In this document: piece by piece, positions 1 through 64,000 of the stretch
How the letters are laid out: the number at the start of each line of letters is the position of its first letter
How positions within the stretch are numbered: position 1 is the first letter of the stretch
Translations under genes and position numbers: made by a program
Source: Tautonia plasticadhaerens
Lineage (GTDB): Bacteria; Planctomycetota; Planctomycetia; Isosphaerales; Isosphaeraceae
DNA length: 64,000 nucleotides
Assembly (NCBI RefSeq): GCF_007752535.1
Contig: NZ_CP036426.1
Span: 2,604,001-2,668,000 of the forward strand
Direction of reading: 5' to 3'
Notes under the pieces: generated by a model
Seen by the model: only the letters and a program-made list of their open reading frames with translations
Told to the model about the DNA's origin: nothing
Database searches by the model: none

Positions 1-3000
1 CGGCCGGCGGCTCGGCGGTGAAGAGGGCGTTGAACCGGTCCCGGGTCGAGGGGTCGGCCGGCTCCAGGCCGGAGAAGTCGACGATCGGGGCGCGGTCGGT
101 CGGCGCGACCAGGGCGATCGTGTGCCTGGAGAAGGTCCCCTGGCGGCTCCAGGGGACGAGGTCGGGGAAGTTCAATGCCTGGTCGGACGCCAGCGAGCGG
201 AGCGACCGGATCCGCAGGTCGGCCACGCCCCAGATGGGCCGCTCGGGGACGACCTCGACGTGGTCCCCCAGGTCCCGGACGCCGATGGCGCCGAAGCCGT
301 CCAGCTCGTACTCGGCCCCCTCGACCCAGGCGTCGGGCAGGTCCAGCTCGATCCGGTCGGCCGGGCCGCCGACGACCTCGAAGCGGAGCAGGGCGTCCCA
401 GCGGGCGGAGCGGTCGTTGACGGAGAGCTGGCTCCAGAGTTCCACGGTGACGCTCGGGAAGGACTCGACCCTGAGCATCCCCGGCTCCCGGACCTCGATC
501 TCGCGGTAGGGGCGTCGGTTGTTCGACGGGGCGAGGCGGTCGACCGGGACGGGCTCGCCGTCGGGCTCGAGGTAGCCGATCAGGGCGGTGGTCGGCGAGG
601 AAAGCAGCAGCTTGCCGGGCCGCTCCGAGGCGCCCGGCCATTGGGGCCAGGGGAGCGGACGCTCGACGACCAGGGGGCCGGGGTCCATGGGGCCGCAGGG
701 CTGGGGGATCCAGCCGCCGACGGCGAGGCTGCGGGCCGGGGAGGCCGGGCCGTCGAACCGCAGGCGGAGCCGGTCGCGCGCGGGGCGATCCCAGGCGGTC
801 AGGCCGGGGGCGGCCACGTCGAGCAGCTCCAGTTCCCGGGGGATGCCCAGTTCCATCTCCCGGATCGGCCGGCCGTCGACGTCGAGCACCTCGGCGGCGA
901 GCCGCCACTCCCAGCGGCCGGCGTCGAGGTCGAGCTGGAGCGTCGGGGTGACCCGGAGCCGGGAGGGGGTAGGGCCGATCGGCACGGCGACCGCCGGGGC
1001 CCCCAGGAACCGGGCGGCCCCGGCGGGGTCGAGCGCAGCCCCCCGGGGCAGGGGGCCCCATTCCTGCTCGAATTCCTGCTCGCTCAGGGGCGGGCCCCCC
1101 GGGAGGGGGGAGAGCCGACCGGACCAGCTCTCGGGCCTCATCAGGGCGATCTTCCCCTCGAAGCGATCCACGCCGATCGGCTCCAGCCGGGGGGGTCGGA
1201 CCCCGGGTGACGGCCCGTCGGGACCCCCGGGGACGGCCCCGGGCCGGGGACGCCAGAGCTCGACCTGGATGACGCCGCCGTCGGGCAGGGGGGGGTCGAT
1301 CCGGGCGACCCAGCGGTCGCCGTCTTCGGCGAGGATCCGGGAGCCCTCGACCATGGAACCGGAGGCCCGGATGGAGCGGACCGCCACGCCGGGCTCGATG
1401 GCGAACCAGAGCTCCCGGATCGGGCCCCCCCCGGAGACGGTGAGCCGGGCGTCGAGCCGGTCGGCCGAAGGCATCGCCCGCCAGAGCAGCAGCCCCTCGA
1501 CCCGAGGACTCGGGGAGGCCGGGCCGCCGACGCCGGGGGCGTCCCAGGAGACCTCCACCCGGTCGACCGGCCCGATCGCCGACCGGATCCGGCCGTCGGG
1601 GGCCGTGGTCGACGGGCCCCGTGCGTTCGGCAGGGCGGGGGCGCCGGGGCCGGGGGGGTCGGCCACGGAGAGGCCGGCCGTCGCCACCGGGTTGACCGGC
1701 ACGGCGAGGCGGAGGCCCCCGGAGTCGGCCTCGGGGCGGACCCGCTGCCGGAGGGTGAGGGTGTGCAGCCCGGCCGCCCCGCCGATGGCCACCGAGGCCC
1801 GGCCGGGACCCGGGCCAATGAGCACGGGTCGGGGACGGCCGTCGAGCGAGGCCTCCAGGCCCGTCGGGCGGTCGATCGGCAGGGACCAGACGGCGGGGCC
1901 GTCGGCCTCGAACCGCAGGGTCAGCCGGGATTCGAGCCGCCAGGAGCCGTCGGGCTCGGGAGTCAGCTCGTGGTCGGCCGAGACGGCGCCGACCCGGGGC
2001 CACTCGGGGGGCCCGGCCTCGGGGACGATCGAGGCGGCCTCCAGGCGGTCGAGGTCGGCGTCCCGGAGCCAGAGGGCCGGCCCGGCGTCGGCATCATCCG
2101 GCTCGTCCCCGCCCTCGGGGGGGTCGACGAGGAAGGCGACGATCGGGTCGCCGGGCCCGGAGGGGGGGGGCGTCTGGGCGTTTCCGAGCGCGGAGAGGGT
2201 CGCCAGTAGGGCGATCGCCCTGGCGGCGGCCCGGGAACCGGTGCCATGGGACCGGGTGACGGTCGAGCCCGGGGGGGCGGGCGGGGAGGCCCGCCTCGGG
2301 AGGCGCACCGGGGCGATCACCGCGCCGATCACGGCGCCATAGAAGACGCCGACGGCGACGGCGGCCGTCCTCGGCCCGCCCCGGGACCAGGCGAAGGCCG
2401 AGCCGATCGCCGCGAGCAGGAGCACCGAGACCCGGATCGCCAGCCAGGCCCGGCCGGGGGTCCGGAGGACCGCCCCGGCGAGCAGCAGCAGGCCCGCCCC
2501 GGCGCCGAGCACGAGGAACGGCCAGCGGTCGAGCGACCGGACCCCCTCCCCCGGCCCCGGCCAGCCGGGGGAGACGAACCGGAGGACGGAACGGGCGTCG
2601 GGGCCCGGGAAGACGGCCAGGTCCTGGCCGGGGGAGGAGGGCCTCGACGCCGACCGCCAGTGCTCGACCGACTGGAAGCGGTCGGAGCGGTCGGCCCCCC
2701 AGGTGACCGCCTCCCGGACGGCCCGGATCCAGGAGGACTGCGAGGCCCCCCCGGCCAGCGGGGTGGGGGGGAACCGGGGGGCATCGTCCAGGGTGGTGAC
2801 CAGCAGCACGGTGTCGATCGGCACGATGAGCAGGCCCAGCGGCGAGAGCCCCCGGCGGGCCGTGCCGGTGGGACGGCGATCGGCCGGGGCCGCGGCCCCG
2901 GCCCCGGGGAGGGCGGGCAGCGGGGTCTCGGGGCCGATCCCCCGGGACTCCAGGGCGGCCCGGTCGACGACCAGGGGCCAGCGGCCGACGTCCCAGGAGG

Positions 3001-5995
3001 CGAGCACCCGGCCGATCGGCCGGCCGTCGGGGGGCCTCGTGCTCGCCTGCTCGTCGAGGCGGTCGAGCATCGCCCGCTCGACCTCGCCGGCCTCGGAAAG
3101 CCGCCCGTCCTCCAGGCCCGGGAGGATGCCGCGCCGGTCCGGGCCCGGATCCATCGACCGGAGCGAGGGGCCGACCGACTCGACGAGCCGGTTGCCCGGC
3201 ATCGCCAGTCGCCAGGAGAAGGAGAGGCAAGGGATCGAGAACTCGGGCCGTTCGGCCTCGACCTCCGGGCCGCCCCGGGCCCCTTCGTAGTCGATCACGA
3301 CCCGGCAGGAGGCGTCCGGGGGGCCGGTCGGGGGCTCCCCGGCCGATCGCCGGGGCAGGGGGACGCGGAGGGCTTCGCCGCCCAGGGACGGCCGGATCGG
3401 CCTCCCGTTGCAGGAAACGGCGAGGGCCGAGGCCCCGGGCGGAAGCCGGACGCCCAGCTCGGCGGGGCCGTCGCCGGCCACGTCGAGGGCGAGGCGGTGC
3501 CGGACGGGGGCGTCCCCGGCCGGGGCCAGGGTTTCCAGGTCGGCCCGGAGGATGACGCCGGCGCCGGGGGGGGCGGGCAGGGCCGCGGTCCGGACCAGCA
3601 GCGTCCCGGGGGGGCCGTCGTGCATCAGCGAGGCGGCCAGCCGGGTCGGCCCGGACCCCTCGGCCCGTTCGGCGGGGCGGGAGGGATCCCGGGGGCTGCC
3701 GCCGGCGTCCCGGAAGGAGAAGTCGCCCCGGACCTCGGAACGCATCGCCGGGTCGACCCGGAGCGTGACCGTCCCCCTCGTCTCGAACCTCCGGGGCAGG
3801 TGCAGCACGGGCAGGGCCCCCTCGCCGTCCCAGGGCAGTTCGAGCTGGCCGACCAGGATGACCGGGCCGCTCGGTTCGCGCGGCAACAGCACCTCCGGGG
3901 TGCCGCCGGGCTCGGAGGCCTGGACCGGCCGTGCCCCCCGGCCGTCGGCCCCGGAGATCGTCCAGCGCGTGGCCTCGGGGGCCTCGGGGGCGGGGACGAC
4001 CCGATAGGGCAGCGAGCGGATCCCCTGGCCCCGGTCGTCGAGCTGGATCCGCCACTTGATCGCCAGGCGGCCCCCGGTGATCGTCGCCGACTGGGAGACC
4101 ACGGCCGACGGCCGGGGGGCACGGTGCTCCCGGAGGGCGAGGCCCCGGCCCTCCGGGGCGATCCAGCGCCAGGAGAGCAGGGCCCGCGGGGCCTCGGCCG
4201 TCGTCGGGACGCCGTCGGGGGTGGGGCCGGGGGGGAGCCAGGCGAGGCCCTCGGCCTCGACCGGCCGGAGCGCGACGCCCGACCCGGCGAGGACCGTCCA
4301 GCGCTCGTCGGCCACCGCCATCCCGATCGGCCGGAGCCGGGGCAGGGCGAGCGCCTCGGGCTGCTCCCGGGCCACGGCCGCCGAGACGGTCAGCGAGGTG
4401 CGGCGGGGGGCCGAGGGACGCTCGGCACCGGGCAGGGAGACGAGCAGCCGTCGGCCGCCGTCGGGCAGGACCTCCTGCTCCCATCGGGGGGCGGAGAGCC
4501 CGTCGGCCAGCCGGATCGACTCGGGCAGCCAGCCGGGCGAGAGTTCCAGCTCGACGATCGAGGCGGCCGAGGGGGCCGGGTCGAGGTCGACCTCGGCCTC
4601 GATGGCGTCGGCGCCATCCCGCAAGAAGACGGTCCCGCGGACGGCGGCCGAGGGGGAGGGGGAGGCCGGGGCCAGGCCCAGCTCGGCCACGGGGGAGGGT
4701 CGGTCGGCGAAGAAGGCCAGGATGGTGCCCGTCCCGCCGGCCTCGGGGACGAGGTCGGCCACCTCCGTCGTGTCGAGCCGACGGCCGTCGCGCTCCCGGC
4801 ATTCGAGCAGCGACCAGGACGGGCCCAGGCGGACGATCACCGGCCCACCGGTCCACTGCGCGCCGACGGGCTCGGCCATCGGCACGAGCCAGGCCTCGGG
4901 GTCGTCGATCGGGGCCAGGCCGGAGAGGGTCAGCCGGGTGGGGCCGATCAGGCCCTCCCGCCACCGGACCAGGAGCCGGGTCCCCCCGGGGTCGGGCCCG
5001 GCGGGGGCGGGGAGGGCCTCGACGCCGGCCACGTCCCCCTCGGGCCCGGAGACGTCCTCCCAGCAGACGCCGGGCCCCAGGGCGATCTCCAGGGGCCGGT
5101 GGCCCTCGGGCCCGGGGTCGACCTCCCAGGAAGTCGACCACCGCGCGGCCCCGGCCGGCCGGGAGGGGTCGGCCTCGTCAGGCAACTCGACCACCGTCGG
5201 GCCGCCGACCCAGGGGCCGGCCGGCCGGCCGGGGTCGGGGGCGGACCGGAGCCGGAGGACCAGGGCCCCGCCGGGGCCGTCGAACCGCCATCGGGACAGG
5301 CCGGGCTCCCCGGTCGGCTCGGGCCCCTCCCGGTAGCCGGGAGGGCCGGAGGGGGTGATCCCCTCGGGGAGGTCGAGGACCAGGGCCGTCGACGGGCCCT
5401 CGATCAGCTCCAGGTCGAAGATCCGCCCCTCGGCCTCGACCCGGGGGCGGAGCGTCCAGGAGATCGAGGCCGTCCGGGTCGTGTCGGCGGGTGCCTCCTC
5501 GGCGTCGGGAGCGATCCGGAGGAACGCCCGGCCATCCTCATCGCGGTGCACCAAGGCGATCGACTCCGGCCGGACCGATTCCAGGGCGGGAGACCACGGC
5601 TCCAGGGCCGCCCACCGGGCCCGCAGGCCGACGGCGGGGAACCGGAGCGTCGTCTCGCCGACGAGGCGGCCCCCGTCGAGCCTGGCCCGGTGCTCGACGC
5701 GCATCGGACGGAGCAGCCCGGCCCCCTCCCGGACATGGCCCGCCTGACCGGCCCCCTCGACGAGCCGATCGAACCGATCCGGCTCGACCCGAGTCAGGCC
5801 GGCGAGGCCGGGGAACCACTCCGCGAGGGTCGATGCCGGGACCCGGAGCCGGACCACCGCCGGCCCGTCCTCGCCCTGGCCCTCGCCGCGGGCGGCGATC
5901 GCCCCGGGAGCGGGGTGGGGGGACGCGAGCACGATCGCCGACAGCGCGGCGGCGATCGGCATCACGGGGGATCGTCGGGGGACTCGGCTCATCAT
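1..5995 (-). CDS. Giant secreted/membrane beta-rich protein, two fused modules (3' end beyond window)
   Basis: The frame starts at ATG 5995 (a second ATG follows directly) and stays open to the left edge. I checked it by translation near 5700, 2500-2160, 1320, 590 and 58-2, so at least 1,998 residues are present and the C-terminus is missing. Residues 11-35 form a signal peptide. About 1,110 residues rich in P, G, R, E and D with beta-strand-like character follow. A membrane segment with core VLGAGAGLLLLAGAVL lies near residue 1,160, with one or two more by 1,220. Near residue 1,260 a second signal-peptide-like stretch (AIALLATLSALGNA) is followed by another long beta-rich module. It lies 77 bp downstream of the gene ending at 6073, so the two are probably one operon. 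No family was recognised. It could be an envelope scaffold or large receptor-like protein; the function is unknown. Confidence 0.8.
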   Translation of the reverse strand, partial: MMSRVPRRSPVMPIAAALSAIVLASPHPAPGAIAARGEGQGEDGPAVVRLRVPASTLAEWFPGLAGLTRVEPDRFDRLVEGAGQAGHVREGAGLLRPMRVEHRARLDGGRLVGETTLRFPAVGLRARWAALEPWSPALESVRPESIALVHRDEDGRAFLRIAPDAEEAPADTTRTASISWTLRPRVEAEGRIFDLELIEGPSTALVLDLPEGITPSGPPGYREGPEPTGEPGLSRWRFDGPGGALVLRLRSAPDPGRPAGPWVGGPTVVELPDEADPSRPAGAARWSTSWEVDPGPEGHRPLEIALGPGVCWEDVSGPEGDVAGVEALPAPAGPDPGGTRLLVRWREGLIGPTRLTLSGLAPIDDPEAWLVPMAEPVGAQWTGGPVIVRLGPSWSLLECRERDGRRLDTTEVADLVPEAGGTGTILAFFADRPSPVAELGLAPASPSPSAAVRGTVFLRDGADAIEAEVDLDPAPSAASIVELELSPGWLPESIRLADGLSAPRWEQEVLPDGGRRLLVSLPGAERPSAPRRTSLTVSAAVAREQPEALALPRLRPIGMAVADERWTVLAGSGVALRPVEAEGLAWLPPGPTPDGVPTTAEAPRALLSWRWIAPEGRGLALREHRAPRPSAVVSQSATITGGRLAIKWRIQLDDRGQGIRSLPYRVVPAPEAPEATRWTISGADGRGARPVQASEPGGTPEVLLPREPSGPVILVGQLELPWDGEGALPVLHLPRRFETRGTVTLRVDPAMRSEVRGDFSFRDAGGSPRDPSRPAERAEGSGPTRLAASLMHDGPPGTLLVRTAALPAPPGAGVILRADLETLAPAGDAPVRHRLALDVAGDGPAELGVRLPPGASALAVSCNGRPIRPSLGGEALRVPLPRRSAGEPPTGPPDASCRVVIDYEGARGGPEVEAERPEFSIPCLSFSWRLAMPGNRLVESVGPSLRSMDPGPDRRGILPGLEDGRLSEAGEVERAMLDRLDEQASTRPPDGRPIGRVLASWDVGRWPLVVDRAALESRGIGPETPLPALPGAGAAAPADRRPTGTARRGLSPLGLLIVPIDTVLLVTTLDDAPRFPPTPLAGGASQSSWIRAVREAVTWGADRSDRFQSVEHWRSASRPSSPGQDLAVFPGPDARSVLRFVSPGWPGPGEGVRSLDRWPFLVLGAGAGLLLLAGAVLRTPGRAWLAIRVSVLLLAAIGSAFAWSRGGPRTAAVAVGVFYGAVIGAVIAPVRLPRRASPPAPPGSTVTRSHGTGSRAAARAIALLATLSALGNAQTPPPSGPGDPIVAFLVDPPEGGDEPDDADAGPALWLRDADLDRLEAASIVPEAGPPEWPRVGAVSADHELTPEPDGSWRLESRLTLRFEADGPAVWSLPIDRPTGLEASLDGRPRPVLIGPGPGRASVAIGGAAGLHTLTLRQRVRPEADSGGLRLAVPVNPVATAGLSVADPPGPGAPALPNARGPSTTAPDGRIRSAIGPVDRVEVSWDAPGVGGPASPSPRVEGLLLWRAMPSADRLDARLTVSGGGPIRELWFAIEPGVAVRSIRASGSMVEGSRILAEDGDRWVARIDPPLPDGGVIQVELWRPRPGAVPGGPDGPSPGVRPPRLEPIGVDRFEGKIALMRPESWSGRLSPLPGGPPLSEQEFEQEWGPLPRGAALDPAGAARFLGAPAVAVPIGPTPSRLRVTPTLQLDLDAGRWEWRLAAEVLDVDGRPIREMELGIPRELELLDVAAPGLTAWDRPARDRLRLRFDGPASPARSLAVGGWIPQPCGPMDPGPLVVERPLPWPQWPGASERPGKLLLSSPTTALIGYLEPDGEPVPVDRLAPSNNRRPYREIEVREPGMLRVESFPSVTVELWSQLSVNDRSARWDALLRFEVVGGPADRIELDLPDAWVEGAEYELDGFGAIGVRDLGDHVEVVPERPIWGVADLRIRSLRSLASDQALNFPDLVPWSRQGTFSRHTIALVAPTDRAPIVDFSGLEPADPSTRDRFNALFTAEPPA

Positions 5996-6072
5996 CTCAG
6001 GTCGCCCTGCCGTCTGTCGTCCGTGGTCTCTCGGCCTCGGCCTCGGCCTCCGGCTCGAGGCCTCCCGGTCGC

Positions 6073-9000
6073 TCAAGAGGCCTCCCGACCCGCCCGGGGT
6101 GCGGGGATGTCGAAGGCCTCGTCGATCGGACCGGGCCGGTCGATGCCGGGGGGGAGGGGGTCGATCGCGGGCGGGCGGGCCCGGATGGCGGTGGAGTCGT
6201 CGGAGCCGACCAGGGGGGAGGAGCCCGCGGAGCCGATCGGCCCGCCCCCGGAGGGGGAGTCGACGCCCGAGGAGGTGGCGGTGCCCAGGCCGCTCGGGTC
6301 GCCGAACCGGGCCGAGGGGCGGCGGCGGTCGACGGCGCGTCGGGTCAGGACGGCGACGGCGACGAGCAACCAGCCGACCGACGAGGACTGCACCGCGAGG
6401 ATCGCCGTGCTCCGGTTCACCGCCATCAGGGCCGCCAGCCCGACCAGGGCGGCGGCCGGCAGTACCCGGCCCCGGTGGCGGTGGCGCACCAGCGCCGAGA
6501 GGCCCGCGAGGAGCACCAGGCCGGAGCAGGCCCCCACGAGCACGGACCGGGGGGAGATGCCCGGGGCCAGCGGGGCCGGGTCGCCGGGGCGGCCAAAGAG
6601 GTAGCCGTGATCGCCGATCCGGCCGCCGGAGAGCGGCGGGCCGAGCGCGTCGACCGTCGCCCCCGGGCCGGCGACCCAGGCGGCCAGCTCCCCGGGGGAG
6701 AGGCCCGGCCGCCGCTTGAAGACGTAGCCCGCCCAGTACCAGACGTTCTCGTCGCTGTAGCGGCCCGGCACCCCGACCAGGGCCCGGCTCCAGGGGACCC
6801 GGACCTCCCAGAGGGTCTCCAGGACCCGGCCGCCGCCGAGCAGCGTGGGGGGGGCCCACGCCGTCCGGGAGGGCTCCCGGGGGAGCCGGTAGCTCAGGCC
6901 GAGGAGGACCACCCTGGCCGACTCGGCCGGCAGGTGGAGCTGGTAGGAGCCGGGGGCGGCCAGCGCGTCGAGGTCCTCGGGGGTGACGGGCTGGCCGTCG
7001 AGGTAGACGCGGTCCAGCTCGGCGGCCGCCGGCAGTCGGAAGCCCAGGGTGGGGCCGTGGTCGTCGAACCGGAACCAGGCCGAGGTCCGGACGCCGCCGT
7101 CGGCCCCCTGCTCGGATCGGATCCAGAGCCGGGTGGCGATCGCCTCGGGCAGCGAGGCGGGAGTCGAGGCAGTCGCCGAGAGGCTCGGCCGGGCGTCGGC
7201 GGGGGCCCCCGGGGGCCGGACCCAGACCCCCCGGATCGGCAGCGGGTCGCCGCCGTCGGGGTTGGTCACCCACTGATTCTCGGCCGGACGACTCCAGCCC
7301 CCCCCCTCGGTCCTCAGCTCGATGCCGGGCCCGGCGGCCACCTCGACCCGGGGGGGCATCGCCGGCGGGGGATCCACCACCTCGATCCTCGGGATCTCCA
7401 GCGGTCGGGCCTCCCCGGGGACCAGGCGGTCGACGCCGGGGACTCGGTAGCTGATCCGGAGCTTCAGCGGCGCCCCCGCCGCCGCCTGGGAGAGGGTCAG
7501 CCGGCGGATCGGCTCGCCGTCGTGCCCGGCGGCGATCGGCTCGACCTGCTCGACCAGCCCGCGGTCGGTCAGCTCCCAGCCGCGCTCCAGCTCGGGGGGG
7601 ACGGCCAGGTCCACCCGGCCGAGTACCCCGTCCTGGGCGTAGAGGGTCAGGTCCTGCTGCACGTCCACCCCGTCCCGGCCCACCCGGACGAGCTGGTCGA
7701 CCATCGACGAGGAGCCCGGGGCCCGGGGGGAGACGTCCAGGGGGACGGCGTCGATCGGCGACTCGTGCCGCATCCAGAGCGCGACCCGCGCCGGGTCGAG
7801 CACCACCCGGAGCCAGGGGCCCGGCTCGGCGGCCGGGGAGGACTCGGTCGGGCTGCCCGCCGGGCCGTCCGGGTCGGCCGGGGCGACCTCCAGGTCGGGG
7901 GACGCCGCGACCGCCAGCCGGCCGCCGTCGAAGGCCGAGTCCAGGGGCAGGAACACGGGGACCGACCCCGCCCGATCCGGGTCCAGCCGGGCCCGGCCCG
8001 ACAACTCGACCCGGATCGGGGTCGCCTGCCCTTCCCGGAGCGCCGAGGCCAGCGTCAGCTCGATCGTCGACGGGCCCGAGGGGCTCGCCCCCCCCGGCTC
8101 CCCGGCCGACCGGACGAGGTCCCAGGAGGCGACCGCCTCGGGGGGGCCGACGCGTTCGACCTCCAGCCCCTCGGGGACCCGGACCCGGGCCGTGAACACC
8201 TGGCCCCGGACCGCCCGATAGTCCAGCCAGGACTCGACCCGGGCCCCCCGCCCCCCGGGGTCGAGGACCACCAGCGACCGCTGCGAGGCGCGGACGATCG
8301 CCGGCACCGGCCCGACCCGCAGGCGGAGGCCGAACGGCTGGTCGGCGAACCGGAAGGCCGAGATGATCGTCGGCCGGGAGCGGGCGATCTCCTCCCGGAG
8401 GTCCCGGGGGTCGATCCGTCGCAGGTCGACCGACGGCTCGGCGATGACCCGGAGGCCGTCGGCCCGGCCGATCGACAGCGTGCCGCCCTGCTCGATCAGG
8501 CCGCCGAAGCGGTGCCCGCCGAAAGGGACGGCCGACCCGTCGGCCCCCTCCTCGGGGGGGGGGATCGGCCTCAACGTGGTGACGGAGACCCGGACCGAGT
8601 CCCCCTTGCGGAGGGTCCGGGGGAAGGGCAGCCGCCTCCCCCGGCCGTCGGCCAGGAGTTCGGGGGCGATCGATCGGCCTTCGACCTCGACGTCGAGCAG
8701 CTCGTCGCCCGGGTCGGCCAGCAGGTCGACCGAGGAGGCCTCCCCCCGGCGGACCTGGATCTCCCAGGTGGAGCGGGCCGTCAGGACGCCGTCCCCCACG
8801 TCGATCGCGATGTGGCCCCCGCCGGTCAGCAGCGGGGCCTGGGGGGCGGACTCGTCCCGGTGGGGCAGCCAGCGGACGTCCAGTTCGTCCCGGGAATCGA
8901 GCAACGCCTCGATCCGGGATCGCTTGCCCCCGTCGATCGGCTCGATCGGCAGCGGGGCGCCGTCGCCGAAGGTCGCCTCGTCCACCGGGCCGGGGAGGTC

Positions 9001-9525
9001 CAGCCGGAGGCTCGTCTCGGCCGCCCGGGGGATGGCGATCGTCAGGCCCCGGCGCTCGTCGATCGACCGGACGGGGGCGACCACGTCGACCCGGACGGTC
9101 CGCCGCTGCTCGTCGTCGTCCGAGTCGCCGCCGGGCAGGACGAGGAACCAGCCGTCGGGCGGCTCGGCCTCCCAGCCCAGCGGCTCGCCGTCGGTCACCG
9201 CCTCGCGCGGGTAGAGCCCGTCCAGGCCGATCGGCACCCGGTGCGGCCCCGTGCCCCGGGCGTAGAGGCCCAGCGTCATCGACACCCGCGCCAGACCCCC
9301 GTCCCGGGGGACCTCCCCCACCACCTCCACCGACGTGACCCCCGAGATGGCCGCCCGGACCACGTCGTCCAGCGCGACCCCGGGACGGACGACGATCACC
9401 GGGGACCCCGGCCCGGCCGTCCCCCGATCCCCGGCCGGGTCGCCGTCCTGGGCCGGGCTCGGGGCGGCAACCAGCAGCGACGCGAAGACGGCGCAAAGCC
9501 AGGATGTGCGAGGGGGTCGGGCCAA
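6073..9525 (-). CDS. Large exported beta-rich protein with C-terminal membrane segments
   Basis: About 1,150 residues. I chose TTG 9525: GGGAG lies about 8 bases upstream, and it puts a clean signal peptide (WLCAVFASLLVAAPSPAQ) at the N-terminus. An in-frame ATG at 9642 sits only 7 bases after a good -10 box, so it would be leaderless. The body is a long beta-rich region that reads like stacked immunoglobulin-like or jelly-roll domains, with repeated phrases such as LRVPEGLEVERV and LAVPPELERGWEL. Three hydrophobic segments near the C-terminus precede a Ser/Gly/Pro-rich tail. The layout, a long outer part followed by a membrane cluster, matches the first module of the next gene, so the two may be distant paralogues. 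The product is probably anchored in the inner membrane with its body outside. The function is unknown. Confidence 0.85.
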   Translation of the reverse strand: MARPPRTSWLCAVFASLLVAAPSPAQDGDPAGDRGTAGPGSPVIVVRPGVALDDVVRAAISGVTSVEVVGEVPRDGGLARVSMTLGLYARGTGPHRVPIGLDGLYPREAVTDGEPLGWEAEPPDGWFLVLPGGDSDDDEQRRTVRVDVVAPVRSIDERRGLTIAIPRAAETSLRLDLPGPVDEATFGDGAPLPIEPIDGGKRSRIEALLDSRDELDVRWLPHRDESAPQAPLLTGGGHIAIDVGDGVLTARSTWEIQVRRGEASSVDLLADPGDELLDVEVEGRSIAPELLADGRGRRLPFPRTLRKGDSVRVSVTTLRPIPPPEEGADGSAVPFGGHRFGGLIEQGGTLSIGRADGLRVIAEPSVDLRRIDPRDLREEIARSRPTIISAFRFADQPFGLRLRVGPVPAIVRASQRSLVVLDPGGRGARVESWLDYRAVRGQVFTARVRVPEGLEVERVGPPEAVASWDLVRSAGEPGGASPSGPSTIELTLASALREGQATPIRVELSGRARLDPDRAGSVPVFLPLDSAFDGGRLAVAASPDLEVAPADPDGPAGSPTESSPAAEPGPWLRVVLDPARVALWMRHESPIDAVPLDVSPRAPGSSSMVDQLVRVGRDGVDVQQDLTLYAQDGVLGRVDLAVPPELERGWELTDRGLVEQVEPIAAGHDGEPIRRLTLSQAAAGAPLKLRISYRVPGVDRLVPGEARPLEIPRIEVVDPPPAMPPRVEVAAGPGIELRTEGGGWSRPAENQWVTNPDGGDPLPIRGVWVRPPGAPADARPSLSATASTPASLPEAIATRLWIRSEQGADGGVRTSAWFRFDDHGPTLGFRLPAAAELDRVYLDGQPVTPEDLDALAAPGSYQLHLPAESARVVLLGLSYRLPREPSRTAWAPPTLLGGGRVLETLWEVRVPWSRALVGVPGRYSDENVWYWAGYVFKRRPGLSPGELAAWVAGPGATVDALGPPLSGGRIGDHGYLFGRPGDPAPLAPGISPRSVLVGACSGLVLLAGLSALVRHRHRGRVLPAAALVGLAALMAVNRSTAILAVQSSSVGWLLVAVAVLTRRAVDRRRPSARFGDPSGLGTATSSGVDSPSGGGPIGSAGSSPLVGSDDSTAIRARPPAIDPLPPGIDRPGPIDEAFDIPAPRAGREAS

Positions 9526-9649
9526 GCGGAGTGCTCCCGGTGCGTTCGGGACGTTCGGCCGACCTCGCGGCGATAGGAGCGAGGAGGGTCGAGGAGGGCC
9601 GTCGGGGATCGGCGGCCGTCGGGAGGCGCAGGGGTGCGACATCCCCGGA

Positions 9650-9679
9650 ATTCTACCACCCCGCGGGTCGGACCGTCAC
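9650..9679 (-). promoter_or_regulatory. Sigma-70-like promoter for the large-protein operon
   Basis: Read on the minus strand: -35 GTGACG (9679-9674), an 18-base spacer and -10 TAGAAT (9655-9650), matching 4/6 and 5/6 of consensus. Transcription would begin near 9643, right at the in-frame ATG 9642 and about 118 bases upstream of the TTG start preferred here. Confidence 0.5.
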
Positions 9680-9954
9680 GGGTGCGCCGCCCCCGCCGCC
9701 GAGGGGGGCCCGACACCCCGCCCGCAAGGCCAGGGATGACCGCCGGTTACGGCAGGATCGCTGGGAGACCTCGCGGGACCGCCCGGCCCTTGACTCCTCG
9801 ATCGCCCTCGGGCGGCCCGGGTTGAGGCCGTCGGGCCGGCGTCGGAGGTCGTCGGCCATCGCCCCCGCCGAGGGAGACCGGCGTGCCGGCTCCTCGCGGA
9901 GGGCGTGCAGGCCATGATCCGGGTCCCAGGTGAGGCCGGGGGCGATGGGCCGGG
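9680..9954. other. Intergenic region without further recognisable content
   Basis: This completes the 310-base gap between the end of the inositol-monophosphatase-like gene and the start of the large-protein operon. Beyond the promoter at 9650-9679 I see no ORF with coding character, no hairpin with a T-run and no repeat. Confidence 0.5.
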
Positions 9955-10758
9955 TCAGGAGGCCGAGGCGGCGATCGCCTCCCGGGCGGCCTGCGCGGCC
10001 TCGTCGTGGACCGGGCCGTTGGAGGCGAGGATCTCGGGGCGGTAGAGGTCGTACTCGCCGCCGTCGAGGCCGGTGACGCGGCCCCCCGCCTCCCGCACGA
10101 TCAGCACCCCGGCGGCCACGTCCCAGGGGTTGACGTGGGTGCCGAAGGTCACGTCGCAGCCCCCCGAGGCGAGCTGGGCGAGGTTCCAGGCGGTCGACCC
10201 CGAACGCCGGACCGAGTGGGTGCCGTCGGAGTACCGGCCCATCAGCGCGAGCTGCCGGGGGGCGTCCGGGCCGAATCGGGTGGGGAAGGCGGCGGAGATG
10301 AGGCAGTTCCGCAGCCTGTCGGCGGTGCTGACCCGGGCGGGCTGGCCGTCGACGGTCGCCCCGCCGCCGAGCCCGGCCGACCACATCGTTCCGGTCAAGG
10401 GGGCGTAGATCGCCCCGGCGACCAGCATCCCCCGATGCTCCAGGCCGATCGAGACGGTCCAGATCGGGTAGCGGTGGGCGAAGTTGACCGTGCCGTCGAG
10501 CGGGTCGACGATCCATCGCCAGGGGCGATCCGGGTCGGGCGTGACCCCCTCCTCCTCCGCGAGCAGGGTGTGCCCGGGGAAGGCTTCGGCCAGTCGGCCG
10601 GCGATCAGCCGCTGGCTAGCGAGGTCGGCCTCGGTGACCAGGTCGCTCGGCCCCTTCTCCCTCGCCTCGACCCGGCCGTAGTGGCCGAGCAGCAACTCGC
10701 CCGCCTCCCGGGCGATGCGCTCGGCGGCCTGCCTTAACTCGCGATAGTCTTCGGCCAA
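9955..10758 (-). CDS. Inositol monophosphatase family protein
   Basis: 267 residues, the usual family length. Metal-binding motifs are in place: EEEG near residue 69, WIVDPLDGTVNF near residue 82 and NPWDVAAGVLIVREAGG near residue 210. The enzyme should hydrolyse phosphate from inositol phosphates or related small phosphates (bisphosphate nucleotides, histidinol phosphate) using Mg2+ in the cytoplasm; the exact substrate cannot be read. The start is TTG 10758, supported by GAAGGA 8 bases upstream. It stands alone on the leftward strand, separated from its upstream neighbour by 330 bases holding two hairpins. Confidence 0.93.
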   Translation of the reverse strand: MAEDYRELRQAAERIAREAGELLLGHYGRVEAREKGPSDLVTEADLASQRLIAGRLAEAFPGHTLLAEEEGVTPDPDRPWRWIVDPLDGTVNFAHRYPIWTVSIGLEHRGMLVAGAIYAPLTGTMWSAGLGGGATVDGQPARVSTADRLRNCLISAAFPTRFGPDAPRQLALMGRYSDGTHSVRRSGSTAWNLAQLASGGCDVTFGTHVNPWDVAAGVLIVREAGGRVTGLDGGEYDLYRPEILASNGPVHDEAAQAAREAIAASAS

Positions 10759-10972
10759 GGTCGAGGTCCTTCGGGGCTTGGGTGGAGCCGGCCCGACTCG
10801 GATCGGCCTGGGGCCGGGAGGCCGAGGGCCGAGGCACGGCGGGATCGAGGCTCACGAGGTCGAGCGTCGACGGGAGGGTCGGCGGGCCTGCCACACCGGG
10901 TGCCGACTCCGGAGCGGGCATCGGGTATCGGGTATCGGGCATCGGCCCGGCCGGCCCTCTCCTCCCGGATGG

Positions 10973-11031
10973 TCTGGGACGATCAGGCCCGCCGGCGACC
11001 GCCCCGGGTCGGCGGGCCTGATCTTCCCAGA
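10973..11031 (-). terminator. Long imperfect inverted repeat downstream of the anti-sigma-like gene
   Basis: GATCAGGCCCGCC (10981-10993) pairs perfectly with 11011-11023 around a 17-base loop. After one mismatch the stem continues with TCTGGGA (10973-10979) against 11025-11031, so 20 of 21 positions pair. No T-run follows. The position, 58-116 bases past the stop at 11089, suits a transcript end or 3' stabiliser for the leftward gene. Confidence 0.5.
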
Positions 11032-11032
11032 A

Positions 11033-11057
11033 CGGGGGATGACGCGCCCATCCCCCG
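11033..11057. repeat. Second short hairpin next to the longer inverted repeat
   Basis: CGGGGGATG (11033-11041) and CATCCCCCG (11049-11057) form a perfect 9-bp stem with a 7-base loop, one base from the outer arm of the longer hairpin. Nearby, at 10919-10945, there is a short run of ATCGGGT/C copies. The rest of the 10,759-11,088 gap shows nothing recognisable. Confidence 0.45.
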
Positions 11058-11088
11058 CCATCGGGCATCGGGGAGGAGGGGCCCCGGA

Positions 11089-13065
11089 TCAGGGTGAGAG
11101 GCGGCCGGAGCGGAGGAGGTCCTGCCAGGCCTTCAGGCCGGGGCCCTCGGGCTGGTCGGGGTCGTAGCCGAGTGCCTCTCGGCCGGTGAGGGCGCGGAGG
11201 GCCTCGATCGCCAGCTGCCGGACGCTCGGGTTGGGGGAGGAGAGGTCGGCGACGAGCCCGGCGACCCGATCGGGATCCGAGCGGTCGTCGGGCCCCAGGC
11301 CGACGAGCAGGAGGCCGAGTTCGTCGGCCTCCTCGGCCGGGTCGGTGAAGCGGCCGAGCAGGTCGAGGACTTCCTCGGCCGCCGCCGGCCCCCGGGAGAT
11401 CCGGCGGCGGAGCACGTCGATCGCCGAGGATCGGAGCGAGGGGGCGTTGACCTGGTTGAGCAGCGGCATGACCTGCTCGAGGTTGGCCGGCTCGACCGTG
11501 CTCATCGCGCCGAGCGCGGCGACGGCGGCGGCCTGGATGTCGGGGTCGTCCCCCTGGAGCCCTTCGAGCAGGGCGAAGGTGATCGAGCCGGGGAATTGTT
11601 CGAACAGCGGGGCGAACGACTCTCCCAGCTGCTCCTCGGCCGGGCTCGGGCCGGGGTCGGCGACCCAGTCGGGGGTCACGGCGGCCTCGGCGTCCAGGGT
11701 GCCGGCCTTGGGGTCGAATCGGACCTCCACCGGGCCGTCGAAGGTCCGGGGCTCGCCGCCGAGGCCGCCGGGGGTCACGCGGAGCGTCCCCGAGGGGGCC
11801 CAGATGCCGAGCAGGGGTCGGCCGGCGGGCTCGCCGGGGGCCCGGTCCCCGATCCAGGAGAGGCCGACCGGCTGCCCGGTCGGCGGCTCGACGGCGAGCA
11901 TCCTCCCCTCGAAGCCGACCCCGACGGTCGCGCCGGGCTCGTCGGCCCGGAAGACCACGTCGCCGTCGACCAGGTCGAATCGGGCGTCGAGGCCGGCCCG
12001 GGGCTCGGCGATCCTCAGGTCGGCCTGTCCGACCATCGTCACGTGGACGGCCCCGAAGCCCAGGGTCGACCGGAACGGGAACAGGTTGACGACCAGCTCC
12101 CCCACGACAAGGGGGTCGCCGGCCCCGTGCGGCTGCCAGTCCCAGGTCGCCCCCATGGGGGTCGCACCCAGGGCGACGCCGTCGACCTGCTCCAGGACCG
12201 CGGCGACGCCGTCGGGCAGCGGGGCGGCCGGATTCGGCCCGGGGGCGGGCCCGCCGTCGGGGTCCGGTCCGGCATCGGGATCGACGTCGGCGTCGGGCTC
12301 GGCGGGCCGCTCGTCGCGGATCGGAGGGGCGGGGACGAGCGGCGCGGCCTCTTCGGCTCCCTCGACCACTTCGCCGTCCTCGGCCCCGCCTTCCTCCGGG
12401 TCGAGGGGGACGCGACGATTGCCGGCGAGGTCGGTGTCGTACTGGCGGACCTGGACGTCGGCGGAGCGGAGGTTGAGCAGGCCGACCAGGGTCAGCGCCG
12501 CGATCAGGGCGACCGCCACCAGCGGCGGCCCGAGCCGCTCGAACGTCGAGGGACGGGGCGGGGAGGCCCCGGCCCAGGGCGGCTGGCCGTCCCCCGGGGC
12601 GTCGATCCCCGCCATCTCGTTGGTGCCCAGCAGGCCCCGATCCCCCGGCGGGGCGGCCCCCTTGTACGAGGTCCGCACCGCCTCTGGCCCCTTGAACAGG
12701 CGATACATACGATATCGAGACTCGGGGGGGACCTTCGCCTTGTTCTTGATCAGGCTGAGGATCTGGTGGCAACTGGCCACCTCGGCCAGGTGGACGTCCG
12801 AGGCCAGGCAGCGCTTCTCCAGTTCCGCGACCCGGTCGGCCTCCAGCTCGTTGTCGAGGTACGCGGCCACCAGGTTCGGGTCCACCCCCTCCGGCCCGGT
12901 GTTGGGGGGGACGGTCAGGCGTCGCCTCCGGGTGACCTTGCGGATCCGCTCGACGAGCTGCTGGGCATACGGCGTCTCGGAGACCTGCACGCCGATCTCC
13001 CGGACTTCTTCCGGCGGCAGCGTGTCGTCCAGCCAGGCGAGCAGGGTGCGGAGCGTCAGTCTCAT
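11089..13065 (-). CDS. Anti-sigma-factor-like single-pass membrane protein with FecR-like and HEAT-like outer part
   Basis: 658 residues. The first 130 are cytoplasmic and helical, with an AYLDNEL phrase and a C-x5-H-x6-C-H pattern around residues 86-99 reminiscent of zf-HC2 anti-sigma domains. A transmembrane segment (LVAVALIAALTLVGLL) lies near residues 180-196. An acidic Pro/Glu/Asp-rich linker follows, then a beta-rich region starting VLEQVDGVAL that resembles FecR-type domains. The last 170 residues carry HEAT-like helical repeats (IQAAAVAALGAM, VRQLAIEALRAL). It is probably an envelope sensor or scaffold. No sigma gene is adjacent, so control of a sigma factor is only a suggestion. It is transcribed alone: 217 bases from the upstream gene, with hairpins after its stop. 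Confidence 0.85.
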   Translation of the reverse strand: MRLTLRTLLAWLDDTLPPEEVREIGVQVSETPYAQQLVERIRKVTRRRRLTVPPNTGPEGVDPNLVAAYLDNELEADRVAELEKRCLASDVHLAEVASCHQILSLIKNKAKVPPESRYRMYRLFKGPEAVRTSYKGAAPPGDRGLLGTNEMAGIDAPGDGQPPWAGASPPRPSTFERLGPPLVAVALIAALTLVGLLNLRSADVQVRQYDTDLAGNRRVPLDPEEGGAEDGEVVEGAEEAAPLVPAPPIRDERPAEPDADVDPDAGPDPDGGPAPGPNPAAPLPDGVAAVLEQVDGVALGATPMGATWDWQPHGAGDPLVVGELVVNLFPFRSTLGFGAVHVTMVGQADLRIAEPRAGLDARFDLVDGDVVFRADEPGATVGVGFEGRMLAVEPPTGQPVGLSWIGDRAPGEPAGRPLLGIWAPSGTLRVTPGGLGGEPRTFDGPVEVRFDPKAGTLDAEAAVTPDWVADPGPSPAEEQLGESFAPLFEQFPGSITFALLEGLQGDDPDIQAAAVAALGAMSTVEPANLEQVMPLLNQVNAPSLRSSAIDVLRRRISRGPAAAEEVLDLLGRFTDPAEEADELGLLLVGLGPDDRSDPDRVAGLVADLSSPNPSVRQLAIEALRALTGREALGYDPDQPEGPGLKAWQDLLRSGRLSP

Positions 13066-13282
13066 CGGGGTGCTCGATTCGAAGGTGCGGTGCCGGCCGG
13101 GGACCGCGACCCGGCCCGATCGGCCGGCATCGGCGCGCCCCTCCCCATCGTTAGTGCCCCGGGAGCCGGAGATCCGTCGACCTCCCGGGGGAAATCACGA
13201 GAAATTCGGACGGGGGGGCCGGACCGGGCCCTCCGACCACCCGGGTCGTCACCTCCCCGGCCCGACGCCGGCCTCCCCGGCC

Positions 13283-15529
13283 TCAGGATCCCGGTTCGAG
13301 TCGGTAGACCCGGAACAGGGGATCCTCGGGGTTCGAGCCGTAGGAGGGCCGGAATAGCCCCGGGTGGGCGTCAGCCCAGCGCCGCTCGACGGGCCAGGGC
13401 TCTCCGGGATTGTGCCGGGCGACGACGAGCAGCTCGATCCGAGCCCGCCGCAGGTTGTCGAGCCAGGCGTCGAAGTCCTGCTCCTCCCGGTCCCAGCCGG
13501 GCATGTCGCCGGGCCAGTTCGGGCGACCAGCTCGTGCGGCCTCGCGGTGATAGTCGTGCATCAACCAGTCGGGGTGGGCGTTGACGTTCACGTAGCGCAC
13601 CGTGTTCTTCATCCCCGGCCCGAGCAGGAAGTACGGGAGGTTCGTCCCGGTGTAGGCGATCCGGGCGCCGTCGGGGCCGGCGAGGCGATCGAGCGCCACC
13701 CAGCCCCGATAGTAGTCCCGGAACGCGGGGAAGAACCGCAGGGGTTCGGGCAAGGCCCACGGGTAGGTCACCAGCCCCGCCCCGACGAGCAGGGCCGCCC
13801 CGCCCCCCCCGACGGCCAGCCTCGGCCAGCCCCCTCCCGGCCGATCCGACGCCCGGCCGAGCGCCCGGGCGGCGAGCATCGACAGGGCGCCAATGAGCAA
13901 CGGCCCGACCACCGCTAGGATCAGGGCGATCACCTCCGCCGTCCGGCCGGCGGCCCTCGACGCCGAGACCGAGGCCCACCAGGCCGAGCCGGGCGGCACC
14001 AGCCCGATCGGCCCGGCCATCGTGTTCGGGATCATCGGCGAGAAGTCCCAGGGGATCTCCCCCTCCTCCCCGGCCCCGGCCCAGGGCCAGGTCTGGGGGG
14101 TGAGCAGGTGCAGGCCCAGCAGGACGACCCCGACGACCCGGAGCGCCCGGGACCGATCGAGCAGCATCGCCACCGGGACCGCCGCCAGGCCGACGGCCGG
14201 GAAGAGGAACCGCTGCTGCGTCCGGTAGGGGATGATCCCCCAGTAGATCGCGGCGTTGAGCACCGCCAGGGCCGACATCCCCCAGACCCATCGCGCCCGA
14301 CGCCGGTCCCGAGGGGCCGGCAACATCCAGGCTCCAAGCAGCGCCGACAACCAGATGGGCGCGAGCCGGGGATCGAGCACCTGGAGCAGGATGTCGACCC
14401 CCGCCCTCCAGTTGCTCGGGTCGATGTAGTAGCGGCTGCCCTTCATGACCTCGGGGGCGTACCAGCCGGTCAGGATGGTCCTGCCGAGGACCTCGACCTG
14501 TACCGGGTAGAGGGGGTTCCCGGTCAGGATCGCGTTGCGGGCGTACCAGTAGCCGGCCGTCGTCATCGGCAGGGCGGCCAGGATCGCCAGGTGGCCGAGC
14601 GTCCGTCGGGCCCCGCCGCCGCGGAGCAGGACCGCCAGGCCGACGGCCGCCAGCAGGGGGGGCACGAGCACCAGGCCCGTCGGCTTGCACCCCCAGCAGC
14701 ACCCGGCGGCCAGGGCGCCGACGGCCAGGGTGCGGCCGTCGCCGTCTCCCATCGCGTACCGGAGGAAGAAGAAGGCGGCGGCGAGGTAGCCGGCCTGGAG
14801 GATGGTGTCGACGTTCGCCTCGAAGCCGAAGATCAGGAACGGCGAGGAGGTGACCATCCATCCCGCCGCGATCGTCGCCGCCGACCGGCCCGAGCCGACC
14901 TGGCGGGCCATCGCGTAGACCGCCAGCCAGGTCATCAGGTGGAACGGCGCCTGGCCGACCCTGGCGAGCCGGTCGCCCCCCCAGCCGATCATCAGCCAGG
15001 AGAGCCAGAGGTCGCCGACGGCGGAGAAGTACGTGACCACGTTGTCGCCGAAGGGGGCCGCCACCAGGTGCAGTTCCCCGGCCTCCCACCAGCGGGCCGC
15101 GAACCAGAGGTGGTAGATCGGCCCGTCGCTCATCACCTTGACCGGCAAGAGCAGCGACCGCATCCCCAGCAGGACCGACGCCCAGAGGACCAGGCCGACG
15201 GCCACGGTCGCCTCGGCGTGCCAGGAGGGGTCGCCGGAGGGGAACGCCTCGGGATCATCGCCGATGGGATGGGGCCGAAACCGCCGGGTCCCCCAGGCGA
15301 TCGCCATGCCCAGCAGGGACCAGGCCAGCAGCGGCCCCCGAGTCATCAAACCGCTCGCGCCGAGCAGTTCCAGGCCGACCGTCGCCCAGGCCCAGGCGAC
15401 CACGGCCGCTGCCAGCCATCGGGCCACGCCCCGGGGCTGGCCGAACCCGGCCCTCGCCACCCAGAGGCCGCCGACCAGCAGCGGGGCGTTCAGAAGGACC
15501 GTCCAGAGCATTCCCTCGGCCAGTACCAT
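13283..15529 (-). CDS. Polytopic membrane glycosyltransferase-like protein (GT39/ArnT type)
   Basis: 748 residues. At least ten hydrophobic helices lie in the first 560 residues, and a soluble C-terminal domain of about 150 residues follows. The topology, with an acidic first outer loop (MSDGPIYHLW near residue 135), resembles dolichyl- or undecaprenyl-phosphate-sugar glycosyltransferases that move sugars onto lipids or proteins at the outer face of the membrane. AGGAG stands 11 bases before ATG 15529. The stop of the upstream glycosyltransferase-methyltransferase gene is 22 bases away, so they are one operon. Together they may make and use a polyprenyl-phosphate sugar. The donor and acceptor are not identifiable. 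Confidence 0.82.
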   Translation of the reverse strand: MVLAEGMLWTVLLNAPLLVGGLWVARAGFGQPRGVARWLAAAVVAWAWATVGLELLGASGLMTRGPLLAWSLLGMAIAWGTRRFRPHPIGDDPEAFPSGDPSWHAEATVAVGLVLWASVLLGMRSLLLPVKVMSDGPIYHLWFAARWWEAGELHLVAAPFGDNVVTYFSAVGDLWLSWLMIGWGGDRLARVGQAPFHLMTWLAVYAMARQVGSGRSAATIAAGWMVTSSPFLIFGFEANVDTILQAGYLAAAFFFLRYAMGDGDGRTLAVGALAAGCCWGCKPTGLVLVPPLLAAVGLAVLLRGGGARRTLGHLAILAALPMTTAGYWYARNAILTGNPLYPVQVEVLGRTILTGWYAPEVMKGSRYYIDPSNWRAGVDILLQVLDPRLAPIWLSALLGAWMLPAPRDRRRARWVWGMSALAVLNAAIYWGIIPYRTQQRFLFPAVGLAAVPVAMLLDRSRALRVVGVVLLGLHLLTPQTWPWAGAGEEGEIPWDFSPMIPNTMAGPIGLVPPGSAWWASVSASRAAGRTAEVIALILAVVGPLLIGALSMLAARALGRASDRPGGGWPRLAVGGGGAALLVGAGLVTYPWALPEPLRFFPAFRDYYRGWVALDRLAGPDGARIAYTGTNLPYFLLGPGMKNTVRYVNVNAHPDWLMHDYHREAARAGRPNWPGDMPGWDREEQDFDAWLDNLRRARIELLVVARHNPGEPWPVERRWADAHPGLFRPSYGSNPEDPLFRVYRLEPGS

Positions 15530-15551
15530 CGCTCGATCGCTCCTGCGAGGG

Positions 15552-16994
15552 TCACCCGGTCGGCTTCCGGCCGACGGCGATCGTCGACAGCGCGGGCCAG
15601 CCGGGCACGTGCTCGACCAGCCTCGCCAGCGGCAGCAGCAGGTCGAACAGCCGCATCTGGCCCGGGGAGAGCCGGTCCCGGCCGAAGATCTTCCCGCTGA
15701 CGTACCAGCCGAGCGTGCCGAAGCGGTTGAACCCCTGCTGGTGGACGACCTCGAACCCGGCCTCCTCCAGCTTCCGGCGCAATTCCGACTCCTCGTAGCG
15801 CCGCTCGTGCCCGAGGGCGCGGTCGGTCGGCGAGTAGAGCCAGGGGTGCTGCGGCACGAGGATGATCGCGTGCCCGCCGGGGACGAGCGCCCGGCAGAAG
15901 AGGCGGAGCACCTCCTCGTCGGCGGCGATATGCTCCAGCACGTTCAGGCAGACGATCGTGTCCAGCCGCTCGGGCCCGATCCGCCCGTAGTCGGCGGCCC
16001 GGGCGAGGTCCATCTCGACCGTCGAGACGTTCTCCAGGTGCCCGAAGCGTCGGGAGATCATCTCGACGTAGAAGGGCTCGTTGTCGGTGGCGACCAGTCG
16101 GTCGCGCTCCAGCAGCAGTTCGGTCAGGTTGCCGATCCCGCAGCCGGCCTCCAGGACCCGGTCACCGACCCAGGGGGCGATCTGCCGGAACAGCCAGCGG
16201 TTCAGGCCCCGGGCCTTCCTCATGGCCACGAGCACGGCGTACCCGTCGTGCGAGGTGAACCGGCGGTCGAGGAACCGGCAGCGGAGCATCACGCCGATGG
16301 CCCGGAGGCCGTCGGCCCACCGGACCTTCTTGCCTTCCAGGTAGGTCCGGCCGGCGTAGCTGATGGGCACCTCGTAGAGCCGGACGCCCCACTGGGCCAG
16401 GCGGACGGCCAGCTCGGGCTCGAAGCCGAACTTGCGGCTCTTGAGCGGGGTCTGGCGGAGCAGGTCGGCGCGGACGGCCTTGTAGCCGGTCTCCATGTCG
16501 GTGAGGTTCAGGTCGCAGAGGACGTTGCAGAGGCCCGTCAACAGGCCGTTGCCCAGGCTGTGCCAGAAGTAGAGGACCCGGCGGTACTCCCCGCTCAGGA
16601 ACCGGGAGCCGAAGACGGCGTCGGCCCGGCCGTCGAGGATCGGGCGGACGAGCCGGGCGATGTCCGCCGGGTCGTATTCGAGGTCGGCGTCCTGGGTGAC
16701 GACGATCTCCCCCCTCAGGTGCGGCAGGGCGGTCCGGATGGCCGCCCCCTTGCCCTTGTTGCGATCGTGCCGGAGGACCCGGATGCGGCCGTCCCCCTCG
16801 GCGAGCGACCCGAGCACTTCGAACGAGCCGTCGGTCGAGCCGTCGTCGACGGCGATCAGCTCGAAGGGGACGGGGATCCCGGCGTCGAGCACGCGACGGA
16901 CAATCGTCCGCAGGGTGCGACGCTCGTTGTAGACCGGGATCAGGATGCTAAGCAGGGGCCGGGGAGGGGCCGGATCGGGGGGGGGCTCGGCCAT
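15552..16994 (-). CDS. Bifunctional GT2 glycosyltransferase / SAM-dependent methyltransferase
   Basis: 480 residues. The N-terminal half is a dolichol-phosphate-mannose-synthase-like GT2: LLSILIPVYNERRT near residue 14, DDGSTDGS at 50-57, and QDADLEYDP near 101. The C-terminal half is a class I methyltransferase: VLEAGCGIGN near 278, NVLEHI near 350 and GGHAIILVPQHPW. Such fusions are common in this phylum. The GT2 part likely charges a polyprenyl phosphate with a sugar, and the methyltransferase may modify the same product. I chose ATG 16994 because conserved sequence begins there; an open frame continues upstream through non-conserved sequence. It is coupled to the polytopic glycosyltransferase-like gene 22 bases downstream. 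Confidence 0.9.
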   Translation of the reverse strand: MAEPPPDPAPPRPLLSILIPVYNERRTLRTIVRRVLDAGIPVPFELIAVDDGSTDGSFEVLGSLAEGDGRIRVLRHDRNKGKGAAIRTALPHLRGEIVVTQDADLEYDPADIARLVRPILDGRADAVFGSRFLSGEYRRVLYFWHSLGNGLLTGLCNVLCDLNLTDMETGYKAVRADLLRQTPLKSRKFGFEPELAVRLAQWGVRLYEVPISYAGRTYLEGKKVRWADGLRAIGVMLRCRFLDRRFTSHDGYAVLVAMRKARGLNRWLFRQIAPWVGDRVLEAGCGIGNLTELLLERDRLVATDNEPFYVEMISRRFGHLENVSTVEMDLARAADYGRIGPERLDTIVCLNVLEHIAADEEVLRLFCRALVPGGHAIILVPQHPWLYSPTDRALGHERRYEESELRRKLEEAGFEVVHQQGFNRFGTLGWYVSGKIFGRDRLSPGQMRLFDLLLPLARLVEHVPGWPALSTIAVGRKPTG

Positions 16995-17045
16995 GCGATG
17001 GGTTCGGGAGGGTTCGGTTCGGGCCGGGGGATGGGCCGGATTCGT

Positions 17046-17051
17046 ACGATA
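17046..17051 (-). promoter_or_regulatory. Possible -10 element upstream of the GT2-methyltransferase operon
   Basis: TATCGT on the minus strand lies in one of the few AT-containing patches of the 104-base gap, about 52 bases before ATG 16994. The same hexamer serves as the -10 of the better promoter at 23606. No convincing -35 is seen at 16-18 bases, so this is tentative. Confidence 0.28.
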
Positions 17052-17098
17052 CCAGGGTCGCCGTCGGGGCTCCAGGGGAGGGGCGGCGCAGGCCCGGC

Positions 17099-18265
17099 TC
17101 AGGGGGGGGACTCGCCCCCCCCGGGTGGGGCGTCGGGCGTCGCCCCGGGGCGCCTCCACCGGCGATAGGAGGCGAGGATGGCCCGGGCGGCCCGGTCGCC
17201 GCCGACCCGGGCCATCAGGTCGCCGAGCGCCTCGGCGTGGGCCCGGGGGCGGTCGGCCCCGGACGACGGGGCCGGGCGGGGGCGGCCGAGGATCACGGCC
17301 CGGGAGAGCGCCGCCGCCAGCGCCAGCGCCAGGAAGTGGCCGGCGACCACGCCCAGCGCCGGGATCTGCCGGATCACGTCCCACGGGGTCGGCATCGGCG
17401 TCTCCTCCCCGAGCAGGAACGAGCCCTCCACGAAGGCCACGTTCCTCGGCTCCTCCCCCGCCCACCCCGCCGCCCGCACCGCGAGCGGCCTCCGACCGGG
17501 GGGGACCATCGCCGCGTTGAGCAGGAACGCACCGTTGGCGAGGACCAGGACCGCCGACCGGTCGTCGCCCCCGGCCTCCATCTCCCAGGTCCAGTCCATC
17601 GCCAGGATCCGGCCGTCGCCGACGAGCAGGGGGGCCTCCGCCTCGCCCACCGAGTCCAACGCCCGGTTGACCGGGATCGCGGCCGAGGCCGGGTCCACCC
17701 CCTCGGCCCAGGGGCCCTCCAGGGAGGAGCAGGCCGGCGTCATCCCCCCGGTGGTGTCGAGCCCGAACCAGGTCTCCGGGTCGGCCGGCTCGGTCCCCGG
17801 GGGGGCCGGCTGCGAGCCCCATCCCCCGGCGTCGGCGAGCCTCGCCTCGATCCGCTCTCGCTGCGCCTGGGGGGCATCGGCGGGGAGCGAGGCGAGGGCG
17901 GCGGACCAGTACTCGGCCTCGGCGCCGCCGTCCCGGCAGACGTAGATCAGCCGGCGGCCGGGCCGGGAGAGCTGCCAGTCGAGGTACCACTCGGCCTCCT
18001 CCCGCTCGATCGGCCCGGAGTAGGGGGCGAACCGGACCAGCGTCTCGGCCCAATCCCCCAGCTCGTCGTTGAGCCTCCGGGCGGTGCGGACCTCGTGTCC
18101 CCGGTGCCGGAGCAGCTCCGCGAAGACGCCGGTCCCGTTGACGCTCTCGCCCCGGGTCAAGCCATAGGTGGTGTCGATCTCCGTCCCGCCGCAGCCGGAG
18201 AGCGAGGCGACCACCGCGAGGGCGACCGAAGTCATCCCCCGGATCCGGATCCTCGGGCCGGTCAT
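17099..18265 (-). CDS. DUF4350 domain-containing protein, probable lipoprotein
   Basis: 388 residues. The N-terminus has a lipoprotein signal ending LSGCGG. The next 50 residues carry the DUF4350 pattern: TTYGLTRGESVNGTGVFAEL and then RRLNDELGDWAETLVRFAPY, an early Rossmann-like domain resembling GldG/ABC-type accessory domains. A hydrophobic helix near residues 310-330 (HFLALALAAALSRAVIL) precedes a basic, Pro-rich C-terminus. The ATG overlaps the stop of the DUF4129 gene in an ATGA junction, showing translational coupling. It is the last gene of the leftward RDD/SpoIIM/DUF4129/DUF4350 group. DUF4350 proteins usually accompany MoxR AAA+ ATPase systems; the biochemical role is unknown. Confidence 0.87.
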   Translation of the reverse strand: MTGPRIRIRGMTSVALAVVASLSGCGGTEIDTTYGLTRGESVNGTGVFAELLRHRGHEVRTARRLNDELGDWAETLVRFAPYSGPIEREEAEWYLDWQLSRPGRRLIYVCRDGGAEAEYWSAALASLPADAPQAQRERIEARLADAGGWGSQPAPPGTEPADPETWFGLDTTGGMTPACSSLEGPWAEGVDPASAAIPVNRALDSVGEAEAPLLVGDGRILAMDWTWEMEAGGDDRSAVLVLANGAFLLNAAMVPPGRRPLAVRAAGWAGEEPRNVAFVEGSFLLGEETPMPTPWDVIRQIPALGVVAGHFLALALAAALSRAVILGRPRPAPSSGADRPRAHAEALGDLMARVGGDRAARAILASYRRWRRPGATPDAPPGGGESPP

Positions 18266-19035
18266 GCCGTCACCCCCGGAGAGAGCCGGGCGTCCAGGAC
18301 CTCGGCCTCGGCCCAGAGGGCGTCGAAGGCGTCGGGGCCGGGCTCTCGGTGGCCGTAGCAGACCTCCTCGAACTGGCGGAGGGTGCGGGAGACGGAGCGT
18401 CGGATCTCGTCGTCCTCGATCGACCGGACCAGTTGCCGGCCGGTCCGGCCCGGGGAGAGCCGGATCCGCCCGAGGCGGTCGAGCAGCAGGAGTTGGTGGG
18501 CGAACAGCAGCACGACAGCCCGGGCCCGGTCGCCCCTCGCCCGCAGCAGCCGGGCGGCCTCCAGGGGCTCCGACTCGTCCACCTCAAGCCCCCTCGGCAG
18601 GGACTCGACCCGGGTCGCCGAGCCGGCCACCCCGGGCGGGCCGGGGGCGATCGTCCGTCCCTCGATGCGACTCCGGCGCCGCCAGGTCCTCGCCACGTAG
18701 AGGAGCAGGCCGGTCAGGGCCGTCGCGAGCAGGACGAAGACGATCAGGCGTCCCAGCTCCTGGAGCGACAGCCTCGCCGGGTCGAACATCGGCCGCCCGC
18801 CCGAGGGATTCGAGGGGGGGGCGTCCGGTGCGGGGGGCATGACGGGCCGGAAGTCGTCGGCCGGGGCGTCGTACCAGGGGAATGACCGGGCCGAGAGCGC
18901 CTCGCGGACGGTCGAGACCGCCTCCGGATTCGCCGGAGACGTGCCCCCGCCCTGCCGGGCGGGGGAGGCATCCGGGCAGGCCAGCAGGATCAGCAGCGAG
19001 GCCGCAGCGATCGACGCAATCCGACGGCTCACCAT
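18262..19035 (-). CDS. DUF4129 domain-containing membrane protein
   Basis: 257 residues from ATG 19035. It has a signal peptide (IASIAAASLLILLACPDASPA), a short outer segment, one membrane helix near residues 100-117 (LIVFVLLATALTGLLLYVA) and a cytoplasmic C-terminal DUF4129-type helical domain with RLLRARGDRARAVVLL, LSPGRTGRQLVRSI and FEEVCYGHREPG. The start overlaps the stop of the upstream membrane gene by 7 bases, and its own stop overlaps the DUF4350 start by 4, so all three are translated in series. DUF4129 is found in transglutaminase-like/MoxR clusters in bacteria; the molecular role is not established. Confidence 0.88.
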   Translation of the reverse strand: MVSRRIASIAAASLLILLACPDASPARQGGGTSPANPEAVSTVREALSARSFPWYDAPADDFRPVMPPAPDAPPSNPSGGRPMFDPARLSLQELGRLIVFVLLATALTGLLLYVARTWRRRSRIEGRTIAPGPPGVAGSATRVESLPRGLEVDESEPLEAARLLRARGDRARAVVLLFAHQLLLLDRLGRIRLSPGRTGRQLVRSIEDDEIRRSVSRTLRQFEEVCYGHREPGPDAFDALWAEAEVLDARLSPGVTA

Positions 19036-19814
19036 GCCTCCTGCCCCTCCTGCATCGTCCGCCCGACGGCCCGGAGGCGAAGCTCCACCTCCCAGCCTTC
19101 GAGGCGGATCCGCTGGTCGATGTAGGCCAGGAACCGCGCCACCGCGAAGAATGCCACGGCGACCCAGATGCCGAGGACCGCCCAGGCGTTGAACACGAGG
19201 TCGAGCCCCGGCCGGGCCCACGTCAATTCCCCCTCGAACACGCCGAGTACCCGGGCCGACGCCAGCCAGAAGGCGAGGACGAACATCGAGCCGAAGGCCA
19301 CCTGGGCGAGCCATTGGCCGAACAGCTCGCCCCTCCGTTCGTTGGAGAGGTCGCCGCAACGCGACCAGGCCTTCCACCACCGGCCCCGCTCCAGCAACAC
19401 CACCTCGTTCAGGAAGGCGAACCGGGCCGGCACCAGCCACGCCAGCACGATCGAGGCGAGAAGCAGCCCCCTCAGGGCCCCCTGGTAGAGCACCATCGGC
19501 CCGAGTTGCCGGAAGGTCGTGGCCGCCACCCGGCCGGCCCTCGGCCGGGAACCGAACATCAGGCCCCCGAGCACGACCGTCAGCGGCGCCGTCGCCAGCG
19601 GCGCCTCCAGCGCGATCAGGGCGAGCTGAAGTGCCGCCCTCGACTCCCCCGAGCCGGCCGTCAGCCACGCGTTCAGGGCCGCCCAGGGCGCGATCCCCAA
19701 CGCCGCCGTCCCCCCGATCGTCGCCGGCCGGTGCCGGATCACGACCAGGGCCAGGTCGAGGATGTCCAGGTAAGACCGCTCTCGGATCTGGACCAGGGTC
19801 CGGTCGACGGCCAC
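19029..19814 (-). CDS. Polytopic membrane protein of the RDD/SpoIIM/DUF4129 cluster
   Basis: 261 residues with about five hydrophobic helices (ALQLALIALEAPLATAPLTV, GLLLASIVLAWLVPARFAFL, AVLGIWVAVAFFAVARFLAY among them). The conserved-looking phrase RFAFLNEVVLLERGRWWKAW lies in the middle, and IRLEGWEVELRLRAVGR comes near the end. This last phrase resembles cytoplasmic tails of glycerophosphoryl-diester-phosphodiesterase-type membrane domains, but no catalytic residues are visible. The start is GTG 19814 behind a strong GGAGGGGG about 9 bases upstream. It overlaps the DUF4129 start by 7 bases, so it is likely a partner of DUF4129 in the same membrane complex. The function is unknown. Confidence 0.85.
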   Translation of the reverse strand: MAVDRTLVQIRERSYLDILDLALVVIRHRPATIGGTAALGIAPWAALNAWLTAGSGESRAALQLALIALEAPLATAPLTVVLGGLMFGSRPRAGRVAATTFRQLGPMVLYQGALRGLLLASIVLAWLVPARFAFLNEVVLLERGRWWKAWSRCGDLSNERRGELFGQWLAQVAFGSMFVLAFWLASARVLGVFEGELTWARPGLDLVFNAWAVLGIWVAVAFFAVARFLAYIDQRIRLEGWEVELRLRAVGRTMQEGQEAW

Positions 19815-19960
19815 GGTTCGATTCCCCCTCCGGGCTGCTCGACGCGCTCGGCGATTCGATGGCGGAAGGCGTCCAGGAATGAGGCGGATGTGGGATGGCC
19901 GGCGGCCCGGCGATCGATGCTCGGCCCCCGGCCTCGGACAATCCCCCGACGACCTCCCTC

Positions 19961-20030
19961 ATCTCACCACGCACGACATATGGGTCAAGTTTACGTTTTC
20001 TGATACTTATTCACCCGTCATCCGGCCCTC
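19961..20030 (-). promoter_or_regulatory. AT-rich regulatory island, candidate promoter for the membrane/DUF4129/DUF4350 genes
   Basis: In the 220-base gap after the spoIIM-like stop, 19975-20025 is strikingly AT-rich for this genome. On the minus strand TTGACC (19988-19983) is a 5/6 -35, followed at 16 bases by a weak TGAGAT (19966-19961). A long run of A/T lies just upstream of the -35, as for an UP element or a regulator site. This suggests the downstream three genes have their own start. Confidence 0.38.
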
Positions 20031-20034
20031 GGAC

Positions 20035-21087
20035 TCATCCCGCGCCCTCTACCCGGACCGTCCCCCGCCCACCTATCATCAGGAATGCGAGCATCAGCGC
20101 GGTGCTGCCCGCCGCCACTCCCGCCTTGGCGGCGTAGGGCAGGGGGGAGCCGGAGACGAAGCCCTCGACGAAGGCGGCGAGCACGAACAGGCAGGTGGCC
20201 GCCCCGGCGATCGGCAGGGAGTTGCTCGCCTCCCGGGCGAGGGAGTCGATCCGACGCCGGCCCTGGGTGTCGATCAGGCCCCAGCCGAGCCGGAGCCCGG
20301 CGGCGCCTGAGAGGACGATCGCCGTCAGCTCGAAGGGGCCGTGCGCGGTCACGAACTCGTAGAAGTTCGCCGCCATCGGCGTCGTCGCCATGTGGCCGAA
20401 CATCGTGCCCAGCACCAGCGCCTGGAAGCCCAGCTCGTAGAGCGTCATGATCCCGAAGGTCAGGCCGTAGGCGAAGCACTTCAGGCCGATCGCCGCGTTG
20501 TGGTTGATGTAGAAGCCGGTCATGAACTCGTCTTCCCGGGGCAGTTCGGTGAGCGGCCGCGCATACATCTCCTCCAGGCTCGCGAGCTGCTCCGGCCCGA
20601 CCACCTTCTCCGAGAACCCGTCCCGCGCCGCGGCCAGGCACCCGGCCAGGGCCATCAGCCCCCAGAAGAGGACGGCGGAGATCCTCAGGAACGGGTCGGA
20701 CCGGAGCCGGCGGGGGACTTCCTCCAGCAGCTCCGACGCCCAGGACCGGACCCGGAAGCCCCGGGTCCGATAGAGCGAGTTGTGCGCCCGGCCCACCAGC
20801 GCGTGCAGATAGGCCACCGTGTCCCGGGGCAGGTCGTAGGCCTCGGCCAGCATCAGGTCGGCGCAGGCGGCGCGGTACAGCTCTCCCAGGCGGACGACCT
20901 CGGCGGCGCCGACCTTGCCGTCGGGGGAGGGGGCGGTGGGGTCGGCCGTCGGGTCGGCCGGCTCGAACCGACGCCAGGCCGGCACGGGCCACCGGCGGAG
21001 CGCCCCGGCCTCCTCGAATCGGCTGAGCAGCACGTCCAGTTCCCGCCAGCTCCGCTCGCGACGGGCGAGGCGCTCGGCGACCTTCAT
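20035..21087 (-). CDS. SpoIIM-family (DUF95) membrane protein
   Basis: 350 residues. The N-terminal 125 residues are soluble and helical (RRERSWRELDVLLSRFE, YRAACADLMLAEAYDLP), the standard start of SpoIIM-like proteins in RDD clusters. About five membrane helices follow; the conserved FYINHNAAIGLKCFAYGL phrase near residue 205 and FYEFVTAHGPFELTAIVLSG near 250 are the family signatures. In endospore formers SpoIIM belongs to a peptidoglycan-processing complex. Here the organism is not a spore former by context, and the role is unknown. ATG 21087 is 6 bases past the RDD stop, so they are translated together. Confidence 0.9.
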   Translation of the reverse strand: MKVAERLARRERSWRELDVLLSRFEEAGALRRWPVPAWRRFEPADPTADPTAPSPDGKVGAAEVVRLGELYRAACADLMLAEAYDLPRDTVAYLHALVGRAHNSLYRTRGFRVRSWASELLEEVPRRLRSDPFLRISAVLFWGLMALAGCLAAARDGFSEKVVGPEQLASLEEMYARPLTELPREDEFMTGFYINHNAAIGLKCFAYGLTFGIMTLYELGFQALVLGTMFGHMATTPMAANFYEFVTAHGPFELTAIVLSGAAGLRLGWGLIDTQGRRRIDSLAREASNSLPIAGAATCLFVLAAFVEGFVSGSPLPYAAKAGVAAGSTALMLAFLMIGGRGTVRVEGAG

Positions 21088-21093
21088 GCGCGG

Positions 21094-21864
21094 TCAGGCC
21101 TCCAGGAAGACCCGGTGATACAGGGCGCAGAGCACGAGATCGCCCGGCACGTCCGCCGGCAGGTCGTATTTCCGCCGGGCCGGACGGGCGAGGTGCCCGG
21201 CCATCTCCTCGCGTCGGGAGGGGTTGAAGCGCCTCCGGCGGTTCACGTAGTCCGACAGGGCCCGGGCCAGCTCCGGCCCGGCGTCGATCGTCGCCGGCAG
21301 GAGGGGGAGCAGGGCCTCGACGGCCCGGTCGTCCGGCCGGGCCACCCCGGACCGGGGGGGGCGGCCCTCGACGATGACCATCGTCCGGGCCGCGAGGTCG
21401 CCGAGCCGCTGGAAGCGTCGGGTCATCACCATGCTCGCCAGGGCGGGCATGTAGGCGAATGGGAGGGCGCCGTCCAGGCACCAGAGCAGGTTGCGGAGGA
21501 ACGCCTGGCCGCCGCCGATCGGCACCCCCTCGATCGAGACGACCCGGAGCGACATCGCCCGCTTGCCGACGGTCTGCCCGTTGAAGATCCCCTCCAGCAG
21601 GGCCCCGTAGCCGAACCGGAGCACGAAGAGGATCACCAGGAACAGCCCCCCCCCGGCGGCCGACCCCAGCGAGAGCGTGAGCGAACCGAGCAGCCCGAGG
21701 AACCCGAGCAGGATGAGGACCATCAAGTCGATCAGGTACGCCGACGCCCTCCGGAACGGCCCGGCCAGCGGGTACCGGAAGGCGATCCGTTCGGGGGTGA
21801 TCAGCCGGACGGTGGTGTCGAGCGCCTCGACCGCCTCCGCGGGCTCGGGGGCCGCCGTGGCCAT
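21094..21864 (-). CDS. RDD family membrane protein
   Basis: 256 residues from ATG 21864. The RDD domain spans residues 40-170: FRRASAYLIDLMVLILLGFL with its Arg and Asp, then further helices and the conserved phrase NGQTVGKRAMSLRVVSIEGVP cut at NGQTVGKRAMSLRVV. The C-terminal 90 residues are soluble. An earlier ATG at 21954 (behind GGGGA) would add 30 basic residues without family similarity. RDD proteins are small membrane proteins of uncertain, possibly transport-related, role. First gene of the leftward cluster; the SpoIIM-like gene follows after 6 bases. Confidence 0.9.
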   Translation of the reverse strand: MATAAPEPAEAVEALDTTVRLITPERIAFRYPLAGPFRRASAYLIDLMVLILLGFLGLLGSLTLSLGSAAGGGLFLVILFVLRFGYGALLEGIFNGQTVGKRAMSLRVVSIEGVPIGGGQAFLRNLLWCLDGALPFAYMPALASMVMTRRFQRLGDLAARTMVIVEGRPPRSGVARPDDRAVEALLPLLPATIDAGPELARALSDYVNRRRRFNPSRREEMAGHLARPARRKYDLPADVPGDLVLCALYHRVFLEA

Positions 21865-22026
21865 GACCTGGTGTACCGCCTGCTGCTGCCGTCTCGGCCG
21901 GCCCCGCGCCCGGGCCCCCCGGAGCGCATCTCGACCCGACCTCGGTCGATCCATGCTATCCCCGGGCCGCCCGATCGGCAACGCGCCGCCCCGGCGGGCC
22001 TCCCCCCGGGCCCCTCCCCCGGGAGG

Positions 22027-23433
22027 TCAGCCCCCCGCGACCTCCTCGCGGAGGTGCCTGGGCTTGTATTCGGAGAAGACCGTGGTGACGACCGCCCCGG
22101 CGTACAGGTCCTTCAGGTAATCCTCGATCAGCTCGGTCTCCTTGCGGGCCTTGATGAGGCCCCGGATCTCGTCCTGGACCTCCTCGAAGCTCAGCCGGCC
22201 GGCGGGCCGGGAGGATTCGAGCCGGACGACGTGCAGGCCGGTCGGCCCCTCGATCACGGCGCTGGTCTGGCCGGGCGACATCCCGGCGAGCGCCTCGTTC
22301 ACCTCGCCCACCGCGTAGCTGCCCGGGGCGGTGGTCCAGAGCCCGCCCTCGGAGGCGTTGGGGCCCTCGCCCAGCTCCCGGGCGACCTGCTCGAACGGCT
22401 CCCCCCGGGCGAGCCGGGCCGTCGCCTGGTCGATCTTCGAGCGGGCGGCCTCGCGGCCCGGGTGGTTGGCGAAACGCACGGCCAGCTCCCGCCAGATCAG
22501 CTCGGGGCCGCGCCGGAAGGACTCGTGGTCGCGGTTCTCGAAGTAATAGGCCCGCATCTCGGGCAGGTCAACGGTGACCTTCGAGGCGACGTTCATCATC
22601 AGGAATTGCTGGTAGACGAACTCCAGCTTGAATGAGTCGATCGCCTCGTCGAGCGACTCGCCGCGCTCGGCCATGACCCGCTCCAGGTCGTAGCGATCCT
22701 CGGCCTTGTACTTGTTGAGCAGGGCGGGGAGCTGCTGCTCTTCGAAGAACTCGACGGCCCCCTTGTTGATCATCTCCCAGCGCTTGGGGTCCTTCAGCTC
22801 GTTGCGACGGGCCTTCTGGATGACGAGCGAGCGGTCGATCAGGTGGTCGAGCACGCTGGAGGCCAACATCTGCCGGACCTCGGGGGCGGCCTGCTGCTCC
22901 GGAGACAGCTCCCGCATCCGGCGGACGACGGCCGATTGCAGCTCGTTCCAGGTGATGATGTCGTTGTCCACCCGGGCGGCCCACTCGCCGACCGGCTGGC
23001 CGACGACCGGGGCGGGCCCGGCCGCGCTCGCCTTCGAGATCTCCGGGTCGGCGGGGACCCGGGCGGCCTCGCCGACCGGCCCGGCCGCAGCCCGGTCGGG
23101 GGGCGGCACGGGGGCGTCGACCAGGGCGGCCGCGACGGACGACCGACCTGCCTCGGGGGCCCCTGGCGCCGGGTCGGCCGGCGAGGCGGCGACCCGGGGG
23201 GCCTCGATCGGTCCCTCCCCGTGGACGCCAGGCGAGACGCCGGAGACCCGGGTCGACGGGGGGGCCGGCCCGGTCGCTGGGACCGGGCCGTTGTTGATCC
23301 GGTCCCCGATCGGCGGCAGTCCCGGCGGCAGGCTCGCGGGGGCGAGCCCCGCGGTCGGCTGGAGCCCGTCACGGGTCTGGCTGCAGCCGATCAGGGCCGC
23401 GGCGAACATCCCAAGGCCGACCAGGCGCTTCAT
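22027..23433 (-). CDS. Parvulin-type peptidyl-prolyl isomerase lipoprotein (SurA/PrsA-like)
   Basis: 468 residues. The N-terminus MKRLVGLGMFAAALIGCS contains a lipobox with Cys17, so the protein is membrane-tethered by lipid. Residues 20-150 are a Pro/Ala-rich linker. A SurA-N-like helical domain (RVDNDIITWNELQSAVVRRM) occupies about 155-300. A PpiC rotamase-like domain follows (PELIWRELAVRFA to GPTGLHVVRLES, about 330-430) with EGGLWTTAPGS and the GLHVV signature. It should assist folding of exported proteins outside the membrane. It stands alone on the leftward strand behind a good promoter at 23606-23634. Confidence 0.9.
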   Translation of the reverse strand: MKRLVGLGMFAAALIGCSQTRDGLQPTAGLAPASLPPGLPPIGDRINNGPVPATGPAPPSTRVSGVSPGVHGEGPIEAPRVAASPADPAPGAPEAGRSSVAAALVDAPVPPPDRAAAGPVGEAARVPADPEISKASAAGPAPVVGQPVGEWAARVDNDIITWNELQSAVVRRMRELSPEQQAAPEVRQMLASSVLDHLIDRSLVIQKARRNELKDPKRWEMINKGAVEFFEEQQLPALLNKYKAEDRYDLERVMAERGESLDEAIDSFKLEFVYQQFLMMNVASKVTVDLPEMRAYYFENRDHESFRRGPELIWRELAVRFANHPGREAARSKIDQATARLARGEPFEQVARELGEGPNASEGGLWTTAPGSYAVGEVNEALAGMSPGQTSAVIEGPTGLHVVRLESSRPAGRLSFEEVQDEIRGLIKARKETELIEDYLKDLYAGAVVTTVFSEYKPRHLREEVAGG

Positions 23434-23605
23434 CGCCACCCCCCTCGACGCACATTCCGGCCGCAGGGGGCCGGATCGGGTCCCGGAACCGGTTCGGACG
23501 CGATCGATCGATCCCCGCCCCCTCGGCGGCATCCCGGGCGGGAGGAGGGATCCATCGATCCTCGGACGGATCGCGACGACGTGATGCCGGGACGAGTGAC
23601 CGGGG

Positions 23606-23634
23606 ACGATACGACGGCCCCCCCGACCTGGCAA
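23606..23634 (-). promoter_or_regulatory. Sigma-70-like promoter for the parvulin lipoprotein gene
   Basis: On the minus strand: -35 TTGCCA (23634-23629), a 17-base spacer and -10 TATCGT (23611-23606); 5/6 and 4/6 matches. The expected leader is about 165 bases. Confidence 0.55.
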
Positions 23635-23674
23635 GGCCAGTCTCCTCGACCCGCCCCACCCCCGCCGTCCGGGC

Positions 23675-23703
23675 TTGACCGCCCCGGCCCGCCGCCCTAG
23701 AGT
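23675..23703 (+). promoter_or_regulatory. Sigma-70-like promoter for the glycan cluster
   Basis: On the plus strand: -35 TTGACC (23675-23680), a 17-base spacer and -10 TAGAGT (23698-23703); 5/6 and 4/6 matches. It is back to back with the leftward promoter, their -35 boxes 40 bases apart. The expected start is near 23710, about 27 bases before ATG 23737. Confidence 0.58.
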
Positions 23704-23736
23704 ACCGCCGCCCCGGGACGGGGCGCGAACCCGGGG

Positions 23737-24708
23737 ATGGGATGGAACCTCGTGCGTAGCACCGACGACGACCGCTCCTGCATCCTGGTCCTGAACTTCG
23801 ACGGCCGAGGCCTGCTGGCCGAGTGCCTGCCGTCGGTGCTCGACGCCGCCGCCCGGGCCCCGATGCCCTGCGAGGTCACGGTCGTCGACAACAGCTCGAC
23901 CGACGACTCGGTCCCCTTCCTCCGGGACCGCTTCCCGGGGGTCGCCGTCGTCTCGGAGCCGAACGCCGGGCTCGCCTCGTTCAACCGGGTGCTGGCCGGG
24001 AGGGACGAGGACGTCGTCCTCCTGCTGAACAACGACGTGAAGCTCGACCCGGGGGCCGTCGGGCCGCTGGTCGCCGCCGTCCGCAACGACCCCGACGCCC
24101 TCTTCGCCGCCCCCCGGTGCTGGACCTTCGACGGCTCGACGTATGAAGGGATGCGGACCCGGGTCCGGATGCGGTTCGGCCTGGTCCAGGGCCTCTGCCG
24201 GGTGCCCGGCTTCGAGCGTGAGGTCGACCGCCCCGGCCTGACCGCGAGCGCCGGGCCGGTCCTGGCGGTCGACCGCCGCAAGTTCCTGGAGCTGGGCGGC
24301 TACGACCCGCTCTATTTCCCCGGCCGGATCGAGGACCTCGACCTCGGCTTCCGGGCCTGGATGGCCGGCTGGCGTGGGGTCTACGTCCCCGAGTCGGTCG
24401 CCTACCACCGGGGCTTCGGTTCGTTCGAGCCCGCCTTCGGCAAGGAGGGCTGCGACCGGCTCGCCCTGCGCAACACGCTCCTGTTCTCCTGGAAGAACCT
24501 GAGCGGCCCGAGGCTGCTGGGTCACCTCGGCTGGCTCGCGGTCCGGGCGCTGGTCGCGGCGGGGACGGGGAAGGTCGCCTTCCTCCGGGCATTGGGCGGG
24601 GCGTTGGCACGGCTCGACGGCGCCCTCGCCTCGCGTCGGGCCGCCTCGGTCGGGCGTCGGGGGCGCCTCGCCCGGCAGGAGGCCTTCTTCCGGGAGTTCC
24701 GCTGGTAG
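23737..24708 (+). CDS. Family 2 glycosyltransferase (rhamnosyltransferase-like)
   Basis: 323 residues. GT2 hallmarks: CILVLNFDGRGLLAECL near residue 15, VTVVDNSSTDDS near 47, LLLNNDVKLDP near 90 (the DxD-type site), and GRIEDLDLGFRAWMAGW near 205, the acceptor-side ED motif typical of rhamnosyl- or galactosyltransferases. It should transfer a sugar from a nucleotide donor to a glycan or glycolipid at the cytoplasmic face of the membrane. It opens a rightward five-gene cluster behind the promoter at 23675. GTG 23752 is an alternative start. The donor is not deducible. Confidence 0.92.
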   Translation: MGWNLVRSTDDDRSCILVLNFDGRGLLAECLPSVLDAAARAPMPCEVTVVDNSSTDDSVPFLRDRFPGVAVVSEPNAGLASFNRVLAGRDEDVVLLLNNDVKLDPGAVGPLVAAVRNDPDALFAAPRCWTFDGSTYEGMRTRVRMRFGLVQGLCRVPGFEREVDRPGLTASAGPVLAVDRRKFLELGGYDPLYFPGRIEDLDLGFRAWMAGWRGVYVPESVAYHRGFGSFEPAFGKEGCDRLALRNTLLFSWKNLSGPRLLGHLGWLAVRALVAAGTGKVAFLRALGGALARLDGALASRRAASVGRRGRLARQEAFFREFRW

Positions 24709-24771
24709 GCCGACCGGCCGCATCGCACCCGAACGACCGACCGCAGGCGATCCGGCGCAGGGAGGCGCCCG

Positions 24772-25866
24772 ATGGCACGAACGAGCAAGACGCCCCCGAT
24801 CCTCATCGACGCCCGGCCCCGTGGGCCGGACGGCCCGATCGCCGGGATCGCGCTGCTCGGCCGCCCGGTGCTGGCGCACCTGGTCGAGCTGGCCGCCGGG
24901 GTCGGCGGCGACGGGGCGCCGGTCACGATCCACGCGAGGGTCGACGAGCACCCGGTCCTCTCCGGGCTGCTGGCCGGGACCCCGGCCGCCCGATCGGTTC
25001 GGTTCGTCACGGGCCCGCCGCCGGAGGGTTCGATCGTCCTCCGGGCCGACCGGCTCTACGACCCGAACCGACTCCGACGCGCCGCCCGACGCGGCCGGGA
25101 CCCGGAGTCGGCCGCCGTCTGGCGGCTCGACTCGCCCCACGCGATCGCCGGGGCCGAGGCGGAGCTGGTCCGTCGCAAGAGCTACCAGCCGATCGGCCGG
25201 TACTGGTCGGTCGGCCTCGCCGGGCTGCTGGTCCGGCTGCTGGCGCCGACGAGGGTGAGGCCGCACGCCCTGACGGTCGGCTCGTTCCTGCTGATGCTGG
25301 CCGCCTCGGGGCTAGTCGCCTCAAGCCGGCTCGACCCGGCGATCCGCTGGGCCACTGCCGCTGCGGTGGCCCTGGCCCTGGTGCTCGACGGCACCGACGG
25401 CCGGCTGGCGAGGAGGCAGGGGACGGCCTCGCCGCTCGGCCGGTGGCTGGACACCACCCTCGACGAGACGGGGGAGATGGTCCTCCATGCGTCGATCGCC
25501 CTCGCCGCCTTCTCCCGGACCGGCTGGCCCGGCTGGCTGGCGGTGGGGATGGCGTATGCGATGGGCAAGTACCTGTTCACCGTCAGCAATGACGAGTGGG
25601 ACCGCGCCGTCGCCCGACAGGACCGCAACTCCGGGCTGGCCCGCGTGCCGCTCGACGCCGAGGCCCGCCCGGCCTCCCCGACGTGGTGGATCCGCCGGCT
25701 GGGGCACTCGGACATCCGCTGGCACCTCTGGATCGTCCTGGCCGCGCTCGGGCGGCTGGAGTGGGCGCTGGCCCTGTACGCGGCTTATTTCCCGATCCGC
25801 GCCGCGCTGGGCGCGATCCGAAAGGTGGGACCGTCATGGCGAGGCGACCCCGCATCTCGGCCCTGA
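24772..25866 (+). CDS. CDP-alcohol phosphatidyltransferase family protein with N-terminal nucleotidyltransferase-like domain
   Basis: 364 residues. The catalytic motif DG-x2-AR-x8-G-x3-D-x3-D is complete: DGRLARRQGT near residue 205, then G and two Asp. At least four membrane helices surround it. Residues 1-140 are soluble and look like a reduced sugar-nucleotidyltransferase fold (LLGRPVLAHLVELA, then GSIVLRADRLYDPNRL, where an active enzyme would show its metal-binding Asp). This resembles the fused layout of inositol-1-phosphate cytidylyltransferase/di-myo-inositol-phosphate synthase, but the NTP-binding GxG loop is not evident, so the N-terminal domain may be inactive. It likely joins a CDP-activated alcohol to a polyol or phospho-sugar head group. 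GGGAGG precedes the ATG. It overlaps the next gene by 31 bases. Confidence 0.85.
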   Translation: MARTSKTPPILIDARPRGPDGPIAGIALLGRPVLAHLVELAAGVGGDGAPVTIHARVDEHPVLSGLLAGTPAARSVRFVTGPPPEGSIVLRADRLYDPNRLRRAARRGRDPESAAVWRLDSPHAIAGAEAELVRRKSYQPIGRYWSVGLAGLLVRLLAPTRVRPHALTVGSFLLMLAASGLVASSRLDPAIRWATAAAVALALVLDGTDGRLARRQGTASPLGRWLDTTLDETGEMVLHASIALAAFSRTGWPGWLAVGMAYAMGKYLFTVSNDEWDRAVARQDRNSGLARVPLDAEARPASPTWWIRRLGHSDIRWHLWIVLAALGRLEWALALYAAYFPIRAALGAIRKVGPSWRGDPASRP

Positions 25867-26618
25867 TCATCGCCCGGGACGAGGCGAGTAACCTGCCCGG
25901 CTGCCTCGCCTCGCTCGGCTGGGCGGACGAGGTGGTGGTCGTCGTCGACCCCGCCAGCCGGGACGACACCCTGGCGATCGCCCGCCGCAAGGCCGACCGC
26001 GTCGTGTCCCGCCCCTTCGACGACTTCGCCTCCCAGCGCAACGCCGCGCTGGAGGCGTCGAGGGGGGACTGGGTCTTCGCCATCGACGCCGACGAGCGGG
26101 CCACGCCCGCCCTGGCCGCGCAGATCCGGGACGCCGTGCTCGACCGCAGGTCCCCGCTCGTCGGCTACCGGGTGCCGATCCGGAGCGTGATCCTCGGCCG
26201 GCCCTTCGGCCACTCCGGCACCCAGGACGACCGGCCGCTCCGGCTCTTCCGGAGGGGGAAGGGGCGCTGGGTGGGGTCCGTGCACGAGACGGTCGCCCTG
26301 CGAGGGCCCGAGGGCGTGCTCACCGAGCCGCTCTTGCACCGGACGATCCCCACGATGGACGTCTTCCTGAGGAAGCTGAACAAATACACGAGCCTGGAAG
26401 CGATCGAGTTCCACCGCCAGAATCGGCCGGTGCGCCCCTGGGACCTGGTCGTCCGGCCATTCTGGACCTTCGCCAAGCTCTACGTCGCCAAGCAGGGCTA
26501 CCGGGACGGCCCCGAGGGCCTGGTCTTCTGCGCGATGTCGGGCGTCTCGGTCGCCGTGCGGCACTGGAAGCACCGCGAGCTAACCCGACGGGCCGAGGCC
26601 CGGGGGAGGGCGGCGTGA
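25836..26618 (+). CDS. Family 2 glycosyltransferase (WaaE/KdtX-like)
   Basis: 260 residues. The pattern is that of the lipopolysaccharide-core GT2 WaaE/KdtX: ISALIIARDEASNLPGCLAS at the N-terminus, EVVVVVDPASRDDT, DFASQRNAALEASRGDWVFA, and the DADER metal site near residue 90. The middle carries VGSVHETVALRG and the C-terminus RPFWTFAKLYVAKQGYRDG, also typical. I chose ATG 25836 because family similarity begins there; it lies inside the 3' end of the CDP-alcohol gene (31-base overlap). Its stop overlaps the GTG start of the methyltransferase. It probably adds a sugar to a lipid-linked core at the membrane surface. Confidence 0.92.
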   Translation: MARRPRISALIIARDEASNLPGCLASLGWADEVVVVVDPASRDDTLAIARRKADRVVSRPFDDFASQRNAALEASRGDWVFAIDADERATPALAAQIRDAVLDRRSPLVGYRVPIRSVILGRPFGHSGTQDDRPLRLFRRGKGRWVGSVHETVALRGPEGVLTEPLLHRTIPTMDVFLRKLNKYTSLEAIEFHRQNRPVRPWDLVVRPFWTFAKLYVAKQGYRDGPEGLVFCAMSGVSVAVRHWKHRELTRRAEARGRAA

Positions 26619-27625
26619 CCCGGCTCGATTCGACCATTGGCGCATCGACGGGCCATCGTTCGGGGTCGCCCCAAGACGCCCCCGTTCCCCCGAAGGCGGC
26701 AGCGAAGAGTCCGGCTCTCCGACCCTCGCCCCCGTCCTCGGGGGAGAGGGTGGGCGAAGCCCGGGTGAGGGGGGATCGGGCGATGAGCACGACTCTGCGA
26801 ACCCTCGACGGCCCCTCACCCCAACCCTCTCCCCGCGAGCGGGGAGAGGGGGACGGGCTCGGGCCCTCGCCCCCGTCTGCGGGGGCGAGGGCGGCCGGAG
26901 GCCCAGAGAGGGGGCGGTCCGCAGCCGCCTCCCGCCACGAATCCACGGTCGCCTCCCGGTTCGACGCGCTCGAGGCCCGGTTCAGGGACGAGGTCCCGGC
27001 CGACGACTTCCGGCTCTCCGCGATCCTCCGCCACCTCGGTCCGATCGACGGCCGACTCGTGCTCGACCTGGGCTGCGGCAAGGGGCGGTTCGCCTCGAAG
27101 CTGGCTCGGAGGGGGGCGAGGGTCGTCGGGCTGGACGTCTCCGGGGCCATGCTCAGGGCCGCCCGCGACTCGGGGTTGCCGGTGGCGCTGGGGTCGATCC
27201 GCCGGCTGCCGATCCCGGACGGGGGCATCGACGCGGTCCTCTTCGTCGAGGTCCTGGAGCACGTCTCCCCGGGGGATCTGCCCGTCGTGCTGGCCGAGGC
27301 CGCCCGGGTCCTCCGGCCGGGGGGGCGGGTCGTGATCGTGGACAAGAACGCCGCGTCGCTCGACCCGATCCGGCCCTGGCTGCCGGCGGCCCTGGTGAAG
27401 CGGATCGACGAGCGGAGGGGCCGGTGGATGTACCCGCCGGGTTCGGCCGTCCGGGAGCGCTGGTTCCGGCCGGGGCAGGTGCCCCGGCTGCTGCGAAGGG
27501 CCGGATTCGTCGGCGTCCGGGCCGAGGCGATCCGGTCGCCGATAGAGCAAAAATCGCCGATCTTCCGATTCGTCCCCGTGGCCCGGCGGTTCGTCGCCTG
27601 GTCGGCCCGATCGGGGGAGGAGTAG
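26615..27625 (+). CDS. Class I SAM-dependent methyltransferase with repeat-derived N-terminal extension
   Basis: 336 residues from GTG 26615, which overlaps the upstream stop as GTGA. The methyltransferase fold starts only near residue 110: LVLDLGCGKGRFASKLARRG is motif I (about 148-167), VVGLDVSG motif II, DAVLFVEVLEHV near 210, and LRPGGRVVIVDKN near 235. Residues 36-97 are encoded by palindromic repeat units (26720-26905) and read as low-complexity PSPQPSPRERGEGDG-like sequence. The frame survives through all three units. An internal ATG at 26783 lies between units. The fold suggests O- or N-methylation of a sugar or lipid made by the cluster. The deacetylase-like gene follows after 4 bases. 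Confidence 0.85.
   Translation: MTRLDSTIGASTGHRSGSPQDAPVPPKAAAKSPALRPSPPSSGERVGEARVRGDRAMSTTLRTLDGPSPQPSPRERGEGDGLGPSPPSAGARAAGGPERGRSAAASRHESTVASRFDALEARFRDEVPADDFRLSAILRHLGPIDGRLVLDLGCGKGRFASKLARRGARVVGLDVSGAMLRAARDSGLPVALGSIRRLPIPDGGIDAVLFVEVLEHVSPGDLPVVLAEAARVLRPGGRVVIVDKNAASLDPIRPWLPAALVKRIDERRGRWMYPPGSAVRERWFRPGQVPRLLRRAGFVGVRAEAIRSPIEQKSPIFRFVPVARRFVAWSARSGEE
26720..26905. repeat. Palindromic repeat array B-A-B inside the methyltransferase coding region
   Basis: Unit B at 26720-26773, unit A at 26811-26853 (core CCCTCTCCCCGC, three bases, GCGGGGAGAGGG) and a second, more diverged unit B at 26862-26905. The same family occurs between genes at 39,294, 47,481, 50,211 and 55,131; only this array lies inside a reading frame. 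Confidence 0.85.
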
Positions 27626-27629
27626 GGCC

Positions 27630-29168
27630 ATGGACGCGACCTCCGGCGCGAACGCGGCCGACGGGCCGCCGGCCCTGCCGCTCCTGCTCTGGGGCACGCC
27701 GCCGGGGTTGGAGCGGATCCTCCGGCAGGAGGGGGTGCCGTTCGAGACGATCGTCGAGCCCCACCCCGTCGTCCTCCAGCGCGGGCGGTTCCTCCTCTTC
27801 GACGGCCGATCCGGCATCTCGGCCCGGGGGCTGCCGCTGGGCCCGGTGCAGGAGGCGATCGACGTCGACCGCCTCCGATCCGGCTGGCCGTTCGACCCCT
27901 TCGACGCCCTGGTCGACCACCGGGCCGGTCCGAGCACCTGGCAGGTCGCCGGGGCCGAGCTGACCGAGCGCGTCTCGACCCGGGACAAGGGGGCGATCCG
28001 CCGCCTCCTGCTCGCCCGGCTCCGCGAGGAGGTCTCCCGGAGGGGGGGGATCTGGGCCCGGATCTCGGCCTTCCCCTACCCGTACCGGGCCGCCTTCAAC
28101 CTCCGGCTCGACCTGGATGAGCCGTTCCCCGACGACTACCGACGCTTCGCCGAGGCCCGGAGGCCGCTCGACGACTGCTCCACCCACTTCGTCAGCACCG
28201 CCGCCTACGGCCGGGACGAGTCGGTGCTGGCCGACCTCCGCCGGCTCGATACCCAGTCCCACGGGCACTTCCATGTCGTCTACCGGGACCCGGTCGCCAA
28301 TCGCCGGAACCTGGAGCGGGCCCACGCCCTGCTCGTCGATCGGGGGTTCGACCCCGTCGGCTTCGCGGCGCCGGAAGGGAGGTGGAACCCGGGCCTCGAC
28401 GCGGCGATCGAAGGCCTCGGCTACCTGTATTCCTCCGACTTCAGCCTCGGCTACGACGACCTGCCCTCGTTCCCCTGGCTGGGAGGACGCTGGTCGAAGG
28501 TGCTCCAGGTGCCGATCCACCCGATCTGCGAGGGGCTGTTCGTCGAGGCCGGGATCGGCGAGGGCGGGACCATCGCCTCCCACCTGGTGAGGGCCGTTCG
28601 GGCCCGGATCGACCAGGGGGAGCCGGCCTTCGTCTACGGCCACCCCGAGCGGAGGCTGGCCTATTTCCCCGAGGTCCTGGAGGCGCTGGCCGGGGAGGTG
28701 GACCGCTACGAGCTGACCTGGCGGGCCACCCTCACCGACTTCGCCCGATGGTGGTCCTGGAGGGACCGCCGCCGCTGGTCCGTCTCGCCGAGGGGGCCGG
28801 GGCGATTCGAGGTCGCCTTCGAGGACTGGGGCAGCTCATATCCGATGACCCTGGAAGTGGTCCGGGGCCGTCACGTAGCCAGCCTGCCGATGCCCGGCCC
28901 CCGGGGGACGCTCCGGCTCGACGGCCTGGCCTTCGAGGGCCCCTCCCACCGGGTCGACCTGCCGGGGCCCTCCGCCGTCCGCCCCCCCTTCAGCCTGAAG
29001 GCCGCCGTGCGGTCGGCCCTCGACTGGGAGACGGTGACCCCCGTCGAGGAGCTGGACGAAGACTCCCTCCCCTCGATGCTCAAGAAGAACCTCCGACGCT
29101 GGCGGGACCGCCGACGAGGGTCCCAGGTCGGGGCCGGGGGCGGCCGGGCGACGGCTCTGCCCCGGTGA
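27630..29168 (+). CDS. Polysaccharide deacetylase-like protein with C-terminal extra domain
   Basis: 512 residues. A NodB-like domain covers about residues 145-345: FNLRLDLDEPF at 157-167 carries the metal/catalytic Asp pair, SHGHFH at 210-215 supplies the histidines, and FAAPEGRWNPGLD near 245 is motif 3. An uncharacterised N-terminal domain of 140 residues precedes it. A C-terminal beta-rich domain of about 150 residues (SPRGPGRFEVAFEDWG onward) ends in a basic tail. It probably removes acetyl groups from an amino sugar in the glycan made by the preceding genes. Strong GGGGGAGGAG before ATG; 4 bases after the methyltransferase stop. The 3' third (28679-29111) is duplicated at 30345-30777. 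Confidence 0.85.
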   Translation: MDATSGANAADGPPALPLLLWGTPPGLERILRQEGVPFETIVEPHPVVLQRGRFLLFDGRSGISARGLPLGPVQEAIDVDRLRSGWPFDPFDALVDHRAGPSTWQVAGAELTERVSTRDKGAIRRLLLARLREEVSRRGGIWARISAFPYPYRAAFNLRLDLDEPFPDDYRRFAEARRPLDDCSTHFVSTAAYGRDESVLADLRRLDTQSHGHFHVVYRDPVANRRNLERAHALLVDRGFDPVGFAAPEGRWNPGLDAAIEGLGYLYSSDFSLGYDDLPSFPWLGGRWSKVLQVPIHPICEGLFVEAGIGEGGTIASHLVRAVRARIDQGEPAFVYGHPERRLAYFPEVLEALAGEVDRYELTWRATLTDFARWWSWRDRRRWSVSPRGPGRFEVAFEDWGSSYPMTLEVVRGRHVASLPMPGPRGTLRLDGLAFEGPSHRVDLPGPSAVRPPFSLKAAVRSALDWETVTPVEELDEDSLPSMLKKNLRRWRDRRRGSQVGAGGGRATALPR

Positions 29169-29211
29169 TCGACCGGGCAGCCCTCGAAGTCGATTTCCCC
29201 GCCCTTGCGCC

Positions 29212-30111
29212 TCAGCGGGATGGCCCGGGTTCGTCACCGGGGGGATCCGCCGGGGTCGCCCCGGGATCGGGCTCGACGGCCTCGGATTCGTCGGCCTTCG
29301 TCCCGGGGAGGGCCCAGGGCACGAAGGCCGACTGGCAGACCGCGCCGGTCTTGCGGTCCTGGACGAAGACGACAAGGCCGAGGCGGTCGGTCGGCAGGCC
29401 GGGGGCGACCTTGAAGGAGAAGGCGGACTCGGAGGCCGTCCGGTCGTCCTCCAGGGTGGCAAACTCGTATTCGGTCTTCCGCGCCGGGTAGCGGTTCACG
29501 AGGGTCTTGCCCGCGTTCTCCCCCGAGGGGACCTCGGTGGCGACCCGGTCGTCCCGGAGCACGGCGCAGACGAGCAACTCCCGGCCGACGACCCGGGAGG
29601 ATAAGGGGGAGACGGCCACCCTCAGGTCGGCGGATCCGGGCTCGGCCCCCGGCGTCAGCTCGGCGTCGATGGAGACCAGCGGCGGCCTCGACCTGGCGGC
29701 CTTGACGGCGAGCCGGAGGTTCCGGGGGTCCCGGCCGTTGACGGTCTGGACGCCGTCGACCATCATCATCGGCGTGTAATAGAGCCCATACTCGGGGTTC
29801 TTGGGCTTGGTGTACAGCTCGTTGTAGGTCCACTGCCGCCGGCTGTAGAGCGTCTCCGAGAAGGGGTCCTCCCAGGGCTCGTTGAAGTAGTCGACGTGGA
29901 AGGCCACGGTGAGGGCCTGGCCGTCCGCATCCCCCAGGTCGCCGAGGATCTCCTCCGCCTCCGGGCACATGTTGCAGCCCTGGGAAGTGAACAGCTCGAC
30001 GAGCACCCGACGCTCGTCGACCCCCGAGGTCCCGGGCTGCGCCCGGGCCTCGGGCCCCACCAGGGCGAGGATCGCGGCGGGGAGGAGTCTGAGGATCATC
30101 GCATTGCGCAT
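29212..30111 (-). CDS. DUF1223 thioredoxin-like exported protein
   Basis: 299 residues. A signal peptide (ILRLLPAAILALVGPEARA) is followed by VELFTSQGCNMCPEAEEIL, the DUF1223 signature with a C-x2-C pair (CNMC) at about residues 47-50. Then come TVAFHVDYFNEPWEDPFS and TYNELYTKPKNPEYGLYYTP with the typical cis-Pro-like TP near residue 115, and DGVQTVNGRDP. The family is a secreted thioredoxin-fold protein of unknown substrate; thiol-disulfide activity is plausible but not shown. It converges with the deacetylase gene, their stops 43 bases apart. ATG 30099 is an alternative start. Confidence 0.92.
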   Translation of the reverse strand: MRNAMILRLLPAAILALVGPEARAQPGTSGVDERRVLVELFTSQGCNMCPEAEEILGDLGDADGQALTVAFHVDYFNEPWEDPFSETLYSRRQWTYNELYTKPKNPEYGLYYTPMMMVDGVQTVNGRDPRNLRLAVKAARSRPPLVSIDAELTPGAEPGSADLRVAVSPLSSRVVGRELLVCAVLRDDRVATEVPSGENAGKTLVNRYPARKTEYEFATLEDDRTASESAFSFKVAPGLPTDRLGLVVFVQDRKTGAVCQSAFVPWALPGTKADESEAVEPDPGATPADPPGDEPGPSR

Positions 30112-30268
30112 TCGGGAGCCCCGTTTCGGATCGAGTCGAGGGGGTGCATCCGCCCGGGCGAGGCGCCCCTGGCCGGGCCCGGCTGGCTGGGACAGGGACG
30201 ACGCCCCGTGCGGCCCTATTCGTCCGGCCCGCCGGAAGGCCGGGCCCGAGCGATCCGGTTGCAGGGAG

Positions 30269-30344
30269 CTACTTCCCGACGTGGGAGAGGAACGCGAACG
30301 GCTCGGCGGGCTCGAAATTGGCGGTCGGGTCGCCGATCAGGCCG
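30269..30344 (-). pseudogene. Possible C-terminal remnant of an unknown leftward gene
   Basis: On the minus strand this stretch reads GLIGDPTANFEPAEPFAFLS and three or four more residues to TAG at 30271-30269. The amino-acid composition is protein-like, but no start exists, because the frame runs into the duplicated deacetylase fragment at 30345. It could be the tail of a gene cut when that fragment arrived. The parent family was not recognised, and chance cannot be excluded for so short a piece. The rest of 30112-30268 shows nothing. Confidence 0.3.
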
Positions 30345-30831
30345 GGAGGCGCTGGCCGGGGAGGTGGACCGCTACGAGCTGACCTGGCGGGCCACCCTCA
30401 CCGACTTCGCCCGCTGGTGGTCCTGGAGGGACCGCCGCCGCTGGTCCGTCTCGCCCAGGGGGCCGGGGCGATTCGAGGTCGCCTTCGAGGACTGGGGCGG
30501 CTCGTACCCGATGACCCTGGAGGTGGTCCGGGGCCGTCACGTCGCCAGCCTGCCGATGCCCGGCCCCCGGGGGCTGCTCCGGCTCGACGGCCTGGCCTTC
30601 GAGGGGCCCTCCCACCGGGTCGACCTGCCGGGCCCCTCCGCCGTCCGCCCCCCCTTCAGCCTGAAGGCCGCCGTGCGGGCGGCCCTCGACTGGGAGACGG
30701 TGACCCCCGCCGAGGAGCTGGACGAAGACTCGCTCCCCGCACTCCTCAAGAAGAACCTCCGACGCTGGCGGGACCGCAAACCACGGCCGTCCCCCTCGGC
30801 AAGCCGGCCGAGGTCCTCGGGATCACGGTGA
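30345..30831 (+). pseudogene. Truncated duplicate of the deacetylase-like gene 3' end
   Basis: 30345-30777 matches 28679-29111 without any insertion or deletion at a constant offset of 1,666 bases, with roughly 20 substitutions by eye (about 95 % identity). The frame is still open and matches residues 350-494 of the deacetylase-like protein. About five changes are non-synonymous (for example GSSYP to GGSYP, PSMLKK to PALLKK) and most are silent. No start codon or upstream two-thirds remains. After 30777 the frame continues into unrelated sequence and stops at 30831. It is either the rump of a former full paralogue or a copied fragment. Confidence 0.85.
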
Positions 30832-30861
30832 TCGATCGCCCCGGAGACGACGGGAGGGTGG

Positions 30862-32151
30862 TCAGATGCCGTCGGCGAGGACGCCGAGCATGGCCTCGAC
30901 GAACACGTCGATCTCGTCGGGCGTGGTGTAGAGGTTCGGCGAGATCCTCACCCCGGCGAACTGCTCGTGGGTGGTCGGGGAGGTGACGATCTGGTGCTTG
31001 CCCCAGAGGTGCCCGAACAGGGCACCGTTGTCGATCCCGTCGACCCGCACCAGCGCGATGCCGGTCGAGGCGTCGTCGTCGTCGATCGAAGTCAGGATCT
31101 CGACCCGGGGGTCGGCCTCCCGGAGCGGCTTGGCCCATCGGTCCCGGAGGTAGCGGAGCCGGGCGAGCTTGCGGTCGACGCCGATGGCCCGGTGGAAGGC
31201 CAGGGCGGCGGCGATGGCGTTGTGGATCGCGGCCGGGTGGGTGCCGATCTCCTCGAACTTGCGGATGTCCTCGTCGCCGGCCGAGGAGGACATCATCGGC
31301 CAGACGTCCTTGATCCTCCCCTTGCGGACGTAGAGGAAGCCGGTGCCGATGGGGGCCAGCAGCCACTTGTGCAGGCTCGTGCCGTAGAAGTCGCACCCCA
31401 GGTCGTCTCGGCGGTCGGGGAGCTGCGCGAAGCCGTGGGCGCCGTCGACGAGCACGTCGATCCCGCGCTCCCGGGCCAGTTGGCAGACCTCCCGGATCGG
31501 GAAGACCTGGCCGGACCAGTTCGTCACCTGGGGCAGCTCGACGACCCGGGTCCGGTCGGTGATCGCCCCCCGAATCCCGTCGAGGAACACGTCGGGGGAC
31601 GGCAGCGGGACGGGGAACGAGAGTTTCTTGACCACGACCCCGTCCCGGCGGGCCCGCTGCGTCCAGCAAGTCTGCATGTGGGGATAATTCTGGTCGGTGA
31701 TGATCGCCTCGTCGCCGGCCTCCAGGTCGAGGCCGAAGATGAGCGTGGCCATCGCCTCGGTGGCGTTTCGGGTGATGGCGAGCTCTTCGGGGTCGCAGCC
31801 GAACTCGCGGGCCAGCTCCCGGCGGACCGACTCGACCCGGGGCTCGAGCACCCTCCACATGTGCTGGACGGGGGACTCGTTGGTGAACCTCAGGTCCCGG
31901 ATCATCTGCTCGAGCACGTGGCTCGGGGTCGGGCAGACGCCCCCGTTGTTCAGGTTGATGACCGTGCGATCGGTGTCGAAGCAGTGCTTGATCTCGAGCC
32001 AGTAGTCCTCGTCCCGGGCGACCTCGGCGGCGGGCCGTCGGCCGGCCCGCTCGGAGGCCCCGGCGGCCCGGGCGATGGCATCGCCCCGGAAGGACGCGCC
32101 GGCCAGGCCGACGCCGGCGACTCCGGCGAGGAAGGAACGTCGAGAGGCCAT
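30862..32151 (-). CDS. Class V aminotransferase (isopenicillin-N-epimerase-like), Tat-exported
   Basis: 429 residues from ATG 32151. The N-terminus has a Tat signal, SRRSFLAGVAGVGLAG, so the folded PLP enzyme should be exported. The class V fold follows: INLNNGGVCPTPSHVLEQM near residue 65, ITRNATEAMATLIFGL near 125, VDGAHGFAQLPD near 240, and the PLP lysine in GTSLHKWLLAPIGTGF near 265. Relatives include cysteine desulfurases and isopenicillin N epimerase. Tat-exported forms are frequent in planctomycetes but their substrate is unknown. GAGGT stands before the start. It is a single leftward gene between the pseudogene and the DUF1559 gene. Confidence 0.92.
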   Translation of the reverse strand: MASRRSFLAGVAGVGLAGASFRGDAIARAAGASERAGRRPAAEVARDEDYWLEIKHCFDTDRTVINLNNGGVCPTPSHVLEQMIRDLRFTNESPVQHMWRVLEPRVESVRRELAREFGCDPEELAITRNATEAMATLIFGLDLEAGDEAIITDQNYPHMQTCWTQRARRDGVVVKKLSFPVPLPSPDVFLDGIRGAITDRTRVVELPQVTNWSGQVFPIREVCQLARERGIDVLVDGAHGFAQLPDRRDDLGCDFYGTSLHKWLLAPIGTGFLYVRKGRIKDVWPMMSSSAGDEDIRKFEEIGTHPAAIHNAIAAALAFHRAIGVDRKLARLRYLRDRWAKPLREADPRVEILTSIDDDDASTGIALVRVDGIDNGALFGHLWGKHQIVTSPTTHEQFAGVRISPNLYTTPDEIDVFVEAMLGVLADGI

Positions 32152-32310
32152 GCGATACCTCGGGGGGGCGGGTGCGAGCGAGGGGGGCCGGGGCCTCGCC
32201 GGACGAGGGCCGCGTGCTCGGGCCGGGCGAGCGCGATCCGCCGGCACGGCCCGGCGCCCCGAATCGGTCGAGGGGGCCGGCGGCCCGGGTGGGCGAGCCG
32301 CCGGGGTCGG

Positions 32311-33402
32311 TTAAAACTGGTCGGCGCTGATGACCTCGCCGCCGTTCCTCGACGAGAGGGCCTGGAAGACGCCGACCCGGGTGCCGGGGACCACGGTGTA
32401 GACGCCGTTGGTCTGGGTCACGCCGACGGGGAGCAGGGTCGCCTCGTCGTACTGCCAGGTGTCGATGGTGTCCTTGAGGAAGCGGACCGAGCCGTCGGCG
32501 AAGGCGAAGTTCGCGCCGCCCGGGTGCAGGCTGGAGGCGGCGGCGGTGTAGGCGTTGCCGCCGCCGGGCACGCCCACGTCGGGGCCGGTCACCCGGATCC
32601 GGTTGTAGGGGTTCAGCGGGAAGAGGGTGGTGAACATCGTGTCGCTGTAGGCGCCGGAGAACCACAGGAACCAGACGTCCTTGCTCTCGGGGGGCAGGAT
32701 CCGGCTGAAGGCCCGCTCACCCAGCAGCAGGGTGTTGCTCGTGCCGTCCCGGATGGCGGAGAGGGGCACCTGGCTGCCGAAGTGGATCGTGCCGTTCGCC
32801 TTGGAGACGATGGCCGAGTAGTTCGGGTCGACGCCGTTGGGGCCGCTCGGGTAGGCCGGGAACATGCCGGCGTTGCCAGCATAGGAGGTGTGGTAGAGCA
32901 GCCACGGGGGATTGGCGACGAGGCCGCCCGGCACGCCGCTGCAACTGCCCAGGAAGTTCCTGGGGATGCTCGCCACGACCGGCTGGGAGACCTCCGGGTC
33001 ACTCGGGCACCACAGGGCGCTGAAGCCCAGACCCATGACCGTGGAATTCGGGGCCTGGTAGGGGTGCAGCTGGTAGTTATACGAATTGACGGCCGAGATC
33101 TGCTCGAAGTAGGGCAGCAGTCCCATGTAGAAGCTGTGGGCCTGTTTCCACCGGTTGCAGGTCTGGGGCCACATGTAGAAGGAGCCCATCGGCAGCATCT
33201 GGTTGCTGTCGACGTAGTTGTGGGTCGCCAGGGCGAGCTGCTTGAGGTTGTTGGTGCACTGGGCCCGCCGGGCCGCCTCCCGGGCCGCCTGCACCGCCGG
33301 CAGTAAGAGGGCGATGAGGACGCCGATGATGGCGATGACCACCAGCAGCTCGATCAGCGTGAAGCCGAGGCGGCCTCGACTGCGCCGAGAACGATCGGAC
33401 AT
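32311..33402 (-). CDS. DUF1559 domain-containing pseudopilin-like protein
   Basis: 363 residues from ATG 33402 behind AAGGAG. The N-terminus is a type IV prepilin signal: [20 protein letters not shown] with Phe after the cleavage Gly and Glu at +5, then [20 protein letters not shown], the invariant DUF1559 phrase. The C-terminal part has the family marks [19 protein letters not shown] and the [12 protein letters not shown] phrase. Planctomycetes carry dozens of such proteins. They are thought to be pseudopilins of a secretion-like or surface apparatus, the role being unproven. The small lipoprotein gene lies 92 bases upstream, a recurrent pairing. Confidence 0.95.
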
Positions 33403-33494
33403 GGACGGCTCCTTGTGATCGGGGGAGAGGTTCGAGGGATTGGAGTCGCCCGCCCGGGTCGGTCGCGAACGACCGGGCCCCGGGCGGGGGCGGC

Positions 33495-33686
33495 TCAGCG
33501 GGGCTCGGGCGACGAACCGGACACCGGCTGGGCGATGTTCTGCTCCATCTGCTCCCGGTAGTCGGCCGGGGCCTGGCCCTGGATCGTCCCGGCCGGCTCG
33601 CGCTCCGAGGAGCCGCAGCCGATCGTCGGGAGGGCTCCCAAGATCGTCAGGGTCGAGGCCAGGGCCGCTCGTCTGAGGCTGGACAC
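33495..33686 (-). CDS. Small lipoprotein paired with DUF1559
   Basis: 63 residues. GTG 33686 has GGAG about 10 bases upstream. The signal ends in a lipobox PTIGCGS (Cys near residue 24). The mature part is only about 40 residues, polar and Pro/Gln/Glu-rich ([17 protein letters not shown]). Such short lipoproteins regularly precede DUF1559 genes in this phylum, which supports the call despite the size. The function is unknown. Confidence 0.75.
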
Positions 33687-34155
33687 GGTGATGAAGCTCC
33701 CAGGTGGGGGGCGGGGATCGGCGCGGATCGTCTACGGCGGCCTGGGGATGAGTCCCGAAGTCCAGGGCCAAACCCGGATGTCAACGCTCTACCTACCTAT
33801 GAGCGTCAATCGACGGACGCCGGGCCCAAGGAGTGGGGCCGGCGTCTTCGGGCGGCTCGACCTCGACCTGGAGCCCCCTTGGGTGAAGAGGATCCTCCGC
33901 CGGTCAACGCCTGCCGGGGATAACCAACGGCGTGAAACCTCAAAAAAGACGCTACCCATGCCTGAGAGAACTGTCAATGACCACCTCGTCGGGGACTTCC
34001 GAGACGCGACCCTCCCCTCGGGCCGGCGGATCGACCGGGCCCTACTCGCCTCCCCCTTGCATTGCCCCCCCGGTCGTCGTACGCACCTACCTTCTTCGCG
34101 ACTCGTCCCGGGGCGCCCGGGAGGGTCTCCAACCACCCCCTCCCCGCCGATCGGG
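33687..34155. other. Divergent intergenic region with several TTGAC boxes
   Basis: This 469-base gap separates the leftward DUF1559 pair from the rightward glycosyltransferase genes. On the minus strand a perfect -35 TTGACA at 33977-33972 is followed after 17 bases by a weak TAGCGT (33954-33949). Further TTGACG/TTGACC/TTGACA boxes lie near 33784-33812 and 33906 without a matching -10. An A-run sits at 33941-33947. The plus-strand promoter of the GT4 gene was not found. Confidence 0.35.
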
Positions 34156-35265
34156 ATGTCCTTCGAGATGACGTCGTTCGACTGGCTATCGACCCGATCC
34201 TCCGGCCCGATGGATGCCGGGGCCGTGATCCTGCACTCACCGAGCCACGCCTTCCAGGCGCCGGGAGGGGGCGAGGTGCAACTGGCCCGGACGGCCAGGC
34301 ACCTGGAGGCGGTCGGGGTGAGGGTCCGGCCGTTCAACCCGTGGACGGACCGGCTGGAGGAGGGGAGGCTGCTGCACCTGTTCGGCATGTCGAGGGAGGG
34401 GCTCGAGCTGGCGAGGGTGGCCGGGGCGAGGGCCGTCCCGGTCGTGCTCTCACCGATCTGCTGGTTCGAGCCGTCGGCATTGTGGGGCCTGGCCCCGAGC
34501 CGGGTGAAAGGGGCGAGGGACCTGGGGGCGTGGGCCTTGCGGCGGGCGGTCCCCCGGCTCCCGGGCTGGCGGCGGGAGCTGCTGGGGATCGCCGACGCGG
34601 TCCTGCCGAACTCCGAGTCCGAGGGGGAGCAGCTTGTCCGACTCTTCAAGCTCGACCGGCGGAAGATCCGGGTGGTCCCCAACGGGGTGGAGCCCGACGT
34701 GGCGGAGGCGGATCCGGCCCTCTTCCGCCAACGGGTCGGCGCGGGGGGATTCGTGCTGTACGCGGGGAGGATCGAGCCCAGGAAGAATGTGCTGGGGCTG
34801 GTGAGGGGGGCAAAACGGGGAAACCTGCCGCTGGTGGTGATCGGCGACCCGGTGCCGGGCTGCGAATCCTATGCATCGCGGTGCAAGGCCGAGGGGGGAG
34901 CCGGCGTGACCTGGGTGCCAAGGATGGACGCCGACGACCCCGCCCTGGCGTCGGCCTTCCGGGCGGCCCGGGTCTTCGCCCTGCCGAGCTGGTTCGAGAC
35001 GCCGGGCCTGGCGGCCCTGGAGGCGGCGCTGGCGGGGTGCGCCGTGGTGATCACGCCGTTCGGGAGCACCCGGGAGTATTTCGGGGATCGGGCGTTCTAC
35101 GCGAGGCCGGGGAAGGTGGGGGAGATCGCCGGGGCCTTGCAAACCGCGTGGGAGGCCGGTCGGGGCGGAACTGAGCTTGCCGAACTCGTCCGTCGGCGGT
35201 ACCTCTGGGCGACCGTGGCCCGAAGGACGGCGGAGGTCTATGACGAGATCGCCCCGACAGGTTGA
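34156..35265 (+). CDS. GT4-type glycosyltransferase
   Basis: 369 residues from ATG 34156; ATG 34168 and ATG 34210 (MDAGAVILHSPSHAF) are possible, and no start has a clear ribosome site. The GT-B fold is visible: ILHSPSHAFQAPGGGEVQLA at the N-terminus, VLPNSESEGEQL near residue 155, VVPNGVEPDVAEADP, then FVLYAGRIEPRKNVLGLVRG near 200, and the nucleotide-sugar E-x7-E site in WFETPGLAALEAALAG near 280. It should use a nucleotide sugar to extend a surface polysaccharide or glycolipid. The GT9 gene overlaps its end by 26 bases. Confidence 0.9.
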   Translation: MSFEMTSFDWLSTRSSGPMDAGAVILHSPSHAFQAPGGGEVQLARTARHLEAVGVRVRPFNPWTDRLEEGRLLHLFGMSREGLELARVAGARAVPVVLSPICWFEPSALWGLAPSRVKGARDLGAWALRRAVPRLPGWRRELLGIADAVLPNSESEGEQLVRLFKLDRRKIRVVPNGVEPDVAEADPALFRQRVGAGGFVLYAGRIEPRKNVLGLVRGAKRGNLPLVVIGDPVPGCESYASRCKAEGGAGVTWVPRMDADDPALASAFRAARVFALPSWFETPGLAALEAALAGCAVVITPFGSTREYFGDRAFYARPGKVGEIAGALQTAWEAGRGGTELAELVRRRYLWATVARRTAEVYDEIAPTG

Positions 35266-36616
35266 TCGGGCGCCGGGCCCCGTGCCGGTCCGCCGCTACC
35301 GCTACAGCAAGTGGCGATGGCGGGTGCTCGTCGGCGTGCTGGACGCCGTCGGGGGGCTGGCGATCCTCCTCTGGAGGCTCGCCCGGCCGGTCGGCAACTG
35401 GCCGGATCCGGGGCGGATCCTCGTGGTGCAGCTCGACCACCTGGGGGACTCGGTGCTGTCGAGCCCGATCTTCCCGAGGCTCCGGGCGAGGTTCCCGGGG
35501 GCGTCGATCGACGTGCTGGCCTCGCCGAGCAACCGGGCGGTCTTCGAGGCCGAGCCCCTGGTCGACCGGGTCATCCTGGCCGACCGCAACTGGTTCGAGC
35601 GCCGGCCGGGCCGGTGGGCCCTGGCCTCGGCGGTCTGGTCGATCGGCCGGACGCTCCGACGGGGGCGTTACGACCTGGGGATCGACGTGAGGGGGGACGT
35701 GCTCTCGGTGCTCGTGCTCGCCCTGGCCGGGATCCCCAGGAGGGTCGGCTGGGCGATGGGGGGCGGCGGGTTCCTGCTGACCGACCTGGCCGACTGGGTG
35801 CCGGGGAGGCATGAAGTCGAATCCCGGCTCGCCCTGCTCGACGCGATCGGGGTCGATCGCGTCGGGGACGACGAGGCGAGGGTGTCGGTCCACGTCTCGG
35901 ACCGGGACCGGGCCCGGGTGTCCCGGATGCTCCGGGAGGCCTGGACCGGAGACGACCGGGCGGCCCGGAAGGCGGCCCGGAAAGCCCTGGCGGCGGTCCC
36001 GGCGGGGGGAGGCCCGTCGGCCGAACGGGCCGATCCCCCTGGGGCGTTCCCCGACGAGTTCGAGCCCGACTGGCTGCACGCGGGCCGGTTCGGGGCCTCG
36101 GCCCCGCTGCTCGCGGTGCACCTGGGGGCGGGGACCCTGGCGAAGCGCTGGCCGATCGCCCACTGGGACGACCTGCTCGGCCGGTTCCTGAAGGACGGCT
36201 GGCGGGCGGTGGTCATCGGCGGCCCGGACGACGACGGCCTGGCGGCGACGCTCCGGTCGCATCCCGGGCTGAGGGACTGGACGGGCCGGCTCGCCGTGGC
36301 CGAGACGACCGCCCTGCTGGAGCGGGCCGACCTGTTCCTGGGCGTCGACAGCGGGCCGGCGCACCTGGCGGCGTGCGCGGGGGTGCCCTCGGTGGTCCTC
36401 TTCAGCGGCACGAACCGGGTGGGGCAGTGGCGGCCCTGGTCGAGGCGGAGCCTGGTGCTCCGCCGCGACGTGCCCTGCCGCCCCTGCCACCGCAAGGCCT
36501 GCCCGCTGGCCGATCACCCATGCATGTCGGGGATGACCCCGGATCGGGTCTACGAGGCGTCGAGGCGATGGTGGTCGAGGCTGCACCGGTCGGAGTCCCC
36601 CCATGCACCGCTCTGA
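35240..36616 (+). CDS. GT9 heptosyltransferase-like glycosyltransferase
   Basis: 458 residues from ATG 35240, preceded by GGAGG. GT9 marks: RILVVQLDHLGDSVLSSPIF near residue 55, LLAVHLGAGTLAKRWPIAHW near 290, FLGVDSGPAHLAACAGVPSV near 370, then VLFSGTNRVGQWRPW and a Cys-rich end (CRPCHRKACPLADHPCM) that may bind metal or form disulfides. Family members add heptoses to lipopolysaccharide core. A charged insertion of about 50 residues (235-285) separates the two lobes. The N-terminus has a basic and then hydrophobic stretch (VLVGVLDAVGGLAILLW) that may hold it to the membrane. It overlaps its neighbours on both sides. Confidence 0.92.
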   Translation: MTRSPRQVDRAPGPVPVRRYRYSKWRWRVLVGVLDAVGGLAILLWRLARPVGNWPDPGRILVVQLDHLGDSVLSSPIFPRLRARFPGASIDVLASPSNRAVFEAEPLVDRVILADRNWFERRPGRWALASAVWSIGRTLRRGRYDLGIDVRGDVLSVLVLALAGIPRRVGWAMGGGGFLLTDLADWVPGRHEVESRLALLDAIGVDRVGDDEARVSVHVSDRDRARVSRMLREAWTGDDRAARKAARKALAAVPAGGGPSAERADPPGAFPDEFEPDWLHAGRFGASAPLLAVHLGAGTLAKRWPIAHWDDLLGRFLKDGWRAVVIGGPDDDGLAATLRSHPGLRDWTGRLAVAETTALLERADLFLGVDSGPAHLAACAGVPSVVLFSGTNRVGQWRPWSRRSLVLRRDVPCRPCHRKACPLADHPCMSGMTPDRVYEASRRWWSRLHRSESPHAPL

Positions 36617-36758
36617 GGCCGCCCGGCCGTTCGATTGGCGATCGTGGCTGACGCTCGGCTGGGTCGTCGTCTTCGGGGCCCTGTATGCCCGGATGGTGCT
36701 CCGGGAACGACTGCCGGGGGCGTGGGAGGCGATCGAGGGGATGGCCCGCGCGGGATGA
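36603..36758 (+). CDS. Short single-pass membrane protein ORF
   Basis: 51 residues, ATG 36603 to TGA 36756-36758, beginning 14 bases before the end of the GT9 gene. It has one hydrophobic helix, WLTLGWVVVFGALYARMVL (about residues 14-32), flanked by basic and then acidic ends. Overlap with the upstream gene, codon use like its neighbours and a plausible membrane span argue that it is real. No homologue family is known to me. Confidence 0.55.
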   Translation: MHRSEAARPFDWRSWLTLGWVVVFGALYARMVLRERLPGAWEAIEGMARAG

Positions 36759-36938
36759 GCCCGGGCGTCGTCGGGCGTCGGGGCCGGGGTGCCCGTCGAA
36801 CGGTAGGCGCGGTCGCGGGGGCTCTGCTACGCTGGGCGTCGAGGAGGCGGCCCCGGCGGGGCCGCCCTTGGCGTTCTGCGCCCGAAGACATCTCCCGTCG
36901 CCACCAGGCGATCGAGCCCCCCAGCCAACAGGACGGTC

Positions 36939-39191
36939 ATGGCCGCGGTCGACCCCTATTCCCCCTGCCCGTGCGGCAGCCAGGAGAAGTACAAGTGGTG
37001 CTGCCACAAGGCCGAGGAGCCGGCCTTGAGGGCCGAGCGCCTCATCCGCGGCGAGCAGCTCGACCAGGCCTTGAAGGTCATCGACGAGGGCTTGAAGAAG
37101 GCCGGAGACGCCCCCTGGCTGCTGCTCCAGAAGGCGATCGTCCACGAGCGGCTCGACCAGCCGGGCCCGGCGATCCGGGCCGTCGACGCCATCCTCAGGG
37201 CGAAGCCGGACCACCTCGGGGCCCTGGCGCAGAAGATCCAGCTGACGCTGATGACCGAGGGGCCCGCCCGGGGCGCCGAGGAGTTCCAGTCGGCCCTCTC
37301 GGCGGTCCCGCCGGAGGCCCGGCCGGGCTTCGGAGGGATCTTCCGGATGATCGGCGTGATGCTCGTCCGGGATGAACGGATCCCGGCGGGGATCGCCCAC
37401 CTGGAGATCGGCGCCGCCTTCGAGCCCGAGGACGACCCGATGGCCAAGCAGGCCCTCCGGTCGCTGATGCAGGACGGCGGCCTGTCCCCCTGGCTGAAGA
37501 ACCCCTACGGCCTGAAGCCGGCCCCGGCCTCGCTCCCCGCCGAGGCGAAGCCGCGGTTCGACGCCGCCCTGGAGGCCGCCGACGGCGCGCTCTGGGCCCA
37601 GGCCGCCGCCCGGTTCGAGACCCTGGCGGCCGACGGCATCGTCGAGGCCGAGCACGACCTCGGCATCTGCCGGCTCTGGACCGCCGATGAGGACGGCGCC
37701 GTCGAGGCCCTCCGGCGTTACATCAAGGCCGTCGGCCCCACCCCCGAGGCCGTCGACCTGGAGACGCTCTGCCAGCTCATCGAGCGGATCCCCGACGACG
37801 ACCAGGTCGAGCACGTCCGGCTCACCTGGCCGATCGCCGACCGCCAGGCCTTGCTGACGGCCCTCCGCAAGGCCGAGGAGGCCGACAAGGACGTCGCCTC
37901 CGAGGGGTCCGGCGTGATGGACCAGGACGACCCCGACGCGGACGAGGTCGAGGTCTTCTCGATGCTCGACCGCCCGCGGCCCGAGGCCCGAACCGGCATG
38001 GCCCCCGGCGAGATGGCCCGGGTCGTCGGTCGGGTGCTGGTGGCCGAGGACAGCGTCCTGCTCGACGGCTTCGACGTCGGCAAGCAGTTCGACCGGCTCC
38101 GCGAGCGCTTCATCGCGCTGGCCGGTCCCGGCATCCCGCCCTCCCATCCCAGGACGACGGTCCTGGAGAAGGTGGCGAAGGTCTCGCTGGCGCTCCGGAC
38201 CGAGTGGGTGATCCCCGAGGGCCTGGAGCGTGACGAGGTCCGCCGGATCCAGCGCGAGGAGCAGGCCCGGGTCCTCCGGGAGGTCTGGCCCGAGACCCCC
38301 TTGCCCGGCCTCGGGGGCCGGACCCCCCGGCAGGCCGCCAGGGACGGCGACGCCGAGGTCGCGCTGCGGGCCGCATTCGGCCAGATCGAGGCCGGCCGTT
38401 CCAACCCGGGCTTCGACCTGGACGCCTTCCGGGCCGAGTTGGGCATCCCCGCCGAGCCGACCCCCGACCCGGCGACCGTCGACATCGAGTCGACCCACCT
38501 GGCCCGCCTGTCCCGGATCCCGGCCGAGCACCTGGACAACGACCGGCTCTGGCAGCTGTTCCTCCGCAGCCGGACCTTCGGCCAGCACCGGGCCCTGGAG
38601 CGGTCGGCCCGGGTCCTGGCCGACCGGCCGAGCTTCCTGGAGGGGAAGCATCCGGCCGAGCGACTCGTCGTCTTCGGCGACCTGGCGAACCTCGCCGCCG
38701 GCCGGGGGGAGGTGAAGGAGGCCCTCGACTGGATCGACCGGGGCCGTCGCGAGGAGCCCGCCCCGCACAAGGCCGCCAACGCCCCCCGGTGGGACTTCCA
38801 GGCCGTCCGGATCCGGTCCCGGGCCGAGGAGCCCGAGCAGTGGGTCCCCGAGCTGGCCGTGATCCTGGAACGCTACCGGGAGGACCGGGGCGCCAGCCAG
38901 GTCGTCATGTCGAACCTGCTCGACATGGGCCTGATCCAGATGGCCCCGCACCCCGAGCGGCCCGACCAGATGATGCTCGACAGCCGCCCCCTGATGGCCG
39001 TGCTCTCGCAGTACGGCCCCCGGGTCACCACCGCCTCCGGCGGCCTCGGCGTCTCGGCCACCAAGCCGGAGATCTGGACCCCGGGCGGCCCCTCCGGAGG
39101 CGGCGGAGGGGGCGTCTGGACCCCAGGCGCCCCGGCCGGAGGCGGCGGGGGGCAGGGGGGAGGGCGGAAGATCATCCTCCCGGGGCAGTGA
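36939..39191 (+). CDS. SEC-C motif protein with TPR-like helical repeats
   Basis: 750 residues. The N-terminus PCPCGSQEKYKWCCHK is a SEC-C zinc-binding motif (C-x-C-x8-C-C, residues 10-21), best known from the SecA tail. TPR-like helices follow (RLIRGEQLDQALKVIDEGLK, HERLDQPGPAIRAVDAILRA, AAARFETLAADGIVEAEHDL). The middle (about 330-530) is of unknown type, and more TPR-like repeats lie at 560-640. The C-terminal 40 residues are Gly/Pro-rich with a twice-repeated WTPG phrase. It is probably a cytoplasmic scaffold that may bind ribosomes or the Sec machinery through the zinc motif (inference). It lies 180 bases after the small membrane ORF and has its own start. Confidence 0.88.
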   Translation: MAAVDPYSPCPCGSQEKYKWCCHKAEEPALRAERLIRGEQLDQALKVIDEGLKKAGDAPWLLLQKAIVHERLDQPGPAIRAVDAILRAKPDHLGALAQKIQLTLMTEGPARGAEEFQSALSAVPPEARPGFGGIFRMIGVMLVRDERIPAGIAHLEIGAAFEPEDDPMAKQALRSLMQDGGLSPWLKNPYGLKPAPASLPAEAKPRFDAALEAADGALWAQAAARFETLAADGIVEAEHDLGICRLWTADEDGAVEALRRYIKAVGPTPEAVDLETLCQLIERIPDDDQVEHVRLTWPIADRQALLTALRKAEEADKDVASEGSGVMDQDDPDADEVEVFSMLDRPRPEARTGMAPGEMARVVGRVLVAEDSVLLDGFDVGKQFDRLRERFIALAGPGIPPSHPRTTVLEKVAKVSLALRTEWVIPEGLERDEVRRIQREEQARVLREVWPETPLPGLGGRTPRQAARDGDAEVALRAAFGQIEAGRSNPGFDLDAFRAELGIPAEPTPDPATVDIESTHLARLSRIPAEHLDNDRLWQLFLRSRTFGQHRALERSARVLADRPSFLEGKHPAERLVVFGDLANLAAGRGEVKEALDWIDRGRREEPAPHKAANAPRWDFQAVRIRSRAEEPEQWVPELAVILERYREDRGASQVVMSNLLDMGLIQMAPHPERPDQMMLDSRPLMAVLSQYGPRVTTASGGLGVSATKPEIWTPGGPSGGGGGGVWTPGAPAGGGGGQGGGRKIILPGQ

Positions 39192-39293
39192 CCGCCGGGG
39201 ATCCCCCCCGTGCCGGTCGACGACGGGTGGTCGATGGCGGTCCCGTCGCGGGCTCGCCGAGGCCCGCCCCCCGATCACCCCGAGCCGATCCCT

Positions 39294-39428
39294 CCGACCC
39301 TCCCCCCCGCAGGAGGGGGAGAGGGTGGCCGAAGGCCGGGTGAGGGGGTTCGGTCGAAGCACAGGGCGCGGCGTTCCAGGCCCGGACCCCTCACCCCAAC
39401 CCTCTCCCCGCCTGCGGGGAGAGGGGGC
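39294..39428. repeat. Palindromic repeat pair B-A between the two TPR-like genes
   Basis: Unit B at 39294-39348 (GGAGGGGGAGAGGGTGGCCG type) and unit A at 39386-39428 (CCCTCTCCCCGC, loop, GCGGGGAGAGGG) fill half of the 281-base gap. No ORF or promoter is recognised in the rest. Confidence 0.85.
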
Positions 39429-39472
39429 CAGATTGATCGAGCGCCGCGGCGCGACCCAGTCCAGGAGAATCC

Positions 39473-40765
39473 ATGTCCCCCGACCCCGCCGCCCTCGCCG
39501 CCGAAGCAGCCCTGGCCCTGGTCCACGAGGGCTGGCGGCACTTGCAGCTCCGGCGGCCGCTGGCGGCCTGGGCGAGCTGGCAGCAGGCGATCCGCCTGAA
39601 GCCGGGGGACAAGGCCGCGACCGAGGCCCTGGCACGGCTCGCCGACGCCGAGGATCTGCCGGAGGTCGCCCGCAAGCCCCGTCGCCTGCTCAACCCGGCC
39701 GACGACGAGGCCCGGGGACGCTGGAACGAGACCTTCCGGGGCCGGGATCTGTCGGATCTCGACGCGGCCGCATCCGCCTTCGAGGAGATCGCCGAGGGGG
39801 AGCCGACAGACGCCCCGGCCTGGTACAACCGGGGGCTCTGCCTGGCCTGGCTGGGGCGCAACGACGAGGCGATCGACGCCCTCGACTTTTACGTCCACCT
39901 CGCCGCCGGGCCCGAGCCCGACCTCGCCGCCGAGGCCTGGGCGCTGGCCGAGATCCTCCGGCACGGCGCCGGGGCCGAGCACCGGGCCGACGACCTGAGC
40001 TACGCCTTCGAGGTCCCCTGGCCCGACGACGCCCCCCCCCCCTTCGAGGCCGACCAGGCCCTCGGGGCCGTCCGGGAGATGCCCGTGCCCGTCGACCCGG
40101 CCAGCCTGGAGCCGATGGCGCCGGGGGCCCGGATCGTCGAGTGGCTGGACCGGCCGATGCCCCCCGCCTCCCCCGAGCCGGGCCCGGCCGACCTGCCCCA
40201 CGTCCGCGCGGTGGTGATCCTCTCGCCGGGCCTGCTCCGCTGCTCGGGCCTGGATCGGTCGGCCATCGAGGGGGTGGAGCAGGCCATCGAGGCCCGGCTC
40301 GGCCGGGGCCTGGAGTTCGACCGCAGCAGCACGCCGCTCCCCCTGGCGATGCTCGACGCCTCCGCCGCCACCGTCCGGCTGCCCGAGGGGCTCTCCCCCG
40401 AGGCCCTCCGGCGACTCCAGGCCGCGGCGATCGCCGACGGGTTCGAGCGCCGATGGGTGGCCGTCCCCCGGCTTGGCCTCGGGGCCGGGCTGGGCATCGG
40501 CCGGACGATCGAGGACGAGGAGGCCCCCGCCCGACGATCCCCCCGGGAGGCCGGCGAACTCGCGGCCGAGGGGGACCTCGTCCTGCGGGCGAAGCTCTCG
40601 GGCGTGACCCTCGTCCGGGAGCAGCTGGCCCGGCGGCCGGGGTCGGCCGAGCTGTACCTCGGCTACGACTTCGACCGCCTCCGCCGGAGCCTCGGACTCG
40701 ACGCGCTCGACGCCCCTCCCCCGGGCGTCGACCTGCCGCTCCAGCCCCGAAGGGACCCGAAGTGA
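39473..40765 (+). CDS. TPR-like repeat protein upstream of hisI
   Basis: 430 residues. The N-terminal 170 residues carry TPR-like helices (WRHLQLRRPLAAWASWQQAI; WYNRGLCLAWLGRNDEAIDA with the TPR W/Y-G-A pattern). The second half (about 235-420) is unrecognised and contains VRAVVILSPGLLRCSGLD, VRLPEGLSPEALRRLQAAAI and ELYLGYDFDRLRRSLGLD. AGGAG stands 5 bases before ATG 39473. Its stop overlaps the GTG start of hisI (GTGA), so the two are translated together. It might be a distant relative of the preceding TPR protein. The function is unknown; the link to histidine synthesis is by coupling only. Confidence 0.85.
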   Translation: MSPDPAALAAEAALALVHEGWRHLQLRRPLAAWASWQQAIRLKPGDKAATEALARLADAEDLPEVARKPRRLLNPADDEARGRWNETFRGRDLSDLDAAASAFEEIAEGEPTDAPAWYNRGLCLAWLGRNDEAIDALDFYVHLAAGPEPDLAAEAWALAEILRHGAGAEHRADDLSYAFEVPWPDDAPPPFEADQALGAVREMPVPVDPASLEPMAPGARIVEWLDRPMPPASPEPGPADLPHVRAVVILSPGLLRCSGLDRSAIEGVEQAIEARLGRGLEFDRSSTPLPLAMLDASAATVRLPEGLSPEALRRLQAAAIADGFERRWVAVPRLGLGAGLGIGRTIEDEEAPARRSPREAGELAAEGDLVLRAKLSGVTLVREQLARRPGSAELYLGYDFDRLRRSLGLDALDAPPPGVDLPLQPRRDPK

Positions 40766-41196
40766 CCGCCCCTGAATCCGAATCCGAAGCCCAGACCGGA
40801 CCCGATCCCGCCTTCCTCGACCTCCTGAAGTGGACCGCCGACGGCCTGATCCCGGCGATCGTCCAGGACGCCGAGGGGGGCGAGGTGCTGATGATGGCCT
40901 GGATGGACCGCCCGGCGGTCGTCGACACGCTCCGGACCGGCCAGACGCACTTCTACTCCCGATCCCGCAAGTTGAGCTGGCACAAGGGGGGGACCTCCGG
41001 GCACGTCCAGCACGTCGAGGAGATCCGGGTCGACTGCGACGGCGACGTGCTCCTGATCCGGGCCCGGCAGGTCGGCGGCGCCTGCCACGAGGGCTACCGC
41101 TCCTGCTTCTTCCGCAAGGTCGAGGCCGACGGCCGGCTCGGAGCCACCGGCGCCCCCGTCTTCGACCCCAGGGCCGTCTACGGGGCAGGAAGCTGA
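40762..41196 (+). CDS. hisI: Phosphoribosyl-AMP cyclohydrolase
   Basis: 144 residues, a stand-alone HisI without the HisE half. It opens the adenine ring of phosphoribosyl-AMP to give ProFAR in histidine synthesis, in the cytoplasm. Marks: LMMAWMDRPAVVDTL near residue 43, THFYSRSRKLSWHKGGTSGH at 62-81, the Mg site DCDGD at 91-95, and zinc cysteines at about 92, 108 and 115 (GGACHEGYRSCFF). The GTG start at 40762 overlaps the upstream stop as GTGA. No other his gene is in the window, so the gene is detached from the rest of its pathway. Confidence 0.96.
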   Translation: MTAPESESEAQTGPDPAFLDLLKWTADGLIPAIVQDAEGGEVLMMAWMDRPAVVDTLRTGQTHFYSRSRKLSWHKGGTSGHVQHVEEIRVDCDGDVLLIRARQVGGACHEGYRSCFFRKVEADGRLGATGAPVFDPRAVYGAGS

Positions 41197-41440
41197 GGCA
41201 AGACCGACACCGACACGGATTCCGACCCCAGGGGGCCCGGATTCAAGGCGAAGGGCCCCGGACGACGACCCGGGGGCGATCCCCACGGCCGATCGACCGG
41301 GAGGCCGGCCCGAGGCCCCGGCCCCTCGTCGCTTCTCGCGAACACGACTCCCCGAACTCGGGTCGGGATGGGTAGACTGGACCCTTTCCCGCCCCGTCAC
41401 CCCGCTCGTGCAATTTTTCACAAGCCAAGGATTCGTACCG

Positions 41441-42598
41441 ATGCGCAAGCCGCGTCTGATGGCCCCCGGTCCCGCCCCCGTGCCGGAGGAAGTCCTGCTG
41501 GAGATGGCCAAGCCGGTCATCCACTCGCGAGATCCGCGCACCAAGCAGGGGATCAAGGAGGCCGTCGAGGGGCTCCAGGAGATCCTCAAGACGAAGTCCG
41601 ACGTGGCCATCCTCGCCGCCACCGGCACCGGGGCGATGGAGGCCGCGGCCATCCACGCCGTCCCGCCGGGCAAGAAGGCGCTGGTGCTCAACGCCGGCTG
41701 GTTCGGCCTGCGATGGCTCAAGATCTGCCAGGCCCACGGCATCGAGGCCGAGACGATCGACTTCGAGTGGGGCCAGCCGGTCGACCCCGACCGCGTCTCC
41801 CAGGCGCTGAAGGGCCGGGACGACATCGCCGTCGTCATGGGCACCCTGAGCGAGACCTCCACCGGCACCGGCCACCCGATCGAGGCGATCGGCAAGGTGG
41901 TGGCCGAGACCGACGCCCTGTTCGCCGTCGACGGCATCTCCGGGGTCGGCGCGATGGAGTGCCGGGCCGACGACTGGAAGATCGACTTCCTCTGCATCGG
42001 CTCGCAGAAGGCCCTGATGTTGCCGCCGGGCCTGGCCTTCGTCACCGTCAGCCCGAAGGCCTGGGCGGTCATCGACTCCTTCGAGCCGAAGGCCTTCTAC
42101 TTCGGCCTGAAGGCCGCCCGCAAGAAGCTGGCCGACTGGGACACCCCCTATACCCCCGCCCACACCCTGATCTTCGGCCTGAACAAGTCGCTGTCGATGA
42201 TTAAGGCCGAGGGGATCGAGCGGGTCTGGGCCCGCCACAAGACCATGAGCGAGGCCTGCCAGGCGGGCATCAAGGCCCTGGGCCTGGAACTCTTCAGCGC
42301 CCGACCGGCCGAGGGCCTCACGGCCTTTTACGTCCCCGAGGGGCTGAAGGACTCCGACGTCCGCAAGAAGCTCGACGACCGCTTCGGCATCACCATCGTC
42401 GGCGGCCAGGACAAGGTGAAGGGCAAGATCCTCCGGATGGGCCACATGGGCTACAATGACGAGGTCGACGTCGTCGGGGCCCTCGCCGCCCTGGAGATGG
42501 TCCTCGCCGAACTCGGCCACGAGTTCGAGCCCGGCGCCGGCGTCACCGCCGCCCAGCGGGTGCTGATCGGCCAGGGCAGCCCGGTCGGCGCGTCCTGA
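41441..42598 (+). CDS. Class V aminotransferase (alanine/serine-glyoxylate type), probable serine-pathway transaminase
   Basis: 385 residues from ATG 41441; family similarity begins at RLMAPGPAPVPEEV. Marks of the SerC-like/alanine-glyoxylate group: HSRDPRTKQGIKEAVEGLQE near 27, AATGTGAMEAAAIHAVPPGK near 65, FAVDGISGVGAMECRADDW near 165, and the PLP lysine in IGSQKALMLPPGLAFV near 193. Directly upstream of serA with a hairpin between them. This pairing suggests it makes phosphoserine from 3-phosphohydroxypyruvate, or serine/glycine with glyoxylate. Pathway context favours the first; the sequence alone does not decide. Confidence 0.9.
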   Translation: MRKPRLMAPGPAPVPEEVLLEMAKPVIHSRDPRTKQGIKEAVEGLQEILKTKSDVAILAATGTGAMEAAAIHAVPPGKKALVLNAGWFGLRWLKICQAHGIEAETIDFEWGQPVDPDRVSQALKGRDDIAVVMGTLSETSTGTGHPIEAIGKVVAETDALFAVDGISGVGAMECRADDWKIDFLCIGSQKALMLPPGLAFVTVSPKAWAVIDSFEPKAFYFGLKAARKKLADWDTPYTPAHTLIFGLNKSLSMIKAEGIERVWARHKTMSEACQAGIKALGLELFSARPAEGLTAFYVPEGLKDSDVRKKLDDRFGITIVGGQDKVKGKILRMGHMGYNDEVDVVGALAALEMVLAELGHEFEPGAGVTAAQRVLIGQGSPVGAS

Positions 42599-42609
42599 GC
42601 GTCCTTCCC

Positions 42610-42649
42610 GGATCCCCCGCCCCCTCGACCCCGGGAGGGCGGGGGATCC
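42610..42649 (+). terminator. Perfect 13-bp hairpin between the aminotransferase and serA
   Basis: GGATCCCCCGCCC (42610-42622) pairs with 42637-42649 around a 14-base loop, starting 12 bases after the aminotransferase stop. No T-run follows. It may attenuate or end the upstream transcript, lowering serA relative to it. Confidence 0.5.
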
Positions 42650-42733
42650 GCCGTCCCCCCCTCGCCGCGGCGAACGCCCCGCCCCCGCCTGGATTACCCC
42701 CCGAACGAACCGAGCGACCGGAGCCCGATCGAC

Positions 42734-44368
42734 GTGCCCCATCGAGTGCTGGTGACCGACAAGGTGTCCGAGGAAGGCCTCGCCCTGCTGAAGGCCGAGC
42801 CCGACTTCGAGGTGATCGTCCGGACCGAGCTGGCCAAGGACGTGCCCGGCCTGAAGGCCGCGCTGCGGGAGGCCGACGCCCTGGTCGTCCGCTCCGGGAC
42901 GCAGGTGACGGCCGAGATCCTGGAAGGCCAGACCCGCCTGAAGGCGATCGCCCGGGCCGGGGTGGGCGTCGACAACATCGACGTGCCGGCGGCGACGAAG
43001 AACGGCATCGTCGTGATGAACACGCCGGGGGGGAACACCGTCTCCACGGCCGAGCACACCATGGCCCTGATGCTCGCCCTCTCCCGGAACGTCCCCCAGG
43101 CCGACGCCAGCCTGAAGGCCGGCCGCTGGGATCGCAACAAGCTGACCGGCCGCCAGCTCGAGGGCAAGACCCTGGGGATCATCGGCATGGGCCGGGTCGG
43201 CCAGGCCGTGGCGCAGCGTGCGCTCGGTTTCGAGATGCGGGTGCTGGGCTTCGACCCCTTCCTCTCGGCCGAGCGGGCCACGGAGCTGGGCATCGAGAGC
43301 ATCCCGCACCTGCACCAGCTCTGGGGCCAGTGCGACTACATCACCCTGCACACCCCGCTGACGGCCGACACCAAGGACCTCATCAACGCCGAGACGATCG
43401 CGCAGATGCGCCCCGGCGTCCGGATCATCAACTGCGCCCGGGGGGGCCTGATCGACCCGGCCGCGCTGCGGGAGGCGATCGACTCCGGGCACGTCGCCGG
43501 CGCCGCCGTCGACGTCTTCGAGCCCGAGCCGCCGCCGGCCGACCACCCGCTGGTCGGCCACCCGAAGGTGGTCGTCACCCCGCACCTCGGCGCCTCGACC
43601 GAGGAGGCCCAGGTGGCGGTGGCCGAGGAGGCCGCCCGGCTGCTGGTCGACTTCCTCGCCCGGGGCCAGGTCCGCTTCGCCGTGAACATGGCCACGCTCA
43701 ACCGCGCCGAGCTGGACGACCTCCGCCAGTACCTCGACCTGGCCCGACGCCTGGGGATGCTCCACGCCCAGATGGACCGGGGGATCATCAAGTCGGCGAC
43801 CCTCCGCTACCGGGGAGAGGTGGCCGGCAAGAACACCCGGCTGATCACCGCCGCCTTCGCCGCCGGCTGGATGGAGACGGCCCTCGGCGGCCAGGTCAAC
43901 CTCGTCAACGCCGAGGCCGGGCTCAAGGAGCGCGGCATCACGCTGACGGAGGAGAAGTCGACCGACCCGGGCGACTTCTCGTCGATGATCCAGGCCGAGG
44001 TCGAGACCGACCGCAAGGGCTACGTCGCCTCCGGCACCCTCTTCGGCCGGGAGTTCCTCCGGCTGGTCCGCCTCGGGCCGTACCGGCTGGACGCCCACCT
44101 GGACGGCAACCTGCTGATCTTCACCCACAACGACCGCCCCGGCCTGATCGGCGCCCTGGGCACCGAGTTCGGCAAGCGGGGGGTGAACATCGCCCAGATG
44201 AACGTCGGCCGGGAGACGCAGGGGGGCGAGGCGATCGGCGTGGTCAACCTCGACGCCGTCCCCGACGAGGAGGCGCTGAAGGCCGTCTCCGACCACCCCG
44301 ACGTGATCAGCGTCAGCTTCATCAAGCTGCCCGCCCACGGCGAGCTGCCGAGCTGGCTCCAGCTCTGA
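42734..44368 (+). CDS. serA: D-3-phosphoglycerate dehydrogenase
   Basis: 544 residues, the long SerA type. It oxidises 3-phosphoglycerate to 3-phosphohydroxypyruvate with NAD+, the first step of serine synthesis. NAD fold: IIGMGRVGQAV (GMGRVG 151-156). Catalytic residues: Arg236 (INCARGGLID), Glu263 and His284 (VTPHLGAST). An intervening ASB domain spans about 315-455. A C-terminal ACT domain (LIFTHNDRPGLIGALGTEFG) should bind serine for feedback. The start is GTG 42734. With the upstream class V aminotransferase it forms a serine-synthesis pair. Confidence 0.97.
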   Translation: MPHRVLVTDKVSEEGLALLKAEPDFEVIVRTELAKDVPGLKAALREADALVVRSGTQVTAEILEGQTRLKAIARAGVGVDNIDVPAATKNGIVVMNTPGGNTVSTAEHTMALMLALSRNVPQADASLKAGRWDRNKLTGRQLEGKTLGIIGMGRVGQAVAQRALGFEMRVLGFDPFLSAERATELGIESIPHLHQLWGQCDYITLHTPLTADTKDLINAETIAQMRPGVRIINCARGGLIDPAALREAIDSGHVAGAAVDVFEPEPPPADHPLVGHPKVVVTPHLGASTEEAQVAVAEEAARLLVDFLARGQVRFAVNMATLNRAELDDLRQYLDLARRLGMLHAQMDRGIIKSATLRYRGEVAGKNTRLITAAFAAGWMETALGGQVNLVNAEAGLKERGITLTEEKSTDPGDFSSMIQAEVETDRKGYVASGTLFGREFLRLVRLGPYRLDAHLDGNLLIFTHNDRPGLIGALGTEFGKRGVNIAQMNVGRETQGGEAIGVVNLDAVPDEEALKAVSDHPDVISVSFIKLPAHGELPSWLQL

Positions 44369-44429
44369 CCGGACCGGGCCGACGCCGGGCCGGCATCGGC
44401 ACCGGGGTTGCACCAGAGTCGGGCCGTAT

Positions 44430-44467
44430 CCCGTCGGTGGGGATCTCATGAGATCCCCACCGACGGG
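44430..44467. repeat. Perfect 38-bp palindrome between serA and the AI-2E transporter gene
   Basis: CCCGTCGGTGGGGATCTCA (44430-44448) is followed without a spacer by its exact complement to 44467. It is 62 bases after the serA stop and 45 bases before the next ATG. In RNA it would fold into a 17-bp stem with a 4-base loop; in DNA it could be a cruciform or a dimer-binding operator. There is no T-run. Confidence 0.75.
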
Positions 44468-44511
44468 CCCGCGCCAACCGACCGAGCCGCAACCGCCAGA
44501 GGTGCCCCATC

Positions 44512-45777
44512 ATGCCCCGCCCCAACGCCGAGGCCCCGTCGAAGCCGAGGCAGGCCCACCCCGACCGGGACTCCTGGGCGCGGACGGTGTCGCTGGTCGT
44601 CATCGCCACCGTGGTCGTGCTGGCCGCCAGCACCCAGATGACCGGGCTGATCATCCCGCTGATCCTCGCCCTGGTGCTCGCCATCGCCCTGCACCCGGTC
44701 GCCTCCTGGATCGAGCGCCGGGGGCTGGGCCGGGGCGCCTCGAGCATCGCCTGCACGGCGATCGTGACGCTGATCCTGCTGACCGCCGCCGGGCTCGTCG
44801 CCGCGCAGGCCGGCCGGGTGGTCCGGGACTCCGACCGCTACTTCGACCAGTTCAGCCGGCTCGCCTCGAAGGTCACCGGGCCGCTCCGAGGGTCCCCATT
44901 CTTCGGCGCGGTCACGGAGCCGGAGGTCATGACCGGCTCGGAGGGCGGCGAGCAGGAGGGCGGATCGGCCCCGGGGCGAGAGCCCGGCGGGGAGGCCGAG
45001 GCCGGGGCCGGGGCCGGGGCCGACTCCTCCCAGCGAACGGAGGCCTCCGACTCCGACGGGTCGTCCACCCCGGGGATCACCTCGCAGGAATACTGGGCGG
45101 AGAAGGTCCGGGAGAATGCCGGGTCGATCGGCCAGTGGGTGATGCGGAGCGTCGGCGGCGTGCTCGGCGTGCTCGGGCAGGTGGTGGTGTTCCTGTTCCT
45201 GATCCTCTACATCCTCTACAGCCGGGGGGAGTGGTCGGCCCGGATCGTCCGGGCGGGCAACGCGCTGGGCATGGAGCTGAAGGACGAGGACCTCGAACGG
45301 ATGGGCCGGACCATCAGCAGCTGGGTCGGCTGCGTGCTGATGGTCGCGACCGGGTACGCCGTGACGATCGCCCTGGTGAGCTGGGCGGTCGGCCTCCCCC
45401 AGTGGGCGCTCTGGGGCTTGATGACGGGCCTGCTGGTCCTCGTCCCGTACTTCGGGGCCGTGATCGCCGGGGGGATGCTGGTCTTCGTGGCCGCGATCAC
45501 CAGCCAGGCCCTCTGGCCCCCGCTGGTGATGCTGGGGGTCTACGTGCTGCTGCAGACCCTGGAGAGCTACATCATCCTGCCCATGCTCTACGGCGAGGCG
45601 ATCTCCATCGACCCGCTGGCCGTGCTGGTGGGCGTCCTCTTCTTCGGGTTCCTCTGGGGGCCGCTCGGGTTCGTCACGGCCTTGCCGATGATGGTCCTGA
45701 TCCGGGGGTTCGTCGAGGTCACGCCCGGCTCCGCGCCGATCGGGGCGTTGTTCGGCGGGAACGGGCGGGAGTCGTAG
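44512..45777 (+). CDS. AI-2E family (TqsA/PerM-type) membrane transporter
   Basis: 421 residues with about eight membrane helices in the family order: two at the N-terminus (TVSLVVIATVVVLAAS, LIIPLILALVLAIALHPVAS), then a soluble segment, then five or six from residue 220 on. Family phrases are LWGLMTGLLVLVPYFGAVIA near 300 and LLQTLESYIILPMLYGEAIS near 345. The soluble region (about 135-190) is unusually Glu/Gly/Ser-rich and probably disordered. Members export autoinducer-2 or ions; the substrate is unknown here. AGAGGTG lies before ATG 44512. Confidence 0.93.
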   Translation: MPRPNAEAPSKPRQAHPDRDSWARTVSLVVIATVVVLAASTQMTGLIIPLILALVLAIALHPVASWIERRGLGRGASSIACTAIVTLILLTAAGLVAAQAGRVVRDSDRYFDQFSRLASKVTGPLRGSPFFGAVTEPEVMTGSEGGEQEGGSAPGREPGGEAEAGAGAGADSSQRTEASDSDGSSTPGITSQEYWAEKVRENAGSIGQWVMRSVGGVLGVLGQVVVFLFLILYILYSRGEWSARIVRAGNALGMELKDEDLERMGRTISSWVGCVLMVATGYAVTIALVSWAVGLPQWALWGLMTGLLVLVPYFGAVIAGGMLVFVAAITSQALWPPLVMLGVYVLLQTLESYIILPMLYGEAISIDPLAVLVGVLFFGFLWGPLGFVTALPMMVLIRGFVEVTPGSAPIGALFGGNGRES

Positions 45778-45802
45778 TCGCGTTCGGGTCATTCGGCCCG
45801 GT

Positions 45803-45834
45803 CCCCCTCCCCCGCGGAAGGACGGGGGAGGGGG
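45803..45834. terminator. Bidirectional hairpin between convergent genes
   Basis: CCCCCTCCCCCG (45803-45814) pairs perfectly with 45823-45834 around an 8-base loop, in the 77-base gap between the rightward transporter and the leftward oxidoreductase. Symmetry lets it serve both transcripts. No T-run. Confidence 0.6.
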
Positions 45835-45854
45835 CCGGGGCATGGGGACTCGCC

Positions 45855-47393
45855 TCACTCGGCCTCGGCCAGGCCCATCGGCGCCGGGCCGTTGATGACC
45901 CGGCCCTTGGGGTCGTACCGGGCGCCGTGGCAGGGGCAGTCCCACGACTTCTCCAGGTCGTTCCAGCGGACGATCCCCTGCAGGTGCGTGCAGACGGCCG
46001 ACCTCCGGTGCAGGGTGCCCGACTCGTCCCGGTAGACGGCCACCTTCTTCAGGCCCTCCCGGACGACGGCGCCGGAACCGGGGGCGATCTCGTTGGCCGA
46101 GGCCACCTCGCCCCCGGTCAGCCAGTCGGCGTACTGGGCGGCTACGTTCAGGTTCTCGCCGGCGAAGGTCCGGAGGGAGCGGAGCGACTTGCGGGAGGGG
46201 TCGTAGAGCTTCGCCCAGGGGTTGTCGACGCCGAGGATCAGGTCGGGGATCAGCATCCCGGCGATCGTGCCGTGGGTCAGGCCGTGGCCGGAGTCCCCGG
46301 TGCTGATGAAGACGTTCTCCTTGCCGGACGGGTCCTCGCCGATGAAGGCGAGGCCGTCGGCCGGTTCGAGGACCTGGCCGGACCAGCGGTGCTCGACCTC
46401 GCCGGCCTCGGGGAACCGCTCCCGGGCCCAGGCTTCGAGGCGGCCGAACCGGGCGTCGAAGTCGTCGGCCTCGCCGACCCGATGGTCCTCGCCGCCGACG
46501 ATCAGGAGGTCGTGATCGGCCTTCCCCTCCCGATTCCGGACGGGGTGGATCCGGGCGTAGTGGTAGGGGTCGGCCGTGTCCGAGAACTGGGCGGTCGGGA
46601 TCGCCCCGGCCGGCACCTCCAGGGAGACGACGTAGGTCCGGTAGGGATATTGCTTGGTGTGGATCGCCAGCCAGTCGCTGATCGGCGAGTTGGTGGCGAC
46701 GACCACCGACCCGGCCTCGACCGTCGGGCCGCCGTCCGTCTCCACCCGGCAGGGGGAACCGCCCTCGATCTTGCTCACCCGGGTGCCGGTGCAGATCCGG
46801 CACCCCCGGCGGCCGATCGCCGCGGCCAGCCCGGCCAGGTACTTGAGGACGTGGAACTGGCCCTGGCCGGGGTGCTTCAGGGCCTTCCCGGTATCGACGC
46901 CGGGCATCGGGGCGCGGTCGACGGGGGAGACGTCCGACTTGCCGACCCGGTGGCAGGCCTCCAGCTCCTTCTCCAGGTCGTCCGGAGACTGGCCCTCGGC
47001 GGCGAAGAGGTAGCCGTCGACCCGATCGAAGTCGCAGTCGATCTCCTCGTCCCGGCAGATCTCCTCGATGCGGTTGATGGCGGCCCGGTGGCTCTCGAAG
47101 GCGAGGCGGGCCCCCTCGGCCCCCTGGAGGAATTCCAGCAGGTGGAACCCCTCGTCGAGCATGTCGGACAGGTGCCCGGTGGTCCGGCCCGACTCGCCGC
47201 CGCCGATTGGGTTGTCGTCCAGCACGAGGACGGACTTGCCGCGTCGGGACAGCTCATACGCGACCGTCAGGCCGGCGATCCCGGCGCCGACGACGCAGAT
47301 GTCGACCCGGGCATCCCCGTCCAGTGGCCCGAAGGTCGGCAGGTCGGCGGTCTCCATCCAGGTCGAGGTGGTGCTCCCGGAGGCATTGGGCAT
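45855..47393 (-). CDS. FAD-dependent (DAO-type) oxidoreductase with C-terminal Rieske domain
   Basis: 512 residues. FAD-binding GAGIAGLTVAYELSRRGKSV at residues 36-55, the second FAD stretch ESGRTTGHLSDML near 67, and GEDPSGKENVFISTGDSGHG near 325. The C-terminal 80 residues are a Rieske [2Fe-2S] domain: CTHLQGIVRWN and CPCHGARYD supply the two Cys and two His, 20 residues apart. This fusion is known in several bacteria and is predicted to oxidise an amine or amino acid and pass electrons to an iron-sulfur cluster; the substrate is unknown. No signal peptide, so cytoplasmic. GGAG is 8 bases before ATG 47393. Confidence 0.93.
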   Translation of the reverse strand: MPNASGSTTSTWMETADLPTFGPLDGDARVDICVVGAGIAGLTVAYELSRRGKSVLVLDDNPIGGGESGRTTGHLSDMLDEGFHLLEFLQGAEGARLAFESHRAAINRIEEICRDEEIDCDFDRVDGYLFAAEGQSPDDLEKELEACHRVGKSDVSPVDRAPMPGVDTGKALKHPGQGQFHVLKYLAGLAAAIGRRGCRICTGTRVSKIEGGSPCRVETDGGPTVEAGSVVVATNSPISDWLAIHTKQYPYRTYVVSLEVPAGAIPTAQFSDTADPYHYARIHPVRNREGKADHDLLIVGGEDHRVGEADDFDARFGRLEAWARERFPEAGEVEHRWSGQVLEPADGLAFIGEDPSGKENVFISTGDSGHGLTHGTIAGMLIPDLILGVDNPWAKLYDPSRKSLRSLRTFAGENLNVAAQYADWLTGGEVASANEIAPGSGAVVREGLKKVAVYRDESGTLHRRSAVCTHLQGIVRWNDLEKSWDCPCHGARYDPKGRVINGPAPMGLAEAE

Positions 47394-47480
47394 CGGTCAT
47401 TCTCCGTCGTTGCGGTCGGCTCGGTGGGGCGGCGTGTCGACACCGAGGATGCAACCGACGGACCGAGCCCGGTTGAAACG

Positions 47481-47606
47481 GTCCCCCTCTCCCCGCTCGC
47501 GGGGAGAGGGGCCATTGTCTGCAACGCCGGGCCGTTCGAATCGTCCACATCCCCCTCACCCGGCCTCCGGCCACCCTCTCCCCCGCAAGCGGGGGCGAAG
47601 GTCGAG
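47481..47606. repeat. Palindromic repeat pair between the FAD-Rieske and aldehyde dehydrogenase genes
   Basis: Unit A core at 47481-47511 and unit B in reverse orientation at 47551-47606. It lies in the 233-base gap between two leftward genes and may act as a 3' transcript-stabilising or terminating structure for the aldehyde dehydrogenase. Confidence 0.8.
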
Positions 47607-47626
47607 GGTCGGCGTGGGAGGGCCGA

Positions 47627-49102
47627 TCAGTCGAGCGCGATGGTCACGGTCTTGTGCTCCAGGTAGTTATCGAGGGCCTTCTCTCCCAGCTCCCGGCCGA
47701 TGCCGCTGGCCTTGAAGCCGCCGAAGGGGGCGGCGGCGTCGAAGACGTCGTAGCAGTTGACCCAGACCGTCCCGGCCCGGACCCTCGCGGCGATGGCGTG
47801 GGCCTTGCCGATGTCCCGGGTCCAGACGGCGGCGGCGAGGCCGTAGTCGGTGGTGTTGGCCCGGGTGACGACCTCGTCGATGTCCCTGAACTTGAGGACC
47901 TGCATGACGGGCCCGAAGATCTCGTCGGTGGCGATCGCCATGTCGTCCTTCACGTCGGCGAAGACGGTGGGCTTGATGTAGTAGCCCTTGTCGCCGAACC
48001 GCTCGCCGCCGGTCACGCAGCGGGCCCCCTGCTGCTTGCCCTTCTCGATGTAGCCGAGGATCTTCTCGAACTGCTCGCGGTCGACCTGCGGGCCCTGCTC
48101 GGTCCCCTCGGCGAACGGGTCGCCCAGGACCCGGCTGCTGCTCTTCTCGGCCATCCGGTCGACCATCTGGTCGTAGACCGACTCCTGCACGAACAGCCGG
48201 CTGCCGGCGCAGCAGCACTGGCCCTGGTTCAGGTACAGGCCGAGCATGGCGCCATCGACCGCCTTCTCCAGGTCGGCGTCGGCGAAGACGATGTTGGGGC
48301 TCTTGCCCCCCAGCTCCAGCGTCACCCGCTTCAGGGTGTTGGAGGCGTTCTTCATGATCAGCTTGCCGACCTCGGTCGAGCCGGTGAAGGCCACCTTGTC
48401 GACCCCCGGGTGGTCGACCAGGGCCGACCCGGCCCCCGGCCCGTATCCGGGGACGAGGTTGATGACCCCCTCGGGGAACCCGGCCTCGAGGGCGAGTTCC
48501 CCCATCGCCAGGCAGGTGAGCGGGGTCTGCTCGGCGGGCTTCATGACGACGGTGCAGCCGGCGGCGAGGGCGGGGCCCCACTTCCAGGCGACCATCAGCA
48601 TCGGGAAGTTCCAGGGGATGATCTGCCCGGCGACGCCGACCGGCTCCGGCTTGCTGTAGCTGAAGAAGTTGCCCCGGATGGGGATGGTCTTGCCGTGGAT
48701 CTTGTCGGCCCAGCCGGAGTAATACCGCAGGCAGTCGACGACCAGGGGGAGGTCGCCGTTGCGGGCCTCGCTCAGGGGCTTGCCGTTGTCCAGGGTCTCC
48801 AGCTCGGCGAGCCGGTCGATGTCGCGCTCGATCAGGTCGGCGAGCTTGGCGATCAGGCGGCCCCGGTCCCGGGCGTCCATCGACCGCCAGGGGCCGGCGT
48901 CGAAGGCCTTGCGGGCGGCCTTGACGGCGAGGTCGACGTCGGCGGCGTCGGCCTCGGCGACCTGGGCGATGACCTCCTCGGTCGCCGGGTTGATCGTCTC
49001 GAAGGTCTTGCCGCTGAGGCTGTCGCGCCACCGTCCGTCGATGAGCAGCTTGGTCTGGAACGAGCGCCTGGTCGAGGGTCGGGCCTCGGTCGCCGTGGCC
49101 AT
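47627..49102 (-). CDS. NAD(P)-dependent aldehyde dehydrogenase
   Basis: 491 residues from ATG 49102, behind AAAGGAAGG. Oxidises an aldehyde to the acid. All active-site marks of the ALDH superfamily are present: [10 protein letters not shown] with Asn165, the Rossmann motif FTGSTEVGK near 239-247, Glu263 in TLELGGKSP, and the triple Cys of [13 protein letters not shown] with the catalytic one at about 297. The C-terminus has [18 protein letters not shown]. Closest in pattern to the ALDH1/2 and betaine-aldehyde type; the substrate is open. Transcribed alone behind a promoter at 49198-49225. Confidence 0.96.
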
Positions 49103-49197
49103 CGGGGGCCTTCCTTTCCGGTTGCGGTGCGGGTTCGAGGGGCGGAGAGGGCACCGTTGCGCCCCGGCCACTCCCGGCCGGGGCGGGGCACTCCTCC

Positions 49198-49225
49198 ATC
49201 TTATCGCCGGGGAAGGGCCCCTCAA
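49198..49225 (-). promoter_or_regulatory. Candidate sigma-70-like promoter for the aldehyde dehydrogenase gene
   Basis: On the minus strand: -35 TTGAGG (49225-49220), a 16-base spacer, -10 TAAGAT (49203-49198); 4/6 each. It gives an 89-base leader. Confidence 0.42.
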
Positions 49226-49283
49226 CCCACCGGCCGACCGGGCCCGAGGGCCAGCCTCCCGGAGCAAACCCCGGGGCGAGTCC

Positions 49284-49802
49284 GGGCGGTCCGGGCCCGG
49301 GACGCGGTGGGTGCGCCGACGACGCACCCACCGGATTCGACGCAAGTCTTGATCCTGAAACAATAGCCGACGAAGGAAATGGGTTCGCTCCGCGCGGCGC
49401 ACCGGGGAGGACCGTCTGGGGAGGACGCTCGCCCCGAGCCGTCTCCCCGGCCGCCGATCGAGGACCCGAGGGATCCGGTCGGGACGCGGTCGAGACGCGG
49501 TCGGGACGCGGTCGGTGCGCCCCCGGTGCGCCCCTCGGTTCTGACGCAACCCATTCCCCGACCAACCATTGCGGAACTCGAAATGGGTTCGCTCCGTCGC
49601 GGCGCACCACGACGGTCTTCCTCGGGCTCGCGACCGTCCGGGCCGGACCGATCGCCCGGGGCCCGTCCGGAGGCGAGGGGGACCGGGACGCGGCTGGATC
49701 CCGGGCGGTGCGCTCCCGGTGCGCCACGTGGATCGGGCGCAACCCGTTCTCCGGTTGGAAAATGCGCGATTCGAAATGGGTTCGCTCCGTCGCGGCGCAC
49801 CG
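49284..49802. repeat. Degenerate tandem array of about 200-bp units
   Basis: A conserved 27-28-bp block AAATGGGTTCGCTCCGTCGC, then GGCGCACC (the first copy lacks one base), occurs at 49377, 49581 and 49774, spaced 204 and 193 bases. Each is preceded by a shared series: GGGACGCGG, a pair of GGTGCGC-type boxes, and a GACGCAA or GGGCGCAACCC box. Between the blocks the units have diverged. Frames on both strands are long but lack coding character. No homology to a known element was recognised. Confidence 0.7.
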
Positions 49803-49961
49803 GCGATTGCGGACGCCTCGCTCCCGAGTTTGCCCCGGCCTCGGGCTCAAGGCCGAGGTCGGGCCCGAGGCGCAATCGGCGGGGCTCCGACCGGGGTCGG
49901 GGCGCCCGGATTGGGCGGTGTCGGGTCGGGGGCTGGGGGGCGGATCGGTCGACACGGTGCT

Positions 49962-50017
49962 GGCTCTCGGCTCTCGGCTCTCGGCTCTCGGCGCAGGGCA
50001 GGGCAGGGCAGGGCAGG
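49962..50017. repeat. Two adjacent microsatellites
   Basis: GGCTCTC is repeated four times (49962-49989), and three bases later GCAGG is repeated five times (49993-50017). Both are perfect. They lie in the same non-coding stretch as the 200-bp array and could vary in copy number. Confidence 0.85.
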
Positions 50018-50210
50018 GCGGCGGGGCCGACTCGACGACCCCTCCCCATGATCATCGTGGCCCGGGGCGATTTTGGTCATACGAAATCGGCCCGGGGCGG
50101 AACCCTCCCCGGCGACCGGACGAGTCGAGGGCTTCCGGAACGCACCAGACTCGAGGCCGTCCGCTCCGGCTCCCCCTCCCGCGCTCGCGGGGAATCGGGA
50201 CGATGGATCC

Positions 50211-50338
50211 CGACCCTCGGCTCCGTCTTCGGGGGAGAGGGTGGCCGGAGGCCGGGTGAGGGGGGATCGGACCACGCGCGAGGCGTGGCGAGCAGTCGAA
50301 GACCCCTCACCACGGCCCTCTCCCCACTCGCGGGGAGA
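50211..50338. repeat. Palindromic repeat pair B-A downstream of the kinase-WD40 gene
   Basis: Unit B 50211-50264, unit A 50302-50338, 43 bases past the stop of the leftward kinase gene. The remaining 49103-50380 gap, apart from the promoter, array and microsatellites listed, has no recognised content. Confidence 0.8.
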
Positions 50339-50380
50339 AATTTATGCATGCGGACAATCAATGTCTCGTGGAAGTTCGAT

Positions 50381-53300
50381 CTATCGGGCCGGATCCGGAC
50401 GGATCCCGACGGGCAGCGCGTCCGGGCCGATGGGCCATCCCTCGGCCACGTCGAGGGCCATGCCGCGCATCGGCTCGCGGAGCGAGGGGTCGGATCGCAA
50501 CGCCTCCAGGACGGCCGCTGTGTCGCGGTGCCGGTCGAAGAGGGGCCAGACCAGGGAGACGGCCTCGCGGCGGTAGAGCGTCGCAAGCGAGGGACGATCC
50601 AGGTCCCAGATCCTGGCGGTCTGGTCGATGCTCCCCGAGACGAGGCGACGGCCGTCGGGGCTGAATGACAGGGAGATTACGCCGGAGGTGTGGCCCCGGA
50701 GGGTGAAGACTTCCTCAAAGGTCTCCGTGTCCCAGAGCTTGATGGTCCGGTCGTCGCTTCCCGTGGCGAGGCGGCGGCCATCGGGGCTGATCGCCACGGC
50801 GCGGACGACGTCCGTGTGCCCGAGGAGGTCGGCGATCTTGCGACCCGACTCGGGATCCCAGACGGTCACCTCCGCCCGGCCCTCCAGCACCCGGCCGCCG
50901 GTCGAGACGAGGAGGCGGCCCTCGGAGTGGAAGGCCACGCCGTGTACGGGAAACCGATGCTCGAGGGGCGCGTAGGCCAGGCGGCCGGTCCGGGTGTCCC
51001 AGACCTTGACGGTCGAATCGGAATCGGTGGCCGCCAGGTATCGGCCCTCGGCGTCCGGGCTGAACGCCAGGCCGGGGAAGAATGTGAAATCGGCTCGCTG
51101 GCCCTCGAATGCAAGCGGCGAGAAGAGCAAGCGGCCGGTCTGCGCGTCCCAGATCTTCACCGTCCGATCGGCATAGCCGGCCGAGGCGAGGCGCCGGCCA
51201 TCGGGGCTGAAGGCCAGGGCCGGCGTCCCCCCGTCATGCGCCTCGAACTCCAGGAGTCGTCGGCCGGTGGCGATCTCCCAGATCGTCACCATCCCACTCC
51301 GTTCTCCCGTGGCGAGGCGCCGGCCGTCGGGGCTGAAGGCGAGGGGCCAGGCCTCGGTCGGCGCCGGGAAGGACCGGATCGGCTCGCCCGTGGCGCGATC
51401 CCAGAGGACGGTCCACGATTCCTTGTAGGGGAGAAAGGACGCGGTCGATGCGGCGAGCTGGCCCTCGGGGCTGATCGCAATGGAGACCCAGCCATCGTGG
51501 CGATCGAAGGTGAGGTCGAGGCTCGGCGTCGCGAACCAGAGCTTGACCAACCGGTCCAACCCGCCCGATGCGACCCGAGACCCATCAGGGCTGAACGCCA
51601 CGCCGAGCACGAAGTGCGCATGCCCGCGGAAGGTGGCGAGCCCGCGGCCGGAATCCACTTCCCAGAGCTTGACCACCTTGTCCTCGGCCCCGGAGGCCAG
51701 GCGACGGCCGTCGGGGCTGAAGGCCAGGGCCCGGACGAAGCCCTCGTGACCGTGGAAGGACCGGACCGGCGCCCCGGTGGATCGATCCCAGAGCTGGACC
51801 GTCTTGTCGAGCCCGCCCGAGGCGAGGCGGCGGCCGTCGGGGCTGAACGCCACGGCGTAGACCAGCTTGCCGCCATGGACTGGCAGGGAATGGATCCGCC
51901 TGGGCGTCTCGACCTCTTCGACGTCCCAGACCTCCACGAGGCCCTTGCTGGTCAGGGCGACCTGGCGGCCGTCGGGGCTGAACGCCACGCTCCAGACGCC
52001 GCACTCGCGCCCGGGCAGGACCCCGCCCACCGCCTCGCCGTTCGAGGCATCCAGGAGCCGGGCGTAACCGGGAGTCTCGAAGTTGCCGAGAATCCCGAAG
52101 CCCAGGACGATCCGCTTGCCGTCGGGGCTGAAGGCCAGCCCGAGGGCCGAGCGCTCGCCGGGCTCGGTCCTGGGGGGGAATCGCTCCCGCCCGGTGGCCA
52201 GCTCCCAGACGGCCAGATGGGGCCCGAAGCTCGCGGCGATCCAGCGGCCGTCGGGGCTGAACGCCACGCTCCGGACGCCTCCCGTCAGCCCATCGCGCTC
52301 GAAGACCACCCGCCCGGTCGTGGCGTCCCGGATCACCAGGGCTCCCGCGACTCCCGGCTCCTTGTCGTAGAAGTGGCCGGATCCGCACGCGACCTGACGG
52401 CCGTCGGGGCTGAACGCCACGGCATTGACCGCCGGGCCGGGCTCCCGGAACGTCTTCAGGTCGAGATGGCACTGGCGCCAGACATACGCCCACTCCCAGC
52501 CCCGGAGGTCGACCGGGCACCCGTCGAGCAGTTGCAGCGCCCGGGCGACGTCGTTCCCGAGGCACTCGCTCAGGGCGAGGTTGACGCGGGCGATGTAGTT
52601 CTGCCTGCGCAGCGATTCTTTCTGCCACTCGGCGCGCAGCCACTGGCTGGACACGCCCACGAACCCGGCGACGATGGCCATCGTCAGCAGGGCCAGGAGC
52701 GCAGCGATCGCCGGCCGCCGCCGCCCCCACTTGACCAGCCGCTCCCAGGACGACACCGGACGTGCCACGATCGGCTCGCCGGCCAGGAACCGGCGCAGAT
52801 CCGCTTCCAGCGAGGCGGCCGAGTGATACCGCCTCTCCGGCTCCTTGCGCAGGCAGGTCAGCGCGATCGTCTCGAGGTCGCGGGGCAGTCCCGGCACCAG
52901 GCGGGACGGCGGCACCGGCTCGGCGTTCTTGACCTGCTCCAGCGTCTCCAGGAGCGTCGCGCCCCGGAATGGGGGCCGGCCGGTGAGCAACTCATACAGG
53001 ATGGCCCCGAGGGCGTAGATGTCGGCCGCCGGGCCGACCTCCCGGGAATGGCCGCCGGCCTGCTCGGGGGCCATGTAGCTGGGGGAGCCGAGGATCGAGT
53101 CGGTGGCGGTCAGGCCCGAGTCGGAGCCGATCGCCTTGGCCACGCCGAAGTCGGCGACCTTGGGGGACTCGTGGTCGTCGAGCAGGACGTTGGCCGGCTT
53201 CAGGTCGCGGTGGACGACGCCCGCCTCGTGCGCCGCCTGGACGGCGTCGGCGAGCGTGGCGACCAGCCCGGCGGCGTGTCGGGGGGCCAGGGGGGTGCCG

Positions 53301-53839
53301 TCGAGCCGCTCGTCGAGGCTACCGCCGGTGAGGTACTCCAGCTCGATGAAGGGCAGGCCGTCGTGCTCGCCGATGTGATGGATCGTGACGATGTGTGGGT
53401 GCCGGAGGCGGGCCACCGATTCGGCCTCGGCCAGGAACCGGACCAGGGCCTCCGAGGATGCGAGCGGCCCGGAGCGGACCATCTTCAGGGCGCAGAGGCG
53501 ATGGAGCCGCAGGTGAGTGGCCTTGAAGACCACCCCCATGCCGCCCCGGCCCAGCTCCCCCAGGATCTCGTAACCGGGGAGGACGGGCAGGGCTCGGGGG
53601 GAGGTCCCCGGGTCCGCTCCCCCGTCGATCGTCGGTGCGTCCGGGCCGGGCCCGGAGGCCCGGGGGTTGTGATGCCCGTCGATCCGGGTCTCGGCGCCGG
53701 AGGGGCCATTCGGGTCGTCGATCGTCGGTCCGGCCGGGTCGCGCCGCCCCGAGGGGGCCCCCGAGGCGTCGGCCTGCCGGGCTTCGGCGGGGACGCCCGA
53801 CCTCGGGGGATCGGGGATGATTTTCTCGAACTCGTCCAT
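50381..53839 (-). CDS. Membrane Ser/Thr protein kinase with 14 WD40 repeats
   Basis: 1,152 residues from ATG 53839. A disordered Pro/Asp-rich N-terminus (1-85) leads to a complete Hanks-type kinase: GRGGMGVVFKA at 97-107, Lys119, HRDLKPANVLL at 210-220, DFG at 230-232, and APEQ near 257. A membrane helix (AIAALLALLTMAIVAGFVGV, about 377-396) follows. Outside are about 14 WD40 repeats with the core AFSPDGRRLASGG, enough for two seven-blade propellers. The kinase is thus cytoplasmic and the propellers external, a common planctomycete sensor design. Ligand and substrates are unknown. It is divergent from the DUF3500 gene. Confidence 0.94.
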   Translation of the reverse strand: MDEFEKIIPDPPRSGVPAEARQADASGAPSGRRDPAGPTIDDPNGPSGAETRIDGHHNPRASGPGPDAPTIDGGADPGTSPRALPVLPGYEILGELGRGGMGVVFKATHLRLHRLCALKMVRSGPLASSEALVRFLAEAESVARLRHPHIVTIHHIGEHDGLPFIELEYLTGGSLDERLDGTPLAPRHAAGLVATLADAVQAAHEAGVVHRDLKPANVLLDDHESPKVADFGVAKAIGSDSGLTATDSILGSPSYMAPEQAGGHSREVGPAADIYALGAILYELLTGRPPFRGATLLETLEQVKNAEPVPPSRLVPGLPRDLETIALTCLRKEPERRYHSAASLEADLRRFLAGEPIVARPVSSWERLVKWGRRRPAIAALLALLTMAIVAGFVGVSSQWLRAEWQKESLRRQNYIARVNLALSECLGNDVARALQLLDGCPVDLRGWEWAYVWRQCHLDLKTFREPGPAVNAVAFSPDGRQVACGSGHFYDKEPGVAGALVIRDATTGRVVFERDGLTGGVRSVAFSPDGRWIAASFGPHLAVWELATGRERFPPRTEPGERSALGLAFSPDGKRIVLGFGILGNFETPGYARLLDASNGEAVGGVLPGRECGVWSVAFSPDGRQVALTSKGLVEVWDVEEVETPRRIHSLPVHGGKLVYAVAFSPDGRRLASGGLDKTVQLWDRSTGAPVRSFHGHEGFVRALAFSPDGRRLASGAEDKVVKLWEVDSGRGLATFRGHAHFVLGVAFSPDGSRVASGGLDRLVKLWFATPSLDLTFDRHDGWVSIAISPEGQLAASTASFLPYKESWTVLWDRATGEPIRSFPAPTEAWPLAFSPDGRRLATGERSGMVTIWEIATGRRLLEFEAHDGGTPALAFSPDGRRLASAGYADRTVKIWDAQTGRLLFSPLAFEGQRADFTFFPGLAFSPDAEGRYLAATDSDSTVKVWDTRTGRLAYAPLEHRFPVHGVAFHSEGRLLVSTGGRVLEGRAEVTVWDPESGRKIADLLGHTDVVRAVAISPDGRRLATGSDDRTIKLWDTETFEEVFTLRGHTSGVISLSFSPDGRRLVSGSIDQTARIWDLDRPSLATLYRREAVSLVWPLFDRHRDTAAVLEALRSDPSLREPMRGMALDVAEGWPIGPDALPVGIRPDPAR

Positions 53840-54113
53840 GGTGGGGATCAGGGGCGATCGGCGAGGAACACCACCAGGCCCGGGGGATCCGGGCTGCCAT
53901 CGATCCCACGTTAAGGCCCCGGGGCACCTCGTCCAACGGAATTCCCCCCCTCCCGCGGGAAGGGAGGCCGATGCCGGGGAGTTCGAATCGTCGGGCATGG
54001 TCCTTGCTTACCCGGCGATGAGCCGTGTGTTAGTGTCGGGGACGCCGGCGTGGGGTCGCGCCGGGCCCGAACCGTCTCTGGTCCCAACACCCGAAGCTCG
54101 GAGGCCAACGCTC

Positions 54114-55121
54114 ATGGCCCAGGACAATCGCAACGTGTCCCGCATCGAGACCCTCTCGCGTCGCCAGTTCGTCCGGGCCGTGGGCGGCGCGGCCGCGATC
54201 GGCGGCCTGGCCCCGTTCGTCGGCCTCGGCACCGGCGCCGCCCGGGCCGCCGTGCTGGGCGAGGGGCCGAGCCCCAAGAGCGCCGCCGAGACGGCCGCCG
54301 GTCGGCTGTTCGAGTCGCTCAAGCCGGAGCAGCGCGAGGTGCTCTGCTTCTCGTACGACGACCCGCTCCGCAAGAAGATCAACGCCAACTGGGCGATCAC
54401 CGAGCCGACGATCGGCGAGCTGAGCACCGAGCAGCAGATGCTCGTCGAGGACGTGGTCCGGGGCGTCACCAGCCCCGAGGGGTACGAGCGCTTCCGGATC
54501 CAGATGGACCAGGACTCCGGCGGCTTCGAGGAGTACCACATCGCGCTCTTCGGCGAGCCGGGCACCGACGCCTTCGAGTTCGAGCTGACCGGCCGGCACC
54601 TGACCCTGAGGGCCGACGGCAACAGCAACCCGGGCGCCGCCTTCGGCGGGCCGATCGTCTACGGCCACGGCCAGGGGGACTCCACCAAGGGCCTGCCCGG
54701 CAACGTCTTCTACTACCAGACCGTGAAGGCCAACCAGGTCTTCGGCGCCCTCGACGGCACGCAGCGCGACCTGGCCCTGGTCGACAACGCCCCGAGGGAG
54801 ACCGCCGTCGAGATCCAGGGCGAGGGGGGCATGCTGCCGGGCATCTGCCTGAGCGAGCTGGCTTCCGACCAGAAGGAGCTGGTGGCCTCGGTCATCCGGG
54901 TCGTGCTCGACCCGTACCGGGCCGAGGACGTGGAGGAGGCGATGGCCGTGATCGAGGCCGGGGGCGGGATGGACGCCCTGCACATGGCCTTCTACAAGGA
55001 AGGCGACCTGGGCGACGACGGCGAGTGGGACAACTGGCGGATCGAGGGCCCGACCTTCGTCTGGCACTTCCGGGGCGCCCCCCACGTGCATGCCTATGTG
55101 AACATCGGCAAGAGGGCCTGA
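54114..55121 (+). CDS. DUF3500 domain-containing protein with Tat signal
   Basis: 335 residues from ATG 54114 with GGAGG 8 bases upstream. The N-terminus RRQFVRAVGGAAAIGGLAPF is a Tat signal. The rest matches DUF3500: GRLFESLKPEQREVLCFSYD near residue 60, FGGPIVYGHGQGDSTKGLPG near 180, QTVKANQVFGALDGTQRDLA near 205, and FVWHFRGAPHVHAYVNIGK at the end with His residues that may hold a metal. The family is uncharacterised; export as a folded protein suggests a cofactor or metal. It is followed by a four-unit repeat array and the Gfo/Idh/MocA gene. Confidence 0.9.
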   Translation: MAQDNRNVSRIETLSRRQFVRAVGGAAAIGGLAPFVGLGTGAARAAVLGEGPSPKSAAETAAGRLFESLKPEQREVLCFSYDDPLRKKINANWAITEPTIGELSTEQQMLVEDVVRGVTSPEGYERFRIQMDQDSGGFEEYHIALFGEPGTDAFEFELTGRHLTLRADGNSNPGAAFGGPIVYGHGQGDSTKGLPGNVFYYQTVKANQVFGALDGTQRDLALVDNAPRETAVEIQGEGGMLPGICLSELASDQKELVASVIRVVLDPYRAEDVEEAMAVIEAGGGMDALHMAFYKEGDLGDDGEWDNWRIEGPTFVWHFRGAPHVHAYVNIGKRA

Positions 55122-55130
55122 CCCGGAATC

Positions 55131-55410
55131 GCCACCCGCTCCCCCTCGCAGACGGGGGGAGCGGGTGGCCAGGGGCCGGGCGAGGGGGATCGGACGCCTC
55201 GCCGGGCCTTGCAGTCACGCCAGGACCCCTCACCCCGTCCCTCTCCCCGCTCGCGGGGAGAGGGGGAGGGAGACGGACCCTCGCCCTCGTCTGCGGGGGA
55301 GAGGGCGGGCGGAGCCCGGGTGAGGGGGGCCCGGAGGATTCATGGGGCCCCGCGTCCCGGTCACGGCCCCCTCACCCCGTCCCTCTCCCCGCTCGCGGGG
55401 AGAGGGGGAC
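55131..55410. repeat. Four-unit palindromic repeat array B-A-B-A
   Basis: Units B 55131-55187, A 55225-55268, B 55276-55327, A 55367-55410 fill nearly all of the 350-base gap between the DUF3500 and Gfo/Idh/MocA genes. The two A units share an almost identical core (CCCTCTCCCCGC, TC, GCGGGGAGAGGG). No promoter was recognised in the last 60 bases. Confidence 0.85.
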
Positions 55411-55471
55411 GGAGGTCGGATCAGCCCAAATTGGTCCGAATCGGCACGATTTTTCATCGAGAATCGCATCC

Positions 55472-56800
55472 ATGAAGATTTCCCGACGCACCTTCGTCCG
55501 CTCCGCCGCCTCGGCCGGGGCCCTGGCCGCGATGCCCGGCATCCTCCGGGCGAAGCAGGACGCGACCCACTCGACCGCGCTGATCGGCTCGGGCTGGTGG
55601 GGGACCAACATCCTCCGGGAGGCGATCGCCTCCGGCCGCTGCCGGCCCGTGGCGCTCTGCGACGTGGACGAGTCTCAAATCGCCTCCTGCAAGTCGGCCC
55701 TGGGCGGGATGCTGCCCGACTCGATCAAGGTGTACACGGATTATCGAGAGCTGATCGACGCCGAGCGGCCCGACGTCGCGATCGTCGCCACGCCCGACCA
55801 CTGGCACCCGCTGATCACGATCGCCTGCTGCGACGCCGGGGCGCACGTCTACGTCGAGAAGCCGATCGGCCACACGGTGATGGAAGGCCGGGCGATGGTC
55901 GAGGCCGCCCGGCGGAACGACCGGGTGGTCCAGGTGGGGACGCACCGCCGCGTCTCGCCGCACAACCTCGCGGGCATGGAGATGCTCCGGGACGGCACGG
56001 TGGGGGAGGTGGGCATGGTCCGGGCCTTCGTCCACTACGGCGGGGGCCCCGAGGAGCCGATCCCGAACGCCGAGCCCCCCGAGGGGCTCGACTGGGACCT
56101 CTGGTGCGGCCCCGCCCCCCTGCGCGACTACAACCCGATGCTCCACCCCAAGGGGTTCCGCCAGTTCCTCGACTACGCCAACGGCACCCTCGGCGACTGG
56201 GGCATCCACTGGATGGACCAGATCATGTGGTGGACCGACGAACTCGCCCCGAAGACCGTCTTCTCCACCGGGGGGCGGCCGATCGCCGGGCCCGCCATCA
56301 ACGACGGCACTCGGCAGACCTCCGACGCCCCCGACCACCAGATCGCCGCCCTGCAGTTCGACGACTTCTCCGTGAGCTGGGAGCACCGCCGGTTCGCCGG
56401 CAACACCGCCGAGAAGACCCACCCCGGCCAGGCCGTCGGCTGCTACTTCTACGGCACCGAGGGCACCCTGCACATCGGCTGGCTCGACGGCACCACCTTC
56501 TACCCCCGGGACGCCAAGCGGGCGCCGACCAACGTCCCGGCGCAGCTGCACGACCCCGACCAGCAGAACATCCGGGAACTCTTCGCCGACTTCCTCGACG
56601 CCATCGCCTCCGGCCGCCGGCCGGTCAGCGACATCGAGATCGGCCACCGATCGTCGAACATGAGCCTGCTGGGGATGCTCTCCTACAAGCTCGGTCGCAG
56701 CATCTCCTGGGACCACGAGGCCCACGAGATCCCCGGCGACCCCGAGGCGAACGCCCTGCTCCGCCGCGAGTACCGATCGCCTTGGACCTACCCGGCGTGA
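55472..56800 (+). CDS. Gfo/Idh/MocA family oxidoreductase with Tat signal
   Basis: 442 residues from ATG 55472. The N-terminus SRRTFVRSAASAGALAAMPG is a Tat signal. The NAD(P) fold follows: TALIGSGWWGTNIL near residue 36, then VAIVATPDHWHPLI near 108, and the catalytic EKPIGH near 130. The C-terminal part has NGTLGDWGIHWMDQIMWWTD, common to planctomycete members. Such exported enzymes oxidise or epimerise sugars with a tightly bound NAD(P); the substrate is unknown. No ribosome site is evident. Confidence 0.94.
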   Translation: MKISRRTFVRSAASAGALAAMPGILRAKQDATHSTALIGSGWWGTNILREAIASGRCRPVALCDVDESQIASCKSALGGMLPDSIKVYTDYRELIDAERPDVAIVATPDHWHPLITIACCDAGAHVYVEKPIGHTVMEGRAMVEAARRNDRVVQVGTHRRVSPHNLAGMEMLRDGTVGEVGMVRAFVHYGGGPEEPIPNAEPPEGLDWDLWCGPAPLRDYNPMLHPKGFRQFLDYANGTLGDWGIHWMDQIMWWTDELAPKTVFSTGGRPIAGPAINDGTRQTSDAPDHQIAALQFDDFSVSWEHRRFAGNTAEKTHPGQAVGCYFYGTEGTLHIGWLDGTTFYPRDAKRAPTNVPAQLHDPDQQNIRELFADFLDAIASGRRPVSDIEIGHRSSNMSLLGMLSYKLGRSISWDHEAHEIPGDPEANALLRREYRSPWTYPA

Positions 56801-56898
56801 TTGGTGTTTCCCCGGCCCGAGGATCGGCGATGGTTCGCCGATCCTCGATGGGTTGCGAACAACCTCCACTCCAGGGGCCCGAACCGGGGGCCGAGACG

Positions 56899-57267
56899 AT
56901 GACGAGGCCCTGCGTCGAGTTCCTCGTCCTCGATGCAGGCGAGTGCTGGGAGCGGGTCGGCCGGCTGCAACGCATCCGCTCGATCAAGCATGAGTATTAC
57001 GGTCGGCCCGACGCCTTGCGTCTCTCGTTCGAGCTGATGGAGCCACTCGCCCCGCTGTTCCGGGCCGCGAATCCTGATTTCAACTTCTTCGGCCCCACCG
57101 AGTTCGAGGGCGAGGCGGTCGACGCGCTGGTCGACCGGCTAGGATGCGATCCGGTGACGCCACCAGGGCGTACGAGCAGGGCAATCGAGGATGCGGTCCG
57201 GGCCATCGCCGACCTCGCCCGCCTCGCATCCGAATCGGGGAAGGTCCTGCTGGTCCTGGGAATCTGA
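56899..57267 (+). CDS. Conserved-looking hypothetical protein, about 122 residues
   Basis: I chose ATG 56899 (TRPCVEFLVLDAGECWERVG); an earlier ATG at 56830 would add 23 Pro-rich residues. The protein is soluble and mainly helical (RLQRIRSIKHEYYGRPDALR, FELMEPLAPLF, IEDAVRAIADLARLASES). Codon use matches its neighbours, and a hairpin lies just past the stop. No family recognised. It could be a small immunity- or regulator-like protein, but nothing shows this. Confidence 0.65.
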   Translation: MTRPCVEFLVLDAGECWERVGRLQRIRSIKHEYYGRPDALRLSFELMEPLAPLFRAANPDFNFFGPTEFEGEAVDALVDRLGCDPVTPPGRTSRAIEDAVRAIADLARLASESGKVLLVLGI

Positions 57268-57298
57268 CGAACGGCCGGCCGGATGCCTTGATCGGGTT

Positions 57299-57329
57299 CC
57301 GATTTCTCCGGGACGTTGGGAGAAATCGG
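57299..57329 (+). terminator. Perfect 11-bp hairpin after the 122-residue gene
   Basis: CCGATTTCTCC (57299-57309) pairs with GGAGAAATCGG (57319-57329) around a 9-base loop, 32 bases past the stop. The stem is AT-richer than the region. No T-run; it may end the upstream transcript or regulate the sigma-factor gene 66 bases further on. Confidence 0.5.
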
Positions 57330-57394
57330 GATTGGTCGTCGGCCCCGCCTGCATGGCAAGGGTGGCGGCTTGAGGTTCGATCGGGGGGCCAGGC

Positions 57395-58999
57395 ATGGGC
57401 ATGGCGAGCAGGTCGGGGGCGGCGGACGAGCTTCGGCGGCAGGCCGCCTCCCTGTTCGGGGGAGGGGCGGTCGCGGGGCTGGGGGACGGCGAGCTGATCG
57501 ACCGGTTCCTCCGCCGGGGGGCCGCCGGGGATCTCGAGGCGGCCGAGGCCGCCTTCGGCGCCCTGGTGTCCCGGCACGGGGGGATGGTGCTCGGCGTCTG
57601 CCGGCGGGCCCTGCGAAACCCGCACGACGCCGAGGACGCCTTCCAGGCCGTCTTCCTCATCTTGGCGAGGAAGGCGGGCTCGGTCCGGGTCGACGACTCG
57701 ATCGGCCGTTGGCTCTACGGCGTCAGCCGGAAGGTCGCGGCACGGGCGAGGACGAGGGCGAAACGCCTCCACGCCCGGGAGGTTTCCTCGACGGCGATCG
57801 ACGCGACGGAGCCCCCCGGCCGGGACTCGGCCGAGAAGGCCGCCGATCGGGACGACCTCCGGACCGTGATCCTCGACGAGCTGGCCCGCTTGCCGGGCCG
57901 GTACCGGGAGGCGATCGAGGCGTGCGACCTGGACGGTTGCTCGCACGAGGAGGCCGCGCTCCGGCTCGGCTGGCCGGTCGGCACCGTCCGGAGCCGGCTC
58001 TCCCGGGGACGCGACCGGCTCCGGGGCCGTCTCGAACGCCGGGGGGTCGGGCACCCGGGCCTCGGCGTCCCGGTCGTCCGGGGCCTCTCCGGGTCCATGC
58101 CCCCCGCGCTGGCTTCCGCCACGACTCAAGCCGCCGTCCGATTCGCCATGCGACGTGCCCTCGACGGGTCGTTCCCGGTCGCGGTCGCGACGCTCACCCA
58201 GGAGGCTCTGCGAGCCATGATCATCAGCAAGCTGACCGTTGCAGTTCCGGCCGCCCTGCTCCTCGCCGGAGGAGCCGTTGCCACCGCGCAGTTCGGGGGC
58301 CTCGGGACGGGACAGGGTGGCCCGGCCTCCGGGAATTCGAGCCCGCCGGCCGTCGGAGCACAGGCAGGTGGGGGCCCGGGCTCCCTGACGAATCCGCCCG
58401 GCTCACGCCCCGGCGCCGTGGCGTATGGAGGAGGCGGATTCGGGGGAGGGTTCAGCCAGGGAATCCAGACTGGGGGCTTCGGTGGCCTGCCGGGCCTCGG
58501 CGGGTCCGGGTACACCGGGGCGGGCCGTCGGATCACGCTCCAGGCGGGGACGATGATCCTGCTGGAGTCGGAGGCCAAGGACCAGATCACGGTCCACGAC
58601 GCCGGGAGCGGCAAGACCGCGAATTACCAGGTCCCCGAGGGGCTGACCGCCGTCCCGATCGCCACCAACGAGGTTGTCGTCCTCCAGATGGAGGGCGAAG
58701 GCATCTCCCGACTGGCGGCCTACGGCCCCGGGGCGGACTCCTGGTCCACGATCGACCTGCGCCCTGCGGTCGACGGGACGCTCCAGACGATCGTCTCCGG
58801 GGGCATGGCCGCCATCTGGGACGGCCCCCGCGTCTATGCCTTTAGTGCAAGGACAAGTCGATGGGACGTGGTCGAGCGGCCCGAGGGGGCCGAGGGGCCG
58901 CCGATCCTGAACAACGAGTATGTCCTCTGCGAGGACGACGATCGCGTCTACGTCTTCGGCGCCCGCACCGGCCGATGGGCCGCCGTCGATCCCGAGTGA
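57395..58999 (+). CDS. ECF sigma factor fused to a membrane helix and outer domain
   Basis: 534 residues. Region 2 lies at about 53-110 (FGALVSRHGGMVLGVCRRAL, PHDAEDAFQAVFLILARKAG) and region 4 at 158-212 (LPGRYREAIEACDLDGCSHE, then AALRLGWPVGTVRSRLSRGR). A linker is followed by a membrane helix (ISKLTVAVPAALLLAGGAVA, about 277-296), a Gly-rich stretch to 370, and a beta domain whose repeats (VYAFSARTSRWDVVE, VYVFGARTGRWAAVD) look Kelch-like. The sigma domain is thus tied to the membrane and the C-terminus is outside, so release by proteolysis or signalling by the outer domain is implied. This is a known planctomycete ECF architecture; the regulon is unknown. Confidence 0.92.
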   Translation: MGMASRSGAADELRRQAASLFGGGAVAGLGDGELIDRFLRRGAAGDLEAAEAAFGALVSRHGGMVLGVCRRALRNPHDAEDAFQAVFLILARKAGSVRVDDSIGRWLYGVSRKVAARARTRAKRLHAREVSSTAIDATEPPGRDSAEKAADRDDLRTVILDELARLPGRYREAIEACDLDGCSHEEAALRLGWPVGTVRSRLSRGRDRLRGRLERRGVGHPGLGVPVVRGLSGSMPPALASATTQAAVRFAMRRALDGSFPVAVATLTQEALRAMIISKLTVAVPAALLLAGGAVATAQFGGLGTGQGGPASGNSSPPAVGAQAGGGPGSLTNPPGSRPGAVAYGGGGFGGGFSQGIQTGGFGGLPGLGGSGYTGAGRRITLQAGTMILLESEAKDQITVHDAGSGKTANYQVPEGLTAVPIATNEVVVLQMEGEGISRLAAYGPGADSWSTIDLRPAVDGTLQTIVSGGMAAIWDGPRVYAFSARTSRWDVVERPEGAEGPPILNNEYVLCEDDDRVYVFGARTGRWAAVDPE

Positions 59000-59140
59000 T
59001 GCCCTGATGGGGATCGTGGAGACGTGTCTCGGGTTGATCAGGACGATGTCGAGGGGTTAGGGTTCCGGGGATGCGTTGTCGCCCCTGGCCCGTCCATCCG
59101 GTGTCCACCACGCGAAGGCCCGGCCTCGAGGAGAAGCAGG

Positions 59141-59662
59141 ATGCTAATACCAGATGTCGTGATCGTTTCCCTGGCGTCCGCCCTGTCGCCCCCCCTCCCC
59201 CCGATGGCCGAGCTGACATCCACGGAGATCCGGAGGGAGTTGGCCCGATTCTCGATGAGGGTGACGCTCCCCGGCCGATCCTTCCGTGCGGGGGAGCCGA
59301 TTCCCCTGTCTTGTGCCTTCGAGAACCACTCCGTCGAGGAGACGACGATCTGGAGCCGGGGGTTCTGGGCGAACCACCTCGTGACCGTGACGGACGAGGA
59401 CGATCGGGAGCCGTTCCTCACCCCCTGGGGCCGGGAGCGTCGGGAGGCGTTTGCCCCGTTCGGCCCCTGGTCGAAGAACGTGCGGTTCCGGATCGGGCCG
59501 GGCCGATCGATGGTCCGAGCTGGGGAGGGGTCGGCGTTGGTCGACCTCGCCCGGATGTACGTCCTGGGCGCGGGGCGATACGCCGTCCGGGTCGTCTACC
59601 ATGAGACGCAAGAGCCGGCCATGCGGGTGGAATCCGCCCCGGTGCTCTTCGAGGTCCGATGA
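59141..59662 (+). CDS. Small exported protein with an Ig-like/BsuPI-like beta domain
   Basis: 173 residues from ATG 59141, preceded by GAGGAG. A short hydrophobic N-terminus (VVIVSLASALSPPLPP) may be a signal peptide. The remainder has the ordering of intracellular-proteinase-inhibitor-like or MG2-like beta sandwiches: GRSFRAGEPIPLSCAFENHS, LVTVTDEDDREPF, ARMYVLGAGRYAVRVVYHE, SAPVLFEVR. It lies 141 bases after the tethered sigma factor and might belong to the same unit. The function is unknown. Confidence 0.72.
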   Translation: MLIPDVVIVSLASALSPPLPPMAELTSTEIRRELARFSMRVTLPGRSFRAGEPIPLSCAFENHSVEETTIWSRGFWANHLVTVTDEDDREPFLTPWGRERREAFAPFGPWSKNVRFRIGPGRSMVRAGEGSALVDLARMYVLGAGRYAVRVVYHETQEPAMRVESAPVLFEVR

Positions 59663-59680
59663 CGGCTCCGGGGGGCATCG

Positions 59681-59950
59681 TCAGCCCTGCTTCGAGTCCA
59701 GTTCCTTGATAATGCCGACGAGCAGGGCCGGGTCGCGCTTCTGCATGAGGTGGTCGATCCGGGAGGCGGGGAATTCGAGCCTGGTGAGGAGGTCGGAGAC
59801 CTGCGTCCAGAGGCGATCCCGCTTCTTGCCCTCGGCGAGGTAGAGCTCGGCGGCGAGGTCGGAGAGGCGCTGGGACTTGATGGCGTCGAAGTTCTCGTAG
59901 TAACGCTTGATGATCTTCTGCTGGTGGGGCGAGTAGTTGCGGTCGGCCAT
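59681..59950 (-). CDS. Small conserved protein of unknown function, 89 residues
   Basis: All-helical, charged and soluble: YSPHQQKIIKRYYENFDAIK, then LSDLAAELYLAEGKKRDRLW, and a C-terminus LMQKRDPALLVGIIKELDS. The composition (Lys-rich, few Pro/Gly) and balanced codon use indicate a real gene. It follows arfB after 51 bases on the same strand, so it is likely co-transcribed with that ribosome-rescue factor. A translation-related role is a guess from position. Confidence 0.8.
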   Translation of the reverse strand: MADRNYSPHQQKIIKRYYENFDAIKSQRLSDLAAELYLAEGKKRDRLWTQVSDLLTRLEFPASRIDHLMQKRDPALLVGIIKELDSKQG

Positions 59951-60001
59951 CGTCGAGGGTCTCCGGGGGCGTCCGTTCCTGGGGATCGGTCGATCGTTCT
60001 G

Positions 60002-60421
60002 TCAGTCGAACGAGGGGGGCTTGCGGAGCTTCTTGGTCTGGGATCGCTGCTTCTTGGACTCGGTCGTGCGCTGCTTCGAGCCGAGCGTGGGCCTGGTGGG
60101 GATCCGGGGCTTGGGGGGGGTGGCGGCCTCGAGGACGAGGTCCCGGAGCTTGTCCAGGCAGTCGTCGATGTTCCGGAGGCGGTCCCTCGTCCGCTGGGAG
60201 GAGATGATCAGCTCCCCCTCGGAATTCAGCCGGGGGCCGACGGCCCGGAGCAGTCGGCGGCGGACGGGCTCGGGGAGGCTCGGGCTGTCGGCGGGCGTCC
60301 AGCGCATCACGGCCTTGGTGGCGACCTTGTTGACGTTCTGGCCGCCGGGGCCGCCGGATCGGGCGTAGTCGAAGTGGAGCTCGTCCATCGGGATCGAGAT
60401 CCGGTCGTTGATGCGAAGCAT
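60002..60421 (-). CDS. arfB: Alternative ribosome-rescue factor ArfB (peptidyl-tRNA hydrolase)
   Basis: 139 residues, full length. The GGQ loop SGGPGGQNVNKVATKA near residue 22 hydrolyses peptidyl-tRNA on stalled ribosomes. The C-terminal tail is strongly basic (SKQRTTESKKQRSQTKKLRK) as needed to enter the empty mRNA channel. Its presence gives the cell a rescue path beside tmRNA. A 13-bp hairpin lies upstream, ending the previous leftward gene. Confidence 0.95.
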   Translation of the reverse strand: MLRINDRISIPMDELHFDYARSGGPGGQNVNKVATKAVMRWTPADSPSLPEPVRRRLLRAVGPRLNSEGELIISSQRTRDRLRNIDDCLDKLRDLVLEAATPPKPRIPTRPTLGSKQRTTESKKQRSQTKKLRKPPSFD

Positions 60422-60466
60422 GGACGCCCCCTCGGGCCTGCGGTCGGTCGGTCGGTCAATCGAAGA

Positions 60467-60500
60467 GAGCCCCCCGGCGTGCTCGAACGCCGGGGGGCTC
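60467..60500 (-). terminator. Perfect 13-bp hairpin downstream of the LEPR-like gene
   Basis: GAGCCCCCCGGCG (60467-60479) pairs with 60488-60500 around an 8-base loop, 57 bases past the stop of the leftward gene ending at 60557 and just before arfB. Only weak T content follows on the minus strand. Confidence 0.6.
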
Positions 60501-60556
60501 GACGGGCCCGGTCGCCCTATTCTAGCGACCGAGGGCCGCGTTGGTCAGGGTTGCAC

Positions 60557-62326
60557 TCAGCGGGCCGAGGGCCCTCCGTGGGTGCCGTAGTCGACCGACA
60601 TCGTCGGCGGGGCGGTCACGGCCCGGGTGCTGGCGGCGAGGGTCGGCACCGCGGTGCGGAGGGTCGAGCCCCGCAGGGTCGAGGCGGCCCGATTGGTCCG
60701 GGCCCCGGCGAGGGTGACCACCGGCCCGCTGCCGAGCGTCCCGCCGCCGAGCGTCCCACCTCCCAACGTCCCGCCGCCGGGGGTCGGCGAAGAGACCGGG
60801 GGTGCCGGGGTCGGGGCCGGGGCGGGTGTGAGGACCGGGACCTGCCCCAGGAACGACCGGGCGATGGCGCCCCGGGTGGGCTCGGCGCCGAGGGTGCCCC
60901 GGAGGGCCGGGCCGAACTCCTGGCGGATCCGCTGGGCGGCCCCCGGCTGGAGCCCCCGGTAGAACTGCCCCGGCGGGGGCGCCGGGTTCGTCACCGGCTG
61001 GGGGGGCGTGGTCACCCCGGCCATGAACAGGGTCACGTCCCGGTTGAAGACCTGCACCGGGCTCACGAACTCGGTGCCGTCGTTGAGCTGGCCGGTGAGG
61101 TTGACGAAGGTCACCCCGGGCGGCAGCGGGTCGATGTCGGTGCTGAGGAAGATGTAGGTGGCGTCGAGGTACGGGTCCTTGTTCGAGAACTGGGTGAAGG
61201 TGATCAGCGGCTCGGCGCCGGAGAGGCTCACCGTGTCGGTGTTGACCTCGGTCACGGCGAACCGGGGGGAGCCGAACAGGTTCACCCGGACGAGCTGCGG
61301 GTGCGCCGTGTTGATCGTCCGGTGGTTGTGCGGCTGGACCAGGACCTTCGGCTCCAGCGGCGGGCACGGCGGGGGCGGCGGCGGGGGGGGAGGAGGCGGG
61401 GGCGGCGGGGGAGGAGGCGGCGGCGGGGTGGGCAGCGTGGAGTCGCCGAAGTTGAAGCCGAGGGGCGGGATCTGGGCCTCGCTGATGCCGTCGTCCTGGG
61501 CCGAGCCGGCGAAGGCGGAGACTTGCAACCGGGTCTCGGGGGTCAGCTCCGTGCCGGTCCGTTGCTGGTAGAGCTGGGCGAAGTTGCGGACCTCGAACTC
61601 GAAGTTCGGGGCGCTGGGGGTGTTGCTCAGGAAGGAGACGCCGATGTTCTCCGGCAGGATGTCGCCGAAGCCGTTGCGGAGCGGGTCGGCCGAGTACTCG
61701 GCGACGGTATAGATCTTCCGCAGGGGCTCCAGGGTGTCGGGGTCGATCCCGTTGGTGATGCCGGCCACGACGTTGTCGGCCAGGGTCTCGGGGTCGCCGA
61801 GCACGTCGTTGTCCAGCAGGTCGATGCTGGCGTACATCGTCTCCGAGCCGCCCAGCAGCAGCGGGTCCTCGAAGAAGACGGGCAGCGCCTGGACCTCGGG
61901 GGCGACGGTGCCGCCATCGAGGTTGTTGTCGGCGTCGCCGGCGATCACCGGCTGGCCGGTCTTGCCGTTGATCGGCTGCTCCAGGCCGATCCGCAGGGAG
62001 TCCTGCTCCTGGTCGTAGGAGACCCGGATGGCGTCGAGCTGGAAGCCGGAGACGCCGATGAATTCGCGCAAGCCCGGGGGCTCGGGCGGGATGAATGGGA
62101 CGAGGTAATCGGGGTCATCCGGTTCGGGAGTGAGGACCACGACACCTGGACTTGTGGTAGCGGGGAAATCGGTTACAACGTTTCCCGTGAAGTCGACGCT
62201 CATGAGCTGTCGATGATCCAGATGCTCGACTGCGGCGCGCCGGCGTCGCCGCGCCATGGGCGCGGTCGGTCCCCGGCGCGGTCGCCAGGAAAGCACGGCC
62301 TGGAGGATCTTCCTGATCGCGGTCAT
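60557..62326 (-). CDS. Exported protein with LEPR-like N-terminus, polyproline linker and a domain shared with the divergent PEP-CTERM gene
   Basis: 589 residues. I chose ATG 62326 because GAGGACGCC precedes it; GTG 62347 is possible. A basic N-terminus followed by AAVEHLDHRQLMS resembles the planctomycete LEPR-x-LL export signal. Residues 45-290 form a domain (TGNVVTDFP, LDAIRVSYDQEQDSLRIGL, VIAGDADNNLDGG, LQVSAFAGSAQDDG) that aligns in order with the divergent gene at 62617. A run of about 20 prolines (near 301-320) separates it from a second beta domain of 130 residues (NHRTINTAHPQLVRVNLFGS) and a Pro/Gly/Thr-rich tail with GGGTLGGGTLGGGTLG. Secreted and probably wall-associated; the function is unknown. 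Confidence 0.85.
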   Translation of the reverse strand: MTAIRKILQAVLSWRPRRGPTAPMARRRRRAAVEHLDHRQLMSVDFTGNVVTDFPATTSPGVVVLTPEPDDPDYLVPFIPPEPPGLREFIGVSGFQLDAIRVSYDQEQDSLRIGLEQPINGKTGQPVIAGDADNNLDGGTVAPEVQALPVFFEDPLLLGGSETMYASIDLLDNDVLGDPETLADNVVAGITNGIDPDTLEPLRKIYTVAEYSADPLRNGFGDILPENIGVSFLSNTPSAPNFEFEVRNFAQLYQQRTGTELTPETRLQVSAFAGSAQDDGISEAQIPPLGFNFGDSTLPTPPPPPPPPPPPPPPPPPPPPCPPLEPKVLVQPHNHRTINTAHPQLVRVNLFGSPRFAVTEVNTDTVSLSGAEPLITFTQFSNKDPYLDATYIFLSTDIDPLPPGVTFVNLTGQLNDGTEFVSPVQVFNRDVTLFMAGVTTPPQPVTNPAPPPGQFYRGLQPGAAQRIRQEFGPALRGTLGAEPTRGAIARSFLGQVPVLTPAPAPTPAPPVSSPTPGGGTLGGGTLGGGTLGSGPVVTLAGARTNRAASTLRGSTLRTAVPTLAASTRAVTAPPTMSVDYGTHGGPSAR

Positions 62327-62616
62327 GGCGTCCTCGTCCTTTCTCACGGGAGGCCCGCGCCGGAAGCGGCCCCGGGCATGACGCGAACTGGGCCGCCGGG
62401 ACGGCGGCCGGGCCGGCGCGCGACCCGGGCGGCCGACGACCCCGAAGGGGGGCGTCGGCGGACCTGGTCGCCGGGGGGGGGATCGAAGGCGAGCCGGCCA
62501 GCGGCCCGGTCCGTCCCAAGGCCTCCCCTCGCATGATCGTTCGGCGAGCCGGGCTGCCCCTCCGGGGCGACCCGAGCCTCGCCGATCAGCCGCCGAAGCG
62601 TGGAAGGAGACACGGC

Positions 62617-63474
62617 ATGCGGCAGAGGAACTGCCCCATCTTGTTCACGGTCGGATTCGGCCTGTTCCTGGCTTCGGCCGGGACGGCCTCGGCCGGCGCC
62701 ATCGGGACGATGACCGGGGATGTCGAGGTCGACTTCCCGATCGCCCCGAAGAACGGCGTCGTGGCCATCGTCGACAACCCCGGTGCGGACGGCGGCGCCA
62801 GCCCCTGGGACGTGGCCCAGCACCAGAAGCTCCCCGGCACCACCGGCTGGAACATCAAGGACCTCCGCCTGGCCTACGATGATTCCGCCGACCGGATGTA
62901 CCTGGGGCTGAATTTCTTCGGCATCGCCGGGGACGCCGACGGCGACGGCGACCCCGGCTCCCTGTCGGTCGGCATGGGTAAGGACATGCCGAGCCTCGGG
63001 GGCATGGAGTCGATCGTCGTGGCGCTGGACCTGAACCTGGACGGCGTCCCGGACGTGGTCTCCGGCGTGCCGACCCAGAAGTCCGGTGGCGCCCCGGGCA
63101 CCTCCGCCTTCACGGTGGCGAAGTACCAGCACGCCGAGGCCGGGCTCGGCTTCAGCTTCGGCGACACGCTGGCCGATCACGTCGGATCCCTGGCGTTCGA
63201 CCCCTCGGCCGAGCACCCGGACTTCCAGTTCACGATCGACAACTTCATGAAGCTCGAGGGGCTGGTCCCCGAGGACGGCTTCATCATCAGCGCCTTCGCC
63301 GGCGCCCCGGACGACGTGATCGCCGGCGAGGACTTCATCGCCAGCACCCGGATTGCCTTCCCGGGCAAGGGCAACCAGAACGTGCCGGAGCCGGCCACCC
63401 TGCTGGGCTGGGCCCTGATCGCGGGCGGGGCGATCGCCTACCGGGGGCGCAACCGGGTCTCCCGGGGGCGCTGA
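62617..63474 (+). CDS. PEP-CTERM-sorted exported protein
   Basis: 285 residues from ATG 62617 behind AAGGAG. Signal peptide to about residue 26 (FLASAGTASAG). The body aligns in order with residues 45-290 of the divergent neighbour: TGDVEVDFP, IKDLRLAYDDSADRMYLGL, GIAGDADGDGDPGSL, IDNFMKLEGLVPEDG, IISAFAGAPDDV. The aspartates suggest calcium binding. The C-terminus is a PEP-CTERM signal: VPEPATLLGWALIAGGAIAY followed by Arg residues, to be cut by an exosortase. A classical terminator follows. Role in the cell surface or matrix is likely; no enzyme motif was seen. Confidence 0.92.
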   Translation: MRQRNCPILFTVGFGLFLASAGTASAGAIGTMTGDVEVDFPIAPKNGVVAIVDNPGADGGASPWDVAQHQKLPGTTGWNIKDLRLAYDDSADRMYLGLNFFGIAGDADGDGDPGSLSVGMGKDMPSLGGMESIVVALDLNLDGVPDVVSGVPTQKSGGAPGTSAFTVAKYQHAEAGLGFSFGDTLADHVGSLAFDPSAEHPDFQFTIDNFMKLEGLVPEDGFIISAFAGAPDDVIAGEDFIASTRIAFPGKGNQNVPEPATLLGWALIAGGAIAYRGRNRVSRGR

Positions 63475-63524
63475 GCCGGCAGGCTTGGTCCAGGCGAGCA
63501 TTCTTCGGACTCCGTTCCGACTGG

Positions 63525-63560
63525 GCGGGGCCCCCTCCGTGGGGCTCCGCTCTTTTTTTT
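63525..63560 (+). terminator. Intrinsic terminator of the PEP-CTERM gene
   Basis: GCGGGGCCCC (63525-63534) pairs with GGGGCTCCGC (63541-63550), a 10-bp stem with one G-U pair and a 6-base loop, followed by TC and eight T (63553-63560). It is the only textbook Rho-independent terminator seen, 51 bases past the stop. Confidence 0.9.
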
Positions 63561-63676
63561 CGGCCGATCCCGGCCCCGAATCCGACCGACCGGGCCCCGA
63601 TCGCACCCGGCCGCCATTTCCTCCGGCACAGCCCCCCAGGTCGACGCGACCGGGCCCGCCCGACCGTCCCGTCCCG

Positions 63677-63706
63677 TTGCCGAGGACCGGGGAGACGGGG
63701 TACGCT
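63677..63706 (+). promoter_or_regulatory. Candidate promoter for the last, partial gene
   Basis: TTGCCG (63677-63682), an 18-base spacer, TACGCT (63701-63706): 4/6 and 3/6 of consensus. The start would be about 55 bases before ATG 63769. Confidence 0.35.
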
Positions 63707-63768
63707 GCCTCGGTCGCGAGGCCGGGGCGACCGATCCGCCCCGGATCCGCTCGACGGGGGCGCAACCG

Positions 63769-64000
63769 ATGTCAGACCACCGATCCCGATCGAATCCCCG
63801 GCCCCGGGCGACGGCCCCGTCGCTCCTCCCGCTGCTGCTGCTGCTGGGGCCGTTGCCGGTCGCCCCGGCGGCCGGGCCGGCCCCGGTCGACGACCCCCCG
63901 ACGGCCTCGACGGCCCCCCGGCACCCCGACCTGACCGGGCCGATCGTCTGCCTCTCGGTCCGGGGCTTCCGGGAATTCGTCCCCCGGGAGGAGCCGAGTC
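63769..64000 (+). CDS. Exported protein, N-terminal fragment (3' end beyond window)
   Basis: ATG 63769 opens a frame that runs off the right edge after 77 codons. A Ser/Arg/Pro N-terminus precedes a strong signal peptide SLLPLLLLLGPLPVAPAAG (about residues 18-36). The mature part begins Pro/Ala-rich (VDDPPTASTAPRHPD) and then becomes domain-like (GPIVCLSVRGFREFVPRE). No family can be assigned from so little. It is a secreted or membrane protein, separated from the PEP-CTERM gene by a true terminator. Confidence 0.75.
   Translation, partial: MSDHRSRSNPRPRATAPSLLPLLLLLGPLPVAPAAGPAPVDDPPTASTAPRHPDLTGPIVCLSVRGFREFVPREEPS

Follow-up and report, generated by a model that had tools for sequence, protein, structure and literature searches.

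Organization of the divergent locus

The window analysed here, a 64,000-nucleotide stretch of the Tautonia plasticadhaerens genome, carries two neighbouring genes, P1 and P2. Both open reading frames (ORFs) were confirmed, with P1 running leftward and P2 rightward from divergent starts (Table 1). The most likely start of P1 is the ATG at 62326, not the GTG at 62347, and that of P2 the ATG at 62617, not position 62533; these starts were preferred because the ribosome-binding sites before both recur in relatives. The gap between the genes measures 239–296 bp in 35 of 37 pairs, and 170 and 763 bp in the remaining two. A comparison of 19 intergenic regions, each from a different genus, brought out no common regulatory motif. 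Top-scoring 8- and 9-mers covered no more of the regions than shuffled ones did, and the best 10-mer covered 10 regions, where ten shuffles reached 9 at most; because this coverage is close to that of shuffled sequence, no motif is claimed. Clusters of neighbouring genes were formed by chaining, which may merge unrelated genes, and were not used as proof.

Table 1. Features of the P1–P2 locus, in window coordinates.
Feature	Position	Strand	Extent	Basis or remark
P1 gene	60557..62326	-	589 aa	ORF and start; N-terminal planctomycete-type surface signal; adjoins P2 in 37/39 matching family genomes
P1 amphipathic/basic N-terminus ending in RRRRRAAVEHLDHRQLMSV	62195..62326	-	residues 1–44	variant of RRLxxExLExRxLLA
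P1 shared domain, DOMON/CBM9-like	61427..62191	-	residues 46–300	homology to P2; model and fold
P1 linker, run of 20 prolines	61367..61426	-	residues 301–320	
P1 second beta domain	61028..61366	-	residues 321–433	strands in predicted model; single in own genome
P1 variable low-complexity tail	60560..61027	-	residues 434–589	aligns poorly in relatives
Region between divergent starts	62327..62616	.	290 bp	one ribosome-binding site per gene
P2 gene	62617..63474	+	285 aa	ORF and start
P2 hydrophobic N-terminus, signal-peptide-like	62617..62697	+	residues 1–27	by hydropathy
P2 shared domain, DOMON/CBM9-like, acidic loop IAGDADGDGDPG	62701..63375	+	residues 29–253	homology to P1; model and fold
P2 PEP-CTERM-like tail (PEPATLLGWALIAGGAIAYRGRNRVSRGR)	63385..63471	+	residues 257–285	pattern match; HMM scores below cut-off

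P1 and P2 share a homologous domain

A preliminary description of this DNA had proposed a divergent gene pair sharing one domain under two different sorting signals, and quoted three pairs of matching motifs, all of which are present, in order, in P1 and P2. The homology was borne out at three levels. BLASTP aligned the two proteins at 48 bits (E 1e-10, 60/237 residues identical). The domain parts reached a local score of 180, a value attained by none of 2000 residue shuffles (best 72) and none of 2000 block shuffles (best 66). Finally, alignments were built from 30 of the 42 P2-type ORFs (A1) and 28 of the 37 P1-type ORFs (A2), and comparison of the two profiles with hhalign gave a probability of 99.9 and E 1.9e-36 over 218 columns. 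Chance similarity is ruled out by the shuffles and the profile comparison. Within the genome itself, P1 and P2 were the only matches at E <= 1, besides an E 0.6 match confined to the 30 C-terminal residues of P2.

The two proteins carry different terminal signals

The proposal of two sorting signals also held, as judged from the terminal patterns of P1-type and P2-type relatives. At the N-terminus, peak hydropathy is at least 1.30 (median 1.84) in P2-type proteins (37 of 42 ORFs, with those of loci L111, L094 and L087 left out) and at most 0.85 in P1-type proteins. A PEP[TAS] pattern lies near the C-terminus of 37 of 39 P2-type ORFs, P2 itself included, both misses being cut by contig ends; this count leaves out three P2-type ORFs of an extra region in one genome (L111). 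The HMM scores of P2 fall short of the curated thresholds in both Pfam (12.6 of 20.7 bits) and NCBIfam TIGR02595 (13 of 16 bits), and P2 is outside the 28 PEP-CTERM matches of its own genome at E <= 0.001. At E <= 0.1, 14 of 30 P2-type relatives matched PF07589, the best at 7e-7. Because the curated HMM cut-offs were missed, P2 is claimed only as 'PEP-CTERM-like'. The search for exosortase genes suggested in the preliminary description recovered two strong candidates in the genome (E 1.2e-58 and 3.3e-58), in both of which Cys, Arg and His were seen by eye, and a third, weak match. An exosortase over the cut-off is present in all 45 family genomes.

The N-terminus of P1 resembles the planctomycete motif RRLxxExLExRxLLA, the consensus reported for a presumed export signal (PMC8567305). 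Judged by eye, P1 matches 6 of its 10 fixed positions, and an LDHR-type variant of the motif occurs in all 37 P1-type ORFs. Against Pfam PF07595 (Planc_extracel) P1 scored 16.1 bits, and 21.0 in the genome search, both under the cut-off of 25.5; none of the nine matches in the genome exceeded this cut-off, and only one of 28 P1-type proteins reached E 0.1. LEPR-XLL (NCBIfam) was absent from the families reported for the 28 P1-type proteins at E <= 0.1. Proteomics of Tuwongella is reported to have detected 20 of 52 proteins bearing this N-terminal signal, 8 of them only in the SDS fraction (PMC8567305).

Beyond the shared domain P1 continues into a proline linker, with runs of 18–20 prolines in three of the four genomes of the genus (in the fourth, the P1 copy is truncated ahead of this point), 9–11 in two other genomes and 2–5 in the remaining P1 copies. 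A profile search for the second beta domain over 246 genomes drawn from the phylum found relatives in 11 genomes besides this one, with best E values per genome between 1.2e-8 and 5.9e-4. No Pfam family covers it in the 28 P1-type proteins, and profile searches returned no solved-structure relatives of note. In the terminal tail, model confidence is low where it was modelled, at residues 432–450 only.

The pair is an old arrangement within Isosphaeraceae

Matches to the pair were found in 39 of 45 Isosphaeraceae genomes (24 of 26 of good quality), and an intact head-to-head pair in 37 of these 39; in the other two (L093 and L094) a contig end interrupts the locus. Among the 39 matching genomes no uncut locus has only P1 or only P2 at the pair position, and the layout is divergent in all uncut pairs. 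Three P2-type ORFs without a P1 beside them, in the extra region of genome G012 (L111), stand outside the gap count. Neither gene was found in the remaining six family genomes, four of which are less than 90% complete. Sampling of 203 genomes from the rest of the class yielded a single match, a weak one. Spread by plasmids was considered and rejected, as no match was found among 72,556 plasmid records, a collection from which records of the genome itself may be left out.

In a quick tree with SH-aLRT support only, from which duplicates, the cut L143 and second copies of pair loci were left out, P1 and P2 each formed one clade, with support of 100 and 96, respectively. As each forms a single family-wide clade, recent local duplication is ruled out; the tree is compatible with a single old duplication. 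The divergent pair is an old arrangement, present in most sampled Isosphaeraceae genomes, and not a local oddity.

The shared domain extends further than the pair. It is present in other phyla and in archaeal bins. In other phyla it also forms part of long open frames, the longest reaching 2254 aa within the DNA retrieved, and tandem copies occur at L129, L134, L137, L141, L146 and L148. No Pfam family names the domain in P1, P2, the 30 P2-type or the 28 P1-type proteins; because it is found in several phyla and archaeal bins, it deserves a Pfam family of its own.

Predicted fold and conserved residues

Differing predicted folds had been named beforehand as the finding that would count against a shared domain. 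No such difference emerged: the separate models of P1 and P2 both ranked a DOMON/CBM9-type structure first, with modest Z scores. For P2 this was 1ug9 (Z 8.7, 3.9 Å, 155 residues), followed by chains of cellobiose dehydrogenase cytochrome, nitrite oxidoreductase and dopamine beta-hydroxylase (DBH), and for P1 2ivf_C (Z 8.2, 4.2 Å, 173 residues), followed by a putative carbohydrate-binding protein; other matches had Z 6.7–7.5, and according to the comparison tool the Z values lie in a range where a common arrangement alone may explain a match. Glucodextranase (1ug9), nitrite oxidoreductase (7b04_C) and 4jpq fall, in the parts that matched, within the DOMON/CBM9 group. Membership of 1d7b, 2ivf and DBH in this group has been described (PMC4846438). 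With Foldseek neither model had a match at E <= 0.001, the top rows for P1 being immunoglobulin-type chains, and profile searches found no solved relative of the shared domain.

Over 49 diverse domains the best-kept polar columns are acidic, and no His, Met, Lys, Cys or Trp column reaches 60%. Within the pair, Met164 and Lys204 are near-invariant in P1-type proteins, and Lys127 and His172 in P2-type proteins (97% and 87%).

Three other assignments were considered. An FG-GAP (integrin-type) repeat scored weakly in P2 (17.5–17.7 bits against a cut-off of 22.1) and matched 4 of 30 P2-type and 5 of 28 P1-type proteins at E <= 0.1; it was not adopted because it covers only P2 residues 132–158 and the models point to a sandwich. 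A phage hyaluronidase match to the P1 profile (E 0.004–0.005) was set aside; it spanned 73 columns and was absent among the structural matches listed. The Kustd1514 S-layer model, matched by one P1-type protein at 0.0032, was likewise not adopted.

Interpretation of the pair

The best reading, held tentatively and at slightly less than an even chance, is that a DOMON-like binding domain underwent a single duplication, after which exosortase came to sort one copy while the planctomycete signal came to direct the other. It draws on the common ancestry of the domain, the single clade formed by each copy, the divergent layout of all uncut pairs, the distinct terminal signals and the exosortases in every family genome searched. 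The predicted fold, the acidic columns and the Tuwongella proteomics also speak for it; the Foldseek outcome, the range of the Z values, the failure of profiles to find a solved relative, the sub-threshold scores of P1 and P2 and the lack of a standout motif between the genes speak against it. The head-to-head duplication of this extracytoplasmic DOMON/CBM9-like domain would date to the origin of Isosphaeraceae or earlier, with both copies retained since. P2 would cross the inner membrane via Sec, be anchored by its C-terminal helix and then be cleaved by exosortase, reaching the outer surface or a polysaccharide matrix. P1 would be exported via its N-terminal signal and display the domain on the linker, beside the second beta domain. 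The acidic loops may bind metal, with the shared domain holding a surface or matrix glycan, so that the same kind of binding domain would be delivered by two routes; the two genes may be co-expressed from the intervening region. A bolder form of this appears unlikely to us: a two-address display system defining the family, in which one split of an ancestral DOMON-like lectin, at the base of Isosphaeraceae, left two copies that, sent by exosortase and by the N-terminal signal, hold the same glycan from two sides, tying cell surface to matrix.

P1 and P2 may instead share a single surface or matrix layer as two parts of one structure, the tags being alternative routes and the shared domains pairing with each other. 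The joint retention of the genes as a divergent unit, intact in 37 of 39 genomes with neither found alone at an uncut locus and both missing from the six genomes without a match (four under 90% complete), speaks for this; however, it is equally compatible with shared regulation or a shared ligand, and we regard this alternative as unlikely. A duplication may also have given two wall or matrix building blocks, the shared domain being a structural spacer or adhesive module with no specific ligand. Its occurrence in long frames of other phyla and in tandem copies agrees with this, as do the second beta domain and low-complexity tail of P1, but the acidic residues are strongly kept over the 49 diverse domains and the nearest folds bind heme or sugar (PMC4846438), and we regard this reading as unlikely. 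Those folds raise a further possibility, a heme (redox) DOMON like cellobiose dehydrogenase cytochrome and ethylbenzene dehydrogenase, each of which contributes a chain to the top structural matches. The near-invariant Met164/Lys204 of P1-type and Lys127/His172 of P2-type proteins could be read as ligands, yet they differ by number and are not the same pair, and with no His, Met, Lys or Cys column at 60% over the 49 domains a heme function is very improbable.

Placing one kind of passenger domain with both signals in most sampled family genomes, the pair offers a natural side-by-side test of the two tags. The open-access literature searched, with most subscription papers outside its scope, yielded no paper on the pair or the shared domain and no location measurements of PEP-CTERM proteins in Isosphaeraceae. 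T. plasticadhaerens is described as producing much extracellular matrix and sticking to plastic (PMC7716859), and the P1/P2 pair is a candidate matrix component in this organism.

Comparison with known systems

The predicted beta sandwich and the first ranks of both models liken the shared domain to the DOMON/CBM9 group, represented by the DBH N-terminal domain, the cellobiose dehydrogenase cytochrome and the ethylbenzene dehydrogenase subunit, and its conserved sites are Asp-rich, a feature also described for the domain of DBH (PMC4846438). It differs in having no sequence match to Pfam, NCBIfam or solved-structure entries of that group, in its modest Z scores and in keeping no heme ligands across the whole family. 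The second domain of P1 matches, by profile, an extracellular beta domain, unnamed in the libraries used, with the run SKGVIPVALLGSADFDV or GNGVLPVAILGTSDFDV, seen in two of the 11 genomes (L192 and L200), whereas the P1 domain begins CPPxSPPILINPHxHRHINTAH instead. In relation to the planctomycete surface signal PF07595, P1 has the six by-eye consensus positions and a score below the cut-off, but shares the basic run followed by ExLDxRxLM/L, and like that signal it has no hydrophobic signal peptide. P2 departs from the described PEP-CTERM/exosortase proteins (PMC1569441) in its sub-threshold scores and in having a divergent paralogue without the tail, whereas its hydrophobic N-terminus, PEP motif, hydrophobic stretch and basic end, in a genome with exosortases, are shared with them.

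A common domain in two divergent genes

P1 and P2 point away from one another with 290 bp between them. The ribosome-binding site of P1 is AGAAAGGA and that of P2 is GGAAGGAG, with nearly the same sites in the relatives. Because these sites recur in relatives, both starts were set further inward than in the preliminary description. The genome comprises 9,395,224 bases in 6 contigs; PMC7716859 gives Tautonia plasticadhaerens ElP one chromosome and five plasmids.

Features of the P1/P2 region (window positions unless residues are stated)
Feature	Position	Strand	Remark
P1 gene	60557-62326	minus	589 aa
P2 gene	62617-63474	plus	285 aa
P1 second domain	residues 321-433		single in own genome at E <= 0.1
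RF-1 domain protein	60002-60421		GGQ motif; just downstream of P1
ECF-type sigma factor (Sigma70_r2, r4)	57395-58999		long C-terminal extension begins with a hydrophobic stretch
Small protein, 194 aa	63769-64000, running on into locus L072		hydrophobic N-terminus; start 295 bp after P2

The relatedness of P1 and P2, first noticed as an ordered alignment, is borne out by BLASTP (E 1e-10, 237 columns), with the observed score reached by 0/2000 residue shuffles and 0/2000 block shuffles, and by comparison of P1-type with P2-type profiles (E 1.9e-36, 218 columns). No domain copy besides P1 and P2 was found in the own genome at E <= 1, the one further match (E 0.6) being restricted to the P2 tail. 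A draw of 246 genomes from the phylum gave profile matches to the P1 second domain in 11 besides the own genome, and a run like VPVAILGTSDFDV was seen in two of the 11. A DUF11 domain lies between the shared and second domains in 3 of 28 aligned P1-type proteins, all from genus g19 (loci L103, L104 and L105).

The RF-1 domain protein is presumably ArfB-like, with a role in peptide release; a linked cluster with RF-1-type genes adjoins the pair in 10 loci. The portion of the 194-aa protein within the window gave no Pfam match.

Conservation of the pair within Isosphaeraceae

Searches with the P1 domain and the P2 domain each were performed on 45 Isosphaeraceae genomes, a group placed in this family by the taxonomy and by contigs in common with records of Tautonia sociabilis, Singulisphaera acidiphila and Aquisphaera insulae. 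Matches were present in 39 (24/26 of the good-quality genomes), and 39 regions were fetched, plus one extra from genome G012. Both open reading frames occur at one locus in 37 of the 39 and are divergent in every pair. The contig ends at the locus in the other two (G023 and G025), G023 keeping the first 53 residues of P1. The six genomes with no match are without both P1 and P2, and four of these are less than 90% complete. The gap between the divergent starts is 239-296 bp in 35 pairs and 170 and 763 bp in the remaining two. This steady distance suggests joint expression of P1 and P2; no shared regulatory motif was found between the divergent starts.

Additional copies were seen in several genomes. 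G012 (L086, L111, C2:366418-367155 and C2:4821775-4822476) has seven P2-domain matches, which include extra P2-type copies, a P2-type copy broken across two frames (C2:1362213-1362930) and an additional P1-type copy within a 1010-aa open frame. One extra domain copy lies apart from the pair in each of G035 (C36:82449-83207), G030 (C8:312694-313401) and G007 (C139:33354-33974). In G043 (L109:2-1258, on a contig shared with L158) the P1 frame loses register inside the polyproline stretch; either the assembly is wrong there or slippage occurred within a G/C run.

Origin and wider spread

A quick tree was built from 94 domains (28 P1, 30 P2 and 36 others); P1 and P2 each formed one side of a branch in it, with SH-aLRT of 100 and 96. 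A single duplication before or at the family root, followed by vertical descent, would fit this topology; the 36 other domains were separated from both with SH-aLRT 85, a value that would also allow the events to have run in a different order.

Across the remainder of the class, the 49-row domain profile gave one weak match (E 2e-4) among 203 sampled genomes. A phylum draw of 392 genomes searched with the P2 domain alone gave nine genomes with a match, two of them in the family (the own genome and G022). A pattern scan of species genomes, built on a 13-row alignment, returned 43 loci, 15 being family pair loci and 28 lying elsewhere, a list that is incomplete since the scan relied on one acidic loop. 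The 28 fall in other Planctomycetota, Lentisphaerota, Chloroflexota, Myxococcota and other proteobacterial groups, Actinomycetota and unclassified bacteria, with one Dojkabacteria bin and two archaeal bins (Methanothrix and Methanosarcinaceae). Because nearly all are metagenome bins, single taxon assignments may reflect contamination.

The C-terminal tails that go with the domain in the non-family proteins are, by eye, of several kinds, and tandem copies also occur. A divergent pair was seen in none of the 28 loci, double copies there sharing one strand. Plasmid records gave no domain match, and the domain has no named family in Pfam or NCBIfam. One Lentisphaeria bin (L137:106-2825) has two domain copies, in frames that overlap on the same strand, with a PEP-like tail on the first; this may be another, separate instance of a pair with differing ends.

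Predicted fold and ligand

The P2 domain was modelled with pLDDT 91.9 and pTM 0.91, and P1 residues 1-450 with pLDDT 79.7 and pTM 0.62, the common domain mostly exceeding 85. Foldseek returned nothing at E <= 0.001 for either model, its top P1 rows being MAdCAM-1 and nectin-2. Structural re-alignment was performed with VIA-align 2, which warns that such Z values may mean a common arrangement only. The P2 model ranked 1ug9 first (Z 8.7, 3.9 Å, 155 residues), followed by 1d7b with two further entries of its cytochrome domain and 7b04_C (7.3), while 4zel (6.7) stood behind one antibody row. The P1 model ranked 2ivf_C first (Z 8.2, 4.2 Å, 173 residues), then 4jpq (7.5); antibodies and MAdCAM-1 come in at 6.4 and below. 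Different folds for the two regions would have spoken against a shared domain; both separately built models rank the DOMON/CBM9-type group first, a coherent prediction although each Z is modest by itself and Foldseek E exceeds 0.001.

According to PMC4846438, the DBH DOMON domain has the same fold as 1D7B and 2IVF, with CBM9 less close; domains of this fold take heme or sugar as ligand, and DBH has an Asp-rich metal site. The best-kept polar residues over 49 domains are acidic (Asp 11, 64, 78, 80 and 95; Glu 176). Columns of His, Met, Lys or Cys all stay below 60%. Met164 and Lys204 are kept in the P1-type set alone, and Lys127 and His172 in the P2-type set alone, so a heme reading has room for P1-type and P2-type proteins. 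Metal-supported binding of a glycan or matrix is favoured as the putative function.

Export signals and proposed working

The P2-type C-terminus runs from PEP[TAS] through a hydrophobic stretch to a basic end in 37/39 proteins, the two misses being cut sequences, and an LDHR-type motif is present in 37/37 P1-type proteins. Peak hydropathy of P2-type N-termini has a median of 1.84 and is at least 1.30; P1-type N-termini are not hydrophobic (median 0.35, at most 0.85). P1 and P2 in the window score below the curated cut-offs for their respective signals, and 27/28 P1-type proteins missed E 0.1 against PF07595 (Planc_extracel). With the homology scores, these termini uphold one domain under two different signals; the preliminary description was correct in this and understated its spread.

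The search for an exosortase gene found two strong genes in the own genome (contigs C1 and C5) and a third weak match. In the strong ones, inspection by eye shows Cys, Arg and His in a context of the kind expected. Exosortase exceeds the cut-off in 45/45 family genomes, including the six pair-less ones, so its presence alone is no predictor of P2. The plasmid-sized contig C5 (35912-61546) carries its strong match at 52218-52985 and three PEP-CTERM matches, and is perhaps a mobile exosortase set.

P2 would be exported by Sec and handed over to exosortase, and P1 would be exported through the planctomycete signal. Outside the cytoplasm, both would display a binding domain of the same kind. The P2 domain would be freed or matrix-bound, and that of P1 held on a linker beside the second domain. 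P1 and P2 possibly interact. The preliminary interpretation was right on domain and signals, and its two places and interaction are putative. The P1 motif is like RRLxxExLExRxLLA, a presumed novel export signal of planctomycete surface proteins (PMC8567305); in Tuwongella, 20/52 related-motif genes were detected by proteomics, 8 of the 20 in fraction S3 only (PMC8567305).
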